Part shown: positions 1 through 54,621 of the stretch, piece after piece
Position numbering within the stretch: the stretch's first letter is position 1
Layout: each line of letters opens with the position of its first letter
Assembly (NCBI GenBank): GCA_005878955.1
Contig: VBMI01000091.1
Span: forward strand, 1-54,621
Source: Methanobacteriota archaeon
Lineage (GTDB): Archaea; Thermoplasmatota; Thermoplasmata; RBG-16-68-12
Direction: 5' to 3'
DNA length: 54,621 bases
The notes under the pieces: generated by a model
What the model was told of the DNA's origin: nothing
The model's input: the letters and a program-made list of their open reading frames with translations, nothing else
Database searches by the model: none
Translations under genes and position numbers: made by a program

Positions 1-385
1 CGAAAGAGGGGGCGATTGCGCGACCTAGAAGAACCCCACTTATAGTCAGGATGGAGTGGAGTAACCAAACGGCGGCTCCGGCTCGTATGAGCGAACTCCC
101 AATCCGCTGTCTCTCCTGCGCGGATAATGCTGGATGCTTGCCTCCAGCCCGTCCGACGATGACAATCCCCCCAAGGAGGGAATCCCTCGGCGTACAATAA
201 AGGAAAGCCTTCGGAACGAGGCCACCCATCGTCGAGACTCGGCCTCTCAAGCTCCGGCCACCCGCGCTGATGTGGGAGCACCTATCAGTCCCTGCACCCT
301 CAGAGGCGATAACAGCTTCGAAGCCCTTAAGAGAAGGGGACGCGACCTCACCGCCCCCGGCCTGCCTCATTCGCGAGTGGTTCCA

Positions 386-3300
386 ATGAACCTGTCCCCG
401 AACGAACATCGAGTCTCCAGCACTGCGATCGTCCTTGTCGCAATGGCGGCCCTCGTAGCCACGTTTGCGAACACCGCGAGCGCCTCCGGCCCCGACGGCC
501 AGGTCCGCGGGTTCGCAACGGAGTACCTGACGGGCTCCCCCGTCGCGGGCGCCGAGATCGGGATCGAGGCCTCGGACTTCCCGTGGGTCTTCCAGACGAC
601 CACGGACCCGGGCGGGTACTACTCCATCGCAGTTCCTCCGCATCGGTACACGCTCTCCGTGTCGACTCCGATTCACGTCCGTGACCAGTACTCGATCGCC
701 GTGGGCTCCGGGGAGACGACCTGGAGGAACCTGACGCTCACCCCGGTCGGGGGCCGCACCGCATGGATCCAGGGCTACCTGACCGATGGGGTCTCCGGCT
801 TCCCGGTGACCGCGGGGACGATCGTCGCGGGACCGCCGTCGTGGACGGGCGGGGACCGGAACACGAGCTCCCTGAACGCCACCGGATACTACGAGATCGC
901 GATCAGCCCGGGCAGCTACGAGGTCTCCACCGAGGGCGTGTTCGGCTACGACCCGTACAGCTACTATCCGGTCTCGGCGAGCGGCGGGCGGGCCACCTGG
1001 TACAACTTCACCCTGAACCCGAACCCCGTCAACGTGTGGATCAACGGGACCGTGCGCGACTCGATCACGAGCGCGGCGATCCCGGGGGCGAGGGTCTTCG
1101 TCCGCGTCGATACGCTGCAGTTCCCGGACACGACGTCGGACGCCAACGGATCCTACTCGGTCCAGGTGCAGTCGGGGAGCGCGGAACTCTCCGCGGACGC
1201 CGTGGGCTACGTCCCCGCCTCCACGAGCACGTACGTCTGGGGCCCCGGAGCTTACTACGAGGACCTCTACCTCGATCCCCTCTCCCTCTCCATCCGCGGA
1301 TACGTGAGGGACGGCGTGACGAAGGTCGGCCTCCCGGGCGTCCGCGTCACGCTGACCCCGCTCTTCGGCACCGGATACTATGACCAGACGACGACGGACG
1401 CGGCGGGATACTACCACTTCGCGGCGCCGGACGACTACTTCGTCGTCGCGGCGAACGTGGCCGGCTACGCCCCGTGGTCGACGTGGGTCCTGTCCTTTGG
1501 CGGGCCGGTCGTCTGGGCGAACGGGACCCTGTGGCCGATCATCTCGACGGTCTCGGGGTACCTCATCGACGGCCTGGACGGCACCCGCATCCCCGGCCTC
1601 CTCGTGAGCGTCCTCGACCTCCGGTCGGGGTACGTCGTCTCGGCGACCTCGGACGCGACCGGCCTCTACACCGTCACCACCACCGTGAGCCCCGCCATCG
1701 TCGTGGACGTGTACGCTCAGGGGCCCTACGCAGGGAACATCGCCTACGTGGGGACACGTCCGTATCAGACGACGTGGGTGAACCTCACCCTCGCGCGGCT
1801 CTCCGCCCAGATTCTCGTGAACGTGACGGACGCGGTGACGGGCCTCCCGATCTCCGGCGCGAACGTGATCGCGGGATGGTTCTACGGCTCGTACGGCGCG
1901 CTGACGAACGCGAGCGGGCAGGTCCGGATCGACGCACCCGCCGGGGCCGTCGTGTACCTGACCGCCCTCGCCTCGGGCTACCTGATCTGGACGGGGCCGA
2001 TGACGACCGTCGTCGGAGCGAACTGGGTTCCCATCCGGCTCTACCCGGACCTGCCGAAGGACGTGCGGATCCGCGGCTACGTGAACGACACGAGCGGGGC
2101 CGCGATCTGGGGCGCGACCGTGCACGCGACCGGACCGTCGGCCAGCCCCAGACGGTCCGCGCCACGGAATACGGGTACGCCGCCGCGCAGGCGACGGTGG
2201 CCCCGGCCCCGGGCGATACGATCTGGGTGAACCTCACGCTCCCCACGGACTCCACGCCCCCCAACATCCGGAGCTTCACGGCGAACCCGTCCACGGGCGT
2301 GGACATCACGACCCCCGCCGCCCTCCTCGGTGACGTCGGGGAATCGAATCTGGAGCGGGCGACGATATCGATCCTCATGCTCCAGTCCGTCTCCGCGGGC
2401 GTCGGGACGTACCTGAACCTCGGGCTGATCGACCCCGCGAACGTCTCCGTCGCGAACCCGAGCCCCGGCAACTACACGGTCGCGTCATCGTGGGACACGC
2501 GGACGCCCGTCGCGCGCCTCTCGGACGGGTCCGCCTCCACGTGGTGGACGATGACCCCCGTCGTGCCGTTCCTCGGCGTCGTCCCGGGGTACTGGGACAA
2601 CGGGAGCGGGCCCGTGCCGGGCGGCGCGGTGTTCGACGTCCGCAACGGACGGCTGCTCTTCGTCACCACGGGGTACGCGCTCATCGACCCGCGGGACGAA
2701 CCCGCCTCCACGTTCGCGCCGTACGCCTTCGGCCTCCGGGTGAACATGGCGACGGCCCAGATCCTGAGCTCGGTGCTGGTGAACGGCCCGGCGTTCCGGC
2801 TCGGGACCCTCGGCATGGCCCTGTCACGAACGGTTCCCGGCGGGTCGTACGCCGCGCTCCTCGAGACGTGGGACAGCGCGGGCCAGTACGACGCCGCCGT
2901 GGCGATGATGCAGACCGGGCCGGACACGACCCCGCCCGCGGCCAACGCGGGGCCCGACCAGAGCGTCGATGAGGACACGACGGTGACCTTCGACGGCTCC
3001 GCGTCCACAGACAACGTCGGGATCGTGAGCTACATGTGGACGTTCAACGACGGGGGCCCACAAGTCCTCACGGGCGCAATCGTGACGCATGTCTTCAGCA
3101 CGCCGGGGACGTACGTCGTCACGTTGACCGTGACGGACGGCGCGGGGAACTCCGACACGGACACGATGACCGTGACCGTCTATGACGTGACCTCGCCGAC
3201 GGTATCCGTCTCGGCCCCCTCCGAGGGCGCGACGGTGTCCGGGGCGGTCTCCGTCAGCGCCGTCGCGGCGGACAACGTGGGCGTGGTCCGCGTGGAGTTC

Positions 3301-3705
3301 CTCGTCGACGGGGTCTCCGCCGGGAACGACACGGCCGCGCCCTTCGGGATCACGCTCGCCTCGGGAAGCCTCAGCCTGGGGAATCACACGATCGAGGTCG
3401 TCGCCTTCGACGCGGCGGGGAACTCCGCCTCCGACGTGCGGCACGTCCGCGTCGTGAGTTCGCCGCCCGGCGGCGGACCCGGGGCGTCGCCTCCCCTCCT
3501 GCTGATTGGGATCATCCTCGTCGTCACCCTCGCGATGATTGCAGCGGCGGCCATCCTCCTGAGAAAACGGAAGCCGCGCTACCCGATGACGGCCCCGACG
3601 TATCCGCAGGCTCCGATCAATCCACCCGCGCCACCTTCGGGGAGCGAGCAGGCGGCGGAATTGGACACCGGTGGAATCCAAGAGTTCGAGAGAGAGTCTC
3701 GCTAA
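386..3705 (+). pseudogene. Secreted surface protein with multiple carboxypeptidase-regulatory-like repeats, a PKD domain, an Ig-like domain and a C-terminal TM anchor; reading frame interrupted near 2130-2150
   Basis: ORF 134..2230 has a signal peptide from MNLSPNEHR (ATG 386) and repeated G-Y-Y / NLTL modules. It continues in another frame (ORF 1474..3705) from GQPQTVRATEYGY through the PKD domain to the TM segment LLLIGIILVVTLAMIAAAAILLRKRK. Confidence 0.75.
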
Positions 3706-3771
3706 CCCAGCGCCGCCTGAAGAACTCTCAAATAGATTCCGCCCTCTGACCGCGCGGAGAGTGACAGGCGG

Positions 3772-4269
3772 ATGTCGATGCATTCCCCGAGGCGGCTCGC
3801 GGCCACCGTGTTCGTGTCGCTGGACGGCGTGGTCGAGTCGCCGGAGAAGTGGTCCTTCCCGTACTGGAACGACGAGATTGGCAAGTTCAAGTTCGAGGAG
3901 ACCTTCGCCTCGGACGCGATCCTCCTCGGCCGCGTGACGTACGAGGGCTTCGCCGCGGCGTGGCCGAGCCGCAAGGACCCCGATGGGTTCGCGGACCGGT
4001 TCAACACGATGCCGAAGTACGTCGCCTCCCGCACCTTGAAGACGCTCGCGTGGAACAACTCCCACCTGATCGAGGGCGACCTGGCCAAGGCGGTCTCGAA
4101 GCTGAAGCGGGAGCCGGGGCAGGACATCGTCATCCACGGCTCCCCGGGCCTCATCCGGTCCCTGATGCCCCTCGACCTCATCGACGAGTACCGCCTCCTC
4201 GTCTACGTCTATCGGCGCTCGGACAAACCCGCCAAGGCGGGGGCGGCGGCCACGCCGTGGTCCGGTTGA
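3772..4269 (+). CDS. Dihydrofolate reductase-like (RibD C-terminal) family protein, apparently missing a C-terminal segment
   Basis: Motifs ATVFVSLDGVVESPEKW, LLGRVTYEGFAAAWP, HGSPGLIRSLMPLDLIDEYRLLVY. Confidence 0.75.
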   Translation: MSMHSPRRLAATVFVSLDGVVESPEKWSFPYWNDEIGKFKFEETFASDAILLGRVTYEGFAAAWPSRKDPDGFADRFNTMPKYVASRTLKTLAWNNSHLIEGDLAKAVSKLKREPGQDIVIHGSPGLIRSLMPLDLIDEYRLLVYVYRRSDKPAKAGAAATPWSG

Positions 4270-4353
4270 GGGCTCGACGTTAGCGTATAGGGACCCTGGT
4301 GCCGCTGGGGGACGGGCGAATACTTATTCCCCCGCTCCACGCTGGCTCTGACC

Positions 4354-5154
4354 ATGTCCATTTCGACTCCCCAGCCCGCCGAAGGGACCCTGTTCGCGGC
4401 CTCGATGGACGTCCGGCACGACTGCGCGGTCGGGAACCTGTCCCGGAAGTTCCCTGCCGTCCGCATCTACCACTGGTGCATGAACAGCCGCGACCTCCTC
4501 CAGGCCTCCGGACCCGCCGCCCAGCTCGACGCGTTCCGGGAGGCGGTCCTCTCGACGATCGGCGGGCGGCTCGTGTACGCGACCGCGGAGGGGATCATCC
4601 TCGTCACGGAAGCCCACTTCTGCTCCACCGTGAAGTCGCGCACCGTGACCTCCATCCTCTTGGCTGCGGGGGTCTGGGACATCCCTCCGGTCGTGTACCG
4701 CGAGGGTTGGGAATCGTGGAGGGTCCTCGCGTGGAGCGACCGTTCGCTGCGGGAGATGTTCCGCGAGATCCGCACGATCGGGGAGCTGCGGATCGTCTCG
4801 ATGCGGCCGATCGAGAACCTGCAGATGGAGAAGATGATGCTGATGCCCGCCTCGGACATCTTCGCGGGGCTCACGTCCAAGCAATCGAGCGCGGTGCTCC
4901 TGGGCCTCCGGCACGGATACTATTCCCTCCCGAGTGGCACGGACATCCAGCGCCTCGCGGACGGGGCCGGGCTCTCCTCCTCAACGTTCAGCGAGCACCT
5001 CCGGAAGGCGGAATCCCGGATCCTCCAGAACCTCCGTCCGTACCTCGAGGCGTATTCCCTCCGCGCCCCCGGCGACGTCGCGATCGGGGAGATCCGGGGC
5101 GACACCGCGCCGCCCGCTCGGGGGGGCGCAGCGATCCCGTCCGAAACTCCGTAG
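4354..5154 (+). CDS. HTH_10 (bat-type) transcriptional regulator
   Basis: C-terminal LTSKQSSAVLLGLRHGYYSLPSGTDIQRLADGAGLSSSTFSEHLRKAE. Confidence 0.85.
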   Translation: MSISTPQPAEGTLFAASMDVRHDCAVGNLSRKFPAVRIYHWCMNSRDLLQASGPAAQLDAFREAVLSTIGGRLVYATAEGIILVTEAHFCSTVKSRTVTSILLAAGVWDIPPVVYREGWESWRVLAWSDRSLREMFREIRTIGELRIVSMRPIENLQMEKMMLMPASDIFAGLTSKQSSAVLLGLRHGYYSLPSGTDIQRLADGAGLSSSTFSEHLRKAESRILQNLRPYLEAYSLRAPGDVAIGEIRGDTAPPARGGAAIPSETP

Positions 5155-5241
5155 CCCGCTCGACGGAATCGATGTCGCCCTGCGGGGAAGTCCGGGCGCT
5201 GAGGAATCTTCATTAAGCGTCCGAGGTTAGGCGCCCGCGCT

Positions 5242-5336
5242 GCCGCAGTGGCTTAGGGGTAGAGCGGCGCCTTGGTAACCGCCCTCTTGGGAGGCCATAC
5301 AGGCGCAGGTCGGGGGTTCAATTCCCCCCTGCGGCT
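5242..5336 (+). tRNA. tRNA-Thr(GGT) with a ~23-nt intron after the anticodon (about 5278-5300)
   Basis: Acceptor GCCGCAG/CTGCGGC, anticodon stem GCGCC/GGCGC with loop TTGGTAA, T-arm GGGGG-TTCAATT-CCCCC. Intron ACCGCCCTCTTGGGAGGCCATAC, boundaries ambiguous by 1 nt. Intronless partial copies nearby confirm the spliced sequence. Confidence 0.9.
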
Positions 5337-5408
5337 TCCGGGTTCGCTGGAGGATCGTGCCCGTTTGTGGGAGGCGGTTTGAATGCCCTTTCACATCCAG
5401 ATGTAGAT

Positions 5409-5660
5409 ATGCAGGCACCCGCTTTCCGGATGAGGCGCAAGAAGGTCGTCCAGACTGAAGTGGACCCCGCCACCGACGCCCGCCCCCGGCACATCGCGGA
5501 CCGACGGTCCATTCCCCTCAAGGACCTGGTGCGGGAGGAACTCCGGAGCTACGCGGACCGGCTCGAGGGAGACATCGAGACGGACCCTGCCTTCGAGATA
5601 ATCGGGTGCTGGGACCTCAAGGGCAAGAACTGGAGCGAGCGAAAGGACTGGAGGCCGTGA
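5409..5660 (+). CDS. VapB-like antitoxin
   Basis: VQTEVDPATDARPRHIADRRSIPLKDLVREELRSYADRLEGDIETDPAFEIIGCWDLKGKNWSERKDWRP; typical archaeal VapB tail. Confidence 0.65.
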   Translation: MQAPAFRMRRKKVVQTEVDPATDARPRHIADRRSIPLKDLVREELRSYADRLEGDIETDPAFEIIGCWDLKGKNWSERKDWRP

Positions 5661-5713
5661 GGCTCGTCCCCGCGGACACCGGCGCCCTCCCTGCTGAACG
5701 ACCGGCCCCATAG
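5657..5713 (+). pseudogene. VapC (PIN domain) N-terminal remnant, cut off at the tRNA-Thr fragment
   Basis: GTG start overlaps the vapB stop (GTGA). Translation VRLVPADTGALPAERPAP* resembles the PIN N-terminus (catalytic Asp in DTGAL). The stop lies at the edge of the tRNA fragment. Confidence 0.5.
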
Positions 5714-5762
5714 CGGCGCCTTGGTAAGGCGCAGGTCGGGGGTTCAATTCCACTGCGGCTTC
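5712..5762 (+). repeat. tRNA-Thr 3' fragment 1, intronless
   Basis: 5712-5751 (AGCGGCGCCTTGGTAAGGCGCAGGTCGGGGGTTCAATTCC, 40 nt) is identical to the spliced tRNA-Thr, followed by ACTGCGGCTTC; the T-stem is broken. Confidence 0.9.
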
Positions 5763-5793
5763 AGCGGTCAACCGGCGGGCCGTTGCTTCAGGA

Positions 5794-6060
5794 TCATACC
5801 TGGTACACGGACGATCGGTGTCCGAACCTGGTGAATCGGACCGTGTCACGCTCGACCTCGTAGACTCCACGAAAGTCCCCCACGCGCAACCTCCATGTGG
5901 CCTTCACGCCGCGGAGCGGCTTGATGTCCAATCCCGGTCGCGTCCGAATCGGCTCTTGTGCAAGCGCTTCGAAGGCCTTCGCAAACCGCCGCTGAATTTC
6001 CCGCGGGAGGCGGCGGAACTCTTTCTCTGCGCTCGCTTTGAAGAAGATCTCCGCGGGCAC
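5794..6060 (-). CDS. RelE/ParE-family toxin
   Basis: MPAEIFFKASAEKEFRRLPREIQRRFAKAFEALAQEPIRTRPGLDIKPLRGVKATWRLRVGDFRGVYEVERDTVRFTRFGHRSSVYQV. Confidence 0.85.
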   Translation of the reverse strand: MPAEIFFKASAEKEFRRLPREIQRRFAKAFEALAQEPIRTRPGLDIKPLRGVKATWRLRVGDFRGVYEVERDTVRFTRFGHRSSVYQV

Positions 6061-6066
6061 CGCCGC

Positions 6067-6270
6067 TCACAACCGGAGCCGCTTCCGGACTTCGCCCCAA
6101 GGGATGTCCGGCTCCTCTCGGAGGCGCCGGAGATGTTCGCGCACGAACGGCCCCGGCGGGTTGTCATCCATGAGGTCGTTCAGTACCTCATCGTAGGTCG
6201 TCCCGCCAATCTTGTAGGAGCGGAGGCGGCGTAGCGTCTCCTGCTTGACTGGGACTGTCGTAGTCGCCAT
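6067..6270 (-). CDS. Antitoxin paired with the RelE toxin
   Basis: MATTTVPVKQETLRRLRSYKIGGTTYDEVLNDLMDDNPPGPFVREHLRRLREE; just upstream of the toxin. The ORF track start at 6294 is also possible. Confidence 0.75.
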   Translation of the reverse strand: MATTTVPVKQETLRRLRSYKIGGTTYDEVLNDLMDDNPPGPFVREHLRRLREEPDIPWGEVRKRLRL

Positions 6271-6376
6271 CATCGTCACTATCACCACCATCATATTAAT
6301 AGCCAGCGCGACACGCCGACGATTCTCCCTCGTGCCAAGTTGGGGAAAGGATGGATAGAGACAAGAAAAGAAGGTG

Positions 6377-6397
6377 GACGGACCGGTCGGGTCCGTC
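6377..6397 (-). terminator. Hairpin with a downstream T-rich tract on the minus strand, 3' of the RAM protein
   Basis: GACGGACC-GGTCG-GGTCCGTC followed on the minus strand by CTTCTTTTCTTG. Confidence 0.5.
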
Positions 6398-6408
6398 TTA
6401 GGTTAGGT

Positions 6409-6918
6409 TCAAAGCTTCGGGAACGCCAGGAACGTCTCCGTTGAGAGGACGCCCGGCATGCTCTGGACCTTGTTGACGATCGTCTGGCGAAGCTCCTCGT
6501 TCGTTGCCGCGCCGATGCGGGCAACGATGTCCGAGTCCCCGGTCGTGCCGATGATCTCCTGGACCATGGGCAGCTTCTCCAGCTCGCTGATCGCCTGCTT
6601 CGGGTTCGACGAGCGGATGAGCACATACGCGCTGATCGGGTGCCCGTTGGTCTTCTTCTGCGCCCAGTTCCAGAGCGCCGGATAGGACCGGAAGCCCCGG
6701 ACGTGGTCCAGAAGCTGGACCTCGGACTGGAAGCCCCGTAGGGCGTCCGAGTCCCGGAAGTTACCCGCGACCGCGATGTCGTGTCGCCCGAAGACGGCCT
6801 CGGCGCTCGCCACGAAGGGCTTGCCCCGGAGGGTCGTCAGCGTTCTCTCCACATAGCCTGGCGCCACCTTGACGAAGATGACGCTGGTTCCATTGAGTTC
6901 GGTTTGCATTTCGCTCAC
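6409..6918 (-). CDS. Lrp/AsnC-type ligand-binding (RAM) protein, apparently two tandem RAM domains without HTH
   Basis: Two consecutive RAM-like segments (SVIFVKVAPGYVERTLTTLRG... and ISAYVLIRSSNPKQAISELEKLPMVQEIIGTTGDSDIVARIGAATNEEL...); no HTH before them. Confidence 0.7.
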   Translation of the reverse strand: MSEMQTELNGTSVIFVKVAPGYVERTLTTLRGKPFVASAEAVFGRHDIAVAGNFRDSDALRGFQSEVQLLDHVRGFRSYPALWNWAQKKTNGHPISAYVLIRSSNPKQAISELEKLPMVQEIIGTTGDSDIVARIGAATNEELRQTIVNKVQSMPGVLSTETFLAFPKL

Positions 6919-6938
6919 GTCTGGGCGTTCCTAGGCCG

Positions 6939-6965
6939 CGCATACTATATGACGGCGCGTATGCG
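6939..6965. promoter_or_regulatory. Inverted repeat upstream of the RAM protein, enclosing a TATA-like box
   Basis: CGCATAC - 13 nt containing TATATGA - GTATGCG. Confidence 0.4.
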
Positions 6966-6993
6966 ATAGGTGCTTATAGGGTCTAGATTGCAG

Positions 6994-7009
6994 TATGGCA
7001 TATGCCATA
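6994..7009. promoter_or_regulatory. 16-bp perfect palindrome, candidate operator
   Basis: TATGGCATATGCCATA, 41 bp before the GTG of the small ORF at 7051. Confidence 0.5.
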
Positions 7010-7050
7010 ATCGTTAAGTACCTCGCCGTCCTCCAGACGCACTAGATCGC

Positions 7051-7182
7051 GTGCACCGAATTGTCACGGTCTTGAACAACGAAGAGTTCGGGGCGATCGC
7101 GGCCTACTGCAAGCGGAAACGGATCAGCCTCTACGCCTTGGCGAAGGCGGCGATTCGGGAATACGTGCGACGGCACTCTTGA
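7051..7182 (+). CDS. Small (43 aa) CopG/ribbon-helix-helix-like protein
   Basis: GTG-start ORF VHRIVTVLNNEEFGAIAAYCKRKRISLYALAKAAIREYVRRHS*; not in the supplied ORF track. Confidence 0.5.
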   Translation: MHRIVTVLNNEEFGAIAAYCKRKRISLYALAKAAIREYVRRHS

Positions 7183-7239
7183 TCCCGAGGCCCCCACTCG
7201 CGGAACAGCACGATTGGCAACTATGGCTGCGGAAGGAAA

Positions 7240-7285
7240 GGCGCCTACCACCGTAAGGTCGGGGGTTCAATTCCCGGCTGCGGCT
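7240..7285 (+). repeat. tRNA-Thr 3' fragment 2 (decayed)
   Basis: AGGTCGGGGGTTCAATTCCC (7256-7275) identical to tRNA-Thr, then GGCTGCGGCT; the anticodon arm is degraded. Confidence 0.75.
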
Positions 7286-7302
7286 CTCCTCGCCGGCTGA
7301 CA

Positions 7303-7570
7303 CTAGCCATACACGGAGCGTCGAGGCCCGAATTCCGTGAACCAGACCGCCTTCTCCACCTCAACGACTTCATAGATCCCGCGGTATCGCCGCCGCGGAC
7401 TGCGCGCACCTGCCGGTGGCCCTTGACGAGCCGGATGTCGCAACCCGGACGGGGGTGGTATGGGTCTTCCTCGAGCATTTCGAACACTTTCCGGAATCGC
7501 TCGACGCATGCCTTGGTAAGCTCAGAAGTTCTTTTTCAGCCCGCCGATGGATGAATACTGCGCACCGTGG
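7303..7570 (-). pseudogene. Decayed RelE-family toxin with frameshifts
   Basis: Pieces in three frames align with the intact RelE: VFIHRRAEKELLSLP (ORF 7370..7654), FEMLEEDPYHPRPGCDIRLVKGHRQVRAVRGGD (ORF 7245..7487), YRGIYEVVEVEKAVWFTEFGPRRSVYG (ORF 7303..7509). The upstream edge is approximate. Confidence 0.65.
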
Positions 7571-7580
7571 CACGGGAGCA

Positions 7581-7775
7581 TCACGCACGCGGGCGGCGCA
7601 ATACTCTTCGCCATGGGCGGCCCTCACGCTCCCGCATCCGCTGGTAATGTTCATCGATCACCCGCTCTGCGAAGGCTTCGACGGGAACGCTGCGCATGAG
7701 TTCGCTCAGAACGTCGTCAAAAGAAGCGCCCGCCATCCTGTAGTCCTTCACCTTCCGATATGTGTCTCCCTTCAC
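7581..7775 (-). CDS. Antitoxin paralogous to 6067..6270, possibly 5'-damaged
   Basis: VPVKGDTYRKVKDYRMAGASFDDVLSELM aligns with VPVKQETLRRLRSYKIGGTTYDEVLNDLM; the upstream frame lacks a good start. Confidence 0.55.
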   Translation of the reverse strand: MKGDTYRKVKDYRMAGASFDDVLSELMRSVPVEAFAERVIDEHYQRMREREGRPWRRVLRRPRA

Positions 7776-7831
7776 AGGTACGCTCTTGGAGACGGTCCGT
7801 CATAACAGTTGCAACTACATAACCCCGGTTA

Positions 7832-7874
7832 CGCCGTGGTAAGGCGCCGCTCGGGGTTTCGATTCCCCTGCGCT
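7832..7874 (+). repeat. tRNA-Thr-like 3' fragment 3 (most decayed, intronless)
   Basis: CGCCGTGGTAAGGCGCCGCTCGGGGTTTCGATTCCCCTGCG compared with tRNA-Thr GCGCCTTGGTAAGGCGCAGGTCGGGGGTTCAATTCCCCCCTGCG. Confidence 0.6.
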
Positions 7875-7886
7875 CGGTGCGGCACG

Positions 7887-8408
7887 TCATCTGCCGGGCG
7901 GAGGGTAGAGACTGCGGACCTCCGCGATCTTGAGGGGGAAGTCACCGAGCGGCGCGTCGTCGAGCTCGTTCTCGAGCCGGTCCAGGAGCGCATGGGTCGC
8001 GGGCGCGATCTGGACGGCCATCTGCGGGGCGAGCCGCGTGTGGGTCAAGCGCAGGAGCGTGCCGCCCGCCTCGGGCGTGAGCTCCCACCGGATGACGCTC
8101 CGCTCCCCGCTCGGAATCTCCTTTCGCGGCTCCATGATGCGCTCGTGCTCGAAGACCCGCGGCGGGTCCCACGTTAGGATGCGTCCCGTCACGTGGACCT
8201 GCGCGGAGCCGCTCCAAAGCTCGACGCGTCCGTCCTTCCGGCCGTCGATGAGCGCCTTCGTCATGTACCAGCGCTCCAGGTGATCGGACCCCGTGATCGC
8301 GTCCCACACGTCCTCGACGGGGTGACGGAGGAACCGCTCGAACGTGAGCGTCGCCGAGCCGCCCTCGTACGACACCTTGCCCGCGCGCAAGGCGAGGGGG
8401 GCCGTCAT
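7887..8408 (-). CDS. SRPBCC / AHSA1-like protein
   Basis: LTFERFLRHPVEDVWDAITGSDHLERWYMTKA; start overlaps the ArsR stop (ATGA). Confidence 0.85.
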   Translation of the reverse strand: MTAPLALRAGKVSYEGGSATLTFERFLRHPVEDVWDAITGSDHLERWYMTKALIDGRKDGRVELWSGSAQVHVTGRILTWDPPRVFEHERIMEPRKEIPSGERSVIRWELTPEAGGTLLRLTHTRLAPQMAVQIAPATHALLDRLENELDDAPLGDFPLKIAEVRSLYPPPGR

Positions 8409-8740
8409 CGAGGTCGCTTCCGCTTCGCGCGCGCCTTCGCGTCGAGGTACCGTTCGAGCGCGTCCAGCGTCTCCGGCCAGAGGGCCTGGTACTTCGCGAC
8501 CCACTCATAGAGGTCCGCGAGCCCCTCCGGGTTCAGCGTGTAGATCCTCTGCTGCGCGTTCACTTCCACGTTCACGAGTCCCGACTCACGGAGCACCTTG
8601 AGGTGGCGCGACACCGCGGGCTGCGTGAGGTCCAGGAACTTCGCAGCAATATCGCCCGCCTTCCGGGCGCCGCCCGCGAGGAGGTCGAGGACCGCCCGGC
8701 GCGTCGGGTCCGAGATCGCGAAGAAGACGTCCGTCGTCAC
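8405..8740 (-). CDS. ArsR-family transcriptional regulator
   Basis: MTTDVFFAISDPTRRAVLDLLAGGARKAGDIAAKFLDLTQPAVSRHLKVLRESGLV. Confidence 0.9.
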   Translation of the reverse strand: MTTDVFFAISDPTRRAVLDLLAGGARKAGDIAAKFLDLTQPAVSRHLKVLRESGLVNVEVNAQQRIYTLNPEGLADLYEWVAKYQALWPETLDALERYLDAKARAKRKRPR

Positions 8741-8747
8741 GGCGCCC

Positions 8748-9167
8748 TCACCCGAACCTCTTCTCGAGCTCCGCGAAGAACGCCTTGCTGAGCCGCACGA
8801 ACTCGGCCTCGCTCAGCCGGACCTCGCCCCCCGCATGGAGCTTCAGCACGGACGTCTCGGGGGGGAGCTTCATTCCCGTGCTCGCAGACATCGGCCACCC
8901 GGGGAGCCTGTCGACCTGGAGCTTGCCCCGGTTGAGCAGGATCGAGTTGCACAGGATCCGGACCTCGTTCAGCGGGTTGCCGTCCTTGCCCTCGGTGCCG
9001 GTGAGCCGGTGCACGAACATGTAGTCCAGGAGGAGGACCTGGTCGTTGAAGAAGCGCGCCTCGAACTCCCTGGACGCTGTCTTCCCCACTTGGTCTCGGT
9101 AGGCCCGCAGGTCGGCCTCGACTCTCGCCCGACACGCCGTGATGTATTCCCTCGGGTACTTCTTCAT
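8748..9167 (-). CDS. Hypothetical protein, first gene of the ArsR/AHSA1 operon
   Basis: MKKYPREYITACRARVEADLRAYRDQV...; downstream of a candidate operator. Confidence 0.65.
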   Translation of the reverse strand: MKKYPREYITACRARVEADLRAYRDQVGKTASREFEARFFNDQVLLLDYMFVHRLTGTEGKDGNPLNEVRILCNSILLNRGKLQVDRLPGWPMSASTGMKLPPETSVLKLHAGGEVRLSEAEFVRLSKAFFAELEKRFG

Positions 9168-9196
9168 TCCGAGCACGGAATCATGCCTCGGCAGGA

Positions 9197-9218
9197 TAAA
9201 TAACACTCTCGTTATTTA
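9197..9218. promoter_or_regulatory. Candidate operator of the ArsR operon
   Basis: TAAATAAC-ACTCTC-GTTATTTA, perfect 8-bp inverted repeat 30 bp upstream of 9167. Confidence 0.5.
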
Positions 9219-9240
9219 ACCTTTGGCTGAACTGAGACTC

Positions 9241-9936
9241 CTAACGGCCGTTGGACACCTTGTACGTCCGGCTCTGCGGGCGGATCGCACGGCCCAACCA
9301 GTAGGAGATCAGCGGCAGGGTCCACAGATAAATCCGGGCCGGGACCCCGAGGACCGTCGCCTGCCAGAACACGGGCGCGACGGAAATCGCCATCAGCACC
9401 GAGAGGACGCCCATCCGGTTCCGGCCGTTGCGGAACAGTCTCGCCTCCTCTCGGGGAACCAACGCCCGCTTCTCCGTGCCGAGCACGTGCGCGAAGACTG
9501 CGAGGATCGCGAGGATTCCCGCCAGGTCAAGAGCAAACAGGCTGGAGGAATAGTCCCGGATCGCGGGGTTGTCCCCGAGCTCCACGTTGTTCAGTAAATA
9601 CGGAATGAGAGCGACGAGCAACAGCAAGGAGACGTTGAGGAACGTCACCCCCCTCGCGTCGACCGGGAGCACGGACATGTACGTCGTGTAGAGCAGCCAG
9701 GCCGTGATCAGGAAGACGAACGCGAACGAGAAGATGAGGATCCGACCGTTCATGTCCCCCGGTGTGGTCGCCGCGGCGGGGAGCAGCGCGATCGCGTCGA
9801 TCGCCAACGAGAGGCCGAAGATCAGGTCCGCGAGGGTTTCGATCCGGGGCCGGGGCCGTCGGGGGCTCCCGCCCTCGGATTGGCCGGAGTGGCCTCCGCT
9901 CTGCGGGAGTGGGGTGGACACGCCGGCGGTCGACAA
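9241..9936 (-). CDS. Membrane protein, possibly TMEM175-like
   Basis: RIETLADLIFGLSLAIDAIALL plus several TM segments. Confidence 0.55.
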   Translation of the reverse strand: MSTAGVSTPLPQSGGHSGQSEGGSPRRPRPRIETLADLIFGLSLAIDAIALLPAAATTPGDMNGRILIFSFAFVFLITAWLLYTTYMSVLPVDARGVTFLNVSLLLLVALIPYLLNNVELGDNPAIRDYSSSLFALDLAGILAILAVFAHVLGTEKRALVPREEARLFRNGRNRMGVLSVLMAISVAPVFWQATVLGVPARIYLWTLPLISYWLGRAIRPQSRTYKVSNGR

Positions 9937-10045
9937 GGGACGGCGCTATTTTACCCCATCCTAGCTGCAGCCGACCCGATCAGGACGTGGGGTGAGATTC
10001 GGAAGAAGGGTTCTTACCCCGCCATGCAGGTCTCCGCGACCTCGC

Positions 10046-10903
10046 ATGATCGTGGTGACGGGTGCGACCGGGCACATCGGGGGAGAACTCGTCCGATTGC
10101 TCTCGGACAAGGGCGTGACCTTGCGGGCGGTGACGCGAGACCCGCGCCGAACGCCACCTCTCCCGGGGGTCGCGTGGGTGCAGGCGGATCTCCGGGATGC
10201 CCGCTCGCTCCGGGACGTTTTCCTGGGGGCCGAGACGATGTTCCTTCTGACGTCGAACGCCGAGGACATGGGGACCCTCCAACGCAACGCGATCGAGGCC
10301 GCGGGATCCGCGGGCGTCGCGTACGTCGTGAAGGGGTCCGCCCTTGGAGCCTCCAGCCGTTCCAGATCGCCGATCGGGAGATCGCACCACGAGGTGGAAA
10401 CCGTCCTTCAGGGGTCCGGGATGGCATGGACGATCCTCCGGCCCCACGTCTTCATGCAGAACCTCCTCGACGCGGCTCCGACGATCGCCCGCGAGGGAAC
10501 CGTCCGGGCGGCGTCCGGGGACGGCAAGATCCCGTTCATCGACGCGAGGGACATCGCCGCGGTCGCGGCGGCGGTCCTCACCACTCCGGGGCATCAGAGC
10601 AGGAAGTACGTCCTCACGGGCCCGGAGGCGTTGAGCTACGGCGATGTCGCGCGGATCCTCTCGGAGGCGACCGGCAGGCGCGTGGAGTACGCCGCGGAGT
10701 CTGCGGAGGGAGCGGAGGCACGGCTCGTCGCGGAGGGCGCCAGCCGCTGGATGATCGAGAGCGCGCTCGCCCTTGCCGCGTATCAGCGCGAGGGAGGTCC
10801 CACCGCCGTCGTGTCTCCGGCCGTGAAGGAAATCCTGGGACGCCCGCCGCGATCCTTCCGCGAGTTCGTCCGCGACCACGTGTCCGCGTTCCGAGGTGCG
10901 TGA
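10046..10903 (+). CDS. NmrA-like NAD(P)-binding protein
   Basis: MIVVTGATGHIGGELVRLLSDKGVTLRAVTRDP. Confidence 0.85.
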   Translation: MIVVTGATGHIGGELVRLLSDKGVTLRAVTRDPRRTPPLPGVAWVQADLRDARSLRDVFLGAETMFLLTSNAEDMGTLQRNAIEAAGSAGVAYVVKGSALGASSRSRSPIGRSHHEVETVLQGSGMAWTILRPHVFMQNLLDAAPTIAREGTVRAASGDGKIPFIDARDIAAVAAAVLTTPGHQSRKYVLTGPEALSYGDVARILSEATGRRVEYAAESAEGAEARLVAEGASRWMIESALALAAYQREGGPTAVVSPAVKEILGRPPRSFREFVRDHVSAFRGA

Positions 10904-10923
10904 GGCGGGCGGCTCGAGAGCTC

Positions 10924-12624
10924 TCAGTACTTACGGGACCTCTTGCCACGCGTCTTCCGTGGCGGTCGCGGCGGGGCCGTGTGGATCAGGAAGTGGCGGG
11001 CGAGGGGCGGGTCCGGCCCGAGGTGGAACCGCTGGATCCGCTCCTCGACCCTCCGGTCGCTCACTGTGAACCGGTCGTGCTGCCGGAGGTGCTCCGTCCA
11101 GGACTCGACATCGAAGCTCTCCACGAGGACGCCGGGCTCCGCGGCGTCGTGCGCGAGGTCCCACCGCAGGGCGCCGTCCCGGAGGCGGATCCGACGCATC
11201 TCGTCCATCGCGAGGGCGAACTCCTCCGCCCGCGCGGGTTCGACACGGTATTCGACCGTGACCTTGGCGGGCGTCCGCTCGATATCTTCCACGGTGACCC
11301 CCTCTAGAATCGGCTGCGGCCAGTGGAGGGACGGGGTCAGGTCGAGACCCGCGCCCGCGGAGAGGCGGTAGCGGGTGACGACGGCCGTCCCAACGACGAG
11401 CAGCCCGGCCGCGAGCGCGAGGGAGATGGAGACCCCGAATAGACTCGCGAGCGCCCCCCACAGGAACGCCCCCGCGGCGTATCCGCCCTGGAAGACAAGA
11501 AGGTACACGGCGAGCGCGCGGGCGCGGACCCACCCGGGGACGACGGTCTGTGCGCCGATCCCGAGGGTGACGAGCACGGACATCCAGGCGAAGCCCGCGA
11601 GGAAGACCGCGACGGCGATTGGGGCGACGGTCCGCGAGGCGGCGAGGACGGCGAGCATGCCCGCGAACAGGACGGCGCCCGCCGCCGCGAGCTGGTCGAT
11701 CGGGACGCGCACGCGGAGGCGGGGCAGGGCGAGCGCGCCCGCGATCGCACCGACCCCGAGGCTCCCCAGGAGCAACCCGTACTGCGGCGCCTCCAGGCGC
11801 ATCTCGATCCGCGCGAGCACAGGAAGGAGGGCGAACAGGGCGCTGGCGGGGAGCGCGAACCCGAACACCCGCGCGAGGAGGACCCGCATCTCCGGGGCGT
11901 GGCGCACGTAGCGGACGCCGACTCGCATCGCCCCGACCACGTCCTCGGGGGGCAGGGTCCCGCCGGTCGCGGGGCGCTTCCACCGATACAGGACCACGAG
12001 GACCCCCGCGAAGGAGACCGCGTTCAGGGCGAAGGTCGCGGCGGGCCCTCCGAGGGCGACGAGGAGCCCGCCGAGGGCGGGGCCCACGGCCCGGGCGACG
12101 TTGATCGAGATGCCGGTCAGGGTGACCGCGCTCGGCAGCCGGGACGGGCCCACGAGCTCCGGGAGGATCGCGTTGAACGCCGGAGCCGTGAAGGCGGTCC
12201 CCATCGAGATCATCACGATCAACAGGAGGAGGATTGCGGGGGACATCGCCCCCGCCAGGGCCATCGCGAGCATCACGACCGCGATGCCGAACTCCCAGCC
12301 CTGGGCCGCGAGGAGGAAGAGCCGCCGGTCGACGACGTCCGCGAACGCCCCCGCGGGGATCGCGAACGCGAACACGGGGAACGTCGTCGCCGTCTCGACG
12401 AGGGCGATGAGCAGCGGCGAGATCGTGAGGGACGTCATCAGCCACACCTCGCCGACGTCCTGGACCCACGTCCCCACGTTCGACACCGTGGCGGCGACCC
12501 ATAGCGCGAGGAACACGCGGACCTCGAGCGCGGCCCACGGCGACGCCGAGGGGGGGCGGCCGGGGACCGGCTCCTCGGGGAGCGACCCGCGGGGGCCCCT
12601 GCGCCCTCCGTCCTTCCGTGCCAT
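10924..12624 (-). CDS. MFS transporter (MFS_3 type)
   Basis: MARKDGGRRGPRG...FLALWVAATVSNVGTWVQDVGEVWLMTSLTISPLLIALVETATTFPVF; C-terminal monooxygenase-like extension typical of this type. Confidence 0.85.
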   Translation of the reverse strand: MARKDGGRRGPRGSLPEEPVPGRPPSASPWAALEVRVFLALWVAATVSNVGTWVQDVGEVWLMTSLTISPLLIALVETATTFPVFAFAIPAGAFADVVDRRLFLLAAQGWEFGIAVVMLAMALAGAMSPAILLLLIVMISMGTAFTAPAFNAILPELVGPSRLPSAVTLTGISINVARAVGPALGGLLVALGGPAATFALNAVSFAGVLVVLYRWKRPATGGTLPPEDVVGAMRVGVRYVRHAPEMRVLLARVFGFALPASALFALLPVLARIEMRLEAPQYGLLLGSLGVGAIAGALALPRLRVRVPIDQLAAAGAVLFAGMLAVLAASRTVAPIAVAVFLAGFAWMSVLVTLGIGAQTVVPGWVRARALAVYLLVFQGGYAAGAFLWGALASLFGVSISLALAAGLLVVGTAVVTRYRLSAGAGLDLTPSLHWPQPILEGVTVEDIERTPAKVTVEYRVEPARAEEFALAMDEMRRIRLRDGALRWDLAHDAAEPGVLVESFDVESWTEHLRQHDRFTVSDRRVEERIQRFHLGPDPPLARHFLIHTAPPRPPRKTRGKRSRKY

Positions 12625-12638
12625 GGTGCGGACCTCTC

Positions 12639-13847
12639 CTAGATTTTCAGCGCGAGCGCGACGATGCGGGAGATCAGGATCGCGGTGACGGACAGCGCGA
12701 TGACGGACAGCTTCCCGAGGATCCTCAGGTCGAACGGCCAGAGGGCCATCGAGGCGACCTTCCGGTCCATCATGTCCAGATGGAACAGGTGGCCGATGTC
12801 CTTCGGCAGGCTCGCCGGGGCGGGCTCTTGGAAGACGGGGGCGAGCTTCTCCTTCAGACGGCCCGCCTCGAGGGCCTTCTCCCGGACCATGCGATGATGG
12901 AGCCGGCGGAGGGGCACGAAGAACAGGAGGAGGCCCAGGGCGATCAGGCCGGACAGGAATCCCCCCACTCCGACGATGTCCCCGGGGGTCGGGGCCGACG
13001 GCGCGGCGGCGAGGATGAGGAGGAAGAGCGCGATGAAGGCGAAGTACGCGCTTGCGAGGGAGAGGGCCAGGGAACCGACGGGCTTCAGCCCGAGGAACGC
13101 GTCTTCGAAGTACGGCCGGAGCACGAGCGGCACCGCGCCGAGCCGGTGGATCCCCCGGGAGATGCTCCAGTACGTCCAGACGACGGACGACAGGCCCAGC
13201 GTGGCGACCGCGTAGGACACCAGGTCGTAGACGCCCGCGACGAGCTCGAGGGGGGTCCCCGGTCCGCCGTTGAGCCCGATCGACGACGGACCGGTCCCGA
13301 GAAGTGCGGGCGCGCTGAGGGCGACCAGGAGGGTCACGAAGAACAGCAGCCAGACCATAAGCTGAGGGCGGACCGCCGCGACGCCCGCGAACACCTTGCG
13401 GTAGCCGTCGTGTCCGTCGGGGAGGAGCGACGAGAGGGAGTCCCCCGCCTGGACGAGCTTCGCCCGCATGTGGCGGGGCGCGTAGAACGCGTACGCGACG
13501 AGGACGGCAGTCAGCACGCTGCCGAGGTCGAGCGTGGCCGATGCGGCCCGGGAAGGGTCCCCACTCGCCGCGTACGTCGTCAGCCACACATCGAAGACGC
13601 CGAACAGGACGAGTCCGACGACCACGCAACCCAGCGCGTAGGGGAGGCGAAACGCGAGGATCAGCCGTTCCGCCAGCGTGGGGGATTCGGGGCCCGGGAC
13701 CGACGAAGCGGAGGGAGTGCCCTCGCCGACCCGCGGGGACGGCACCTCCTCGCCCATGCGTCGGCCCATCCGGCCCCGTGGAATGAAGGTATCGAATCCG
13801 AGGGGCGCGAGGTCCTCCGGTTCCGCCCGCGGAGTCGTTTCGCCCAC
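12639..13847 (-). CDS. Multi-pass membrane protein
   Basis: Long ORF with multiple hydrophobic helices. Confidence 0.6.
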   Translation of the reverse strand: MGETTPRAEPEDLAPLGFDTFIPRGRMGRRMGEEVPSPRVGEGTPSASSVPGPESPTLAERLILAFRLPYALGCVVVGLVLFGVFDVWLTTYAASGDPSRAASATLDLGSVLTAVLVAYAFYAPRHMRAKLVQAGDSLSSLLPDGHDGYRKVFAGVAAVRPQLMVWLLFFVTLLVALSAPALLGTGPSSIGLNGGPGTPLELVAGVYDLVSYAVATLGLSSVVWTYWSISRGIHRLGAVPLVLRPYFEDAFLGLKPVGSLALSLASAYFAFIALFLLILAAAPSAPTPGDIVGVGGFLSGLIALGLLLFFVPLRRLHHRMVREKALEAGRLKEKLAPVFQEPAPASLPKDIGHLFHLDMMDRKVASMALWPFDLRILGKLSVIALSVTAILISRIVALALKI

Positions 13848-13901
13848 CTCCCGCCGCGAGGCTTAAGACGCCCCAGCCGTTCCCGACTCGGGGAGTGTTC
13901 C

Positions 13902-14447
13902 ATGGCGCGAAAAGTGAAGCGAAACAAGGCGACGACGCGGAAGGCATCGACGGGCTCGAGCGGGATCCCCGCGGGCCTCCGGACGGTGACCCCGTACCTG
14001 GCCATCCACGGTGCGGGCCAGGCGATCGACTGGTACAAGAAGGCGTTCGGCGCGAAGGAGATCTCTCGGGCGCCCGGACCCGGCGGCACGATCATGAACG
14101 CCGTGATCAAGATCGGCGACTCGATCGTGATGATGTCCGACGAGTTCCCGGGGGCGGACGTGAAGTCCCCGAGTTCGTTGGGGACGAGCACCGTGTCCCT
14201 CCACATCTACACGAAGGGCGTCGACAAGCTCTGGGACCGGGCGGTCGCCGCGGGCGCGAGGGTCACGATGCCCCTGGAGAACCAGTTCTGGGGGGAGCGG
14301 TACGGGCAGATCGCGGACCCGTTCGGCCACCGGTGGGCCCTCGGGCAGCAGGTCAAGATGAGCAAGCAGGAGAGGGAGACGAAGCGGCAGGCCGCGATGG
14401 CGGTGTTCGAGAAGGGGGAGCACCCCGGGTACGAGTCCCAGTCCTGA
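13902..14447 (+). CDS. VOC family (PhnB-like) protein
   Basis: TVTPYLAIHGAGQAIDWYKKAFGAKEISR...ERYGQIADPFGHRWALG. Confidence 0.85.
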   Translation: MARKVKRNKATTRKASTGSSGIPAGLRTVTPYLAIHGAGQAIDWYKKAFGAKEISRAPGPGGTIMNAVIKIGDSIVMMSDEFPGADVKSPSSLGTSTVSLHIYTKGVDKLWDRAVAAGARVTMPLENQFWGERYGQIADPFGHRWALGQQVKMSKQERETKRQAAMAVFEKGEHPGYESQS

Positions 14448-14453
14448 GACACC

Positions 14454-14828
14454 TCATCCGAAGACGTCCGGCCGGACGTTCTCGAAGATCGCGAACCGGT
14501 TCCCGCTCGGGTCCTCGAAGGCATAACAGGGGCCGTTCGGGATCTCGAGCAGCCCTCCGTCCGGCTTCCATCCCCTCTTCCGGAGGGACTTCGCGGTTCC
14601 CTCGAGGTCTTCGACGGCGTACACGGGCATGCAGGTCCCCGCCGGTCGGTGGTCGGCGAGGAGCAGCAGCGGGCCCTCCGACATCCGGAACGCCGCGACG
14701 TGCGCACCGAAGCCGGTCTTGTTCCAGAGGAGGTCGGCCTTGAGGACGTCGCGGTAATACCCAAGGTCGCGTTTGAAGTCGGAGCTGCCGACGTACAGGA
14801 ATTCGAGGGACCGGAACGGGACATTCAT
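14454..14828 (-). CDS. VOC family (glyoxalase-like) protein
   Basis: LEFLYVGSSDFKRDLGYYRDVLKADLLW...AFEDPSGNRFAIFEN. Confidence 0.8.
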   Translation of the reverse strand: MNVPFRSLEFLYVGSSDFKRDLGYYRDVLKADLLWNKTGFGAHVAAFRMSEGPLLLLADHRPAGTCMPVYAVEDLEGTAKSLRKRGWKPDGGLLEIPNGPCYAFEDPSGNRFAIFENVRPDVFG

Positions 14829-14949
14829 GGAAAGGGAATCCTGCTCGGGCGTTTCCACTTTCCCGTAGACCTTCCGGAGGGCGGGCGAACTCGGACGCGA
14901 TAATCTTTCCGTGGGCTTTATCCCGCCCGTCGCGAACGTCGGGTTGCCC

Positions 14950-15963
14950 ATGCTCCCTCCGGGCCCCAAGCCCCCTCCGTCGAACCGTCGCCTCGTCCTC
15001 TACCTCGTCCTCCTCGCGGCGGTCCTCCCAGAGGCAATCACGGGGTCCACGCCCCCCGCGGGCTGGCTGAACCCGTTCCTCGTCGGCCTTCTTCTCTGGC
15101 TGTACGGCTCCGGCGTCCTCGTGTGCCGCGAGCTCGCGGTCCGCTGGAAGGCGGGCTGGCCCGGGATCCTCCTCCTCGGCGCGGCGTACGGGATCATCGA
15201 GGAGGGCCTCACCGTGAAGACGATGTTCGACCCGTCGATGCCGATGCTCGGGGACCTCGGCTGGTACGGCCGCTTCGCGGGGGTGAACTGGGTCTGGACG
15301 GTCTGGCTGATGATCTTCCACGCCGCGTTTAGCATCGCATTCCCGATCTTCCTCATCGAATGGCGGTGGCCCCACGTCCGCGGTCGGCCGCTCCTCCCGG
15401 ACTGGGGCCTCCACATCGCGATGTTCCTCCTGGCGGGCGTCGCGGTCTTCGGATACACCGCCTTCACGCCCTACCGCGCGGGCGTGCCGGAGCTCGCGTG
15501 GGCGCTCCTCACGATCGCGGCCCTCGGATGGGCGGCGCACCGGGGCTGGGGCGCGCGGCTATGGCGGGCGCTGCCCGAGGGACGCCTCCCGAGGAAATGG
15601 GCGTTCGCCGCGGCGGGGTTCGCGTTCTTCGGCCTCTCCTTCCTCGTCTACGCCGGGGGCCCGGCGCTGGGTGGCACGCCCGCCGTGACCCTGCTCGAGG
15701 GCCTGGTGCTCCTGCTCCCCGCGCTTCTTCTCCTCCGCAGAGCCTCGCTGCGGCCGGACGGGGGGCGCCACATCTACGCGTTCGTGGCGGGGTCGATCGG
15801 GCTCTTCGCGGTCTTCGACTTCATCCTAGAGGCTGCGGGCCATACCGCCAGCTCGATCGTCGGTCTCGGGTTCATCCTGCTCGTCGTGTGGCTGTACCGG
15901 AGCCACGGGCCCGCCCCCGCCGCCGCTCCGATCCCGCAGGCGGTCCAGACCCCGCGGTCCTAA
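14950..15963 (+). CDS. Multi-pass membrane protein with an EE motif in a helix
   Basis: Multiple TM segments, GIIEEGLTVK; family uncertain. Confidence 0.6.
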   Translation: MLPPGPKPPPSNRRLVLYLVLLAAVLPEAITGSTPPAGWLNPFLVGLLLWLYGSGVLVCRELAVRWKAGWPGILLLGAAYGIIEEGLTVKTMFDPSMPMLGDLGWYGRFAGVNWVWTVWLMIFHAAFSIAFPIFLIEWRWPHVRGRPLLPDWGLHIAMFLLAGVAVFGYTAFTPYRAGVPELAWALLTIAALGWAAHRGWGARLWRALPEGRLPRKWAFAAAGFAFFGLSFLVYAGGPALGGTPAVTLLEGLVLLLPALLLLRRASLRPDGGRHIYAFVAGSIGLFAVFDFILEAAGHTASSIVGLGFILLVVWLYRSHGPAPAAAPIPQAVQTPRS

Positions 15964-16024
15964 TCCACGTGGAAAAGGAGAGGGTGGCGGGCGTCGTTTG
16001 CCCGTCACCGTTCGTCCGAAGCGC

Positions 16025-16444
16025 CTACTTGTACTTCTTCAGGTTCGCGTTGTCTTCCTCGAAGGCCTGGGCGAAGTACGCGAGCACGCCCTTCCGGAGC
16101 GCACCCTCGTCCATTCCCGGGGCGACGAATTCCCCGTCGACGTCCACCCTCGTCTTGTTCCCCTGGGCCGTGTACGTGTGGGTGTGCTTCGAACCCTTCA
16201 TCGCACCCGACAGGTACTCGAGGGAGAAGCCCTTCGGCGGGTTCACCGTCATCAGGAACTTCTCCGTGTCGAAGCCGCCCTGGGCGTTCCTTGTCTTCGC
16301 CATGACCGTCTGCGCGTTCCCCTTCTGTTCCAGCACTTTCGTGACCTGGAACGACGTGTGGTTGTGCGCGGCGTTGTCGTTGAAGTATTTCCACAGCTTG
16401 TCGATCGGCGCGTCGAAGACTCCGTCGTCCTTAACGTGTACCAA
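16025..16444 (-). CDS. SRPBCC family protein
   Basis: VHVKDDGVFDAPIDKLWKYFNDNAAHNHTSFQ...EDNANLKKYK; probable TTG start. Confidence 0.7.
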   Translation of the reverse strand: MVHVKDDGVFDAPIDKLWKYFNDNAAHNHTSFQVTKVLEQKGNAQTVMAKTRNAQGGFDTEKFLMTVNPPKGFSLEYLSGAMKGSKHTHTYTAQGNKTRVDVDGEFVAPGMDEGALRKGVLAYFAQAFEEDNANLKKYK

Positions 16445-16602
16445 ACAGGTTGCCCCCGGCGCGGCATGGCCCCGCGGCGTAGATAAGGATGCCGCGTCCG
16501 CGGCTTGGATAACGCCCACATATGGACAGTTTCCACCGGAAAGCGGGCCATCCTCCCGCAGCCCTGCCGACGCCAAGGGTACGGGTTGAATCGCCGTCGG
16601 AC

Positions 16603-17931
16603 CTACGGGGTCTCGGTCTTCGCCGCCGCGCCGTCGTGGTCCGGCAGGATCGTCTCCGCGTCCCGCACGGCGCGGACCGTGTAGCCAAGGACGCCCACAA
16701 TCGCCCCGCACAGGCCGAACAGGACGAGCATCAGGGCCATCCCCGCACCCGGGCCCGTGCCGACGAGGGGGCCGAAGACCAGGACGCCCGCGCCCCCGTC
16801 CCGCATCGCGGGCTCGAACACGCGGTCGGCGAGGGGGCCCGCGAGGGCGAACGCCACGGGCGAGGTGATCTGCGCGATCAGGCGGCGGGCCGCGAACACC
16901 TTCCCCTGGACGTCGGGCGCGACCTTCGCCTGCCAGATCGCCTGGTTGGATCCGTTGATGAACGGGAGGAGGAACGAGGAGAAGAACGCGGCGACGGCCC
17001 AGACCGGGAGGCCCCGCCCGAGCCCCATGAGGAAGGGCCCGAGGATCCCGGCGACCGCCATCCCTCCGAGCACCCCGTGGACCCTCCTCTTCGGCCCGCC
17101 CCAGACGCTGAGCCCGATGCCCCCGGCGACCCCGCCGACCGCCGCGGCGGAGTTCACGGCGCCGAGGGTCAGCGGATCGTTCCCGGTGCGGGCGAGGAGC
17201 ATCGGCGCGAGGACCGCGAACCCGAGGGGGAACAGGAGGTTCACGAGGAAGAACACGAGCTGGAGCCCGAGGAGGCTCCGGCGGGCGGCGATGTACCGGA
17301 AGCCGTACGCGCTCTCCGCGAGCAGGCTCCCTCGCGCCTTCTTCCCGGTCTCCGACACGGCGGGTTGCGGGATGTGGATCGCGAGCAGGATCGCGATCGC
17401 CGAGAGGAACGTGACGATGTCGATCGCCATGACGACCTTGAGACCCGCGGTGAAGCCGAAGAGCCCGAGGAGCGTCGCCGCGAACACCGGCGCGAAGACC
17501 CCGCTGACCGACTGGGCCGCGGAGAGCATCCCGCTCGCCCGCCCGTACTGGGCCTTCGGGATCATCGTGGAGACCGCGGCGGAGTACGCGGGCCACTGGA
17601 ACGCGTCGAACACGCCGGACACGGCGCCCGCGACGTACCAGTGCCACACCTGCAGGGCCCCCGGTAGGAAGAGGAGCAGGAGGACGACCGTCGCGATCCC
17701 CGCCGCGAGGTCGCTGAGCATCATCGTCAGCTTGCGGTTCCAGCGGTCCACGAGGGCGCCCGCGAGCGGGCTGAACAGGACCGTGGGGGCGAAGCGGAAG
17801 AGGGCGGCGAGGGTGAGGGTCGTCGCCTCGCCCGTCTGGAGGTACGCCCAGATCACGAGGGCGAAGCCCGTCATCCCCGTGCCGAGGAGGGAGAACGTCT
17901 GGCCCACGCAGACGAGGGTGAACGCCCGCAT
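16603..17931 (-). CDS. MFS transporter
   Basis: FTLVCVGQTFSLLGTGMTGFALVIWAYLQTGEATTLTLAALFRFAPTVLFSPLAGALVDRWNRK. Confidence 0.85.
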   Translation of the reverse strand: MRAFTLVCVGQTFSLLGTGMTGFALVIWAYLQTGEATTLTLAALFRFAPTVLFSPLAGALVDRWNRKLTMMLSDLAAGIATVVLLLLFLPGALQVWHWYVAGAVSGVFDAFQWPAYSAAVSTMIPKAQYGRASGMLSAAQSVSGVFAPVFAATLLGLFGFTAGLKVVMAIDIVTFLSAIAILLAIHIPQPAVSETGKKARGSLLAESAYGFRYIAARRSLLGLQLVFFLVNLLFPLGFAVLAPMLLARTGNDPLTLGAVNSAAAVGGVAGGIGLSVWGGPKRRVHGVLGGMAVAGILGPFLMGLGRGLPVWAVAAFFSSFLLPFINGSNQAIWQAKVAPDVQGKVFAARRLIAQITSPVAFALAGPLADRVFEPAMRDGGAGVLVFGPLVGTGPGAGMALMLVLFGLCGAIVGVLGYTVRAVRDAETILPDHDGAAAKTETP

Positions 17932-18009
17932 CCCGCCGGCGCGGGGCGCGGGCGCAGTCGAGGGCTCCGCGGGTGCGCTCAGGCTCGGGACCTCCGTCGC
18001 GAGGGCCCC

Positions 18010-18099
18010 TCACCGGAGGAGCGTGGCGAGGTTGGGCCGTACCTGCGGCTCGAGGTAGATCGTCGTCGTGTCCTTGCGGACCGGTTTGCTGCGGGACAT
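18010..18099 (-). CDS. 29-aa microprotein, paralogue of 36218..36310
   Basis: MSRSKPVRKDTTTIYLEPQVRPNLATLLR*; TATA-like TAAATAT about 22-28 nt upstream. Confidence 0.6.
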   Translation of the reverse strand: MSRSKPVRKDTTTIYLEPQVRPNLATLLR

Positions 18100-18238
18100 G
18101 AGACCGCCCACCGCCGCGGGGATATTTAGCCGAGAGCCAAGGGGTGCGGCGAAAGTGTCCACCGCTCGGAGGACACGCGCAACCTGCGGGTTGAGAAAGG
18201 CGAGGGCCCCGGTCGCAAGGGGGAAGAGGCATTCCGGC

Positions 18239-18952
18239 ATGCGACGGCCCATGAAGGACGAGGCCGCCGCGCTCGATGCGCTGAACGCCCGGATCGTCTC
18301 GTGCCGGGAGTGCCCGAGGCTCGTCGCGTACCGCGAGCGGGTCGCCCATAAGAAGCGGGCGGCGTTCCGCGACTGGGAGTATTGGGGTCGACCCCTCCCC
18401 GGGTTCGGGGACCCTCACGCGCGCCTCCTGGTCGTGGGCCTCGCGCCCGCGGCCCACGGGGGGAACCGGACGGGGCGGATGTTCACCGGGGACCGGAGCG
18501 GGGAGTGGCTGTATCGCGCCCTGCACCGGGCGGGCTTCGCGAACCGGTCCACGGCCGTCTCGAGGAACGACGGACTGGCGCTGACCGATTGCCGCATCAC
18601 CGCGGCCGTGCGGTGCGCCCCTCCCGCGAACCGGCCCACCCGCCAGGAGTTCGCGAGCTGTCAGCCGTACCTCGAGCGGGAGATCGAGATCCTCGGCGAC
18701 CGCCTCCGCGTCGTCGTCGCCCTCGGCCGTGTCGCGACGGACGCGTTCCTCCGGGCGTGGCGGGCGACCGGCCATCCCGTGCCGGTCCCGAGACCGAAGT
18801 TCCGCCATGGCGCGTCGTGGACCCTCCCGCCCGTCGCGTTCCTCGTCTCGTACCACCCGAGCCAGCGAAACACGCAGACGGGCCTCCTATCCCGGCGGAT
18901 GTTCGACCGCGTGTTCCTGCGAGCTCGCCGGATCCTCGAACCCCGCCCCTAG
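18239..18952 (+). CDS. Uracil-DNA glycosylase, family 5-like
   Basis: CRECPRLVAYRERVAHKKR...LLVVGLAPAAHGGNRTGRMFTGDRSG...VSYHPSQRNTQTG. Confidence 0.85.
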   Translation: MRRPMKDEAAALDALNARIVSCRECPRLVAYRERVAHKKRAAFRDWEYWGRPLPGFGDPHARLLVVGLAPAAHGGNRTGRMFTGDRSGEWLYRALHRAGFANRSTAVSRNDGLALTDCRITAAVRCAPPANRPTRQEFASCQPYLEREIEILGDRLRVVVALGRVATDAFLRAWRATGHPVPVPRPKFRHGASWTLPPVAFLVSYHPSQRNTQTGLLSRRMFDRVFLRARRILEPRP

Positions 18953-19674
18953 GGGAGTGCGACGTCAACGAGAAGGAGCTCGGCATCCTTCTTCGCGGCC
19001 ACGGAGAGCGACGACTCCTGCGTGATCTTTGCCGCGCCGAACTCGCGAACGGGCATTCCCGCGACCCCGATCGGACCGCCCTCGAAAACGTACAGGTACG
19101 CTCCGCGCCCGCCGGCGAGCGGATGCTCCACGGTCTTCCCTGCCTCCAGGAAGCACGCGAGCACCGCGGCGTCCTGGCGGATCGGCAGCGCACCGGGGTG
19201 CCGGCTGGAGACGAGGGGGAGGAACCGGTTCGTCCGCTCCGACCGCTCCACCGCGCGCTGCTCCACGGAGGGCTCCAGCCCCTTCTCCTCCGGGAGGATC
19301 CACATCTGGAGGAACCGCATCTCCGCGTCCTTCCGGTCGTTGATCTCGGAGTGCCACAGCCCGCGGCCCACGGTCGTGTGTTGGACCCAACCTTTCTTCA
19401 GGACCCCGCCGAAACCGTTCTCATCCGCGTGCCGGAACTCGCCCGCCGCGCAGACCGTGACGACCTCGATGTCCCGGTGCGGGTGGAGGGGCCACGTCGC
19501 GCCCGGGGAGAGGGTGTCGTCGTTCAGCACCCGCAGCGTGCCGAACCCTCGGTTCTCCGGGTCGAAGTAGTCCCCGAAGCTGAATTGCCAGCGGCCGAGG
19601 AACGTGCCGTCCTCGATCACCCCGCTCTCGAGGTGGATGTCCTCGGGCTTCCGGACCGTGATCATCAGGCCCAC
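18949..19674 (-). CDS. Pirin family protein
   Basis: HPHRDIEVVTVCAAGEFRHADENGFGGVLKKGWVQHTTVGRGLWHSEIN. Confidence 0.9.
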   Translation of the reverse strand: MGLMITVRKPEDIHLESGVIEDGTFLGRWQFSFGDYFDPENRGFGTLRVLNDDTLSPGATWPLHPHRDIEVVTVCAAGEFRHADENGFGGVLKKGWVQHTTVGRGLWHSEINDRKDAEMRFLQMWILPEEKGLEPSVEQRAVERSERTNRFLPLVSSRHPGALPIRQDAAVLACFLEAGKTVEHPLAGGRGAYLYVFEGGPIGVAGMPVREFGAAKITQESSLSVAAKKDAELLLVDVALP

Positions 19675-19720
19675 GGAGTCGGAAGGGGCGTTTCAACCTT
19701 CGCCGCGGGGTCGGCCGAAA

Positions 19721-19742
19721 CAGTTAGCATGCTGGTCTGACC
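19721..19742 (+). repeat. Core repeat site A
   Basis: CAGTTAGCATGCTGGTCTGACC. Confidence 0.85.
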
Positions 19743-19762
19743 GACGGAGGGCCATCGAGAGA

Positions 19763-19780
19763 CAGTTAGCATGCTAACTG
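19763..19780. repeat. Core repeat site B (18-bp perfect palindrome)
   Basis: CAGTTAGCATGCTAACTG. Confidence 0.9.
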
Positions 19781-19805
19781 GGAGCTTGCGGGCGGGGCGG
19801 GGAGC

Positions 19806-20048
19806 TCATCTCCTTCGCCGGACCGCGCGCAGGACCGTGGAGAGGGAGCCCATCTCGCGGTACGCCTGCGCGAGCTGGTCCGCGGGCCCCCGCGGCATCC
19901 CGCCCTCGAGCAGCGCGCGCTCGAACTCCTGCACGCCGAGCCGCCGCTTCCCGAGGTACCGGAGGTACTCCGCCCCGAGCCGCAGGGCGAGGATCGGGAC
20001 CGTCGCCGCGAGCACGAGCGGGAGTCGGTCCCCCTCACTCGGGCTCAT
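19806..20048 (-). CDS. Small hypothetical protein with a possible N-terminal TM
   Basis: MSPSEGDRLPLVLAATVPILALRLGAEYLRYLGKRRL; overlaps the upstream gene. Confidence 0.55.
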   Translation of the reverse strand: MSPSEGDRLPLVLAATVPILALRLGAEYLRYLGKRRLGVQEFERALLEGGMPRGPADQLAQAYREMGSLSTVLRAVRRRR

Positions 20049-20355
20049 CGGCCTTCCCCGCCTCGTCGTGCCGGCCGCGCTCGCCCTTCCCGCCCCCCAC
20101 CGCCCCCTGGATGATCTTCCCCAGGTTCAGGGAGGACATGTACTGCTCCGTGAGCTTGAACGCCTGCTCGTCCGTCATCCCGCTCTCCTTCACCGTGCGG
20201 TAGAATCCCGCGACGGCGAGGCCGTACTTCTCCGCGGACGCCTTGCCGTAGAGCACGTCCGTGAGGTTGTTCAGGAGGGTCGGGACCTTCTCCGAGAACA
20301 GCCCGAGCATCTCCTTCATCTCGTCCAAGTTCGGCTTCCTTCCCCGTTCATCGCC
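20035..20355 (-). CDS. Hypothetical helical protein
   Basis: MGDERGRKPNLDEMKEMLGLFSEKVPTLLNNLTDVLYGKASAEKYG; overlaps neighbours in an operon-like way. Confidence 0.6.
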   Translation of the reverse strand, partial: GDERGRKPNLDEMKEMLGLFSEKVPTLLNNLTDVLYGKASAEKYGLAVAGFYRTVKESGMTDEQAFKLTEQYMSSLNLGKIIQGAVGGGKGERGRHDEAGKADEPE

Positions 20356-20857
20356 CATTCGTGCCACCGCCTTGTCTTCGAACGTTCTCAGCGCGGTCCT
20401 CGTATTTGGGGAGACCGAGCACTTGTGACCACCGCTCCCGCACTCCGTCGGACACGCGGAACGTCCGGCCGTGGAGCCCGCGGGTCGCGACGACGATCCC
20501 GTCCCGCTCCAGGTCCGCGAGCCGCTCCCGCACGATCCGGCGGGAGGCGGTCCCGCGCCGGCCCTTCACGGCCTCCGTGATCTCGGAGATGTTCCGCTCC
20601 CCGCGGTCGAGGAGGGCGGCGACGATGTGACGGGAGATGTCGTCCTTGACGCCGGGCGTCGCGAGGTCCGGGGAGACGCCGCCGTACCGCTGCACGAGGT
20701 CCATGATCCGGAGGTAGCCCCGGGAGAGGTCCTGGAGCCGCTCCAGGGCGCCCGCGAGCTCGGAGTATGGCTGGGTCACGCGGGAGAACGCCTCGCGGAG
20801 GGCCTCGATCTGCTCCCGCAGCTCCCTCAGGTCCTTCCGGATGTCCTCGCCCGCCAT
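20348..20857 (-). CDS. Winged-helix DNA-binding protein with an N-terminal helical region
   Basis: DDISRHIVAALLDRGERNISEITEAVKGRRGTASRRIVRERLADLERDGIVVATRGLHGRTFRVS. Confidence 0.7.
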   Translation of the reverse strand: MAGEDIRKDLRELREQIEALREAFSRVTQPYSELAGALERLQDLSRGYLRIMDLVQRYGGVSPDLATPGVKDDISRHIVAALLDRGERNISEITEAVKGRRGTASRRIVRERLADLERDGIVVATRGLHGRTFRVSDGVRERWSQVLGLPKYEDRAENVRRQGGGTNGR

Positions 20858-21090
20858 CGTGCGGCCCCATGCCGACCCGGTCGCTTATAGCCCGCGTCTC
20901 TTCCTCCGGGGACGGGGACCCGGGAGCCCCGCGAGGCGGGCCGTCTCCAGCTCCCGCCGGATGTCGAACTCCCGCGTCCGGGCCACGTGCCACTCCATCA
21001 TCTTTCGCACCTCGGGATCAAGGAGGCGTGGTCACCCGCCATGAGCGAGGCGGAGAGATGTGGCCACCCGTGGCCGGTGACGGCGCGAAA

Positions 21091-21108
21091 CAGTTAGCAT
21101 GCTAACTG
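21091..21108. repeat. Core repeat site C (18-bp perfect palindrome)
   Basis: CAGTTAGCATGCTAACTG, overlapping the stop codon of the gene at 21102..21437. Confidence 0.9.
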
Positions 21109-21437
21109 GGGACCGGACGCCCGCGAAGGCGCCGGCGCCTGCGGAACGACGCCAAGTTTGGCTCGTCGATCACGAGCCGGCCCAGGCCCACGGAGGCCCC
21201 CATCCCCGCGAGTCGGTCCCGGAGTTCGAGGGCATCGCTCCGGGGAAGGATCAACACGGACTGACCCACCCACACAACGCCGGGCCGGTGAATGAACCCG
21301 GGCTGATCGTACGTTGCAGGGTGCCCGTACCGCGTTGTCGAGTTCTTCCGGCCGAAGACCACGTGGGCGACCCGGACCGAGACCGCGCGGTCCCGGCCGT
21401 CCACGTCGTACGAAAGGATCCACAGGTCGTCGTTCAT
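21102..21437 (-). CDS. Hypothetical protein between core sites C and D
   Basis: MNDDLWILSYDVDGRDRAVSVRVAHVVFGRKNSTTRYGHPATYDQPGFIHRPGVVWVGQSVLILPRSDALELRDRLAGMG. Confidence 0.6.
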   Translation of the reverse strand: MNDDLWILSYDVDGRDRAVSVRVAHVVFGRKNSTTRYGHPATYDQPGFIHRPGVVWVGQSVLILPRSDALELRDRLAGMGASVGLGRLVIDEPNLASFRRRRRLRGRPVPS

Positions 21438-21507
21438 GAGAGGTCCATATGGACAGCTATATAATAGCCTTGACGGGGGAGGTGGCCGAAAGTACTCCAT
21501 GGAGCGA

Positions 21508-21529
21508 CAGTTAGCATGCTGGTCTGACC
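21508..21529 (+). repeat. Core repeat site D
   Basis: CAGTTAGCATGCTGGTCTGACC, identical to site A over 22 nt. Confidence 0.85.
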
Positions 21530-21624
21530 CCGGATCACCCTTCCCCGCCAACCGGCTGCGGGCCTCGCGAATCGCGATCATCCCCATGGAACCGACCGGA
21601 GGTCAGCTTTCAAGTCCGGTCTAG

Positions 21625-24291
21625 GTGGGCCAGAACCTTGATACTCTCCGACTCGCTGTTTGGGGCGGGGAGAGCGGCGTGAGAGGCAATGTCGCGTTGG
21701 CCATGGTCGCTACTTGTCTCCTCCTCCAGGTGGCGGCTCCATGGCAGACAGCAGGTCTCGGGCCGGAGGGTCCCGCATCGGTCGAGACGGGGGATCTGAG
21801 TCTCGTCGGCGACAGGAATCTGGACCCGGTGCGCACACGCGCTTCCGATAATCCTGGACCGCAAGGGTTCGGCATCGTGTCACCGGATCAGATGAGCTAC
21901 CGGCTCCTCGACCATCGCGACGTGGTGTTCCCTCCCGGGTATTCGCCGGACTTCGGACCCGGCCTCATCGTGACCGACTACCCTTGGGGGCAGTCGACCT
22001 CGTTCACACCGGGCCTCACGTCGCCGTACGAGACCCGCCTCACGGTGTACAATTACAGCTCGGACACGTTCCGTACCCACTCCTACAACGCTTCCTGGGG
22101 CGGGGGGTTCACCTCCCCCGGGGACATCACGGCCGTTTCCGGCCCGAACGGAACGTACCTCCTCACCGCCAGTCCGTGGGCGGGCGAGGGCGGCTCCTTC
22201 CCATACACCGGCGGTGACCTCGACTGGCCGTTCAGCAACGTGATCGATTTCCCCCGGCCATCGGGACTGGTCCCCCTCAACTTTCACATTCCGATCGCCG
22301 GACGCGGCTACTCGCCGAACGAACTCCTCTGGATTGAACGCGCCTGGAGCCGTAACGGGTACGATCTGATCGGGCGGGTCTCGGTGAGTCGGTACATCGG
22401 GAGCCCACCGACGATCAGTTTCCTGTACTTCGTGAACCTGACCAGCCCCGGGTTCCTCGACGTGACGCGGGCGCACGACGTCGCGCCTTCCATGGAAATC
22501 CCGTGGGACGCGCCTCTCGGGTGCTGCTACTTCGAGCGCGCGACCTCGAACGTTCTCTTCAACGTCCGAATCCACTTTTTTGGGAACACCTACTCGTTCG
22601 AGTACGTCTTCTACGACATCGCGAACTCCACCGGGACCACGTTCACGGCCCCGAGCTACGACGTCGAGTGGCAGCAGAGACGGGGCGACCTCCTGTACCT
22701 GCTCATGGCCACGACGGCGTCTCCCCGGCCGTTCGAGCGCACGTACATCTTTGTCCAGGTCGACCTCGGCCGCGCGCGCGACTTCGGAACCCTCGCGGCG
22801 GATGCCATCACCGAGCTCTGGCGGAAGACCTTCTGGCAGGATTACACGAACTACTATCCGGTCCCGATCGTGCACAACGATTCCCTGACCGTGCTCGAGG
22901 GCTCCGGCGGCTACGAGCCCGAATGGGGGCCACGGTTCGACCTCGTCACCACGTATGGTCTGCTCAACGGCTCGATGCAATCGCAGGAGGTCTTGAACCT
23001 GAGGGAGCCCCGATTCCGCCTCCGCGACGTCACCTATCCCCGCCTCCCTGTACGGGCGGTGTACGGCAGCTACCTGCTGGACCTCGAGGGGGGCACCGTC
23101 GTGGCGTTGAACCTCACGGACCTCGAGACCTTCCTCTTTCAGCGCACGGGACGGACGCAGTGCCAGTACTGTCACTACGACCTCTATGCCACAGACTACA
23201 ACCCATCCAGAGTGCGCCTCTTCGGCCTAGGGTTCGATTATTCCGCGCCCTCGCGAGGATGGTTCGCCTCCGTGGAGATCAACATCGGGAACCCGCCTCC
23301 CAACGAACCGCCAAGCGCCGCCTTTGCGTACACGCCCACGGCGTACGCCGGCGCCACGATCACCTTCAACGCGTCCGCCTCGGAGGACGTGGACGGGGTC
23401 ATTCAATCGTATCTCTGGGATTTCGGGGACGGGTCGACCGGCGTCGGACGGACGGTTGATCACCGGTACGCTTCCCCGGGGCCGCGCACCGTCGCGCTCA
23501 CCGTGACAAGCAACGGCGGTCTCTCGGGTACGACCGCCGCGGTCGTCGTCGTCCATGCCCTCGTTCCGCACGACAACCGGGCCGGCTTCCGGATGCCCGT
23601 CCCGGAGGATTGGGGGCTCCGAACGGACCTGCCCGACGCGGACCTCCGGTTGGTCGGCCCCACGTACAACGGGACCCGCGCCTTGGTCCTCGTCGCCTCC
23701 TACGGAGACCCAGGGGCCACGGAGGACGTCCCCTACCTCGAGGCCCGAGCGTCCGCGCTGCTCGCGGAAATCCAAATGGAACACCCGGACGCAGTATTCG
23801 CAGCAAGTCCCTCCTATCGAACGATCGCCGGGCACGGGGCCTATGTCTCGATCGTCTCCTACGATTCCGGGGCCACGATGGAGAAGATCGCGATCGTCGC
23901 GAGCGCCGAGCATGAGCATTTCTGGGTCCTCCGGTTCGCGATCAGCGACGCCCTGTTCGGAGCGATGGAGACCGTGTTCAATCAGATGATCGACGGGTTT
24001 GTCATCACCCGGCCAACGCCCGCCGAGGAACTTACCGTCGCAATCGGAATCCTCGGAGCCTGTGGCCTTGCGGCTCTGGTCCCCGCCGTTCTCCTCACCT
24101 GGTGGCCGCTCCGGAGGGCCCGGGCACGGAGGCAAGCGCAGAGCCGCCCCGCGCCCCGCGGGACATCGGCAGCGTGTCCGGGGTGTGGCGCACTCGCGGT
24201 CGACGACGGACGATTCTGTTGGAAGTGCGGCACCGCGTTGCCCGCCGCCCCGCCTCAACCCTCTGCACCGCCCGCCCCGCCGCATCTATAA
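21625..24291 (+). CDS. Exported protein with PKD domain, C-terminal TM and terminal zinc ribbon
   Basis: Signal-like VALAMVATCLLLQVAAPW; PKD region SAAFAYTPTAYAGATITFNASASEDVDGVIQSYLWDFGDGSTG; TM LGACGLAALVPAVLLTWWPL; CPGCGALAVDDGRFCWKCG. The start could be later. Confidence 0.75.
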   Translation: MGQNLDTLRLAVWGGESGVRGNVALAMVATCLLLQVAAPWQTAGLGPEGPASVETGDLSLVGDRNLDPVRTRASDNPGPQGFGIVSPDQMSYRLLDHRDVVFPPGYSPDFGPGLIVTDYPWGQSTSFTPGLTSPYETRLTVYNYSSDTFRTHSYNASWGGGFTSPGDITAVSGPNGTYLLTASPWAGEGGSFPYTGGDLDWPFSNVIDFPRPSGLVPLNFHIPIAGRGYSPNELLWIERAWSRNGYDLIGRVSVSRYIGSPPTISFLYFVNLTSPGFLDVTRAHDVAPSMEIPWDAPLGCCYFERATSNVLFNVRIHFFGNTYSFEYVFYDIANSTGTTFTAPSYDVEWQQRRGDLLYLLMATTASPRPFERTYIFVQVDLGRARDFGTLAADAITELWRKTFWQDYTNYYPVPIVHNDSLTVLEGSGGYEPEWGPRFDLVTTYGLLNGSMQSQEVLNLREPRFRLRDVTYPRLPVRAVYGSYLLDLEGGTVVALNLTDLETFLFQRTGRTQCQYCHYDLYATDYNPSRVRLFGLGFDYSAPSRGWFASVEINIGNPPPNEPPSAAFAYTPTAYAGATITFNASASEDVDGVIQSYLWDFGDGSTGVGRTVDHRYASPGPRTVALTVTSNGGLSGTTAAVVVVHALVPHDNRAGFRMPVPEDWGLRTDLPDADLRLVGPTYNGTRALVLVASYGDPGATEDVPYLEARASALLAEIQMEHPDAVFAASPSYRTIAGHGAYVSIVSYDSGATMEKIAIVASAEHEHFWVLRFAISDALFGAMETVFNQMIDGFVITRPTPAEELTVAIGILGACGLAALVPAVLLTWWPLRRARARRQAQSRPAPRGTSAACPGCGALAVDDGRFCWKCGTALPAAPPQPSAPPAPPHL

Positions 24292-24319
24292 GTAAGCCCA
24301 CCCGCTTCGGAACCGTCCC

Positions 24320-26224
24320 ATGAAGGAGGCCCTCACGTCCTTCGACCTGATGGCCCTCGTCGCCGAGTGGCAGGGCCTCGTCGGGGGCTACGTCGACAAG
24401 ATCTACCAGGCGAGGGATGAGGTCATCCTCCGCATCAACCTCCCAGGCGTCGAGCGGAGGGAGCTGTACTGCAAGGCGGGGAAGTGGCTCTGCCTCCACG
24501 CGACGGAGGAAAAGCCGGAGACCCCCCCGCCGTTCGCGATGGGCCTCCGGAGGGCGGTGGACAACGCCCGGATCACCGCGATCGGGCAGCGGGGGTTCGA
24601 CCGCGTCGCGATCCTCCGGCTCGAGCGGGGCGGGGCCCACGAGCTCGTGTTCGAGATGTTCGGGAAGGGGAACGTCGTCCTCGTCCAGGGCGGGAACACG
24701 GTCGCGGCGATGCGCACCCAGTCGTTCAAGAGCCGCCAGATCCGGGCGGGGATCGCGTACGACTTCCCCCCCGCGGGCACGAACCCCCTCGACCTCGACC
24801 GGGAGGGGTTCCGCCGGACGGTCCGCGCGGCGAAGGGGCAGGTCGTGAAGATCCTCGCGTCCCCGATGAACCTGGGCGGCACGTACGCCGAGGAGCTCTG
24901 CCTCCGGGCGGGCGTCGCGAAGGACACCCCGGTCGCCTCCCTCGCGGACGCGGACCTCGACGCCTTGTACACGGCCCTGAACAACATCGCGGTGGCTGTC
25001 ATGCAGGAGAAGCGGCCCGCGCTCATCCTCGAGAACGGCCGGCCGATCGACGCGGTCCCCGTCGACCTCGCGCTGTACCGCGGCAAGGAATGGCGGGAGT
25101 TCCCGACATTCAACGAGGCGGTCTCGTCCTACGTGGTCTCCGTCGCGGCCCAGGCGCCCGCTGCGGACGACCCGTCCGAGGGCCTCCGCCACCGCGCCGC
25201 GCAGCTCCGGGAGAACCTCGAGGCCCTCCGGCAGGAAGCGATGACGGCCGAGGCGAGGGCCCTCTTCCTGTACAACCACTTCCCGCTCTTCGAGGAGATG
25301 CTCAAAGCGGTGCGGGAGGACCGCGAGTTCGACCGGGTCCAGGTCCGGGGGATCGACCGGGAGAAGGGCACGGTCACCGTCGCGATCGGGGACTTCGACG
25401 CCCTCGTCCTGGACTACCGCAAGGACGTGAACGGGAACGCGCAGGACCTGTACGAGTCCCGCCGGGAGGCCCTGCGGAAGGCGGACCGCGTCGTCGAGGC
25501 GATCCGGGACGCGGAGGAGCAGGTGCGGGCCGCCGAGAAGAAGGCGGTCCGGGCCGCGAAGCGCCCGAAGGGCACGCCCACGCGGCGGTTCTGGTTCGAG
25601 GCGTACCGGTGGGCCCTCTCCTCGGAGGGCTTCCTGATCCTCGGCGGGAGGGACGCGAAGACGAACGACTCCCTCGTCCGGAAGCACCTGAAGGAGGGCG
25701 ATCGGTACGCGCACGCGGACGTCCACGGGGCCCCGAGCGTCGTCGTGAAGGAGGGCTCGAAGGCGGGCGAGGCGACCCTGCGGGAGGCGTGCGAGCTCGC
25801 GCTCGTGTACTCGAAGGCGTGGCCCGCGGGGCTCTCGAGCGGGAGCGCGTTCTGGGTCCTCCCCGAGCAGGTGAGCAAGCAGGCGGAGTCCGGGGAGTTC
25901 CTCCCGCGGGGCGGGTTCGTCGTGCGGGGGAAGCGGAACTACGTCCACGACGTCCCCCTCCAGATGGCGGTGGGCGAGGTCGAGGTGGAGGGGCACCGGA
26001 AGGTGATGGGCGGGCCCGTCGCCTCCCTCGCCGCGCGGTCCTCGAAGTTCGTCGTCCTCACCCCGGGGGAGATGGACCGTCAGCGGCTCGCGACGCGCCT
26101 CGCGCAGGCGTCCGAGGTTCCCGCGGAAGAGGTCTCGCGCGTCCTCCCTCCCGGCGGGTTCTCCGTCCTCCGGGCCCACGGGATCGAGCTCGGCCTCGAC
26201 GTCGCGGGCCCCGCGGCGTCGTGA
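24320..26224 (+). CDS. rqcH: NFACT family protein (RqcH/NEMF homologue)
   Basis: MKEALTSFDLMALVAEWQGLVGGYVDKIYQ...; C-terminal SSEGFLILGGRDAKTNDSLVRKHLKEGDRYAHADVHGAPSVVVK. Confidence 0.92.
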   Translation: MKEALTSFDLMALVAEWQGLVGGYVDKIYQARDEVILRINLPGVERRELYCKAGKWLCLHATEEKPETPPPFAMGLRRAVDNARITAIGQRGFDRVAILRLERGGAHELVFEMFGKGNVVLVQGGNTVAAMRTQSFKSRQIRAGIAYDFPPAGTNPLDLDREGFRRTVRAAKGQVVKILASPMNLGGTYAEELCLRAGVAKDTPVASLADADLDALYTALNNIAVAVMQEKRPALILENGRPIDAVPVDLALYRGKEWREFPTFNEAVSSYVVSVAAQAPAADDPSEGLRHRAAQLRENLEALRQEAMTAEARALFLYNHFPLFEEMLKAVREDREFDRVQVRGIDREKGTVTVAIGDFDALVLDYRKDVNGNAQDLYESRREALRKADRVVEAIRDAEEQVRAAEKKAVRAAKRPKGTPTRRFWFEAYRWALSSEGFLILGGRDAKTNDSLVRKHLKEGDRYAHADVHGAPSVVVKEGSKAGEATLREACELALVYSKAWPAGLSSGSAFWVLPEQVSKQAESGEFLPRGGFVVRGKRNYVHDVPLQMAVGEVEVEGHRKVMGGPVASLAARSSKFVVLTPGEMDRQRLATRLAQASEVPAEEVSRVLPPGGFSVLRAHGIELGLDVAGPAAS

Positions 26225-26304
26225 CCCGGGCAAGAGCCTTGCGGATTCCCACCGGCCTCCCCGCGCAAAGGTTCTCATACCGCGCCGGCTAGATTGAGGT
26301 CACG

Positions 26305-27189
26305 ATGGGCGCGCGGCTGCGGACGGCGGGGCTGTTCCTCCTCCTCACGGGGATCTTCGTGGGGTTCGGGTGGGTCATCGGCACCGTGTTCTTCGGGGAC
26401 TGGCTCCCGATGGTCGTCCTCTTCCTGGTCCTCGCCGCGGCGATGAACGCGATCTCGTACTTCTTCGCGGACCGCCTCGTCCTCTGGACGTACCGCGCGA
26501 AGCCCGTCACGGAGTCGGAGGCCCCCGCGCTGTACCGGGTCGTGCAGCGGGTCGCGGCGATGAACGACCTGCCGGTGCCCCGGGTGTACCTCGTCCCGTC
26601 CGCCACGCCGAACGCGTTCGCGACAGGGCGGAACCCCCGCCATGCCGTCGTCGCGGTGACCCAGGGCGCGTTCCGTGTGCTGAACGAGAGGGAGCTCACC
26701 GCGGTGGTCGCCCACGAGATGGCCCACGTGAAGGACCGGGACATCCTCGTGATGTCCGTGGCCGCGACGATCGCGGGCGCCCTCACCCTCCTCGCCCGGT
26801 GGGCCCTCTGGGGGACCCTCCTCGGGGGCGGGTCCCGGGACCGGCAGGGGGGCTGGCTGATGTACGTCCTCGCGATCCTGGGGATCGTCCTCGTCCCGTT
26901 CGCCGTCCTCCTCGTGCAGCTCGCGATCTCGAGGAGCCGCGAGTACAAGGCGGACCACGTCGGCGCGAAGACGCTGGGCGCGCCCGGGGCGCTCGCGGAC
27001 GCGCTCGAGCAGCTCGAGTACCGGAACCGCCAGAACCCCATGGACTTCGGGAGCCCGTCCTCCGGCAGCCTTTGGATCGTGAACCCGTTCCGGGGGAACT
27101 GGCTCGCCGGCGTGCTGTCGACCCACCCGCCGATCGACGAGCGCATCCGGAGGCTCCGCCTCCTGGAGAAGGGCGAGGACGCGTACTGA
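26305..27189 (+). CDS. htpX: M48 family metalloprotease HtpX
   Basis: VVAHEMAHVKDRDILVMSVAATIAGA, multiple TM. Confidence 0.95.
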   Translation: MGARLRTAGLFLLLTGIFVGFGWVIGTVFFGDWLPMVVLFLVLAAAMNAISYFFADRLVLWTYRAKPVTESEAPALYRVVQRVAAMNDLPVPRVYLVPSATPNAFATGRNPRHAVVAVTQGAFRVLNERELTAVVAHEMAHVKDRDILVMSVAATIAGALTLLARWALWGTLLGGGSRDRQGGWLMYVLAILGIVLVPFAVLLVQLAISRSREYKADHVGAKTLGAPGALADALEQLEYRNRQNPMDFGSPSSGSLWIVNPFRGNWLAGVLSTHPPIDERIRRLRLLEKGEDAY

Positions 27190-27238
27190 TCCGCCGGGAA
27201 AGGCTAAGTAACCCGCGACCGCTCGGAGGCCGGGCCCC

Positions 27239-27694
27239 GTGACCTCGAAACTGCTCGATGAGCTCGACGTCGCGATCCTGCGGCGGCTGAACCAGGACGC
27301 GCGGAAGAGCTTCCGGGACATCGCGCGGGAGCTCCGCGTGAGCATCAGCACGGTCAGCAACCGCGTGAAGCGCCTCGAGGCCGAGGGGGTCGTCCTCGGG
27401 TACATCCCCGTCCTCGACGAGAAGCGCCTCGGCTACGACGTGCTCGCCGTGATCGGCATCCGGATCTCGAAGGGGAAGCTCCTCGAGGTCCAGCGGAAGA
27501 TCGGGCGGGAGGACAAGGTCGTCGACGTGTACGACGTCACCGGGGAGTACGACAGCGTGATCATCGCGCGGTTCCGGAACACGAAGGAGCTCGACGCGTT
27601 CATCAAGCGGCTCGTCGCGATGGAGAACGTGGAGCGGACGTACACGCAGGTCGTCCTGAACGTCGTGAAGCAGGAGAAGCGGGCCCCGATCTGA
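27239..27694 (+). CDS. Lrp/AsnC family regulator (HTH plus RAM)
   Basis: LLDELDVAILRRLNQDARKSFRDIARELRVSISTVSNRVKRLEAEGVVLGY. Confidence 0.92.
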   Translation: MTSKLLDELDVAILRRLNQDARKSFRDIARELRVSISTVSNRVKRLEAEGVVLGYIPVLDEKRLGYDVLAVIGIRISKGKLLEVQRKIGREDKVVDVYDVTGEYDSVIIARFRNTKELDAFIKRLVAMENVERTYTQVVLNVVKQEKRAPI

Positions 27695-27796
27695 CCTGTC
27701 CGTGCAGGGAGGGATATGGGCCTCCCCGGGAGTCCCATGCGCAACTTTTAAAGGACGGCGCCCCCCTCTGGCGGAGCACTGGGCCGGAGGGGACAC

Positions 27797-28480
27797 ATGG
27801 CGAACCTGCTCAACTTCAACGCGTCCCGGGATCTCGGGTTCTCCCATCTGCGGGAGCTAGAGTTCGACCTCAACCGGACCCTCAACTTCGACCCGAACCG
27901 CGACCTCGTCTTCCAGCCGAACCGGGACCTCGGGTTCGGGAAGCGGGGGGTGCTGTTCCGCGGGTACGCATGCCCGAACTGCGGGGCGATCGTCTCCCCA
28001 GACGCCACGTCGTGCTCGGAGTGCGGGGCGGAGTTCCAGACGCCGGAAATCCGTGGCGCGCCGCTGAAGGCGGTCGTCCAGACCTCGAAGTTCGAGCGGG
28101 AGGGCGAGCCCGCGCCCGCTCCGCCCCCGCAAATGCCCCCGCCGCCCGCGCCCCGGAGCGCACCGCTCCCCCCGCCGCCGATGCGCGCCTCGCCCCGGCC
28201 GCCGGCCCCGACGCCTCCCGCCGCCCCATCCACGACCGCTCCCTCCGGCTCGCGGTTCTGTCCGAACTGCGGGGCCCGCTCCTGGCAGGGGGACATGTTC
28301 TGCTGGAACTGCGGGGCGAGGTTCACCGGATCGGCGAAGGTCGCGACGACGAGCCCCACCGGGGCCGGCGTCCCGTCGACCGCGGAGTCGGTCCAGCTCC
28401 CGCCGAAGAAGGTGAAGAAGGTCACGAAGGACTGGCAGGACACGGGGAAGAGCCTGTCCGAGTACGCGGAGGAGAAGTGA
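27797..28480 (+). CDS. Double zinc-ribbon protein with an octapeptide-periodic N-terminus
   Basis: FNASRDLG/FSHLRELE/FDLNRTLN/FDPNRDLV/FQPNRDLG/FGKRGVLF, then CPNCG...CSECG and CPNCG...CWNCG. Confidence 0.8.
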   Translation: MANLLNFNASRDLGFSHLRELEFDLNRTLNFDPNRDLVFQPNRDLGFGKRGVLFRGYACPNCGAIVSPDATSCSECGAEFQTPEIRGAPLKAVVQTSKFEREGEPAPAPPPQMPPPPAPRSAPLPPPPMRASPRPPAPTPPAAPSTTAPSGSRFCPNCGARSWQGDMFCWNCGARFTGSAKVATTSPTGAGVPSTAESVQLPPKKVKKVTKDWQDTGKSLSEYAEEK

Positions 28481-28484
28481 TCCT

Positions 28485-29087
28485 GTGGCCGACATTGTGA
28501 TCGTTTACCTCGTGATCACCCTCATCTTCGCCATCCTCCTGGTCGCGATGGGACTCCTGGGCGGCCTGGGAGGGGTCTTCGACATCCACCTCGATGTCGG
28601 CCACGGGGTGGACGTCGGAGGTGGAGGCGTTGACACGGGCGGGATCGGCCACGATGTCTCCACGGACTCCGGCCAGTTCGCGGGCTCGGGGATCTCGCCC
28701 CTCAGCCTCCCGATTCTGTTCGTATTCGGGACGTTTTTCGGCGCCTTCGGGACGATGCTCGAGATCACCCAGGCCTTCCCCACGATCGCCGTCCCGTTCT
28801 TCGCCGGGGTGTTCTCCGCCGTCATCACGGCGGTGATCTACTTCATCATGGTCCGCGTCTTCGTCAAGAGCCAGGCCGCCAGCGAATACCGTCTCAAGGA
28901 CCTGGTGGGCTCCAACGGGGAGATCACGGTTCCCGTGGAACCCGGCTCTCGAGGACAGGTCCTCGTCATGACGGACGCGGCCGGACGGACGCTTCTCTCG
29001 GCCGTCTCGAGCACGAGCCTGAGGACGGGGGACCGCGTGACTGTCAAGGGAGTCGAGGGAAACTCCCTCGTCGTTGAAAAGGTGTGA
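28485..29087 (+). CDS. NfeD-like membrane protein with C-terminal OB-like domain
   Basis: N-terminal TM segments; LKDLVGSNGEITVPVEPGSRGQVLVMTDAAGRTLLSA...TGDRVTVKGVEGNSLVVEKV; upstream of flotillin. Confidence 0.75.
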   Translation: MADIVIVYLVITLIFAILLVAMGLLGGLGGVFDIHLDVGHGVDVGGGGVDTGGIGHDVSTDSGQFAGSGISPLSLPILFVFGTFFGAFGTMLEITQAFPTIAVPFFAGVFSAVITAVIYFIMVRVFVKSQAASEYRLKDLVGSNGEITVPVEPGSRGQVLVMTDAAGRTLLSAVSSTSLRTGDRVTVKGVEGNSLVVEKV

Positions 29088-29102
29088 AAGGGGAGGAGAG
29101 CA

Positions 29103-30572
29103 ATGGCATTGGAAGACACGCTGATATTGGTAGTGTTGATCGCGGTGCCGCTGGCCGTGCTGGGGCTGATCGGGGCCTACGCGGCTCGGTACAAGAAGGT
29201 CCCGCCCGATGCGGCAATGGTCGTGTACGGACGCCGCTTCGGGGGACGGGGGTATGACGTCATCAGGGGCGGCGGGAAGTTCATCCTGCCGATCGTTGAG
29301 AGCTACCGGTTCCTCCCGCTCGGGATCCGGACCCTCGACGTCATCGTGAACGAGATCGTCACCGACGTCACCCGGAGCGGCGCGCGGGTGAACATCAAGG
29401 CCGTGGCCCAAGTGAGGATCTCGGACGACCCGGACGTCCTGAGGACGGCGGCGGGCCAGCTCCTGCACAAGTCCGATGACGAGATCAACGAAATCGCACT
29501 GAAGACCCTCGAGGGCCACGTCCGAGGCGTTTGCGCGACCCTGACGATCGAGCAGGTGAACAGCGACCGGGACGCGATCGCGTCAAAGATCCTCACGATG
29601 GCGGGCGAGGACCTGAAGAACCTCGGAATCGAGATCCGATCGTTCGTGATCAAGGAGATCGAGGACGAACACGGGTACCTCGACGCCCTCGGCATCAAGC
29701 GGACGGAAGAGGTCAAGCGGGACGCCAGGGTCGGGAAGGCGAATGCGAACCGGGAGGCGACGATCGCGGAGGCCATCGCCGCACAGCTGGCGGAGAAGGC
29801 GAACGCGGACGCCGAGGCGCAGGTCGCCACGTTCCACCGGGACCGCGACGTCATCCGGTACAAGGCCGAAGGAGAGGTGGAGACGGAGCGGTCGAACCGG
29901 GAGATCTCCTTCCAGATGCAGACCGCCCGCCGGAACCAGGAGCTCGTCGTCGAGCAGACGAAGATCGACATCCGCCAGAAAGAGCAGCAGGTCCTCGTCC
30001 AGACGCAGGAAGTCCTCCGGCGCCAGCAGGAGCAGGCCGCAGATCAGGTCGTCCCCGCGAAGGCGAAGGCGGATGCCGTCGCCGCGGAGGCGGACGGCGA
30101 GAAGCGGCGCCTGGTGACGACCGCCGAGGGCGAGAAGGAGCGCGCGATCCTCGTCGCGGAAGGCGAGAAGGAGCGGCTCTCCCGCGTCGCCCAGGGCGAG
30201 GCGGAGCGGATCCGCCAAGAGGGGACCGCGGAGGCGGACATCATCCGCCTCAAGGGCGAGGCGAACGCGTACGCAATCAAGGCGACCGGGCTCGCCGAAG
30301 CGGAGGCGATGCGCGCGAAGGCGGCCTCGTGGGAGCAGTACGGCAAGGCCGCAATCACGCAGATGATCGTCGAGAAGCTCCCGGAGATCGTCGCGAACGC
30401 CGCGAAGTCCCTCGAGACGACGGAGAAGCTCATCATCATGGGGGACCGCGGGCCGTCCCAGCTCGTGAGCAGCGTCGTGGACATCGCCGCGACCGCGCCC
30501 GCCCTGGTGAAGAGCCTCACCGGGATGGACCTGACGGACCTCGCGGGCAAGTTGAAGGACGTCGTCAAGTAG
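29103..30572 (+). CDS. Flotillin (SPFH) family protein
   Basis: VPPDAAMVVYGRRFGGRGYDVIRGGGKFILPIVESYRFLPLGIRTLDV; EA-rich coiled coil. Confidence 0.92.
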   Translation: MALEDTLILVVLIAVPLAVLGLIGAYAARYKKVPPDAAMVVYGRRFGGRGYDVIRGGGKFILPIVESYRFLPLGIRTLDVIVNEIVTDVTRSGARVNIKAVAQVRISDDPDVLRTAAGQLLHKSDDEINEIALKTLEGHVRGVCATLTIEQVNSDRDAIASKILTMAGEDLKNLGIEIRSFVIKEIEDEHGYLDALGIKRTEEVKRDARVGKANANREATIAEAIAAQLAEKANADAEAQVATFHRDRDVIRYKAEGEVETERSNREISFQMQTARRNQELVVEQTKIDIRQKEQQVLVQTQEVLRRQQEQAADQVVPAKAKADAVAAEADGEKRRLVTTAEGEKERAILVAEGEKERLSRVAQGEAERIRQEGTAEADIIRLKGEANAYAIKATGLAEAEAMRAKAASWEQYGKAAITQMIVEKLPEIVANAAKSLETTEKLIIMGDRGPSQLVSSVVDIAATAPALVKSLTGMDLTDLAGKLKDVVK

Positions 30573-30583
30573 CCCGCGCCATA

Positions 30584-30605
30584 AGGGACGCCGCGCGGCG
30601 TCCCT
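30584..30605 (+). terminator. Perfect hairpin after the flotillin gene
   Basis: AGGGACGCCGCGCGGCGTCCCT (22-bp palindrome) followed by CCTTTCCATTTC. Confidence 0.55.
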
Positions 30606-30632
30606 CCTTTCCATTTCAATGCGGGTGACCCC

Positions 30633-30791
30633 GTGAGAATCGCCTCCGTGGAGTGGACGCTCGGGAAGGACCCCGAGGTCCTCGTCGAGGTCTACACCAC
30701 CGAGTCCCTGCTCGAAGCGGTTCTGGGGGCACTCCTCGAGGATCCCGCCGCGATGGCGAAGGCGATGAAGCTCCTCAAGCAGGCCGCGTAA
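30633..30791 (+). CDS. Small (52 aa) hypothetical protein
   Basis: GTG start; VRIASVEWTLGKDPEVLVEVYTTESLLEAVLGALLEDPAAMAKAMKLLKQAA*; not in the ORF track. Confidence 0.4.
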   Translation: MRIASVEWTLGKDPEVLVEVYTTESLLEAVLGALLEDPAAMAKAMKLLKQAA

Positions 30792-30839
30792 CCCCGGTGG
30801 CGGTCGTGCCTCTCGGCCCCCGAGTTTCCCGTGGCGGGC

Positions 30840-31697
30840 TTAGACCATCCGGTGGACCCATATCGTATACGCGATCGTCGTGCCCGTCTCCAACACGAGC
30901 ATCTTGATCGTGATGTTGGGCCTCGTGAGGTCGATCGTGAGGTCTGCGGGAATGATGAAGCTCAGGAAGAAACGGGTGTTCGCGAGGCTGCCCAACCATG
31001 GCGCGGCAGAGCTGTACATGCCGCCGATCGCCGATCCGTTCCCCGCGTCCTCGAACCACACCCGGACATGGGCGCCGTTCGCGTCCGTGGTTCCCAGGAA
31101 CGTGAAGGCGCCTGGAGAGGACCCCGCCGGGGCCCAAGCCACGGCGACCTGTGGCGTCTTGTGTCCCGGAGCCTTCTGCGTGTAGGCCTCGTTGCCGCCC
31201 GACGGGACGAAGTTCGGGACCCGGACGAGGAAATCGGTCTCGTAGTAGTACCCGACGGGCGCGCGATACGGCGTGATCAGCATCGAGTTCACGAGGACCC
31301 GATTCGGGGCATCTGCGGGGAGCACCAGGGTCTCGTGGAAGTGGCCGTCCGTCCACCGGGACTGGAGGACGAGGGGGTCTGCGGTCGTCGGAAGTCCCGC
31401 GATCGGGTTTCCGAGCCCGGGGTTCGAGCCCACGCGGAACCAGATCTCGACCGCGTACCCGAAGGGATACGTGCAGCCCGCGACGGTGAAGGCGCCGGAC
31501 GGGGCGTCCGCGGGATTGAACGTAATGTACATCTCCATTCGATCCTCGAGGGAGCAGACCGGGAACGTCGCGGCCGAGGCGACCGGCACGAGCAGAGACA
31601 ACGCGGCGGAGGTGAGTAGGATTATCGCGGCAACGGCGATCCCGATTCTCGTTTCCTTCCCGCGCGATCGATTCCAGACGACGCCTCTCGTACGCAT
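30840..31697 (-). CDS. Secreted hypothetical protein
   Basis: Signal peptide IGIAVAAIILLTSAALSLLVPVASAA. Confidence 0.7.
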   Translation of the reverse strand: MRTRGVVWNRSRGKETRIGIAVAAIILLTSAALSLLVPVASAATFPVCSLEDRMEMYITFNPADAPSGAFTVAGCTYPFGYAVEIWFRVGSNPGLGNPIAGLPTTADPLVLQSRWTDGHFHETLVLPADAPNRVLVNSMLITPYRAPVGYYYETDFLVRVPNFVPSGGNEAYTQKAPGHKTPQVAVAWAPAGSSPGAFTFLGTTDANGAHVRVWFEDAGNGSAIGGMYSSAAPWLGSLANTRFFLSFIIPADLTIDLTRPNITIKMLVLETGTTIAYTIWVHRMV

Positions 31698-31803
31698 CGC
31701 ACCACCGGCAGGCGGACGGGCGCGGTGGCTAGAAGCGGGTTCCGTTCCGCCTATCAGCGATGACCGGTCACCGATGAGTATCAGGGGGCGAATCCCGGGA
31801 GGT

Positions 31804-32049
31804 TCACGTCCCGCCGACGCTCATCACGACGACGTCCTTGATCGCCTTCATCCCCTGGAACGGGAGGACGATCCGGCCCTGCGGGTCCGTCTTGAACAGC
31901 CGCGGTTCGACCTCCTCGGCGGGGACCACGAGAACGTTCTCCACCTTGCCCGAGTGGGTGTCGATGATGAAGTTCTCGATCATGCCGAGGATCTGCCCGT
32001 CCTGCGTCATGACGGTCTTGCCTCTAAGCTCAGTAGCGAATTTCTTCAT
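31804..32049 (-). CDS. PRC-barrel domain protein
   Basis: MKKFATELRGKTVMTQDGQILGMIENFIIDTHSGKVENVLVVPAEEVEPRLFKTDPQGRIVLPFQGMKAIKDVVVM. Confidence 0.85.
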   Translation of the reverse strand: MKKFATELRGKTVMTQDGQILGMIENFIIDTHSGKVENVLVVPAEEVEPRLFKTDPQGRIVLPFQGMKAIKDVVVMSVGGT

Positions 32050-32141
32050 CCCATCACGTCCCTTCCGACGCTGGGGCGACATCCCTCGCAGGGCTATTTG
32101 AGGCTTGTTGCGACGGCGGGGGAAATGGGAGAGGACCCGCC

Positions 32142-32792
32142 CTAGTGGGCGGGCGAGGCTCGGGCCCACGGCTTTCTCTGGAGGAGGGGCACCGCGAACA
32201 CGATTCCCGTGAGGAGCGTCGCCGCCGTCCAGAGCCACCAGCCGGCCGCGGCCCCCCAGGTGAGGGTGTAGTCGTTGCTCCCGGGTCCGTTCACCGCGGC
32301 GCTGCCGACGAAGCCGGAGATCGCGGTGTCCAGGTCGAGGTTCGCGGCCGACCCGATCGCGACCGCGGGGTAGAGGACGGCGGTGATCCCGAGGGCGAGG
32401 GACGCGAGGGTCACGATGAGCATGACCGTCTGCGGGATCTTCCGGGGGCGAGCGAGGAACTGGAGGAGTCCGAGCACGAAGAGCGACGCGACGTAGGCGG
32501 ACGCGACCCCGTACGAGGTCCCGACCGCATCCCGGACCCGGAAGTCCGCGAAGCTCGGGCTCGTGTACGGGGTCACGGTCGTCCCCGACCACGCCCCGTT
32601 CTGCCACTGCTCATGGGTCACGACCGACCACCCGTACGTCCAACGGTCGACGTCCCCGCCGGCCACCGTCTGGTCGTACATCCAGATCGGCTGGGCCAGG
32701 GCGACGATCCCGAGGACGAACGCCAGGCCCGTCAACAGGAACGGCCAGCCCAGGGCGCGCACACGTTTCACGTAGGAACCGAACGTCTTCAT
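32142..32792 (-). CDS. Membrane protein
   Basis: MKTFGSYVKRVRALGWPFLLTGLAFVLGIVALAQPIW; about four TM segments. Confidence 0.65.
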   Translation of the reverse strand: MKTFGSYVKRVRALGWPFLLTGLAFVLGIVALAQPIWMYDQTVAGGDVDRWTYGWSVVTHEQWQNGAWSGTTVTPYTSPSFADFRVRDAVGTSYGVASAYVASLFVLGLLQFLARPRKIPQTVMLIVTLASLALGITAVLYPAVAIGSAANLDLDTAISGFVGSAAVNGPGSNDYTLTWGAAAGWWLWTAATLLTGIVFAVPLLQRKPWARASPAH

Positions 32793-32879
32793 GGTTCGAC
32801 CTTCCCGGCGCACCGGGGTCCCGGATAGAAACGGCTTCCGTAGTGGGTATCAGGCCTGACTATCAGAGATGGGAGGAGC

Positions 32880-35111
32880 TCAGCGGAAATACCCGAGGGC
32901 CATCTCTTCCTTCCGGCGGGCGACGCCCTTCTCGAGGTCCCGGCCGATCCGCTCGTAGAACTTCATCGTCTCCTCGTCGATCGACGGGCGGACCGCCTTC
33001 ATCGCCTCCTGGAAGTGGGGCATGGTGACCTTCTTCGCCTTCTTGTTCTCCCGGAGGGCGATCATCGCCGCCTCGCGGCAGAGCCCCTCGATGTCGGCCC
33101 CCGTGTACCCTTCGAGATCCACGGCGAGCTCCTCGATGTCGACCCCTTCCAGGGGCATCTCCTTCGTGTGGACCCGGAGGATCTCGAGGCGGGCGTTCCT
33201 GTCGGGGACGGGGACGAGGATGATCCGGTCGTACCGGCCCGTCCTCAGGAGGGCGGGGTCCACCATGTCCGGCCGGTTCGTGGCCCCGATCACGACGACG
33301 CCCTCGAGGCTCTCCAGGCCGTCCAGGCTCGTGAGGAGCTGGTTCACGACCCGCTCGCTCACCCCGCTGTCCGCGTCGAACCCGCGGCGGTGCGCGATCG
33401 CGTCGATCTCGTCGAGGAACACGACGCAGGGCGCGACCTGCTTCGCCTTCTTGAAGATCATCCGGACCGCCTTCTCGCTCTCCCCGACCCACTTCGACAT
33501 CACCTCGGGGCCCTTGATCGAGATGAAGTTCGCCTCGCTCTCCGTCGCGACGGCCTTCGCGAGGAGGGTCTTGCCGGTCCCCGGGGGACCGTACAGGAGG
33601 ATCCCGCGGGGCGGGCGGATCCCCATCCGCTTGAACGCCTCCGGCTCCTTGAGGGGCATCTCGACCGCCTCCCTCAGCTTCATCTTGACGTCCTCGAGCC
33701 CACCGACGTCGCCCCACGTGATGTGCGGCACCTCCACGAGGACCTCCCGCATCGCGCTCGGCTCGACCTCCTTGAGGGCCGTCTTGAAGTCCTCCACCGT
33801 GACCCGCATCCGCTCGAGCACCTCGGGCGGGATCGGCTTGTCGAGGTCGATGTCCGGGAGGTACCGCCGCAGGGCCTTCATCGCCGCCTCCCGCGCGAGC
33901 GCCGCGAGGTCCGCCCCGACGAATCCGTGGGTCACGTTCGCGAGCTCCGAGAGCAGGCCGTCCCTCTCGTCCTCGGAACCCTCGATCGGCATCCCGCGCG
34001 TGTGGATCTGGAGGATCTCCTTCCGGCCGATCCGGTCCGGCACCCCGATCTCGATCTCCCGGTCGAACCGGCCGGGGCGCCGGAGCGCGGGGTCGATCGC
34101 CTCGTCGCGGTTCGTCGCGCCGATCACGATCACCTGGCCGCGGCCGCTCAAGCCGTCCATCAGAGTGAGGAGCTGGGCGACGACCCGACGCTCCACTTCG
34201 CCCGTGACCTCCTCCCGCCGCGGGGCGATGGAGTCGAGTTCGTCGATGAACAGGATCGACGGTGCGTTCTTCTGCGCCTCCTCGAATTTCTCCCGGAGCC
34301 GCTCCTCGGACTGGCCGTAGTACTTCGACATGATCTCCGGGCCCTGGATGGAGTAGAAGTTCGCGCCCGCCTCGTTCGCGACGGCCTTCGCGATCAGGGT
34401 CTTCCCGGTCCCCGGCGGCCCGAACAGGAGGACGCCCTTCGGCGGGTCGATCCCGAGGCGCTCGAACAGCTCCGCGTGCTTGAGCGGGAGCTCGATCATC
34501 TCCCGGACCTTGCGGAGCTCCTCCTTCAGCCCGCCGATGTCCTCGTACGTGACCGTCGGGGTGAGGACCTCGCCTTCGCGGACGGGCTCCTCCTTCATCT
34601 CGATGATTGTGTCGTCGACGATCTGGACGACGCCCTTCGGGATCACCTTGATGACCATGAACGGGAGCGCGCCCCCCATCAACGCGATGCCTGGGACGAT
34701 CACGACGTCCCCCTTCGTGAGCGGGCGCTTCAGGAGTCCGCGCTTCACGAAGTTCTCGATCCCCTGGCCGAAGCTGATCTTGTGGCCCTCGGAGATGATC
34801 GGCGCGATCGTGACCCGCTCCGCGGCGAACACCTCCGCCTTGCGGACCTCGACCTTGTCCCCGATGGAGACCCCGACGTTCCGACGCACGAGCCCGTCGA
34901 TGCGGACGATGCCCTTCCCCTCGTCCTCCTGCATCACGCGGAACAGTTTCGCGGCGGTGGACTTCTTCCCGATGATCTCGATGATCTCGCCGACGTCCAC
35001 GCCGAGGGCCATGCGGGTCTTCGTGTCGACGCGCGCGCGGCCGAGGCCTACGTCCGACTGGGGGGCTTCGGCGACCTTGAGAACGACCCTTTCGGGCACG
35101 CGAGGTTCCAA
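32880..35111 (-). CDS. CDC48/VAT family AAA ATPase
   Basis: Two Walker A motifs ([34 protein letters not shown]) and an N-terminal CDC48 N domain. Confidence 0.97.
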
Positions 35112-35147
35112 ACCTCCAAGGCCCTTATAAAATTGTCCACGTCATTG

Positions 35148-36221
35148 TCATTCGGTGGACGGGCCCTCCGGCGGCGTCGGAGGGACCGACGGGCTCGGCG
35201 GGTTTGGCGGGGCCGCAGGGGGCGGCGGAGGAGGTGCGCCGGCATGCCCGGCGTGCCCCGCGTGATCGCTTCCTCCCCCGTACGTGCGTCGCTCGCGCAC
35301 CTCGGAGGACTCGTGGACCGTGAGCTCGCGGGCCTCGACGACGCCGATGCGGCAGTGCGGCCCGATCTCGACCTCCTCGCCCGCGACGCGGTTCGCGGTC
35401 GCGCACTCGATGGTAATCTCGCGGCCCTCAATTGTGTCCACGCTCAGGGAGCAGCGGCCCCGGTAGAACCCGCCCGGGCGCTGGACGTGGATCTCCGTGC
35501 CGACGAGGGCGGGCGCGGTCACGTCCCCGCTCAACTCGATATTGATTTCCCTCGACTCGATCGGGCCGCCGAACTTCCCGCCGCCGGCGAGCATGAACTC
35601 CCGCGCGATCGTGCGGCCCCCGACGTCCGCGCTGCCACGGATGTGGACCTCGCGCCCCTCGAGGTCGCCGCCGACGGAGAGCGAACCGGAGGTGTGGATC
35701 TCGTTCGCACGCAGCTCCCCGGCGACCCGTGCGGACCCCGCTGCGTGGAACTCGCGCGCGTTGACGTTGCCCTCGAACACGCACGACCCCGCGGTCTTCG
35801 CGAAGTCTGCCTCCAGGTCTCCGGCGACGCGGCCCGCTCCCGCGGACTTGAACTCCCGCGTCCGCACCGGGTGGCCTGTCACGACGCCGCTCCCCGCGAT
35901 CTTCACGGCGCCGTTCGTCGTCACGACGCCCTTGCCGAAGTCGGAGAACTCGATCCCGCGGAGCGTGGGCTCGATGGAGTCCCGGACCCGGCGCTCGAGC
36001 TCCGGTAGGTTCCGCAGGGCGGGCTCGAGGGACTCGTGGATCGCCCGCTCGATGAGCCGGCCGATGTCCTCGGGGCGGCCCTCGTCCCCGTCCCTTCGCG
36101 CGGGCGCCTCCTCCTCGGGCATCGCCTCATGGCGGGCCTTGATCTCCAGGTACGTCTTCTCGGAGATCTCGCCCCGGGCGAGGCGCTCCTCGAGCCGACG
36201 GAGGATCTCCGCCCGGTTCAT
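35148..36221 (-). CDS. Polymer-forming/bactofilin-like beta-repeat protein with N-terminal SHOCT-like segment
   Basis: ILRRLEERLARGEISEKTYLEIKARHEAM, then many G-rich beta rungs (KSAGAGRVAGDLEADFAKTAGSCVFEGNVNAREFHAAGSARVAGEL...). Confidence 0.7.
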   Translation of the reverse strand: MNRAEILRRLEERLARGEISEKTYLEIKARHEAMPEEEAPARRDGDEGRPEDIGRLIERAIHESLEPALRNLPELERRVRDSIEPTLRGIEFSDFGKGVVTTNGAVKIAGSGVVTGHPVRTREFKSAGAGRVAGDLEADFAKTAGSCVFEGNVNAREFHAAGSARVAGELRANEIHTSGSLSVGGDLEGREVHIRGSADVGGRTIAREFMLAGGGKFGGPIESREINIELSGDVTAPALVGTEIHVQRPGGFYRGRCSLSVDTIEGREITIECATANRVAGEEVEIGPHCRIGVVEARELTVHESSEVRERRTYGGGSDHAGHAGHAGAPPPPPPAAPPNPPSPSVPPTPPEGPSTE

Positions 36222-36310
36222 CGGAGCACCACGGTGTAGGGCGCTCGGCCCTCGGTGTCGAGGTAGATCGTGACCTCGGTCGCGTTCTTGACCGGCTTCT
36301 TCTCGGACAT
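36218..36310 (-). CDS. 30-aa microprotein, paralogue of 18010..18099
   Basis: MSEKKPVKNATEVTIYLDTEGRAPYTVVLR*; stop overlaps the start of 35148..36221 (ATGA); TAAATAG box about 22-28 nt upstream. Confidence 0.6.
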   Translation of the reverse strand: MSEKKPVKNATEVTIYLDTEGRAPYTVVLR

Positions 36311-36440
36311 GAGGGTTCCAAACGACGCCCGTCTATTTAGGCGAGCTTCACGGGCGCCGAGGAAAGCCTCCACGAACTAAGGGACAAGCTCAACCCGCAT
36401 GTTGAACAAGCTTTGAACCCCGACCCCGCCATGCCGCGAC

Positions 36441-36863
36441 GTGGCGGACGACCCCCTCGAGGTCCTGCGGATCGCCGCGTCACCGACGCGCCTCCAGATC
36501 CTCAAGCTGCTGCAACAGGGCTTCGACCACCCCGAGGACCTCGCGAAGAAGATGAAGGTCCGGCGCCAGGCGATCGACAAGCAGCTGCTCGAGCTGTTCA
36601 ACTGGGGGCTCGTCGACCGCACGGCCGTGTTCCCTCCCGGGGGGAGGCCGCGCATCGTGTACCAGGTCACGCCGCGCGGGAAGGGGCTCGTGGACCTCCT
36701 AGAGAAGGCCGTGCACGACTACCGGGAGAGCTTCCGGGAGGACTTCCGCCGCTCCCTGGCGGAGCTCGAGGCGCAGCTCGCGGCGGGGGAGATCGCGGAG
36801 GAGATGTACTTCAAGAAGCGCAAGGACATCGAGGCCCGCTACGACTGGGTCAAGGGAGGGTGA
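36441..36863 (+). CDS. Winged-helix regulator with C-terminal SHOCT-like segment
   Basis: DPLEVLRIAASPTRLQILKLLQQGFDHPEDLAKKMKVRRQAIDKQLLELFNWGLV...LAELEAQLAAGEIAEEMYFKKRKDIEARY. Confidence 0.8.
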   Translation: MADDPLEVLRIAASPTRLQILKLLQQGFDHPEDLAKKMKVRRQAIDKQLLELFNWGLVDRTAVFPPGGRPRIVYQVTPRGKGLVDLLEKAVHDYRESFREDFRRSLAELEAQLAAGEIAEEMYFKKRKDIEARYDWVKGG

Positions 36864-36872
36864 GGTCCGCTC

Positions 36873-37616
36873 TCATGCGTGCTCCCGCTGCCTCCGGATC
36901 GCCTCGTCGAGCGTGATGTCCCCCCGGGCCACCTGGGACGCGAGCGCCTTCGTGATCGTCACCCCGCCCTCGCTCCGGACCCGGCTCCTCCGCTGGATGT
37001 CCCGCACCTCGCCCGGCGTCGGCTCGACGTCGTACGGGGGCCGGGCCCGCACGCCGGGGACGAACGCGATCTTGATCGCCGCGTCGATGTCGGGCTCCTC
37101 GGTCCGGTCCGTGGTCCCCGCCTCGTCCACGATCTCGGAGACCAGGTCCTCGCGGGCGAGCGCGTTCAGGATCCGGTTCCGGTTCGTCCGGTCCCCGTGG
37201 CCCACGCGGACCCGTTGGCGGGAGGAGGGGAACGTGCGCAGGGCCTCCCGCACGATCCCGGCGACGTCCTCCGGGGCGGGGGCGTGGTACGTCGCGAGCA
37301 CCTGGCCGTCGCCGACGACCGCGACCCCGGGCTCCGCGCCCGGGTCGATCCCCACGAGCACCTCCTCCCACCGGGTCTTCCCCTGGAGGATCTGGAGGGC
37401 GCGCGCGATCGCGGTTCCGATGTCCTCGACCGCGACGACGTTCCGCTTCCCCACCCGCTCGACCTCCTTCGGGGAGGTCACGATCACCCCGACGTTCTCC
37501 GGGATCCGGCGGGAGAACGACAGGCTCACGAACGGGATGTCGCGGGCCTTCAGCTCCGCCACGAGGTCGTGGTAGAGGCGGAAGTCCTCGGTCATCAGGC
37601 CCATGACCTTTCGCAT
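36873..37616 (-). CDS. Conserved protein with a predicted RNase H-like motif
   Basis: EEVLVGIDPGAEPGVAVVGDGQVLATYHAPAPEDVAGIVREAL. Confidence 0.65.
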   Translation of the reverse strand: MRKVMGLMTEDFRLYHDLVAELKARDIPFVSLSFSRRIPENVGVIVTSPKEVERVGKRNVVAVEDIGTAIARALQILQGKTRWEEVLVGIDPGAEPGVAVVGDGQVLATYHAPAPEDVAGIVREALRTFPSSRQRVRVGHGDRTNRNRILNALAREDLVSEIVDEAGTTDRTEEPDIDAAIKIAFVPGVRARPPYDVEPTPGEVRDIQRRSRVRSEGGVTITKALASQVARGDITLDEAIRRQREHA

Positions 37617-37805
37617 CGGCGGAGGAACCGCCGGGCCCCGCTAAAACATTGCGAGGTCGCGCGTGTTGACGGAGATGGTCCGGGAGTTGGGAATCGCGTT
37701 CGATACCCGTCCCGCATGGTATTCATACCGTGCAGCCCCATCTCCGCTCCTGACCCGGGGGAGATTTTGGCGGAATCGACGAAGAACCTGCGAAACCCCT
37801 CGCCC

Positions 37806-37910
37806 ATGGGGCGGGACGCGGTGATCATTGCCATCGTCGCGAGCGGCCTCATCGGGCTGTACGCCCTGTTCAAGGCCGTCTCAATCCTGGCGGGCCTCCC
37901 GTTCCCGTGA
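37806..37910 (+). CDS. Small single-TM protein
   Basis: MGRDAVIIAIVASGLIGLYALFKAVSILAGLPFP*; start uncertain (ATG 37716 also possible). Confidence 0.35.
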   Translation: MGRDAVIIAIVASGLIGLYALFKAVSILAGLPFP

Positions 37911-39077
37911 TCACCCGAAGCGATCCGGGGGCGGGGGCCCTGCGTCGCCCGCACGGTCCCCCGTCACGGAATCGAGTTTCTCGAAGAGCCTGCGTTCCTC
38001 GGACGTGAGCCGCTCCGGCGTCCGGACGACGACCCGGACCAGCTCGTCCCCGCGGCGGCCCGTCTCGATGTCCGGGAGCCCCTTCCCGCGGAGCCGGAAC
38101 ACCGTATGGGTCTGGGTCCCCGGCGGGATGCGGAGACGGGCGCCCCCGTCGAGGGTGGGGACCTCGACGTCGCCCCCGAGGACGGCCCGGGCCATCGTGA
38201 TCGGCCAGTCCACGAGGACGTTGCGGCCGTCCCGCTGGAACGGCGGGTGCTCGAGGGTGCGGACGACGACGTAGAGATCGCCGGGTGGAGCGCCCGGGTC
38301 GCCCGCCTCGCCCTTCCCGGCCAGGCGGAGCTGGAGGCCGTCCGGTGCCCCGGCGGGGATCTCGACGTGGAGGGTCGACGTCGTCTCGATGCGGCCCTGC
38401 CCACCACACGCCGGGCACGGGCTCTCCGGCCACTGCCCCCGGCCCCCGCACTTCGGGCACGCGGTGATGCTGATGAACTGGGAGAACCCCCGGGCCTGGC
38501 TCCGGCGCACCTGGCCCTGGCCGTTGCACGTCGCGCACGTCACGAGCCGCCCGCCCTTCGCCCCCGTCCCCCTGCACGTCTCGCAGGGCGCGGCGCGGGG
38601 GATCTGCAGCTCCTTTCGCGTCCCCCGGTACAGCTCGTCGAGCGGGACGCCGACCGCGACCTGGAGGTCGCGTCCCCGCCTCGGGCCCCTCCGGGCGGCA
38701 CGCCCGCCGAAGAGATCCGTGAAGAGGCTCCCGCCGAAGGGGGAGCGGCCGAAGAAGGCCTCGAAGAAGTCCTCGCCGAACAGGTCCCGGACGTCGCCGC
38801 CATGGGTGAAGCGGGACCAGTCGAAGTCCTGCCCGCCCCAGACCTGCTGCTTCAGTCCCTCGCGGCCGTACGCGTCGTAGATCTTCCGCTTCTCGTCGTC
38901 CGCGAGGACCTCGTACGCCTCGGAGAGCTCCTTGAACCGCTCCTCCGCGACCTTCTTGTCGCCCTTCGCCATGTCCGGGTGGTATTCCTTCGCGAGGCGG
39001 CGGTACGCCCGCTTGATCTCGTCCGGGCTCGCGGCTCTGGGGACCCCGAGGACGTCGTAGTAGTCCCGCTTTCCCAT
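37911..39077 (-). CDS. dnaJ: Chaperone DnaJ
   Basis: J domain with HPD; four CxxCxGxG-type zinc motifs. Confidence 0.95.
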
Positions 39078-39115
39078 GGTGGTTTCCGATTCCCGCCACG
39101 TGGCTTATGGCTTTC

Positions 39116-40972
39116 TCACTTGTCGACTTCCTCGTAGTCCGCGTCGACGACCTTCGGGCCCTCCGGCGTATCTCCCGAGGCGGGCTCCCCGCCGGGGGGC
39201 GGCGGCGTCGCGTCGGCCCCGCCCTTGCGGTAGACCTCCTCGCCCGTCTTCATCGCCTCCCGCTTCAGCGCCTCGATCGCCTTCCGGAGCTTCTCGATGT
39301 CCTTCGAGTCGAGGACCTTCTTCAGGTCGTCGACCTTTTCCTGGACGGACTTCCTCGTGGCGTCGGAGATCTTGTCCCCCATCTCCCGGAGGATCTTCTC
39401 CGTCTCGTAGATGAGCGCGTCCGCCTGGTTGCGGGTCTCGACGAGCTCCTTCGCGCGGCGGTCGTCCTCCGCGTGGACCTCCGCGTCCCGCATCGCGTTC
39501 GAGATCTGGTCCTTCGACATCCGCTGCGGGGCCACGATCGTGAGCTTCTCGGACTTGCCGGTCCCCTTGTCCGTCGCGGTCACGGTGAGGATCCCGCTCG
39601 CGTCGATGTCGAACGTGACCTCGATCTGCGGCATCCCCCGCGGCGCGGGCGGGAGGCCCGTGAGGTAGAACTTCCCTAGGCTCACGTTGTCCCCCACCAT
39701 CGACCGCTCCCCCTGCAGGACGTGGACCTCGACCGTGGACTGCCCGTCCGCGGCCGTCGTGAACACCTCCGACTTCCGCGTCGGGATCGTCGTGTTCCGA
39801 TCGATGAGCTTGTGGAAGACGCCGCCCAAGGTCTCGACGCCGAGGGAGAGCGGGGTGACGTCGAGGAGGAGGATGTCCTTGACCTCGCCGCTCAGGATCC
39901 CGCCCTGGATCGCGGCCCCGAGGGCCACGCACTGCATCGGGTCCACGCCGCGTTCCGCCGGCCGACCGAGGACCCTCTCGAACCGCTCCCGGACGACGGG
40001 CATGCGGGTCGGGCCGCCGACGAGAATCACGTGGTTCACGTCGGAGTATTGCCACCCGCCGTCCTTAAACGCCTGCTTGATCGGTCCTTCGAGGCGGGCG
40101 AGCACGGGCTCGATGAGCTCCTCGAGCTTCGCGCGGGTGAGCCGCTTCTCCAGGTGGAGGGGCTTGTCCGACTTCTGCGCGAGGAACGGCAGGTTGATCG
40201 TCGTCTCGAGCGTGCTCGACAGCTCGATCTTCGCCTTCTCCCCCGCGTCGCGAATCCGCTGCATCGCCTGGCGGTCCTTCGCGACGTCGACGCCCGTCCC
40301 GGACCGGAACTCGGCGACGAGCCAGTTCACGAGGGCGTTGTCCATGTCCATCCCGCCGAGCTGCGTGTCGCCGCTCGTCGAGACGACCTCGAAGACGCCG
40401 TCCCCCATCTCCATGAGGGTCACGTCGAAGGTGCCGCCGCCGAGGTCGAGCACGCAGATCTTCCCCTCGCCCTTCTTGTCCAGCCCGTACGCGAGCGCCG
40501 CCGCCGTGGGCTCGTTCACGAGGCGGAGGACCTCGAGGCCCGCGATCCGGCCCGCGTCCTTCGTCGCCTGCCGCTGGTTGTCGTTGAAGTACGCGGGGAC
40601 CGTGATCACGGCCTGGGAGACCTTCTCCCCCAGGAACGCCTCCGCGTCCGTCTTGATCTTCCGCAGGATCATCGCGCTGATCTCCTGTGGCGTGTACGAC
40701 TTGTCCGCGATCGTGACCTTGAAGTCCGTCCCCATCTTGCGCTTGATCTGCATCACCGTGCGCTCCGGGTTCAGGACCGCCTGGCGCTTCGCGGGCTCGC
40801 CGACGAGGATCTGCCCGTCCTTCGTGAAGGCGACGACGGACGGGAACATCTTCCCGCCATACGTCGAGCCCTCCGCGCTTGGGATGATCTTCGGCGCCCC
40901 GCCTTCCATGTACCCGGCCTCGGAGTTCGTCGTCCCGAGGTCGATCCCGATGATCTTAGGCATGCTGCTCAC
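39116..40972 (-). CDS. dnaK: Chaperone DnaK (Hsp70)
   Basis: [21 protein letters not shown]...[41 protein letters not shown]. Confidence 0.97.
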
Positions 40973-41516
40973 CTTCCTGTGTCTTGGGTTCTTTCTTGAC
41001 GACCACGACCTGTGCCGGTCGTAGGACCTTCATCTGGAACTTGTACCCCTTGCGGACGACCTCCTTCACCTGTCCGTCCGGCAGGGCGTCGTCGTCCACC
41101 AGCTGGACGCACTCGTGCACGTACGGGTCGAACGCCTGACCCTCGGCGGGGATCTCCTCGAGGCCGAACTCCCGCATCGCCTTCAGCACGTTCTCCCGGA
41201 TCAGGGCGAGGCCCTTCCCCGTCTTCCCCCGCGCGGCGGAGGCCGCCGCGTCGAGGTCGTCCAGCACGGGCATCAGGCGGGCGACGAGGCCCTCGTTCGC
41301 GAGGCGCACGGCCTGGTCGACCTCCCGCTCCGCCCGCTTCCGCGTGTTCTCGAGCTCCGCCTGAAGATACTTGAGGCGGGCGAGTAAATCGTCCGAGCGG
41401 CCCTTCGCCTCCTCCAGCTCCCGCTGGAGCCGGGCCGCGTCCAGAGCCGCCTCTGGCGCCTGGGTCTCAGGGACGTCGTCCGCCATCGTCCACCTCAGTT
41501 CACTGGGATACGCCAT
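40956..41516 (-). CDS. grpE: Nucleotide exchange factor GrpE
   Basis: [48 protein letters not shown]; overlaps dnaK. Confidence 0.93.
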
Positions 41517-41923
41517 GTCTTATCTCTTTTCTCCAATGACACGTCGAGGACCCCATTCTTGTACGTCGCGGTGATCACGTCCACGCGCACCGGCGCGGGG
41601 AGCGGGATCTCCCGGTAGTACTTCCACGAGGGAGAGTTCGCGCTCACGACGAGCGTCGTCTCCGTGGCGTGGAGGTCGATGTCCTTCCGGGAGACCCCGG
41701 GCAGCTCGACCGTGACGAAGATCGTGTGGGGCCCCTCGATCACGTCCGTAGCGGGCTCCCGCTCCGCGATCGACACCGCCTGGGGACCCGGAGTTCCGGG
41801 CCCGAGGGTCCGGAGGAACCGGGTTCCCGGCGGGAGGGGCGCGAACCGGTCGAGCCGCTCGAGGACCCGCCGGAACACCTCTGGCAAGGAGCCCCGCGCG
41901 GGTCCGCCGTCCTCGTCGTTCAT
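41495..41923 (-). CDS. Hsp20/alpha-crystallin family protein
   Basis: IFVTVELPGVSRKDIDLHATETTLVVSANSPSWKYYREIPLP...YKNGVLDVSLEKR. Confidence 0.9.
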   Translation of the reverse strand: MNDEDGGPARGSLPEVFRRVLERLDRFAPLPPGTRFLRTLGPGTPGPQAVSIAEREPATDVIEGPHTIFVTVELPGVSRKDIDLHATETTLVVSANSPSWKYYREIPLPAPVRVDVITATYKNGVLDVSLEKRDKTWRIPVN

Positions 41924-41949
41924 TGGGGCCCTCCCCCTCGAGGGGGGTC

Positions 41950-43599
41950 CTAGAACTCCTCGCCCTCGCCGCCGCCGTCCTCGCCGCCCTTCGGGCCGCC
42001 GCCGCCCTTGCCGCCCTCGCCCGTCTTCGCGGCGATCACGTCGTCGATCCGAAGGATCATCACCGCGGCGTCCGTGGCGCTCGAGATCGCCTGCGCGCCG
42101 ACGCGGATCGGCTCCACGACGTTCTCCTTCCGCATGTCGGAGACCTTGCCCGTGAAGACGTTCACGCCCGCGTGCTTGTTCCCCTTGCTGTGCTCCTTCC
42201 GGATCGCGATGAGGGTGTCGATCGGGTCCAGGCCCGCGTTCTCCGCGAGGGTCCGAGGCACGATCTCCATGGCGTCCGCGAACGCCTCGATGGCGATCTG
42301 CTCCCGCCCGCCGACGCTGGACGCGTAGTCCCGGAGGCCCAGGGCGATCTCCGTGGCGGACGCGCCGCCCCCCGTGATCACCTTGCCGTCCTCGACCGCG
42401 CACGCGACGACGCTGAGGGCGTCCTCGAGGGACCGCTCCACCTCGTCCACGACGTGCTCCGTGCCGCCGCGGATCAGGATCGAGACGGCCTTGGGGTTCT
42501 TGCAGCCGGTCACGAACGTCATCTCGTCGTCCCCGATCTTCTTCTCGTAGACGAGCTTCGCGTTCCCGAGGTCGCTCTTCGTGAGCTCGTCGAGCTTCGT
42601 GACGACCTTCCCGCCGGTCGCCTTCGCGAGCTTCTCCATGTCCGACTTCTTCACCCGCCGGACCGCGTAGATGTTCTCCTTCGCGAGGAAGTGCTGCGCG
42701 AGGTCGTCGATGCCCTTCTGGCAGAACACGACGGTCGCGGCGGACTTCTTGACCGTGTCGACCATCCGGCGGAGCATGTTCTCCTCCTCGGAGAGGAAGG
42801 CCTGGAGCTGGCTCGGGTCCGTGATCTCGATCTTCGCGTCGATCTCCGTCTTCTTGACCTCGAGGGCGACGTCGATCAGTGCGATCTTCGCGTTCTCGAC
42901 CTGGACGGGCATCCCCGGGTGCACGCGCTCCTTGTCCACGATGACGCCCTCGACGAGCTGCGTGTCCGCGATGGAGCCGCCCTGCTTCTTCGTGATCTGG
43001 ATGTCGTCGTCGTCCACGTAGAACGAGCCGTCCGCCCGCTGCTCCGCGACCATCGTCACGGCCTTGACGCAGATGTCCGAGAGGTGGTCCCGGTGGCCGC
43101 TCGAGGACTTCGACGCCATCGCCGTGATGGCGACCTTCCTCAGGATGTCCTCGTCCTTCAGCGAGACCTTCGACGCGATCTTCTCTAGTACCTCGCGGGC
43201 CTTCTCGCTCGCGAGCCGGTACCCGCTCGCGATCACGGTCGGGTGGATGTTCTGCTCGATCATGTCCTCCGCCTTCTTGAGCAGCTCCCCCGCCAGGATC
43301 ACGGCGGTCGTCGTCCCGTCGCCGGCCTCCTCGTCCTGGGTCTTCGCGACCTCGACGAGCATCTTCGCGGCCGGGTGTTCGATGTCGATCTCCTTGAGGA
43401 TCGTCACGCCGTCGTTCGTGATCACGACGTCCCCCAGGGAGTCCACGAGCATCTTGTCCATCCCCCGCGGGCCGAGGGTGCTCCGCACCGCGTCCGCCAC
43501 GGCCTTCGCGGCGGCGATGTTGTTGAACTGGGCCCCTTTGCCCCGGTCCCTTCGAGTCCCTTCCTTCAGTACGAAGATCGGCGTTCCTGCAGGCATCAT
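41950..43599 (-). CDS. Thermosome subunit (group II chaperonin)
   Basis: [74 protein letters not shown]. Confidence 0.97.
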
Positions 43600-43708
43600 A
43601 AGTAGCTCCTCCAGTGTCTGAGAGCGGCCAATCTAAGCGGGGACTTCTATATAAATTTTCCCCGGCGGGCCGGAGAGGTCTTTAGCCCGCGGCCCCCGTG
43701 GGCCCTCC

Positions 43709-44500
43709 GTGAAGGCCGTCCTCTCCGGCGTCGCGGATGCGGTCCAGTCCGCCGTGCGGGCGTTCGGGGGCGACGTGGGGGAGGTCGTCGGGATGGGCGC
43801 GACGGGCGCCCACACCCAGCGGATCGATGCGGTCGCGGAACAGGCCGCCTTCCAGTTCCTGGAGTCCCACAACCTCCCGTACACCGTGCTGAGCGAGGAG
43901 GCGGGGCGGGTCGAGAAGGCGGGGGAGTGGACCCTGGTCCTCGATCCCGTCGACGGCACACACAACCTCGTCCGCGGCGTCCCTGCCTACGCCGTGTCCG
44001 TCGCGGCGGTCCGGACTGCGCGCGCGGGGAAGGTGGAGCGACTCGGGCAAGTCACTGCTGGCCTCGTGCGTGACCTCGTGACCGGGCACACGTATCACGC
44101 CGAGGCGGGGAAAGGCGCGTTTCTGAACGACCGGCCGATCCGGGTCCGGAAGCCCTTCGCCCCGAACGACACCGTGTTCGACGTTTACCTCGGGGAGAAG
44201 GCGCACCGCGACGCGTCCGATGTCGCGGGACTCGCCCGCCGCGTGCGGAACTTCGGCGCCGCCTCCCTCGACCTGTGCCTCGTCGCGAAAGGGGCGACGG
44301 ACCTTTATTATCTTCATAGCGCTGAGGTCGGCCACGAGTTGCGGGCGATGGATGTCGCGGCGGGGGTCCTCATCGTGCGGGAAGCGGGCGGCGGGGTCGT
44401 CGGCCTCGACCGGAGGCCCCTGGACATGGACCTCAGCCCGAGGGCCCGCACGAACTTGATCGCGTTCGGGGACGAGCAGATCCTGGAGATGCTCCCGTGA
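43709..44500 (+). CDS. Inositol monophosphatase / archaeal FBPase family protein
   Basis: LVLDPVDGTHNLVRGVPAYAVSVAAV; overlaps NAD kinase. Confidence 0.9.
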   Translation: MKAVLSGVADAVQSAVRAFGGDVGEVVGMGATGAHTQRIDAVAEQAAFQFLESHNLPYTVLSEEAGRVEKAGEWTLVLDPVDGTHNLVRGVPAYAVSVAAVRTARAGKVERLGQVTAGLVRDLVTGHTYHAEAGKGAFLNDRPIRVRKPFAPNDTVFDVYLGEKAHRDASDVAGLARRVRNFGAASLDLCLVAKGATDLYYLHSAEVGHELRAMDVAAGVLIVREAGGGVVGLDRRPLDMDLSPRARTNLIAFGDEQILEMLP

Positions 44501-45303
44501 GGATCGGCATCACCGCGAACCCGAAGATCCCGGGGACCGCGGAGCTGTGCCGCCACATCCTGAAGGCGATTGGCAAGGCGCACGAGGTCTCCCTCGAGAA
44601 GGAGATCGCCGACACGCTGAAGGAGAAGGGGACGTCGTTCCAGGACGCAAGGTTCGACGCCATCCTCGCGGTGGGCGGGGACGGGACGATCCTGCGGGCG
44701 TTCCAGGTCGCGGAGGGAGACGTGCTCGGGATCAACAGCGGCTCCCTCGGCTTCCTCGCGGAGATCATGGCGAGCGAGGTCGATGCGTTCCTGCCCAGGG
44801 TCCTCGCCGGCGACTACCGGGTCCAGACCCGCATGCGGATCGCGGGCACCCTGGACGGCCGGCGTCTCCCGGACTGCCTGAACGAGGCCGTCCTCCACAC
44901 CGCTCACGTCTCGAAGATCCGCGCGTTCGAGGTCGGCGTCGACGGACAGGTCGCGGCCCGCGTGCGGGCGGACGGCGTGATCGTCGCGACCCCCACGGGC
45001 TCGACCTCGTACTCGATGTCCGTCGGCGGGCCGATCGTGGACCCGCGGGTGGACGCGATCATCGTCTCCGCGATCGCGCCGTTCGCGCCGTACTTCCGGC
45101 CGCTCGTGTTCCCGCCGAAGAGCCGCGTCTCCGTGCGGCTCACGAGGCCGAAGGAGTGCCTGCTCGTGCTCGACGGGCAGCGGGAGGTCCCCCTCAAGGG
45201 CGACGAGGGGCTCGAGTTCACCGCCAGCGAGAGGGCCGCGAGGTTCATCCGCTTCCGGGACGACTTCTACCAGCGGATCGAGCAGAAGCTCGCGAAGCCG
45301 TGA
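44497..45303 (+). CDS. nadK: NAD kinase
   Basis: AVGGDGTILRAFQ...GINSGSLGFLAE...VATPTGSTSYSMSVGGPIVDP. Confidence 0.95.
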   Translation: MRIGITANPKIPGTAELCRHILKAIGKAHEVSLEKEIADTLKEKGTSFQDARFDAILAVGGDGTILRAFQVAEGDVLGINSGSLGFLAEIMASEVDAFLPRVLAGDYRVQTRMRIAGTLDGRRLPDCLNEAVLHTAHVSKIRAFEVGVDGQVAARVRADGVIVATPTGSTSYSMSVGGPIVDPRVDAIIVSAIAPFAPYFRPLVFPPKSRVSVRLTRPKECLLVLDGQREVPLKGDEGLEFTASERAARFIRFRDDFYQRIEQKLAKP

Positions 45304-45307
45304 CCCG

Positions 45308-45691
45308 ATGCCCATGTTCCAGCGGCCGACCGCGATCCGGCGCAAGACCCTGCGGATGATTCTCGCCGCGTCCAAGGACGCGTACCCGAACGAGTTCGGG
45401 GCGATCCTGCGGGCGGAGGCGGGCGTGATCACGGAGCTCCTCCTGATCCCCGGGACCGTGGGAGGGAAGCGGCACGCAATCTTCCAGCTGTGGAACATGC
45501 CGCCGGACTTCAGCGTCGTGGGCACGGTCCACTCCCATCCGAGCGGGGTGTTCCATCCGTCGGACGAGGACCTCCACCTGTTCTCGAGGTTCGGCGGGGT
45601 CCACATCATCACGGGAAGGCCGTACGACGAGGCGACGTGGGCGGCGTGGGACAACGCGGGAAGGCCGGTGGCGCTCGAGGTCGTCCCCTAG
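45308..45691 (+). CDS. JAMM/MPN+ metalloprotease-like protein
   Basis: NEFGAILRAEAG...GTVHSHPSGVFHPSDEDLHLF, intact E...HxHP...SxxD signature. Confidence 0.88.
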   Translation: MPMFQRPTAIRRKTLRMILAASKDAYPNEFGAILRAEAGVITELLLIPGTVGGKRHAIFQLWNMPPDFSVVGTVHSHPSGVFHPSDEDLHLFSRFGGVHIITGRPYDEATWAAWDNAGRPVALEVVP

Positions 45692-46821
45692 GCCCGCGGG
45701 GCGACTCCCCGGTAGACCGCCTCGATGTGGTCGACCATGAGGGGGACGGAAAACCTCCGCTCCACGGTCTCCCGCCCCGCGCGGCCCATCTCCGCCCGCT
45801 TCCGGTCGTCCGCGAGGAGGACCCGCATCTTCAACGCGAGGTCCTCCGGGTTCACGGGGTCCGCCAGGAGGCCCTCCTTCCCGTCCGTGATCACTTCCCG
45901 CACCCCGGGGATGTCCGTCACGACGACGGGCTTCCCGCTCGCCATCGCCTCCAGGGCGACGATCCCGAACGCCTCGAGGCGGGACACGGAAGGCAGGACG
46001 AACATGTCGCAGGCCGCGAAGTACTCCGGAAGGTCCTCGTGGGGAACCTCCCCCGCGAAGACGATCCGGCCTGCGATACCGAGGCGGGTGGCCAGGCGCC
46101 GTGCCGGGTCGAGCTCGGGACCGCCGCCGACCAAGAGGAACTTCGCGTACGCCACGGACCGCGCGGCCTCGAGGAGGTTCTCGATCCCCTTGTGGTCGAC
46201 CATCCGGCCCACGAACAGGACGACGGACTCCCCCTCTCCGATCCCGTGCCGCTTCCGGACGACGCGCCCCTGGTTCCCGGGCCGGTAGCGGTCCAGGTCC
46301 ACAGCGTTCGGGATGACCACGGGGTTGTACCGCCACACCGCGCGGCTCGTCGCCGCGTACGTCGCGGTCGTCACGATGATCTTGTCCGCCCGGCGGATCG
46401 TCGACTGCTCGAGGGTGTGCCGGTACACGGACTCGACGAGGGGGCCGAACAGGGAGGGGACCTCGACGTCCGCGTGGTACGTGATCACGAACGGGAGCCC
46501 GCGGCGGGAACAGGTCTTTGCGGCGTAGTACGAGGTGAGTGGCGGCGGGGAATGGGCGTGGACGACGTCCGCCGCCATCGAGCCGATGACGGCCTTCGTC
46601 GCGGGGGCGATCGGCGTCCGGAGCCAGACGGCCCGGGCCCTCACGCGCCGGATCCGCATCCCGCCCCACTCCTCCCGCTCCGGGAGCGCGCGGTCCCTGG
46701 CGCTCGTGACGACGATCACGTCGTGGCCCCGCCGGACGAGCTCCGCGCCGAGCTCCGCGACGTGGGACTCCACGCCCCCCACGTGCGGGTGGAACCACGG
46801 GCACACTTGGACGATCCGCAT
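45688..46821 (-). CDS. Glycosyltransferase family 4
   Basis: MRIVQVCPWFHPHVGGVESHVAELGAELVRRGHDVIVVTS...GGGPELDPARRLATRLGIAGRIVFAGEVPHEDLPEYFAACDMFVLPS. Confidence 0.93.
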   Translation of the reverse strand: MRIVQVCPWFHPHVGGVESHVAELGAELVRRGHDVIVVTSARDRALPEREEWGGMRIRRVRARAVWLRTPIAPATKAVIGSMAADVVHAHSPPPLTSYYAAKTCSRRGLPFVITYHADVEVPSLFGPLVESVYRHTLEQSTIRRADKIIVTTATYAATSRAVWRYNPVVIPNAVDLDRYRPGNQGRVVRKRHGIGEGESVVLFVGRMVDHKGIENLLEAARSVAYAKFLLVGGGPELDPARRLATRLGIAGRIVFAGEVPHEDLPEYFAACDMFVLPSVSRLEAFGIVALEAMASGKPVVVTDIPGVREVITDGKEGLLADPVNPEDLALKMRVLLADDRKRAEMGRAGRETVERRFSVPLMVDHIEAVYRGVAPRA

Positions 46822-46830
46822 GGCGGTTGC

Positions 46831-48057
46831 TCAGTAGATCCGGCTGCGAGCCGCGATGACCCCCCGGGCGATCGCTCCCGGCCCGATGAACGTCTCCTCC
46901 CCGATGACCGTGCCGACGTCGATGGACGCGTTGATCCCCGTCTTCACGTCGTCCCCCATGATCACCCCGAGCTTCCGGAGGCCCGTGTCGATCAGATGGC
47001 CCCGCCACGGGACCCGCACACTCTCCTCGTCCAGTCGCAGGTTCGCGACCTTCGTCCCGGCGCCCAGGTTGCACCGCTCCCCGAGGATCGAGTCGCCGAC
47101 GTAGTTCTGGTGCGGGACGTGGGTGCCGTCCATCAGGATGCTGTTCTTCACCTCGCACGCGTTCCCGACCTTGCACCTCCGGCCGACCGTGGTCGCGGGA
47201 CGGACGAAGCAGTTCGGACCGATTTCGGATTCCCGCCCGATGATCGTCGGCCCCTGGAGATACGCGCCGTCCAGGATCTTCGAGCCCGCCTCCACGACGA
47301 CCTCCCCCACAAGCGTCGCCCCCTTTGCGACGTCGCCATCGACGCGGCCCTTCAGCCCCGCCATGAGGATCGCGTTCGCGGCGAGGAGGTCCCAGGGGCG
47401 GCCGACATCGATCCACGGGTCCGGGATCCGGTACGCGAACACGTCCTGGTCCGCCATGAGCAAGCGGATCGTGTCCGTGATCTCGAACTCCCCGCGCGCG
47501 GACTTCGGCGTCCGGTCGATGAGACCGAAGATCTCCTTGGGGAACAGGTAGACGCCCGCGTTGATCAGCTTCGACTTCGGCGCCTTCGGCTTCTCCTCCA
47601 ACCCTACGACGCGGTCCCCGTCGAGCTCGACGACCCCGAAGGCGGCGGGGTCCTCCACCTCGGCCACCGCCATCACCGGCCCTTTCGTCTTCCGGTGGAA
47701 CTCGAGGAGGCCCTTCACCGCCCGCGTCGACACGACGACGTCCCCGTTCACGCTCAGGAAGTCGCCGTCCACGTGTTCGCGGGCCATCCCGATCGCGTGG
47801 GCCGTGCCGAGCCGCTCGACCTGTTCGTCATAGGAGAGTTTCACGCCGAACGCGTCGCCGCGGCCGAAGTACTCCTTCACGCGCCGCCCCTGCCATCCGA
47901 TGAGCACCGCGATCTCGCCGATCCCCGCGCCCCGCAACGCCTCGATCGTGTGCGCGAGGAACGGCTTGCCGGCGACCGGGAGGAGCGGCTTCGGGAGGTT
48001 CGCGGTGAGCGGCCGCATCCGCGTCCCCTCCCCCGCGCTGAGGATCCACGCCTTCAT
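46831..48057 (-). CDS. Bifunctional sugar-1-phosphate nucleotidylyltransferase/acetyltransferase (GlmU-like)
   Basis: MKAWILSAGEGTRMRPLTANLPKPLLPVAGKPFLAHTIEALRGAGIGEIAVLIGWQG plus C-terminal left-handed beta-helix hexapeptides. Confidence 0.9.
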   Translation of the reverse strand: MKAWILSAGEGTRMRPLTANLPKPLLPVAGKPFLAHTIEALRGAGIGEIAVLIGWQGRRVKEYFGRGDAFGVKLSYDEQVERLGTAHAIGMAREHVDGDFLSVNGDVVVSTRAVKGLLEFHRKTKGPVMAVAEVEDPAAFGVVELDGDRVVGLEEKPKAPKSKLINAGVYLFPKEIFGLIDRTPKSARGEFEITDTIRLLMADQDVFAYRIPDPWIDVGRPWDLLAANAILMAGLKGRVDGDVAKGATLVGEVVVEAGSKILDGAYLQGPTIIGRESEIGPNCFVRPATTVGRRCKVGNACEVKNSILMDGTHVPHQNYVGDSILGERCNLGAGTKVANLRLDEESVRVPWRGHLIDTGLRKLGVIMGDDVKTGINASIDVGTVIGEETFIGPGAIARGVIAARSRIY

Positions 48058-49275
48058 GGGGTTCCGGACACCTTCGAACGGGCGAGTTCGTAAAGCTCTT
48101 TCGCACGCGCCTCCGTGCGGGCCTCCGCGGTCACGCGGACCTTCGGCTCCGTGCCCGAGAGCCGGACGAGGAACCAGCCGTCGTCGAACCCGACCCGCGG
48201 CGGGGAAGGGGACCGCCCCCCGCAGGATCGGATACGTCGGCACCCGGGCGGCGAGCTCGGAGAGGGGCGTCTCCGCGACGAGGGTGACGAGGTGGGCCGC
48301 GGCGTACACACCGTCCGGGCACAGGGTGACCCGGGGGAAAATCCATGTCCCGGAGGGTTCCCCGCCGAAGTCCGCCTTGCGGCGGCGGGCCTCCTGGGCC
48401 ACGTACACGTCGCCGACCCTCGTTCGGTACACCTTCGCGGACGGGAGCATCTCGTCGATCGCCATCGACGTGTCCACGGGGACGACCGCGGCGCGCGTGA
48501 CCTCCCGCATCGCGAACACTCCGAGGAGCCGGTCCCCGCCCACGAACTGGCCCTTCTCGTCCACGGCGACCATGCGGTCCCCGTCCCCGTCGTGCGCGAT
48601 CCCGAGGTCCGCCTCCGTGGCGCGCACGGTCCGCCGGAGGACGTCGAGGTTCGCCTCCGTCGGCTCCGGGTCGCGGGCGGGAAACGTCCCGTCGGGTTCC
48701 GCGTTCAGCGCCGTCACCTTGCACCCCATCTCCCGCAGGACCGCGGGGGTAATCGACGACGTCGCCCCGCTCCCGCAGTCCACGACGACTTTGAGGTTCG
48801 CGTGGCCCACGGCGGAGAGGATCGCCCGCTTGTGGAGATCCTCCAGGTCCCCGCGCACGTGCCGGGCGCCGACCGCGTTCCACACTGCGTGCCCGGAGGG
48901 CGGGCGGCCGAGGGCGGCCTCCACCTCCTCCTGCTGGGCCTCGTCGAACGCGATCCCGTCCGGGTTCCACAGCTTGATCCCGTTGTAGGGCGCCGGGTTG
49001 TGGGAGGCGGTGATCACGGCCCCGCACTTGTATTCCTTCGCGCCCCGCGCGAGCGTCGGGGTGCTCACCATCCCCGCGTCGGTGGCGGGCGAGCCCGTGG
49101 AGAGGACGCCCGCGATCAGGGCGGAGGCGAGCATCTCCCCGCTGGGCCTCGGATCGCGGCCGACGACCGTCGCGCCGTACGCGGCGCCGAGGACGCGGCC
49201 GACCGCGAGGGCGAGGTCCGCGGTCACGTCGACGTTCGCGAGCCCTCGGATTCCGGAGGAGCCGAACATCCGCAC
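48054..49275 (-). pseudogene. Phosphoglucosamine mutase/phosphomannomutase, frame-disrupted near 48200
   Basis: MRMFGSSGIRGLANVDVTADLALAVGR...ITASHNPAPYNGIKLWNPDG; C-terminal RVGFDDGWFLVRLSGTEPKVRVTAEA lies in another frame (ORF 48054..48311). Confidence 0.85.
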
Positions 49276-49402
49276 GGCGGGTCAATCCGCGCGCGGCACT
49301 AAATCCTTCCCGAGCGCGAGCGACGGAGCGAATACGATTAAATATCGACCTCCGGATGCGCGGTCATCCGCACGCGGGGCGCGCGGCGGGAGGTACCCTC
49401 GG

Positions 49403-49627
49403 ATGGTGATGGAGCCGATCAGCGTCGAGGCCGCGAAGGAGAAGGCCCGGAAGGCCGGCCTCAAGCCCGGGCGCGTCCGTGGCACGGACGCGGTGATCCG
49501 GTTCACGAAGGGACGGAACGACCGGATCGACATCATCAGCTGGGAGGAGTTCTCGGACGTCCTCCAAAAGAAGAACCTCCAGGTGTGCGAGTCGAACGGC
49601 TTCCTGAAGATCATGAAGAAGGAGTAG
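49403..49627 (+). CDS. Small hypothetical protein
   Basis: MVMEPISVEAAKEKARKAGLKPGRVRGTDAVIRFTKGRNDRIDIISWEEFSDVLQKKNLQVCESNGFLKIMKKE. Confidence 0.65.
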   Translation: MVMEPISVEAAKEKARKAGLKPGRVRGTDAVIRFTKGRNDRIDIISWEEFSDVLQKKNLQVCESNGFLKIMKKE

Positions 49628-50183
49628 GCGGCGGGACGTTCCCCGTCGTCGGCTGCCCGCAGTATGGGCACACCCGCCACTCCGGCGCGAGCCCTCCGCC
49701 GCATCGGGCGCACGCGCGCCCGGCCGGCGGTGCGGGCGGCGGGGCCACCGGATACGGCGTACCGAACGGCGGCGTCGTCACGAAGAGCATCTGGCTCGGC
49801 TTCCCCGTGAGCTGCCAGAGGTAGTGCCAGAAGTTCGCGAGGAGGGCGCGGGCCTCCGTGTCGTACTCGGACCACGAGAGCGCGCCACCCACCACGGCAA
49901 GGGGGAGGAACAGGACGGCGGCCGCAGCGCCTCCGACGGCGCCCGCCTCCGTGATCCGCGCTCGGAACGCAACATCGATGTACACGGCCTCGTTCGCCTC
50001 CTGGAGGCGGACCTCGATCTCCCGCGTGAGGCCGATCTTCGAGTAGTAGGAGGAGCCGGTGAAATGGTTCGGGCCGACATGGTAGAGGGCGAAGCCCGAG
50101 CGCTGCCACCAGTCCCAGACCTTCGCCCAGACATCCGCGGCCTTCACACCCGGAATCGCGCGGTAGTCCCTGCGTTCGAGCAT
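49611..50183 (-). CDS. Membrane-associated zinc-ribbon protein
   Basis: MLERRDYRAIPGVKAADVWAKVWDWWQRSGFALYHVGPNHFTGSSYYSKIG...CARCGGGLAPEWRVCPYCG. Confidence 0.7.
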   Translation of the reverse strand: MLERRDYRAIPGVKAADVWAKVWDWWQRSGFALYHVGPNHFTGSSYYSKIGLTREIEVRLQEANEAVYIDVAFRARITEAGAVGGAAAAVLFLPLAVVGGALSWSEYDTEARALLANFWHYLWQLTGKPSQMLFVTTPPFGTPYPVAPPPAPPAGRACARCGGGLAPEWRVCPYCGQPTTGNVPPPTPSS

Positions 50184-50279
50184 GTCCCGCTCGAAGGCAG
50201 CGGGCGAGAATAAGCCTTCGCCGGGAAGCCCCGCACCGCAACGTTCTTGCAGACCGCACGCATGGAAGCGCCTGCTCGT

Positions 50280-50364
50280 GCGGCGGTAGCCAAGCTTGGC
50301 CAAAGGCGTCAGATTCAGGGTCTGATCTCGCAGGAGTTCCCAGGTTCAAATCCTGGCCGCCGCA
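50280..50364 (+). tRNA. tRNA-Leu(CAG)
   Basis: Acceptor GCGGCGG/CCGCCGC, anticodon arm TCAGA-TTCAGGG-TCTGA, long variable arm, T-arm CCAGGTTCAAATCCTGG. Confidence 0.93.
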
Positions 50365-50394
50365 CTCCCTTGTCCCTGCGGAAAAGTGCGAGCC

Positions 50395-51807
50395 CTATCG
50401 GGGCCCGTCCCGGAGCTGCTGGATCGCCGCGACGGCCTCCCGCTCTTTCCTCCGGCCGAGGATGAAGAACCGGACCATGAGGAGGACCGCGAGGGCGATC
50501 AGGACAAGGGCTAGGTAGAAGAGCCCCTGGAGGGCGCCCCCGATCGCGTTCCGCACCTCTTCGACGCTGGGCTTCGGCGGGAGGGAGGACGCGTACACCG
50601 CGATGATCACGAGCCCGCTCAGTTCCGCGACGAAGAACCCGAACCCCAGGGCGAAGGAGTACAGGCCCATCGTCGCCCCGTACTTCGTCTGCGGCGCGGT
50701 GTCCGCCATCAGGGCGAGGGCGGACGGGACGAACGCCCCCGACCCCAAGGCGAGGAGCCCGACGGGCGCGAGGTAGAGGGGGTCCCGCGCGAGGATCCGT
50801 TCCCAGAACACGGCCGCCATCAGGATCACCCCGAGGATGCTCAGGATGCCGTAGAACATCACAGGGACCCGGCCGACGATGTCGGAGATCTTGCCCCAGA
50901 GCGGCTGCAGGAGCAGGAGGGCGAGGCCGACGCCACCGAAGAGGAGGGCGATGTCGAGCGCCTGGACGTCCGCCTCGTATAGGACCCGCGGGAGGTACGT
51001 CAGGGCGATCCCGAGAATCGTGGAGATGATCAGCCACACCGGGAGGAGGACGCCGATCTCCCGCACCTTCAGCACCTCCCGGAGGTCCCGGAAGTCGAAC
51101 AGCTTCGCGCGGACCGCGGTCACCTTCTCGCGCCGGACGTACATCTGGAGGACGAGCGCGGAGAGGCCGAGGAAGAGGGCGACGGGGAAGAACGTGAGGC
51201 GGACCGCCCCGAACTGGTCGTACCCGAGCCCCTCGAAGAGGACGATGAGGACGCCCGCGGAAACGGCCCCGACGATGTACCCGGCGAACGTCGAGTAGTC
51301 GTAGAACCCCATCTGGCGGCCGCGATCGTGCGGGTCCGCGTAGTCCGCGATCATCGCGATCGACGGCGCGACCGTCGCGGCGGCACCGATCCCGTGGAGG
51401 CCGTGGAGCGCCGCGAGGGCGATCGTGTCCTGGGAGAACGGGTACAGCAGGACCATGAGCATCGCCCACGTCGAGCCGCTCACGATCACCCGCTTCCGCC
51501 CGAGCTTGTCGGAGATCGAGCCGAACCAGTTCGCGGTGAGCATCTCCGCGAACGGGTACGGCACGGCGATCACCGCGACCTGGAGGAGCGTGTTGAACTT
51601 GAACCGGGGGTCCGGGGTCACGTAGAACGGGAGGGTGAGGAGGACGAACCCGAAGGCGAGGCGGAGGATGAAGTTCGATAGGTACAGCACCCGGAGGTAC
51701 GCGTGGGTTTTCCCGCGGCGGGCGACGAGGCTCCGGAACACTGCGGGCCGCCCATCGAGGGTGCTCGATATAAGGCTGGCGCGGGCGCTCCCGCGGGTGA
51801 GAATCAT
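50395..51807 (-). CDS. MFS transporter
   Basis: YLSNFILRLAFGFVLLTLPFYV...WFGSISDKLGRKRVIVSGS. Confidence 0.88.
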   Translation of the reverse strand: MILTRGSARASLISSTLDGRPAVFRSLVARRGKTHAYLRVLYLSNFILRLAFGFVLLTLPFYVTPDPRFKFNTLLQVAVIAVPYPFAEMLTANWFGSISDKLGRKRVIVSGSTWAMLMVLLYPFSQDTIALAALHGLHGIGAAATVAPSIAMIADYADPHDRGRQMGFYDYSTFAGYIVGAVSAGVLIVLFEGLGYDQFGAVRLTFFPVALFLGLSALVLQMYVRREKVTAVRAKLFDFRDLREVLKVREIGVLLPVWLIISTILGIALTYLPRVLYEADVQALDIALLFGGVGLALLLLQPLWGKISDIVGRVPVMFYGILSILGVILMAAVFWERILARDPLYLAPVGLLALGSGAFVPSALALMADTAPQTKYGATMGLYSFALGFGFFVAELSGLVIIAVYASSLPPKPSVEEVRNAIGGALQGLFYLALVLIALAVLLMVRFFILGRRKEREAVAAIQQLRDGPR

Positions 51808-51831
51808 GCGACGCCGCGCGGGCGGCGCGCG

Positions 51832-53100
51832 TCACCGCGAGGCCGCGAGCATCGCGACGCCGGCGAGGATGAAGACGGACGCGGTGAGCACTCCCGCGGT
51901 GAACCCGCCGAAGAACTCGGTGACGAAGCCGCCCGCGAGCGGGCCGAGGATCGAACCGAACCCCTGCACCGCGTTGAAGGCGCCCAGCACCCCGGAGCGG
52001 TCCCCGGGAGGGGCGAGCTCGGACACGAGCGTCGACCCCGACACGTTGATCGCAGCCCAGCACACGCCCACGAGGGCGTGGAGGACGAGGATCAGCGCGA
52101 ACCCGGCGACCGGGCCCACCGGGAGGAGCGGGACCGCGAGGAAGGCAGGGAACAGGGCCGCGCGACCGGCGGAGGCGTACGCCTGGATCCTCCGCCCCCC
52201 GCCGGTGCGGATCCACCCGCCCACACGGCCGTACGCGATCGCCGAGGCGACCTGGCTCGCGATGAAGACTGCGAACACCTGCGCGGTCGACAGGTGCGTC
52301 ACGTCCCGGAGGAACACGGGGAAGATCGCGTAGAAGGCCGTGAAGCCGGAGAACAAGAGGAACACAGTCGCGAGATACCGTCGGAGGGCGGCGGAGTACC
52401 GGTGGGGCCGCCCCAGGTGGTTCCGCAGATCGAGGATGTGGAGGATCCGCATCGGGAGGAACCGGAGGCGCTCCACCCGCCAGTGGAGGTCGACGAGGTC
52501 GAGACCGCGCCGCTCGATCGTTTCTGTCGGCTCGCCGATCCACCGCCATGCGAGGAGGGCCGAGAGGAGGGCGAGGGCGGCGCCGATGACGAACAGCGCG
52601 CGCATCTGGGGGGACTCGCCGAGCGGGGCGACCTCGAGCCATGCGACGCCGAGGGCCAGCCCGGTGATCCATCCGATGCCTCCGATGCGGGAGAACACCG
52701 CGATCCGGGAGGCCCACCCGTCTTGCTTCGTCGTCTCGAGGATCAGCACCGTGCCCACGGGCGCGCTCGCGGCGCCGAGGACGCCCGCCAGGAGGTTCGC
52801 GACGTAGAAGTCGGAGACGGTCCGGCTGATCCCCATGAGGAACAGGGAGAGCGCGGTCCCGAGGAACCCGACGAGGACGAACGCCTTGCGCCGGTGGAGG
52901 CGGTCCGAGAGGTTTCCCCATCCGATGAACGCCGGGACGGACGCGATGCTTGACGCGGCCGCGACCGCGCCCACGTCCGCGATGGACCCGCCGAGGAGCC
53001 GAGTGAACAACGGAATCAGCGGGGACGTCGCGCCGCCCGCCATCCCGTTCGGGAGGTACGCGTAGAACCACTTTTGGCCGTTCGTCGAGGGGCGACCCAT
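51832..53100 (-). CDS. MFS transporter
   Basis: FYAYLPNGMAGGATSPLIPLFTRLLGGSIADVGAVAAASSIASVPAFIGWGNLSDRLHRRK. Confidence 0.88.
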   Translation of the reverse strand: MGRPSTNGQKWFYAYLPNGMAGGATSPLIPLFTRLLGGSIADVGAVAAASSIASVPAFIGWGNLSDRLHRRKAFVLVGFLGTALSLFLMGISRTVSDFYVANLLAGVLGAASAPVGTVLILETTKQDGWASRIAVFSRIGGIGWITGLALGVAWLEVAPLGESPQMRALFVIGAALALLSALLAWRWIGEPTETIERRGLDLVDLHWRVERLRFLPMRILHILDLRNHLGRPHRYSAALRRYLATVFLLFSGFTAFYAIFPVFLRDVTHLSTAQVFAVFIASQVASAIAYGRVGGWIRTGGGRRIQAYASAGRAALFPAFLAVPLLPVGPVAGFALILVLHALVGVCWAAINVSGSTLVSELAPPGDRSGVLGAFNAVQGFGSILGPLAGGFVTEFFGGFTAGVLTASVFILAGVAMLAASR

Positions 53101-53155
53101 CCCATCCCGCAAGGGACGCCGCACACCCGGGATGGATATGAACGTTTTCGCGCGC

Positions 53156-53968
53156 TCACGCCACGAGGTCGTACACGAGCTTCGCCGCCGCGATGAACAG
53201 GACGAGGATGAAGATCAGCGCGACGGGGCGCGTCCGGAGGGACCGCAGTCCCCACCGCGATCCGACGTAGGCCCCGACGAAGACGACGGGGAACAGGAGG
53301 GGGATGAGGACGAAGTCCGGGGGCCACGCGAACCCGCCCGGCCGGAGCCCGAGGTCGACGAGGTACGTCGCGAAGCCGACGAGCGCGGTCGGGATGATGA
53401 GGAGCGAGGACGTCCCGATCGCCTTGCGGGTCTTGCGGCCGAGGCCGTAGACCATGAGCGGGACGTTCAGCAGGCCCCCGCCGATCCCCATGCTCCCGGA
53501 GAGGAACCCAGAGCCCACGGTCGCGGCGGTCACGCCCGCCTTCCGCGGGGGCGTTATCTTCGCGTCGTCGTCCTCGTCCACGGACCGCTGATTCCGCAGC
53601 CAGTCCCACAGCATGTACGCCCCGAAGATCACGAGGACGATCGTGAAGAACCCCTTGAACGCGACCTCGTCCACGAGGAAGACGAGGGTGAAGACCGTGC
53701 CTAGGACCGCACCGACGAGCGCCCCGGCGACGAGGGTGCCTCCGAGCCGGAAGTCCACGAAACCCTTCCGCCGATGGTTGATGACGGAGGACGCCGCGGT
53801 CGCGATCGTGAACGTCAGGGAGATCGGGACCGCGACCGAACTCTCCGTGACCCCGGTGGACAGCAGGATCGGGACGAAGAGGAGACCCCCGCCGAGGCCG
53901 AGGTTCGCGTACACGAACGCGACCGCGAACACGAGGAGGGCCTGCAGAAGGAGGAGGGCGAGGTCCAC
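53156..53968 (-). CDS. Sulfite exporter TauE/SafE family (TSUP) permease
   Basis: FVYANLGLGGGLLFVPILLSTGVTESSVAVPISLTFTIATAASSVINHRRKGFVDFRLG...GIGGGLLNVPLMVYG. Confidence 0.9.
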   Translation of the reverse strand: MDLALLLLQALLVFAVAFVYANLGLGGGLLFVPILLSTGVTESSVAVPISLTFTIATAASSVINHRRKGFVDFRLGGTLVAGALVGAVLGTVFTLVFLVDEVAFKGFFTIVLVIFGAYMLWDWLRNQRSVDEDDDAKITPPRKAGVTAATVGSGFLSGSMGIGGGLLNVPLMVYGLGRKTRKAIGTSSLLIIPTALVGFATYLVDLGLRPGGFAWPPDFVLIPLLFPVVFVGAYVGSRWGLRSLRTRPVALIFILVLFIAAAKLVYDLVA

Positions 53969-54042
53969 GCCCGCGCGGATTCGGCTCGCTCAGATAAAGA
54001 CTCGCGCGACCCTTTATCGGAAAGCGCAGGTTCCGTGGATGG

Positions 54043-54621
54043 ATGGTCCTTCTCGTACGGTTCGGGGAACTCGCCCTGAAGAGCCGGTTCGTGCGCCGGC
54101 AGCTCCGGGACCGGCTCGTCGCGAACATCCAGGACCTCTTCGCCGCGGAGGGCATCGAGTGCCTCACCCGCGCGGACCACGGCCGGATCTACGTCGAGGT
54201 GGACGACGTGCCCGCGGCGTCCGCGGGACTGCGGCGGGTCTTCGGCATCGTGTCCTTCAGCCCCGCGCGGGAGACCTCGAGCGACCCGGTGGAGATCGGG
54301 GAGGTTGCGGTCCGCCTCGCCCTCGACCGGCTCCCCCGCGGCGGGAGCTTCGCGATCCGCGCGCGGCGGTCCGGGACCCACCCGTACTCGAGCCAAGACC
54401 TCGCGAAGGCCCTCGGGCGACGCGTGCAGGACGCGATCCCGGGGGCGACCGTCGACCTCGACGGGCCCGCAGCGGAGATCCACGTCGAGGTGCGGGAGAA
54501 CCGCGGATACGTCTTCGCGGACATCGTCGACGGCCCGGGCGGGCTTCCCATGGGGAGCCAGGGGCGCGCCCTCGCTCTCGTCGACTCCGACGCGGCGCTG
54601 GTCTCCGCGTGGCTCGCGATG
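54043..54621 (+). CDS. thiI: tRNA 4-thiouridine synthase ThiI (partial, runs off the window)
   Basis: MVLLVRFGELALKSRFVRRQLRDRLVANIQDLFAAEGIECLTRADHGRIYVEV...; THUMP domain RRVFGIVSFSPA...FAIRARRSGTHPYSSQDLAKALGRRVQDA. Confidence 0.85.
   Translation, partial: MVLLVRFGELALKSRFVRRQLRDRLVANIQDLFAAEGIECLTRADHGRIYVEVDDVPAASAGLRRVFGIVSFSPARETSSDPVEIGEVAVRLALDRLPRGGSFAIRARRSGTHPYSSQDLAKALGRRVQDAIPGATVDLDGPAAEIHVEVRENRGYVFADIVDGPGGLPMGSQGRALALVDSDAALVSAWLAM

Follow-up and report, generated by a model that had tools for sequence, protein, structure and literature searches.

Sites and genes at the locus

The window, which here means the whole stretch of DNA analysed, comprises 54,621 nucleotides of a Methanobacteriota archaeon (contig VBMI01000091.1 of assembly GCA_005878955.1). 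As shown in Table 1, the segment under study carries four copies of a short repeat (sites A to D), a three-gene operon between B and C, and a single ORF between C and D, preceded by a TATA-like box and a promoter motif.

Table 1. Coordinates of the repeat sites, genes and promoter elements in the window.
Feature	Coordinates	Strand	Description
Site A	19721..19742	.	Solo, before pirin; D-type arm and C-type outer flank
Site B	19763..19780	.	Complete palindrome standing alone, 42 bp from A
Three-gene operon (wHTH-like 169 aa, 110 aa, 80 aa)	19806..20857	-	Host cluster outside the unit
Site C	21091..21108	.	Complete palindrome CAGTTAGCATGCTAACTG at the ORF's 3' end; equally placed in the G002 copy
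111-aa ORF (MNDDLWILSYDV...)	21102..21437	-	Multicopy, lineage-restricted family without known domains; predicted ferredoxin-like fold
TATA-like box GCTATTATATAGCT	21455..21468	-	About 20-30 bp upstream of the ATG; conserved in group I copies
Promoter motif GAGTACTTTCGGCCA	21483..21497	-	Common to family copies and one conserved host ORF
Site D	21508..21529	.	5' site of the unit, arms AACTG and AGACC (gene sense); same position in the G002 copy

An exact copy of the core CAGTTAGCATGCT begins at the first position of each of the four sites, and the start-to-start spacings are 42 bp for A-B, 1328 bp for B-C and 417 bp for C-D; both the positions and the approximate intervals (42 bp, about 1.3 kb and about 0.4 kb) given in the preliminary description of this locus are thus confirmed. 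When up to two mismatches were allowed, seven matches to the core were seen on both strands, compared with 0.10 expected from shuffled sequences. B and C match on the minus strand as well because both are complete 18-bp palindromes. Sites A to D are the only repeated ones among the 54 palindromes in the window. A count across the genome, which the preliminary description had called for, found the 12-mer AGTTAGCATGCT at these four places alone in the whole assembly (2.15 Mb in 180 contigs), with 0 matches for the control, and a generic intergenic repeat is therefore ruled out.

The four sites differ in their arms and flanks. A and D retain one arm, AACTG in the sense of the gene, and the other arm is replaced by AGACC; their right flank, GGTCTGACC, is identical, and B and C have AACTGGG in common, which completes the 18-bp palindrome. 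On the left side, B and D are identical at 9/12 positions (P about 0.002), whereas A and C are identical at 7/12 (P about 0.03), a value near chance that B and C reach likewise. The earlier proposal that all four pairings of two left and two right flanks occur, as would follow from recombination at the core, is consequently solid on the right side and holds for B/D on the left, whereas the A/C left flank is marginal.

The B-C interval had also been regarded as a cassette. This part of the proposal is abandoned because the operon is resident, being found between RqcH and pirin in the related genome G001 too. The first gene of the operon was found in 41 of 61 relatives, and the 12-mer AGTTAGCATGCT was found in none of the relatives with this gene. 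Sites A and B form a pair before pirin that encloses no gene of the family described below. A diverged palindrome, GAAACAGACCAACATCTTGGTC, stands at the same place before pirin in G002, and a solo CAGTAAGCATGCTAACT lies before RqcH in G001. Such solo palindromes near pirin or RqcH were observed in three congeners (L036:4985-5006, L035:6459-6476 and positions 19721-19742 of the window), with diverged sequence and similar position. Site A looks like a hybrid of the D side and the C side, as a deletion between D and C would leave. Its interpretation as a clean D/C excision scar is weakened by the counterpart in G002; because this diverged counterpart occupies the corresponding position upstream of pirin, A need not be a fresh excision product. 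The solo sites may be old remnants, or even operators.

The C-gene-D unit at occupied and empty loci

The stop codon of the 111-residue ORF (21104-21102) lies inside palindrome C, and site D stands upstream of the promoter motif. In the sister species G002, a copy of this ORF is present at a different locus, again with a C-type and a D-type site, where the C-D spacing is 416 bp compared with 417 bp in the window. The two ORFs are 75-78% identical with a dN/dS of 0.16. In G002, a B-type site lies 47 bp outside D, and the adjoining gene is one that we take to encode cyclic 2,3-diphosphoglycerate synthetase (cDPGS). The window species and G002 each have no unit at the site used by the other. The same C-gene-D arrangement at another locus bears out the earlier suggestion that the C-D interval is a real unit; the proposal of recombining units bounded by sites is thus supported in part, for C-gene-D and not for B-C.

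Related units were found to be present in one species of the genus and absent in others at fixed loci. A unit occupies the ArsR-ACS locus in G002, which is empty in G000 and G001; the position downstream of PdaD in G000, empty in G001 and G002; the position upstream of PGK in G001, empty in G000 and G002; the position upstream of cDPGS in G002, empty in G000; and the position upstream of the wHTH operon in the window, where G001 and G002 are without the unit. About five empty loci were compared in this way, and the intergenic DNA is too diverged for exact junctions or target duplications to be read from them. Presence and absence at fixed loci between close relatives is the behaviour by which a mobile element is recognised, and a conserved operator without variation in content is ruled out by these occupied and empty loci. 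The core is specific to the C-gene-D unit.

At one hot spot, family members that differ entirely from species to species lie between the same two genes. Between L130 and L149, the flanks are 82-98% identical and the inside is 24-54% identical; the divergent block starts about 42 bp to the left of the first palindrome and stops about 30 bp beyond the last one on the right. Between L131 and L132, the left flank and left palindrome are about 98% alike, and divergence starts about 22 bp inside the palindrome. The break points of present, absent or swapped units lie just outside or just inside the palindromes. The variable content between sites for which the preliminary description had proposed a test is found at many loci, where family units are present, absent or swapped, and the units move or are exchanged between species. 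Between close genomes, ordinary homologous recombination via the flanking genes could account for the exchange.

Some loci carry additional genes. The hot-spot units L120, L131 and L138 have a second, membrane-protein-like gene ahead of a further palindrome. At L179:780-1350 (G002:C114), palindromes of the family type and the promoter motif surround an ORF without any family gene; from its sequence, and without a score, we take this ORF to be glyoxalase-like, and cargo capture is possible.

The protein family and its palindromes

As to its distribution, the family has 7 copies in the window's genome, 5 in G002, 10 in G001 and 9 in G003; within the archaeal family of the window a genome may have as many as about 10, and copies are rare elsewhere. 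It is present in 29 of 300 genomes of the class, nearly all of them in the window's family and order, and when 392 genomes sampled from the phylum were searched with a profile, only the window's genome and a second one from the same order matched. The named relatives are metagenome-assembled genomes titled Euryarchaeota or Thermoplasmata archaeon. One contig of a record titled Terrabacteria group bacterium (L117) carries a family copy with flanks resembling the archaeal purM locus and is probably mis-binned. No match to the family was found in Pfam, PHROGs, NCBIfam, PADLOC or the PDB sequences, no relatives were found in viral contigs, phages or plasmids, and no description was found in open-access papers. 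The family is previously unnamed, and its hosts are soil and sediment archaea.

The member proteins have about 90-125 residues, their units measure about 400-550 bp, and the dN/dS values of 0.09-0.22 indicate purifying selection on the proteins. Among the conserved residues are Asp11, Arg22, Gly29, Gly47, Gly53, Gln59 and Ser60, and the family sequences have basic tails. In the AF2 model of the window protein (pLDDT 90.7, pTM 0.75), strands and helices follow one another in a ferredoxin-like order, to which a hairpin is added. Among solved structures, the closest folds are those of CutA1, the C-terminal domain of HisG, UreE and Cas2, none of them significant, and a Foldseek search of the model against viral structures gave nothing significant. 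The family resembles Cas2/VapD in its strand order, an Asp at the end of strand 1 and a QSV-like stretch; it differs in the extra beta hairpin of the model. Foldseek against Cas2 (5zyf) gave a probability of 0.82, an E value of 0.13 and a TM score of 0.40-0.49, and the comparison of the family profile with 28 Cas2 sequences gave 14%. The Cas2 domain PF09827 gave no Pfam match for the family and was not found in G000 or G002, where the family is multicopy; no association with Cas1 or with a regular repeat array was seen. No known RNA family scored above threshold in the region.

Each of 27 copies was scanned with its own palindrome, and cognate sites were found both upstream and downstream of the ORF in 27/27, with weak downstream matches in two (G000_C165 and G006_C293). 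The nearest upstream site is mostly 88-205 bp before the ORF, the downstream site is mostly within 35 bp of the ORF end, and extra sites often lie 40-75 bp further outside. A wider automatic screen, which favours two-sided sites by design and failed on GC-rich noise at some loci, gave sites on both sides in 46/47 loci with an AT-rich motif. The palindromes vary from copy to copy, examples being CAGTCAACATGTTGACTG, TGGTAAACTTGTTTACCA, CCGTAAGCATGCTTACGG, TTTCGTGTATTTACACGAAA and TATGCCCAACTGGGCATA. The distance between palindrome half-sites tracks the distance between proteins over 43 loci (Mantel r=0.59, reached in 0/5000 permutations), and the correlation also holds within group I and within group II; part of it can be explained by linkage alone. 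At the purM locus, where the unit has the same position in two genera, the sites are TGGTAAAC in G000 and G002 and CCGGCTTAAC in G003, G005 and G009, and all sites at this orthologous locus change in concert. Target-site duplications are ruled out as the source of the palindromes because the same palindrome moves with the unit to other loci and because of this concerted change.

Within loci, 99 departures from the palindrome are one-sided and 13 are compensated, the pattern of a duplex site that a protein recognises. The pairing exceeds that of shuffled sequences only mildly, being reached by 22 of 2000 shuffles, which makes a strict hairpin requirement doubtful. Asymmetric sites, with the AGACC arm or a TGTTTC extension, follow one another in the same orientation, and in one lineage the arms have a constant bulged C (GG-C-TTAAC..GTTAACC). 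An unrelated 82-residue ORF (..YFYFWHYEREGGRSLRKEEYVG..) at L178:3255-3535 (G000:C123), the same as in L205, is flanked by the palindromes CATACCTCTACTTAGAGGTATG and ATACCTCTGCTTAGAGGTAT and has the GAGTAGTTTC motif upstream; it may represent a second gene family using the same layout. Given this ORF and the glyoxalase-like cassette, the palindromes may not be tied to the family protein in all cases.

The promoter motif GAGTACTTTCGGCCA is found upstream of many family copies and also precedes a conserved 40-residue ORF without palindromes; therefore, the promoter element of the units is probably one of the host, and GAGTACTTTCGGCCA as an end of the element is ruled out by the same occurrence. 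This ORF (MIDAETAMNLQ..PCSWEEVYASFGCSV..) was observed with the motif in three species (L199, L210 and L209), which would make up a shared host regulon. Group II copies have their 5' palindrome between GAGTACTTTCGGCCA and the start codon, a position that suits an operator.

Candidate mechanisms and significance

The results presented above suggest, with a probability of roughly 0.6, that C-gene-D (about 430 bp) belongs to a lineage-restricted family of mobile units, each consisting of one gene with a copy-specific palindrome on either side. Judging from the sequences, the encoded protein quite probably binds its palindromes, presumably as a dimer. It would plausibly control its own promoter, as the position of the group II 5' palindrome suggests, and it may assist when unit and sites are inserted, lost or swapped together in one block. 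Sites A and B would be solo sites that the present unit left behind or that predate it. That the protein itself catalyses the movement is proposed tentatively. It is rather doubtful that a protein of roughly 100 residues would be a new type of recombinase or transposase acting on its own palindromes, with no HuH, tyrosine- or Y1-family match.

It is also somewhat unlikely that the protein is an autoregulator only, with the palindromes serving as operators and the units being gained, lost or swapped via the flanking genes, either by homologous recombination of the host or by horizontal transfer. The group II palindromes next to the start codon, the predominance of one-sided changes, which fits a duplex protein site, and the location of the swapped blocks between conserved flanking genes agree with such a regulator. 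However, there are sites downstream of the gene as well, frequently several, which is unusual for operators; the same unit occurs at unrelated loci with clean empty sites, which goes beyond homologous exchange alone; and one exchange starts just inside a shared palindrome. A regulatory role has also to be considered for the solo sites near pirin and RqcH (A, B, the solo site in G001 and the counterpart in G002), which might be operators of the host genes under the family protein or another regulator, considering that they stand at similar distances upstream of these genes in three congeners. This is unlikely, as their sequences vary from species to species and the counterpart in G002 is unlike the palindrome of the G002 unit.

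Two mechanisms known from other elements appear less probable still. The preliminary description had suggested recombination at the core in a layout resembling a small cassette array. The recombinase would be encoded elsewhere in the genome, and the cassettes would be similar to those of integrons, in which IntI acts on structure-specific attC sites and arrays grow at attI (PMC9668308). The present family and integron cassettes, including archaeal ones, are alike in having short gene units, palindromic sites and occasional two-gene strings; the right flanks of A/D and B/C and the left flanks of B/D combine as recombination would give, and some units have a second gene or another gene between the sites. 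This mechanism is nevertheless improbable here. The sites are copy-specific palindromes of 16-24 bp on both sides of the gene, and they differ between copies of one genome, which makes a common sequence-specific recombinase unlikely. The operon between B and C is resident, and the search for a recombinase co-occurring with the core, which covered tyrosine-recombinase and Y1-transposase domains, identified none: the tyrosine recombinase domain PF00589 was detected in G003 and G009 and in none of G000, G001, G002 and G005, and both domains were undetected in the three congeners, provisional results given the incomplete assemblies. Mobility through single strands, in which the protein would bind hairpin palindromes and cut beside them, is very improbable. 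The nearest analogue by organisation is the RAYT/REP system, in which a small gene has flanking palindromes that are specific to it and differ between paralogues, resembling a minimal transposable element (PMC2817692); the family gene is likewise flanked by gene-specific palindromes. RAYTs have HuH and tyrosine motifs, and their flanking REPs are inverted and present in many copies per genome (PMC2817692, PMC6006769), whereas the palindromes of the family are near-perfect, in direct arrangement and essentially without copies away from the unit. As in IS200/IS605 elements, there is one small gene with palindromes near both ends and no conventional terminal inverted repeats; unlike in those elements, the palindromes vary from copy to copy and the units measure only about 400-550 bp. 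The small size of the units, the pairing of palindrome and protein, the constant bulged C and the slight excess of pairing over shuffles are consistent with single-strand mobility. However, the defining catalytic motif is absent, with HuH in 0/34 members; no Y1_Tnp Pfam match was found in the family protein and no Y1_Tnp gene in six genomes, and in many palindromes the central bases are all that could form a loop.

With the units read as one-gene mobile units bounded by their own palindromes, the family presents a protein without a match in the libraries searched, each member of which carries its own DNA address, and which appears, vanishes and is swapped between sister species. It supplies dozens of natural pairs of protein and palindrome, on which the evolution of DNA-binding specificity can be tested directly. 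Should the movement be the work of the protein, a new class of mobility enzyme would be represented and the known size limit of self-mobile elements would be lowered; were it to act as a recombinase or transposase, its units of 400-550 bp would be among the smallest self-mobile elements known.
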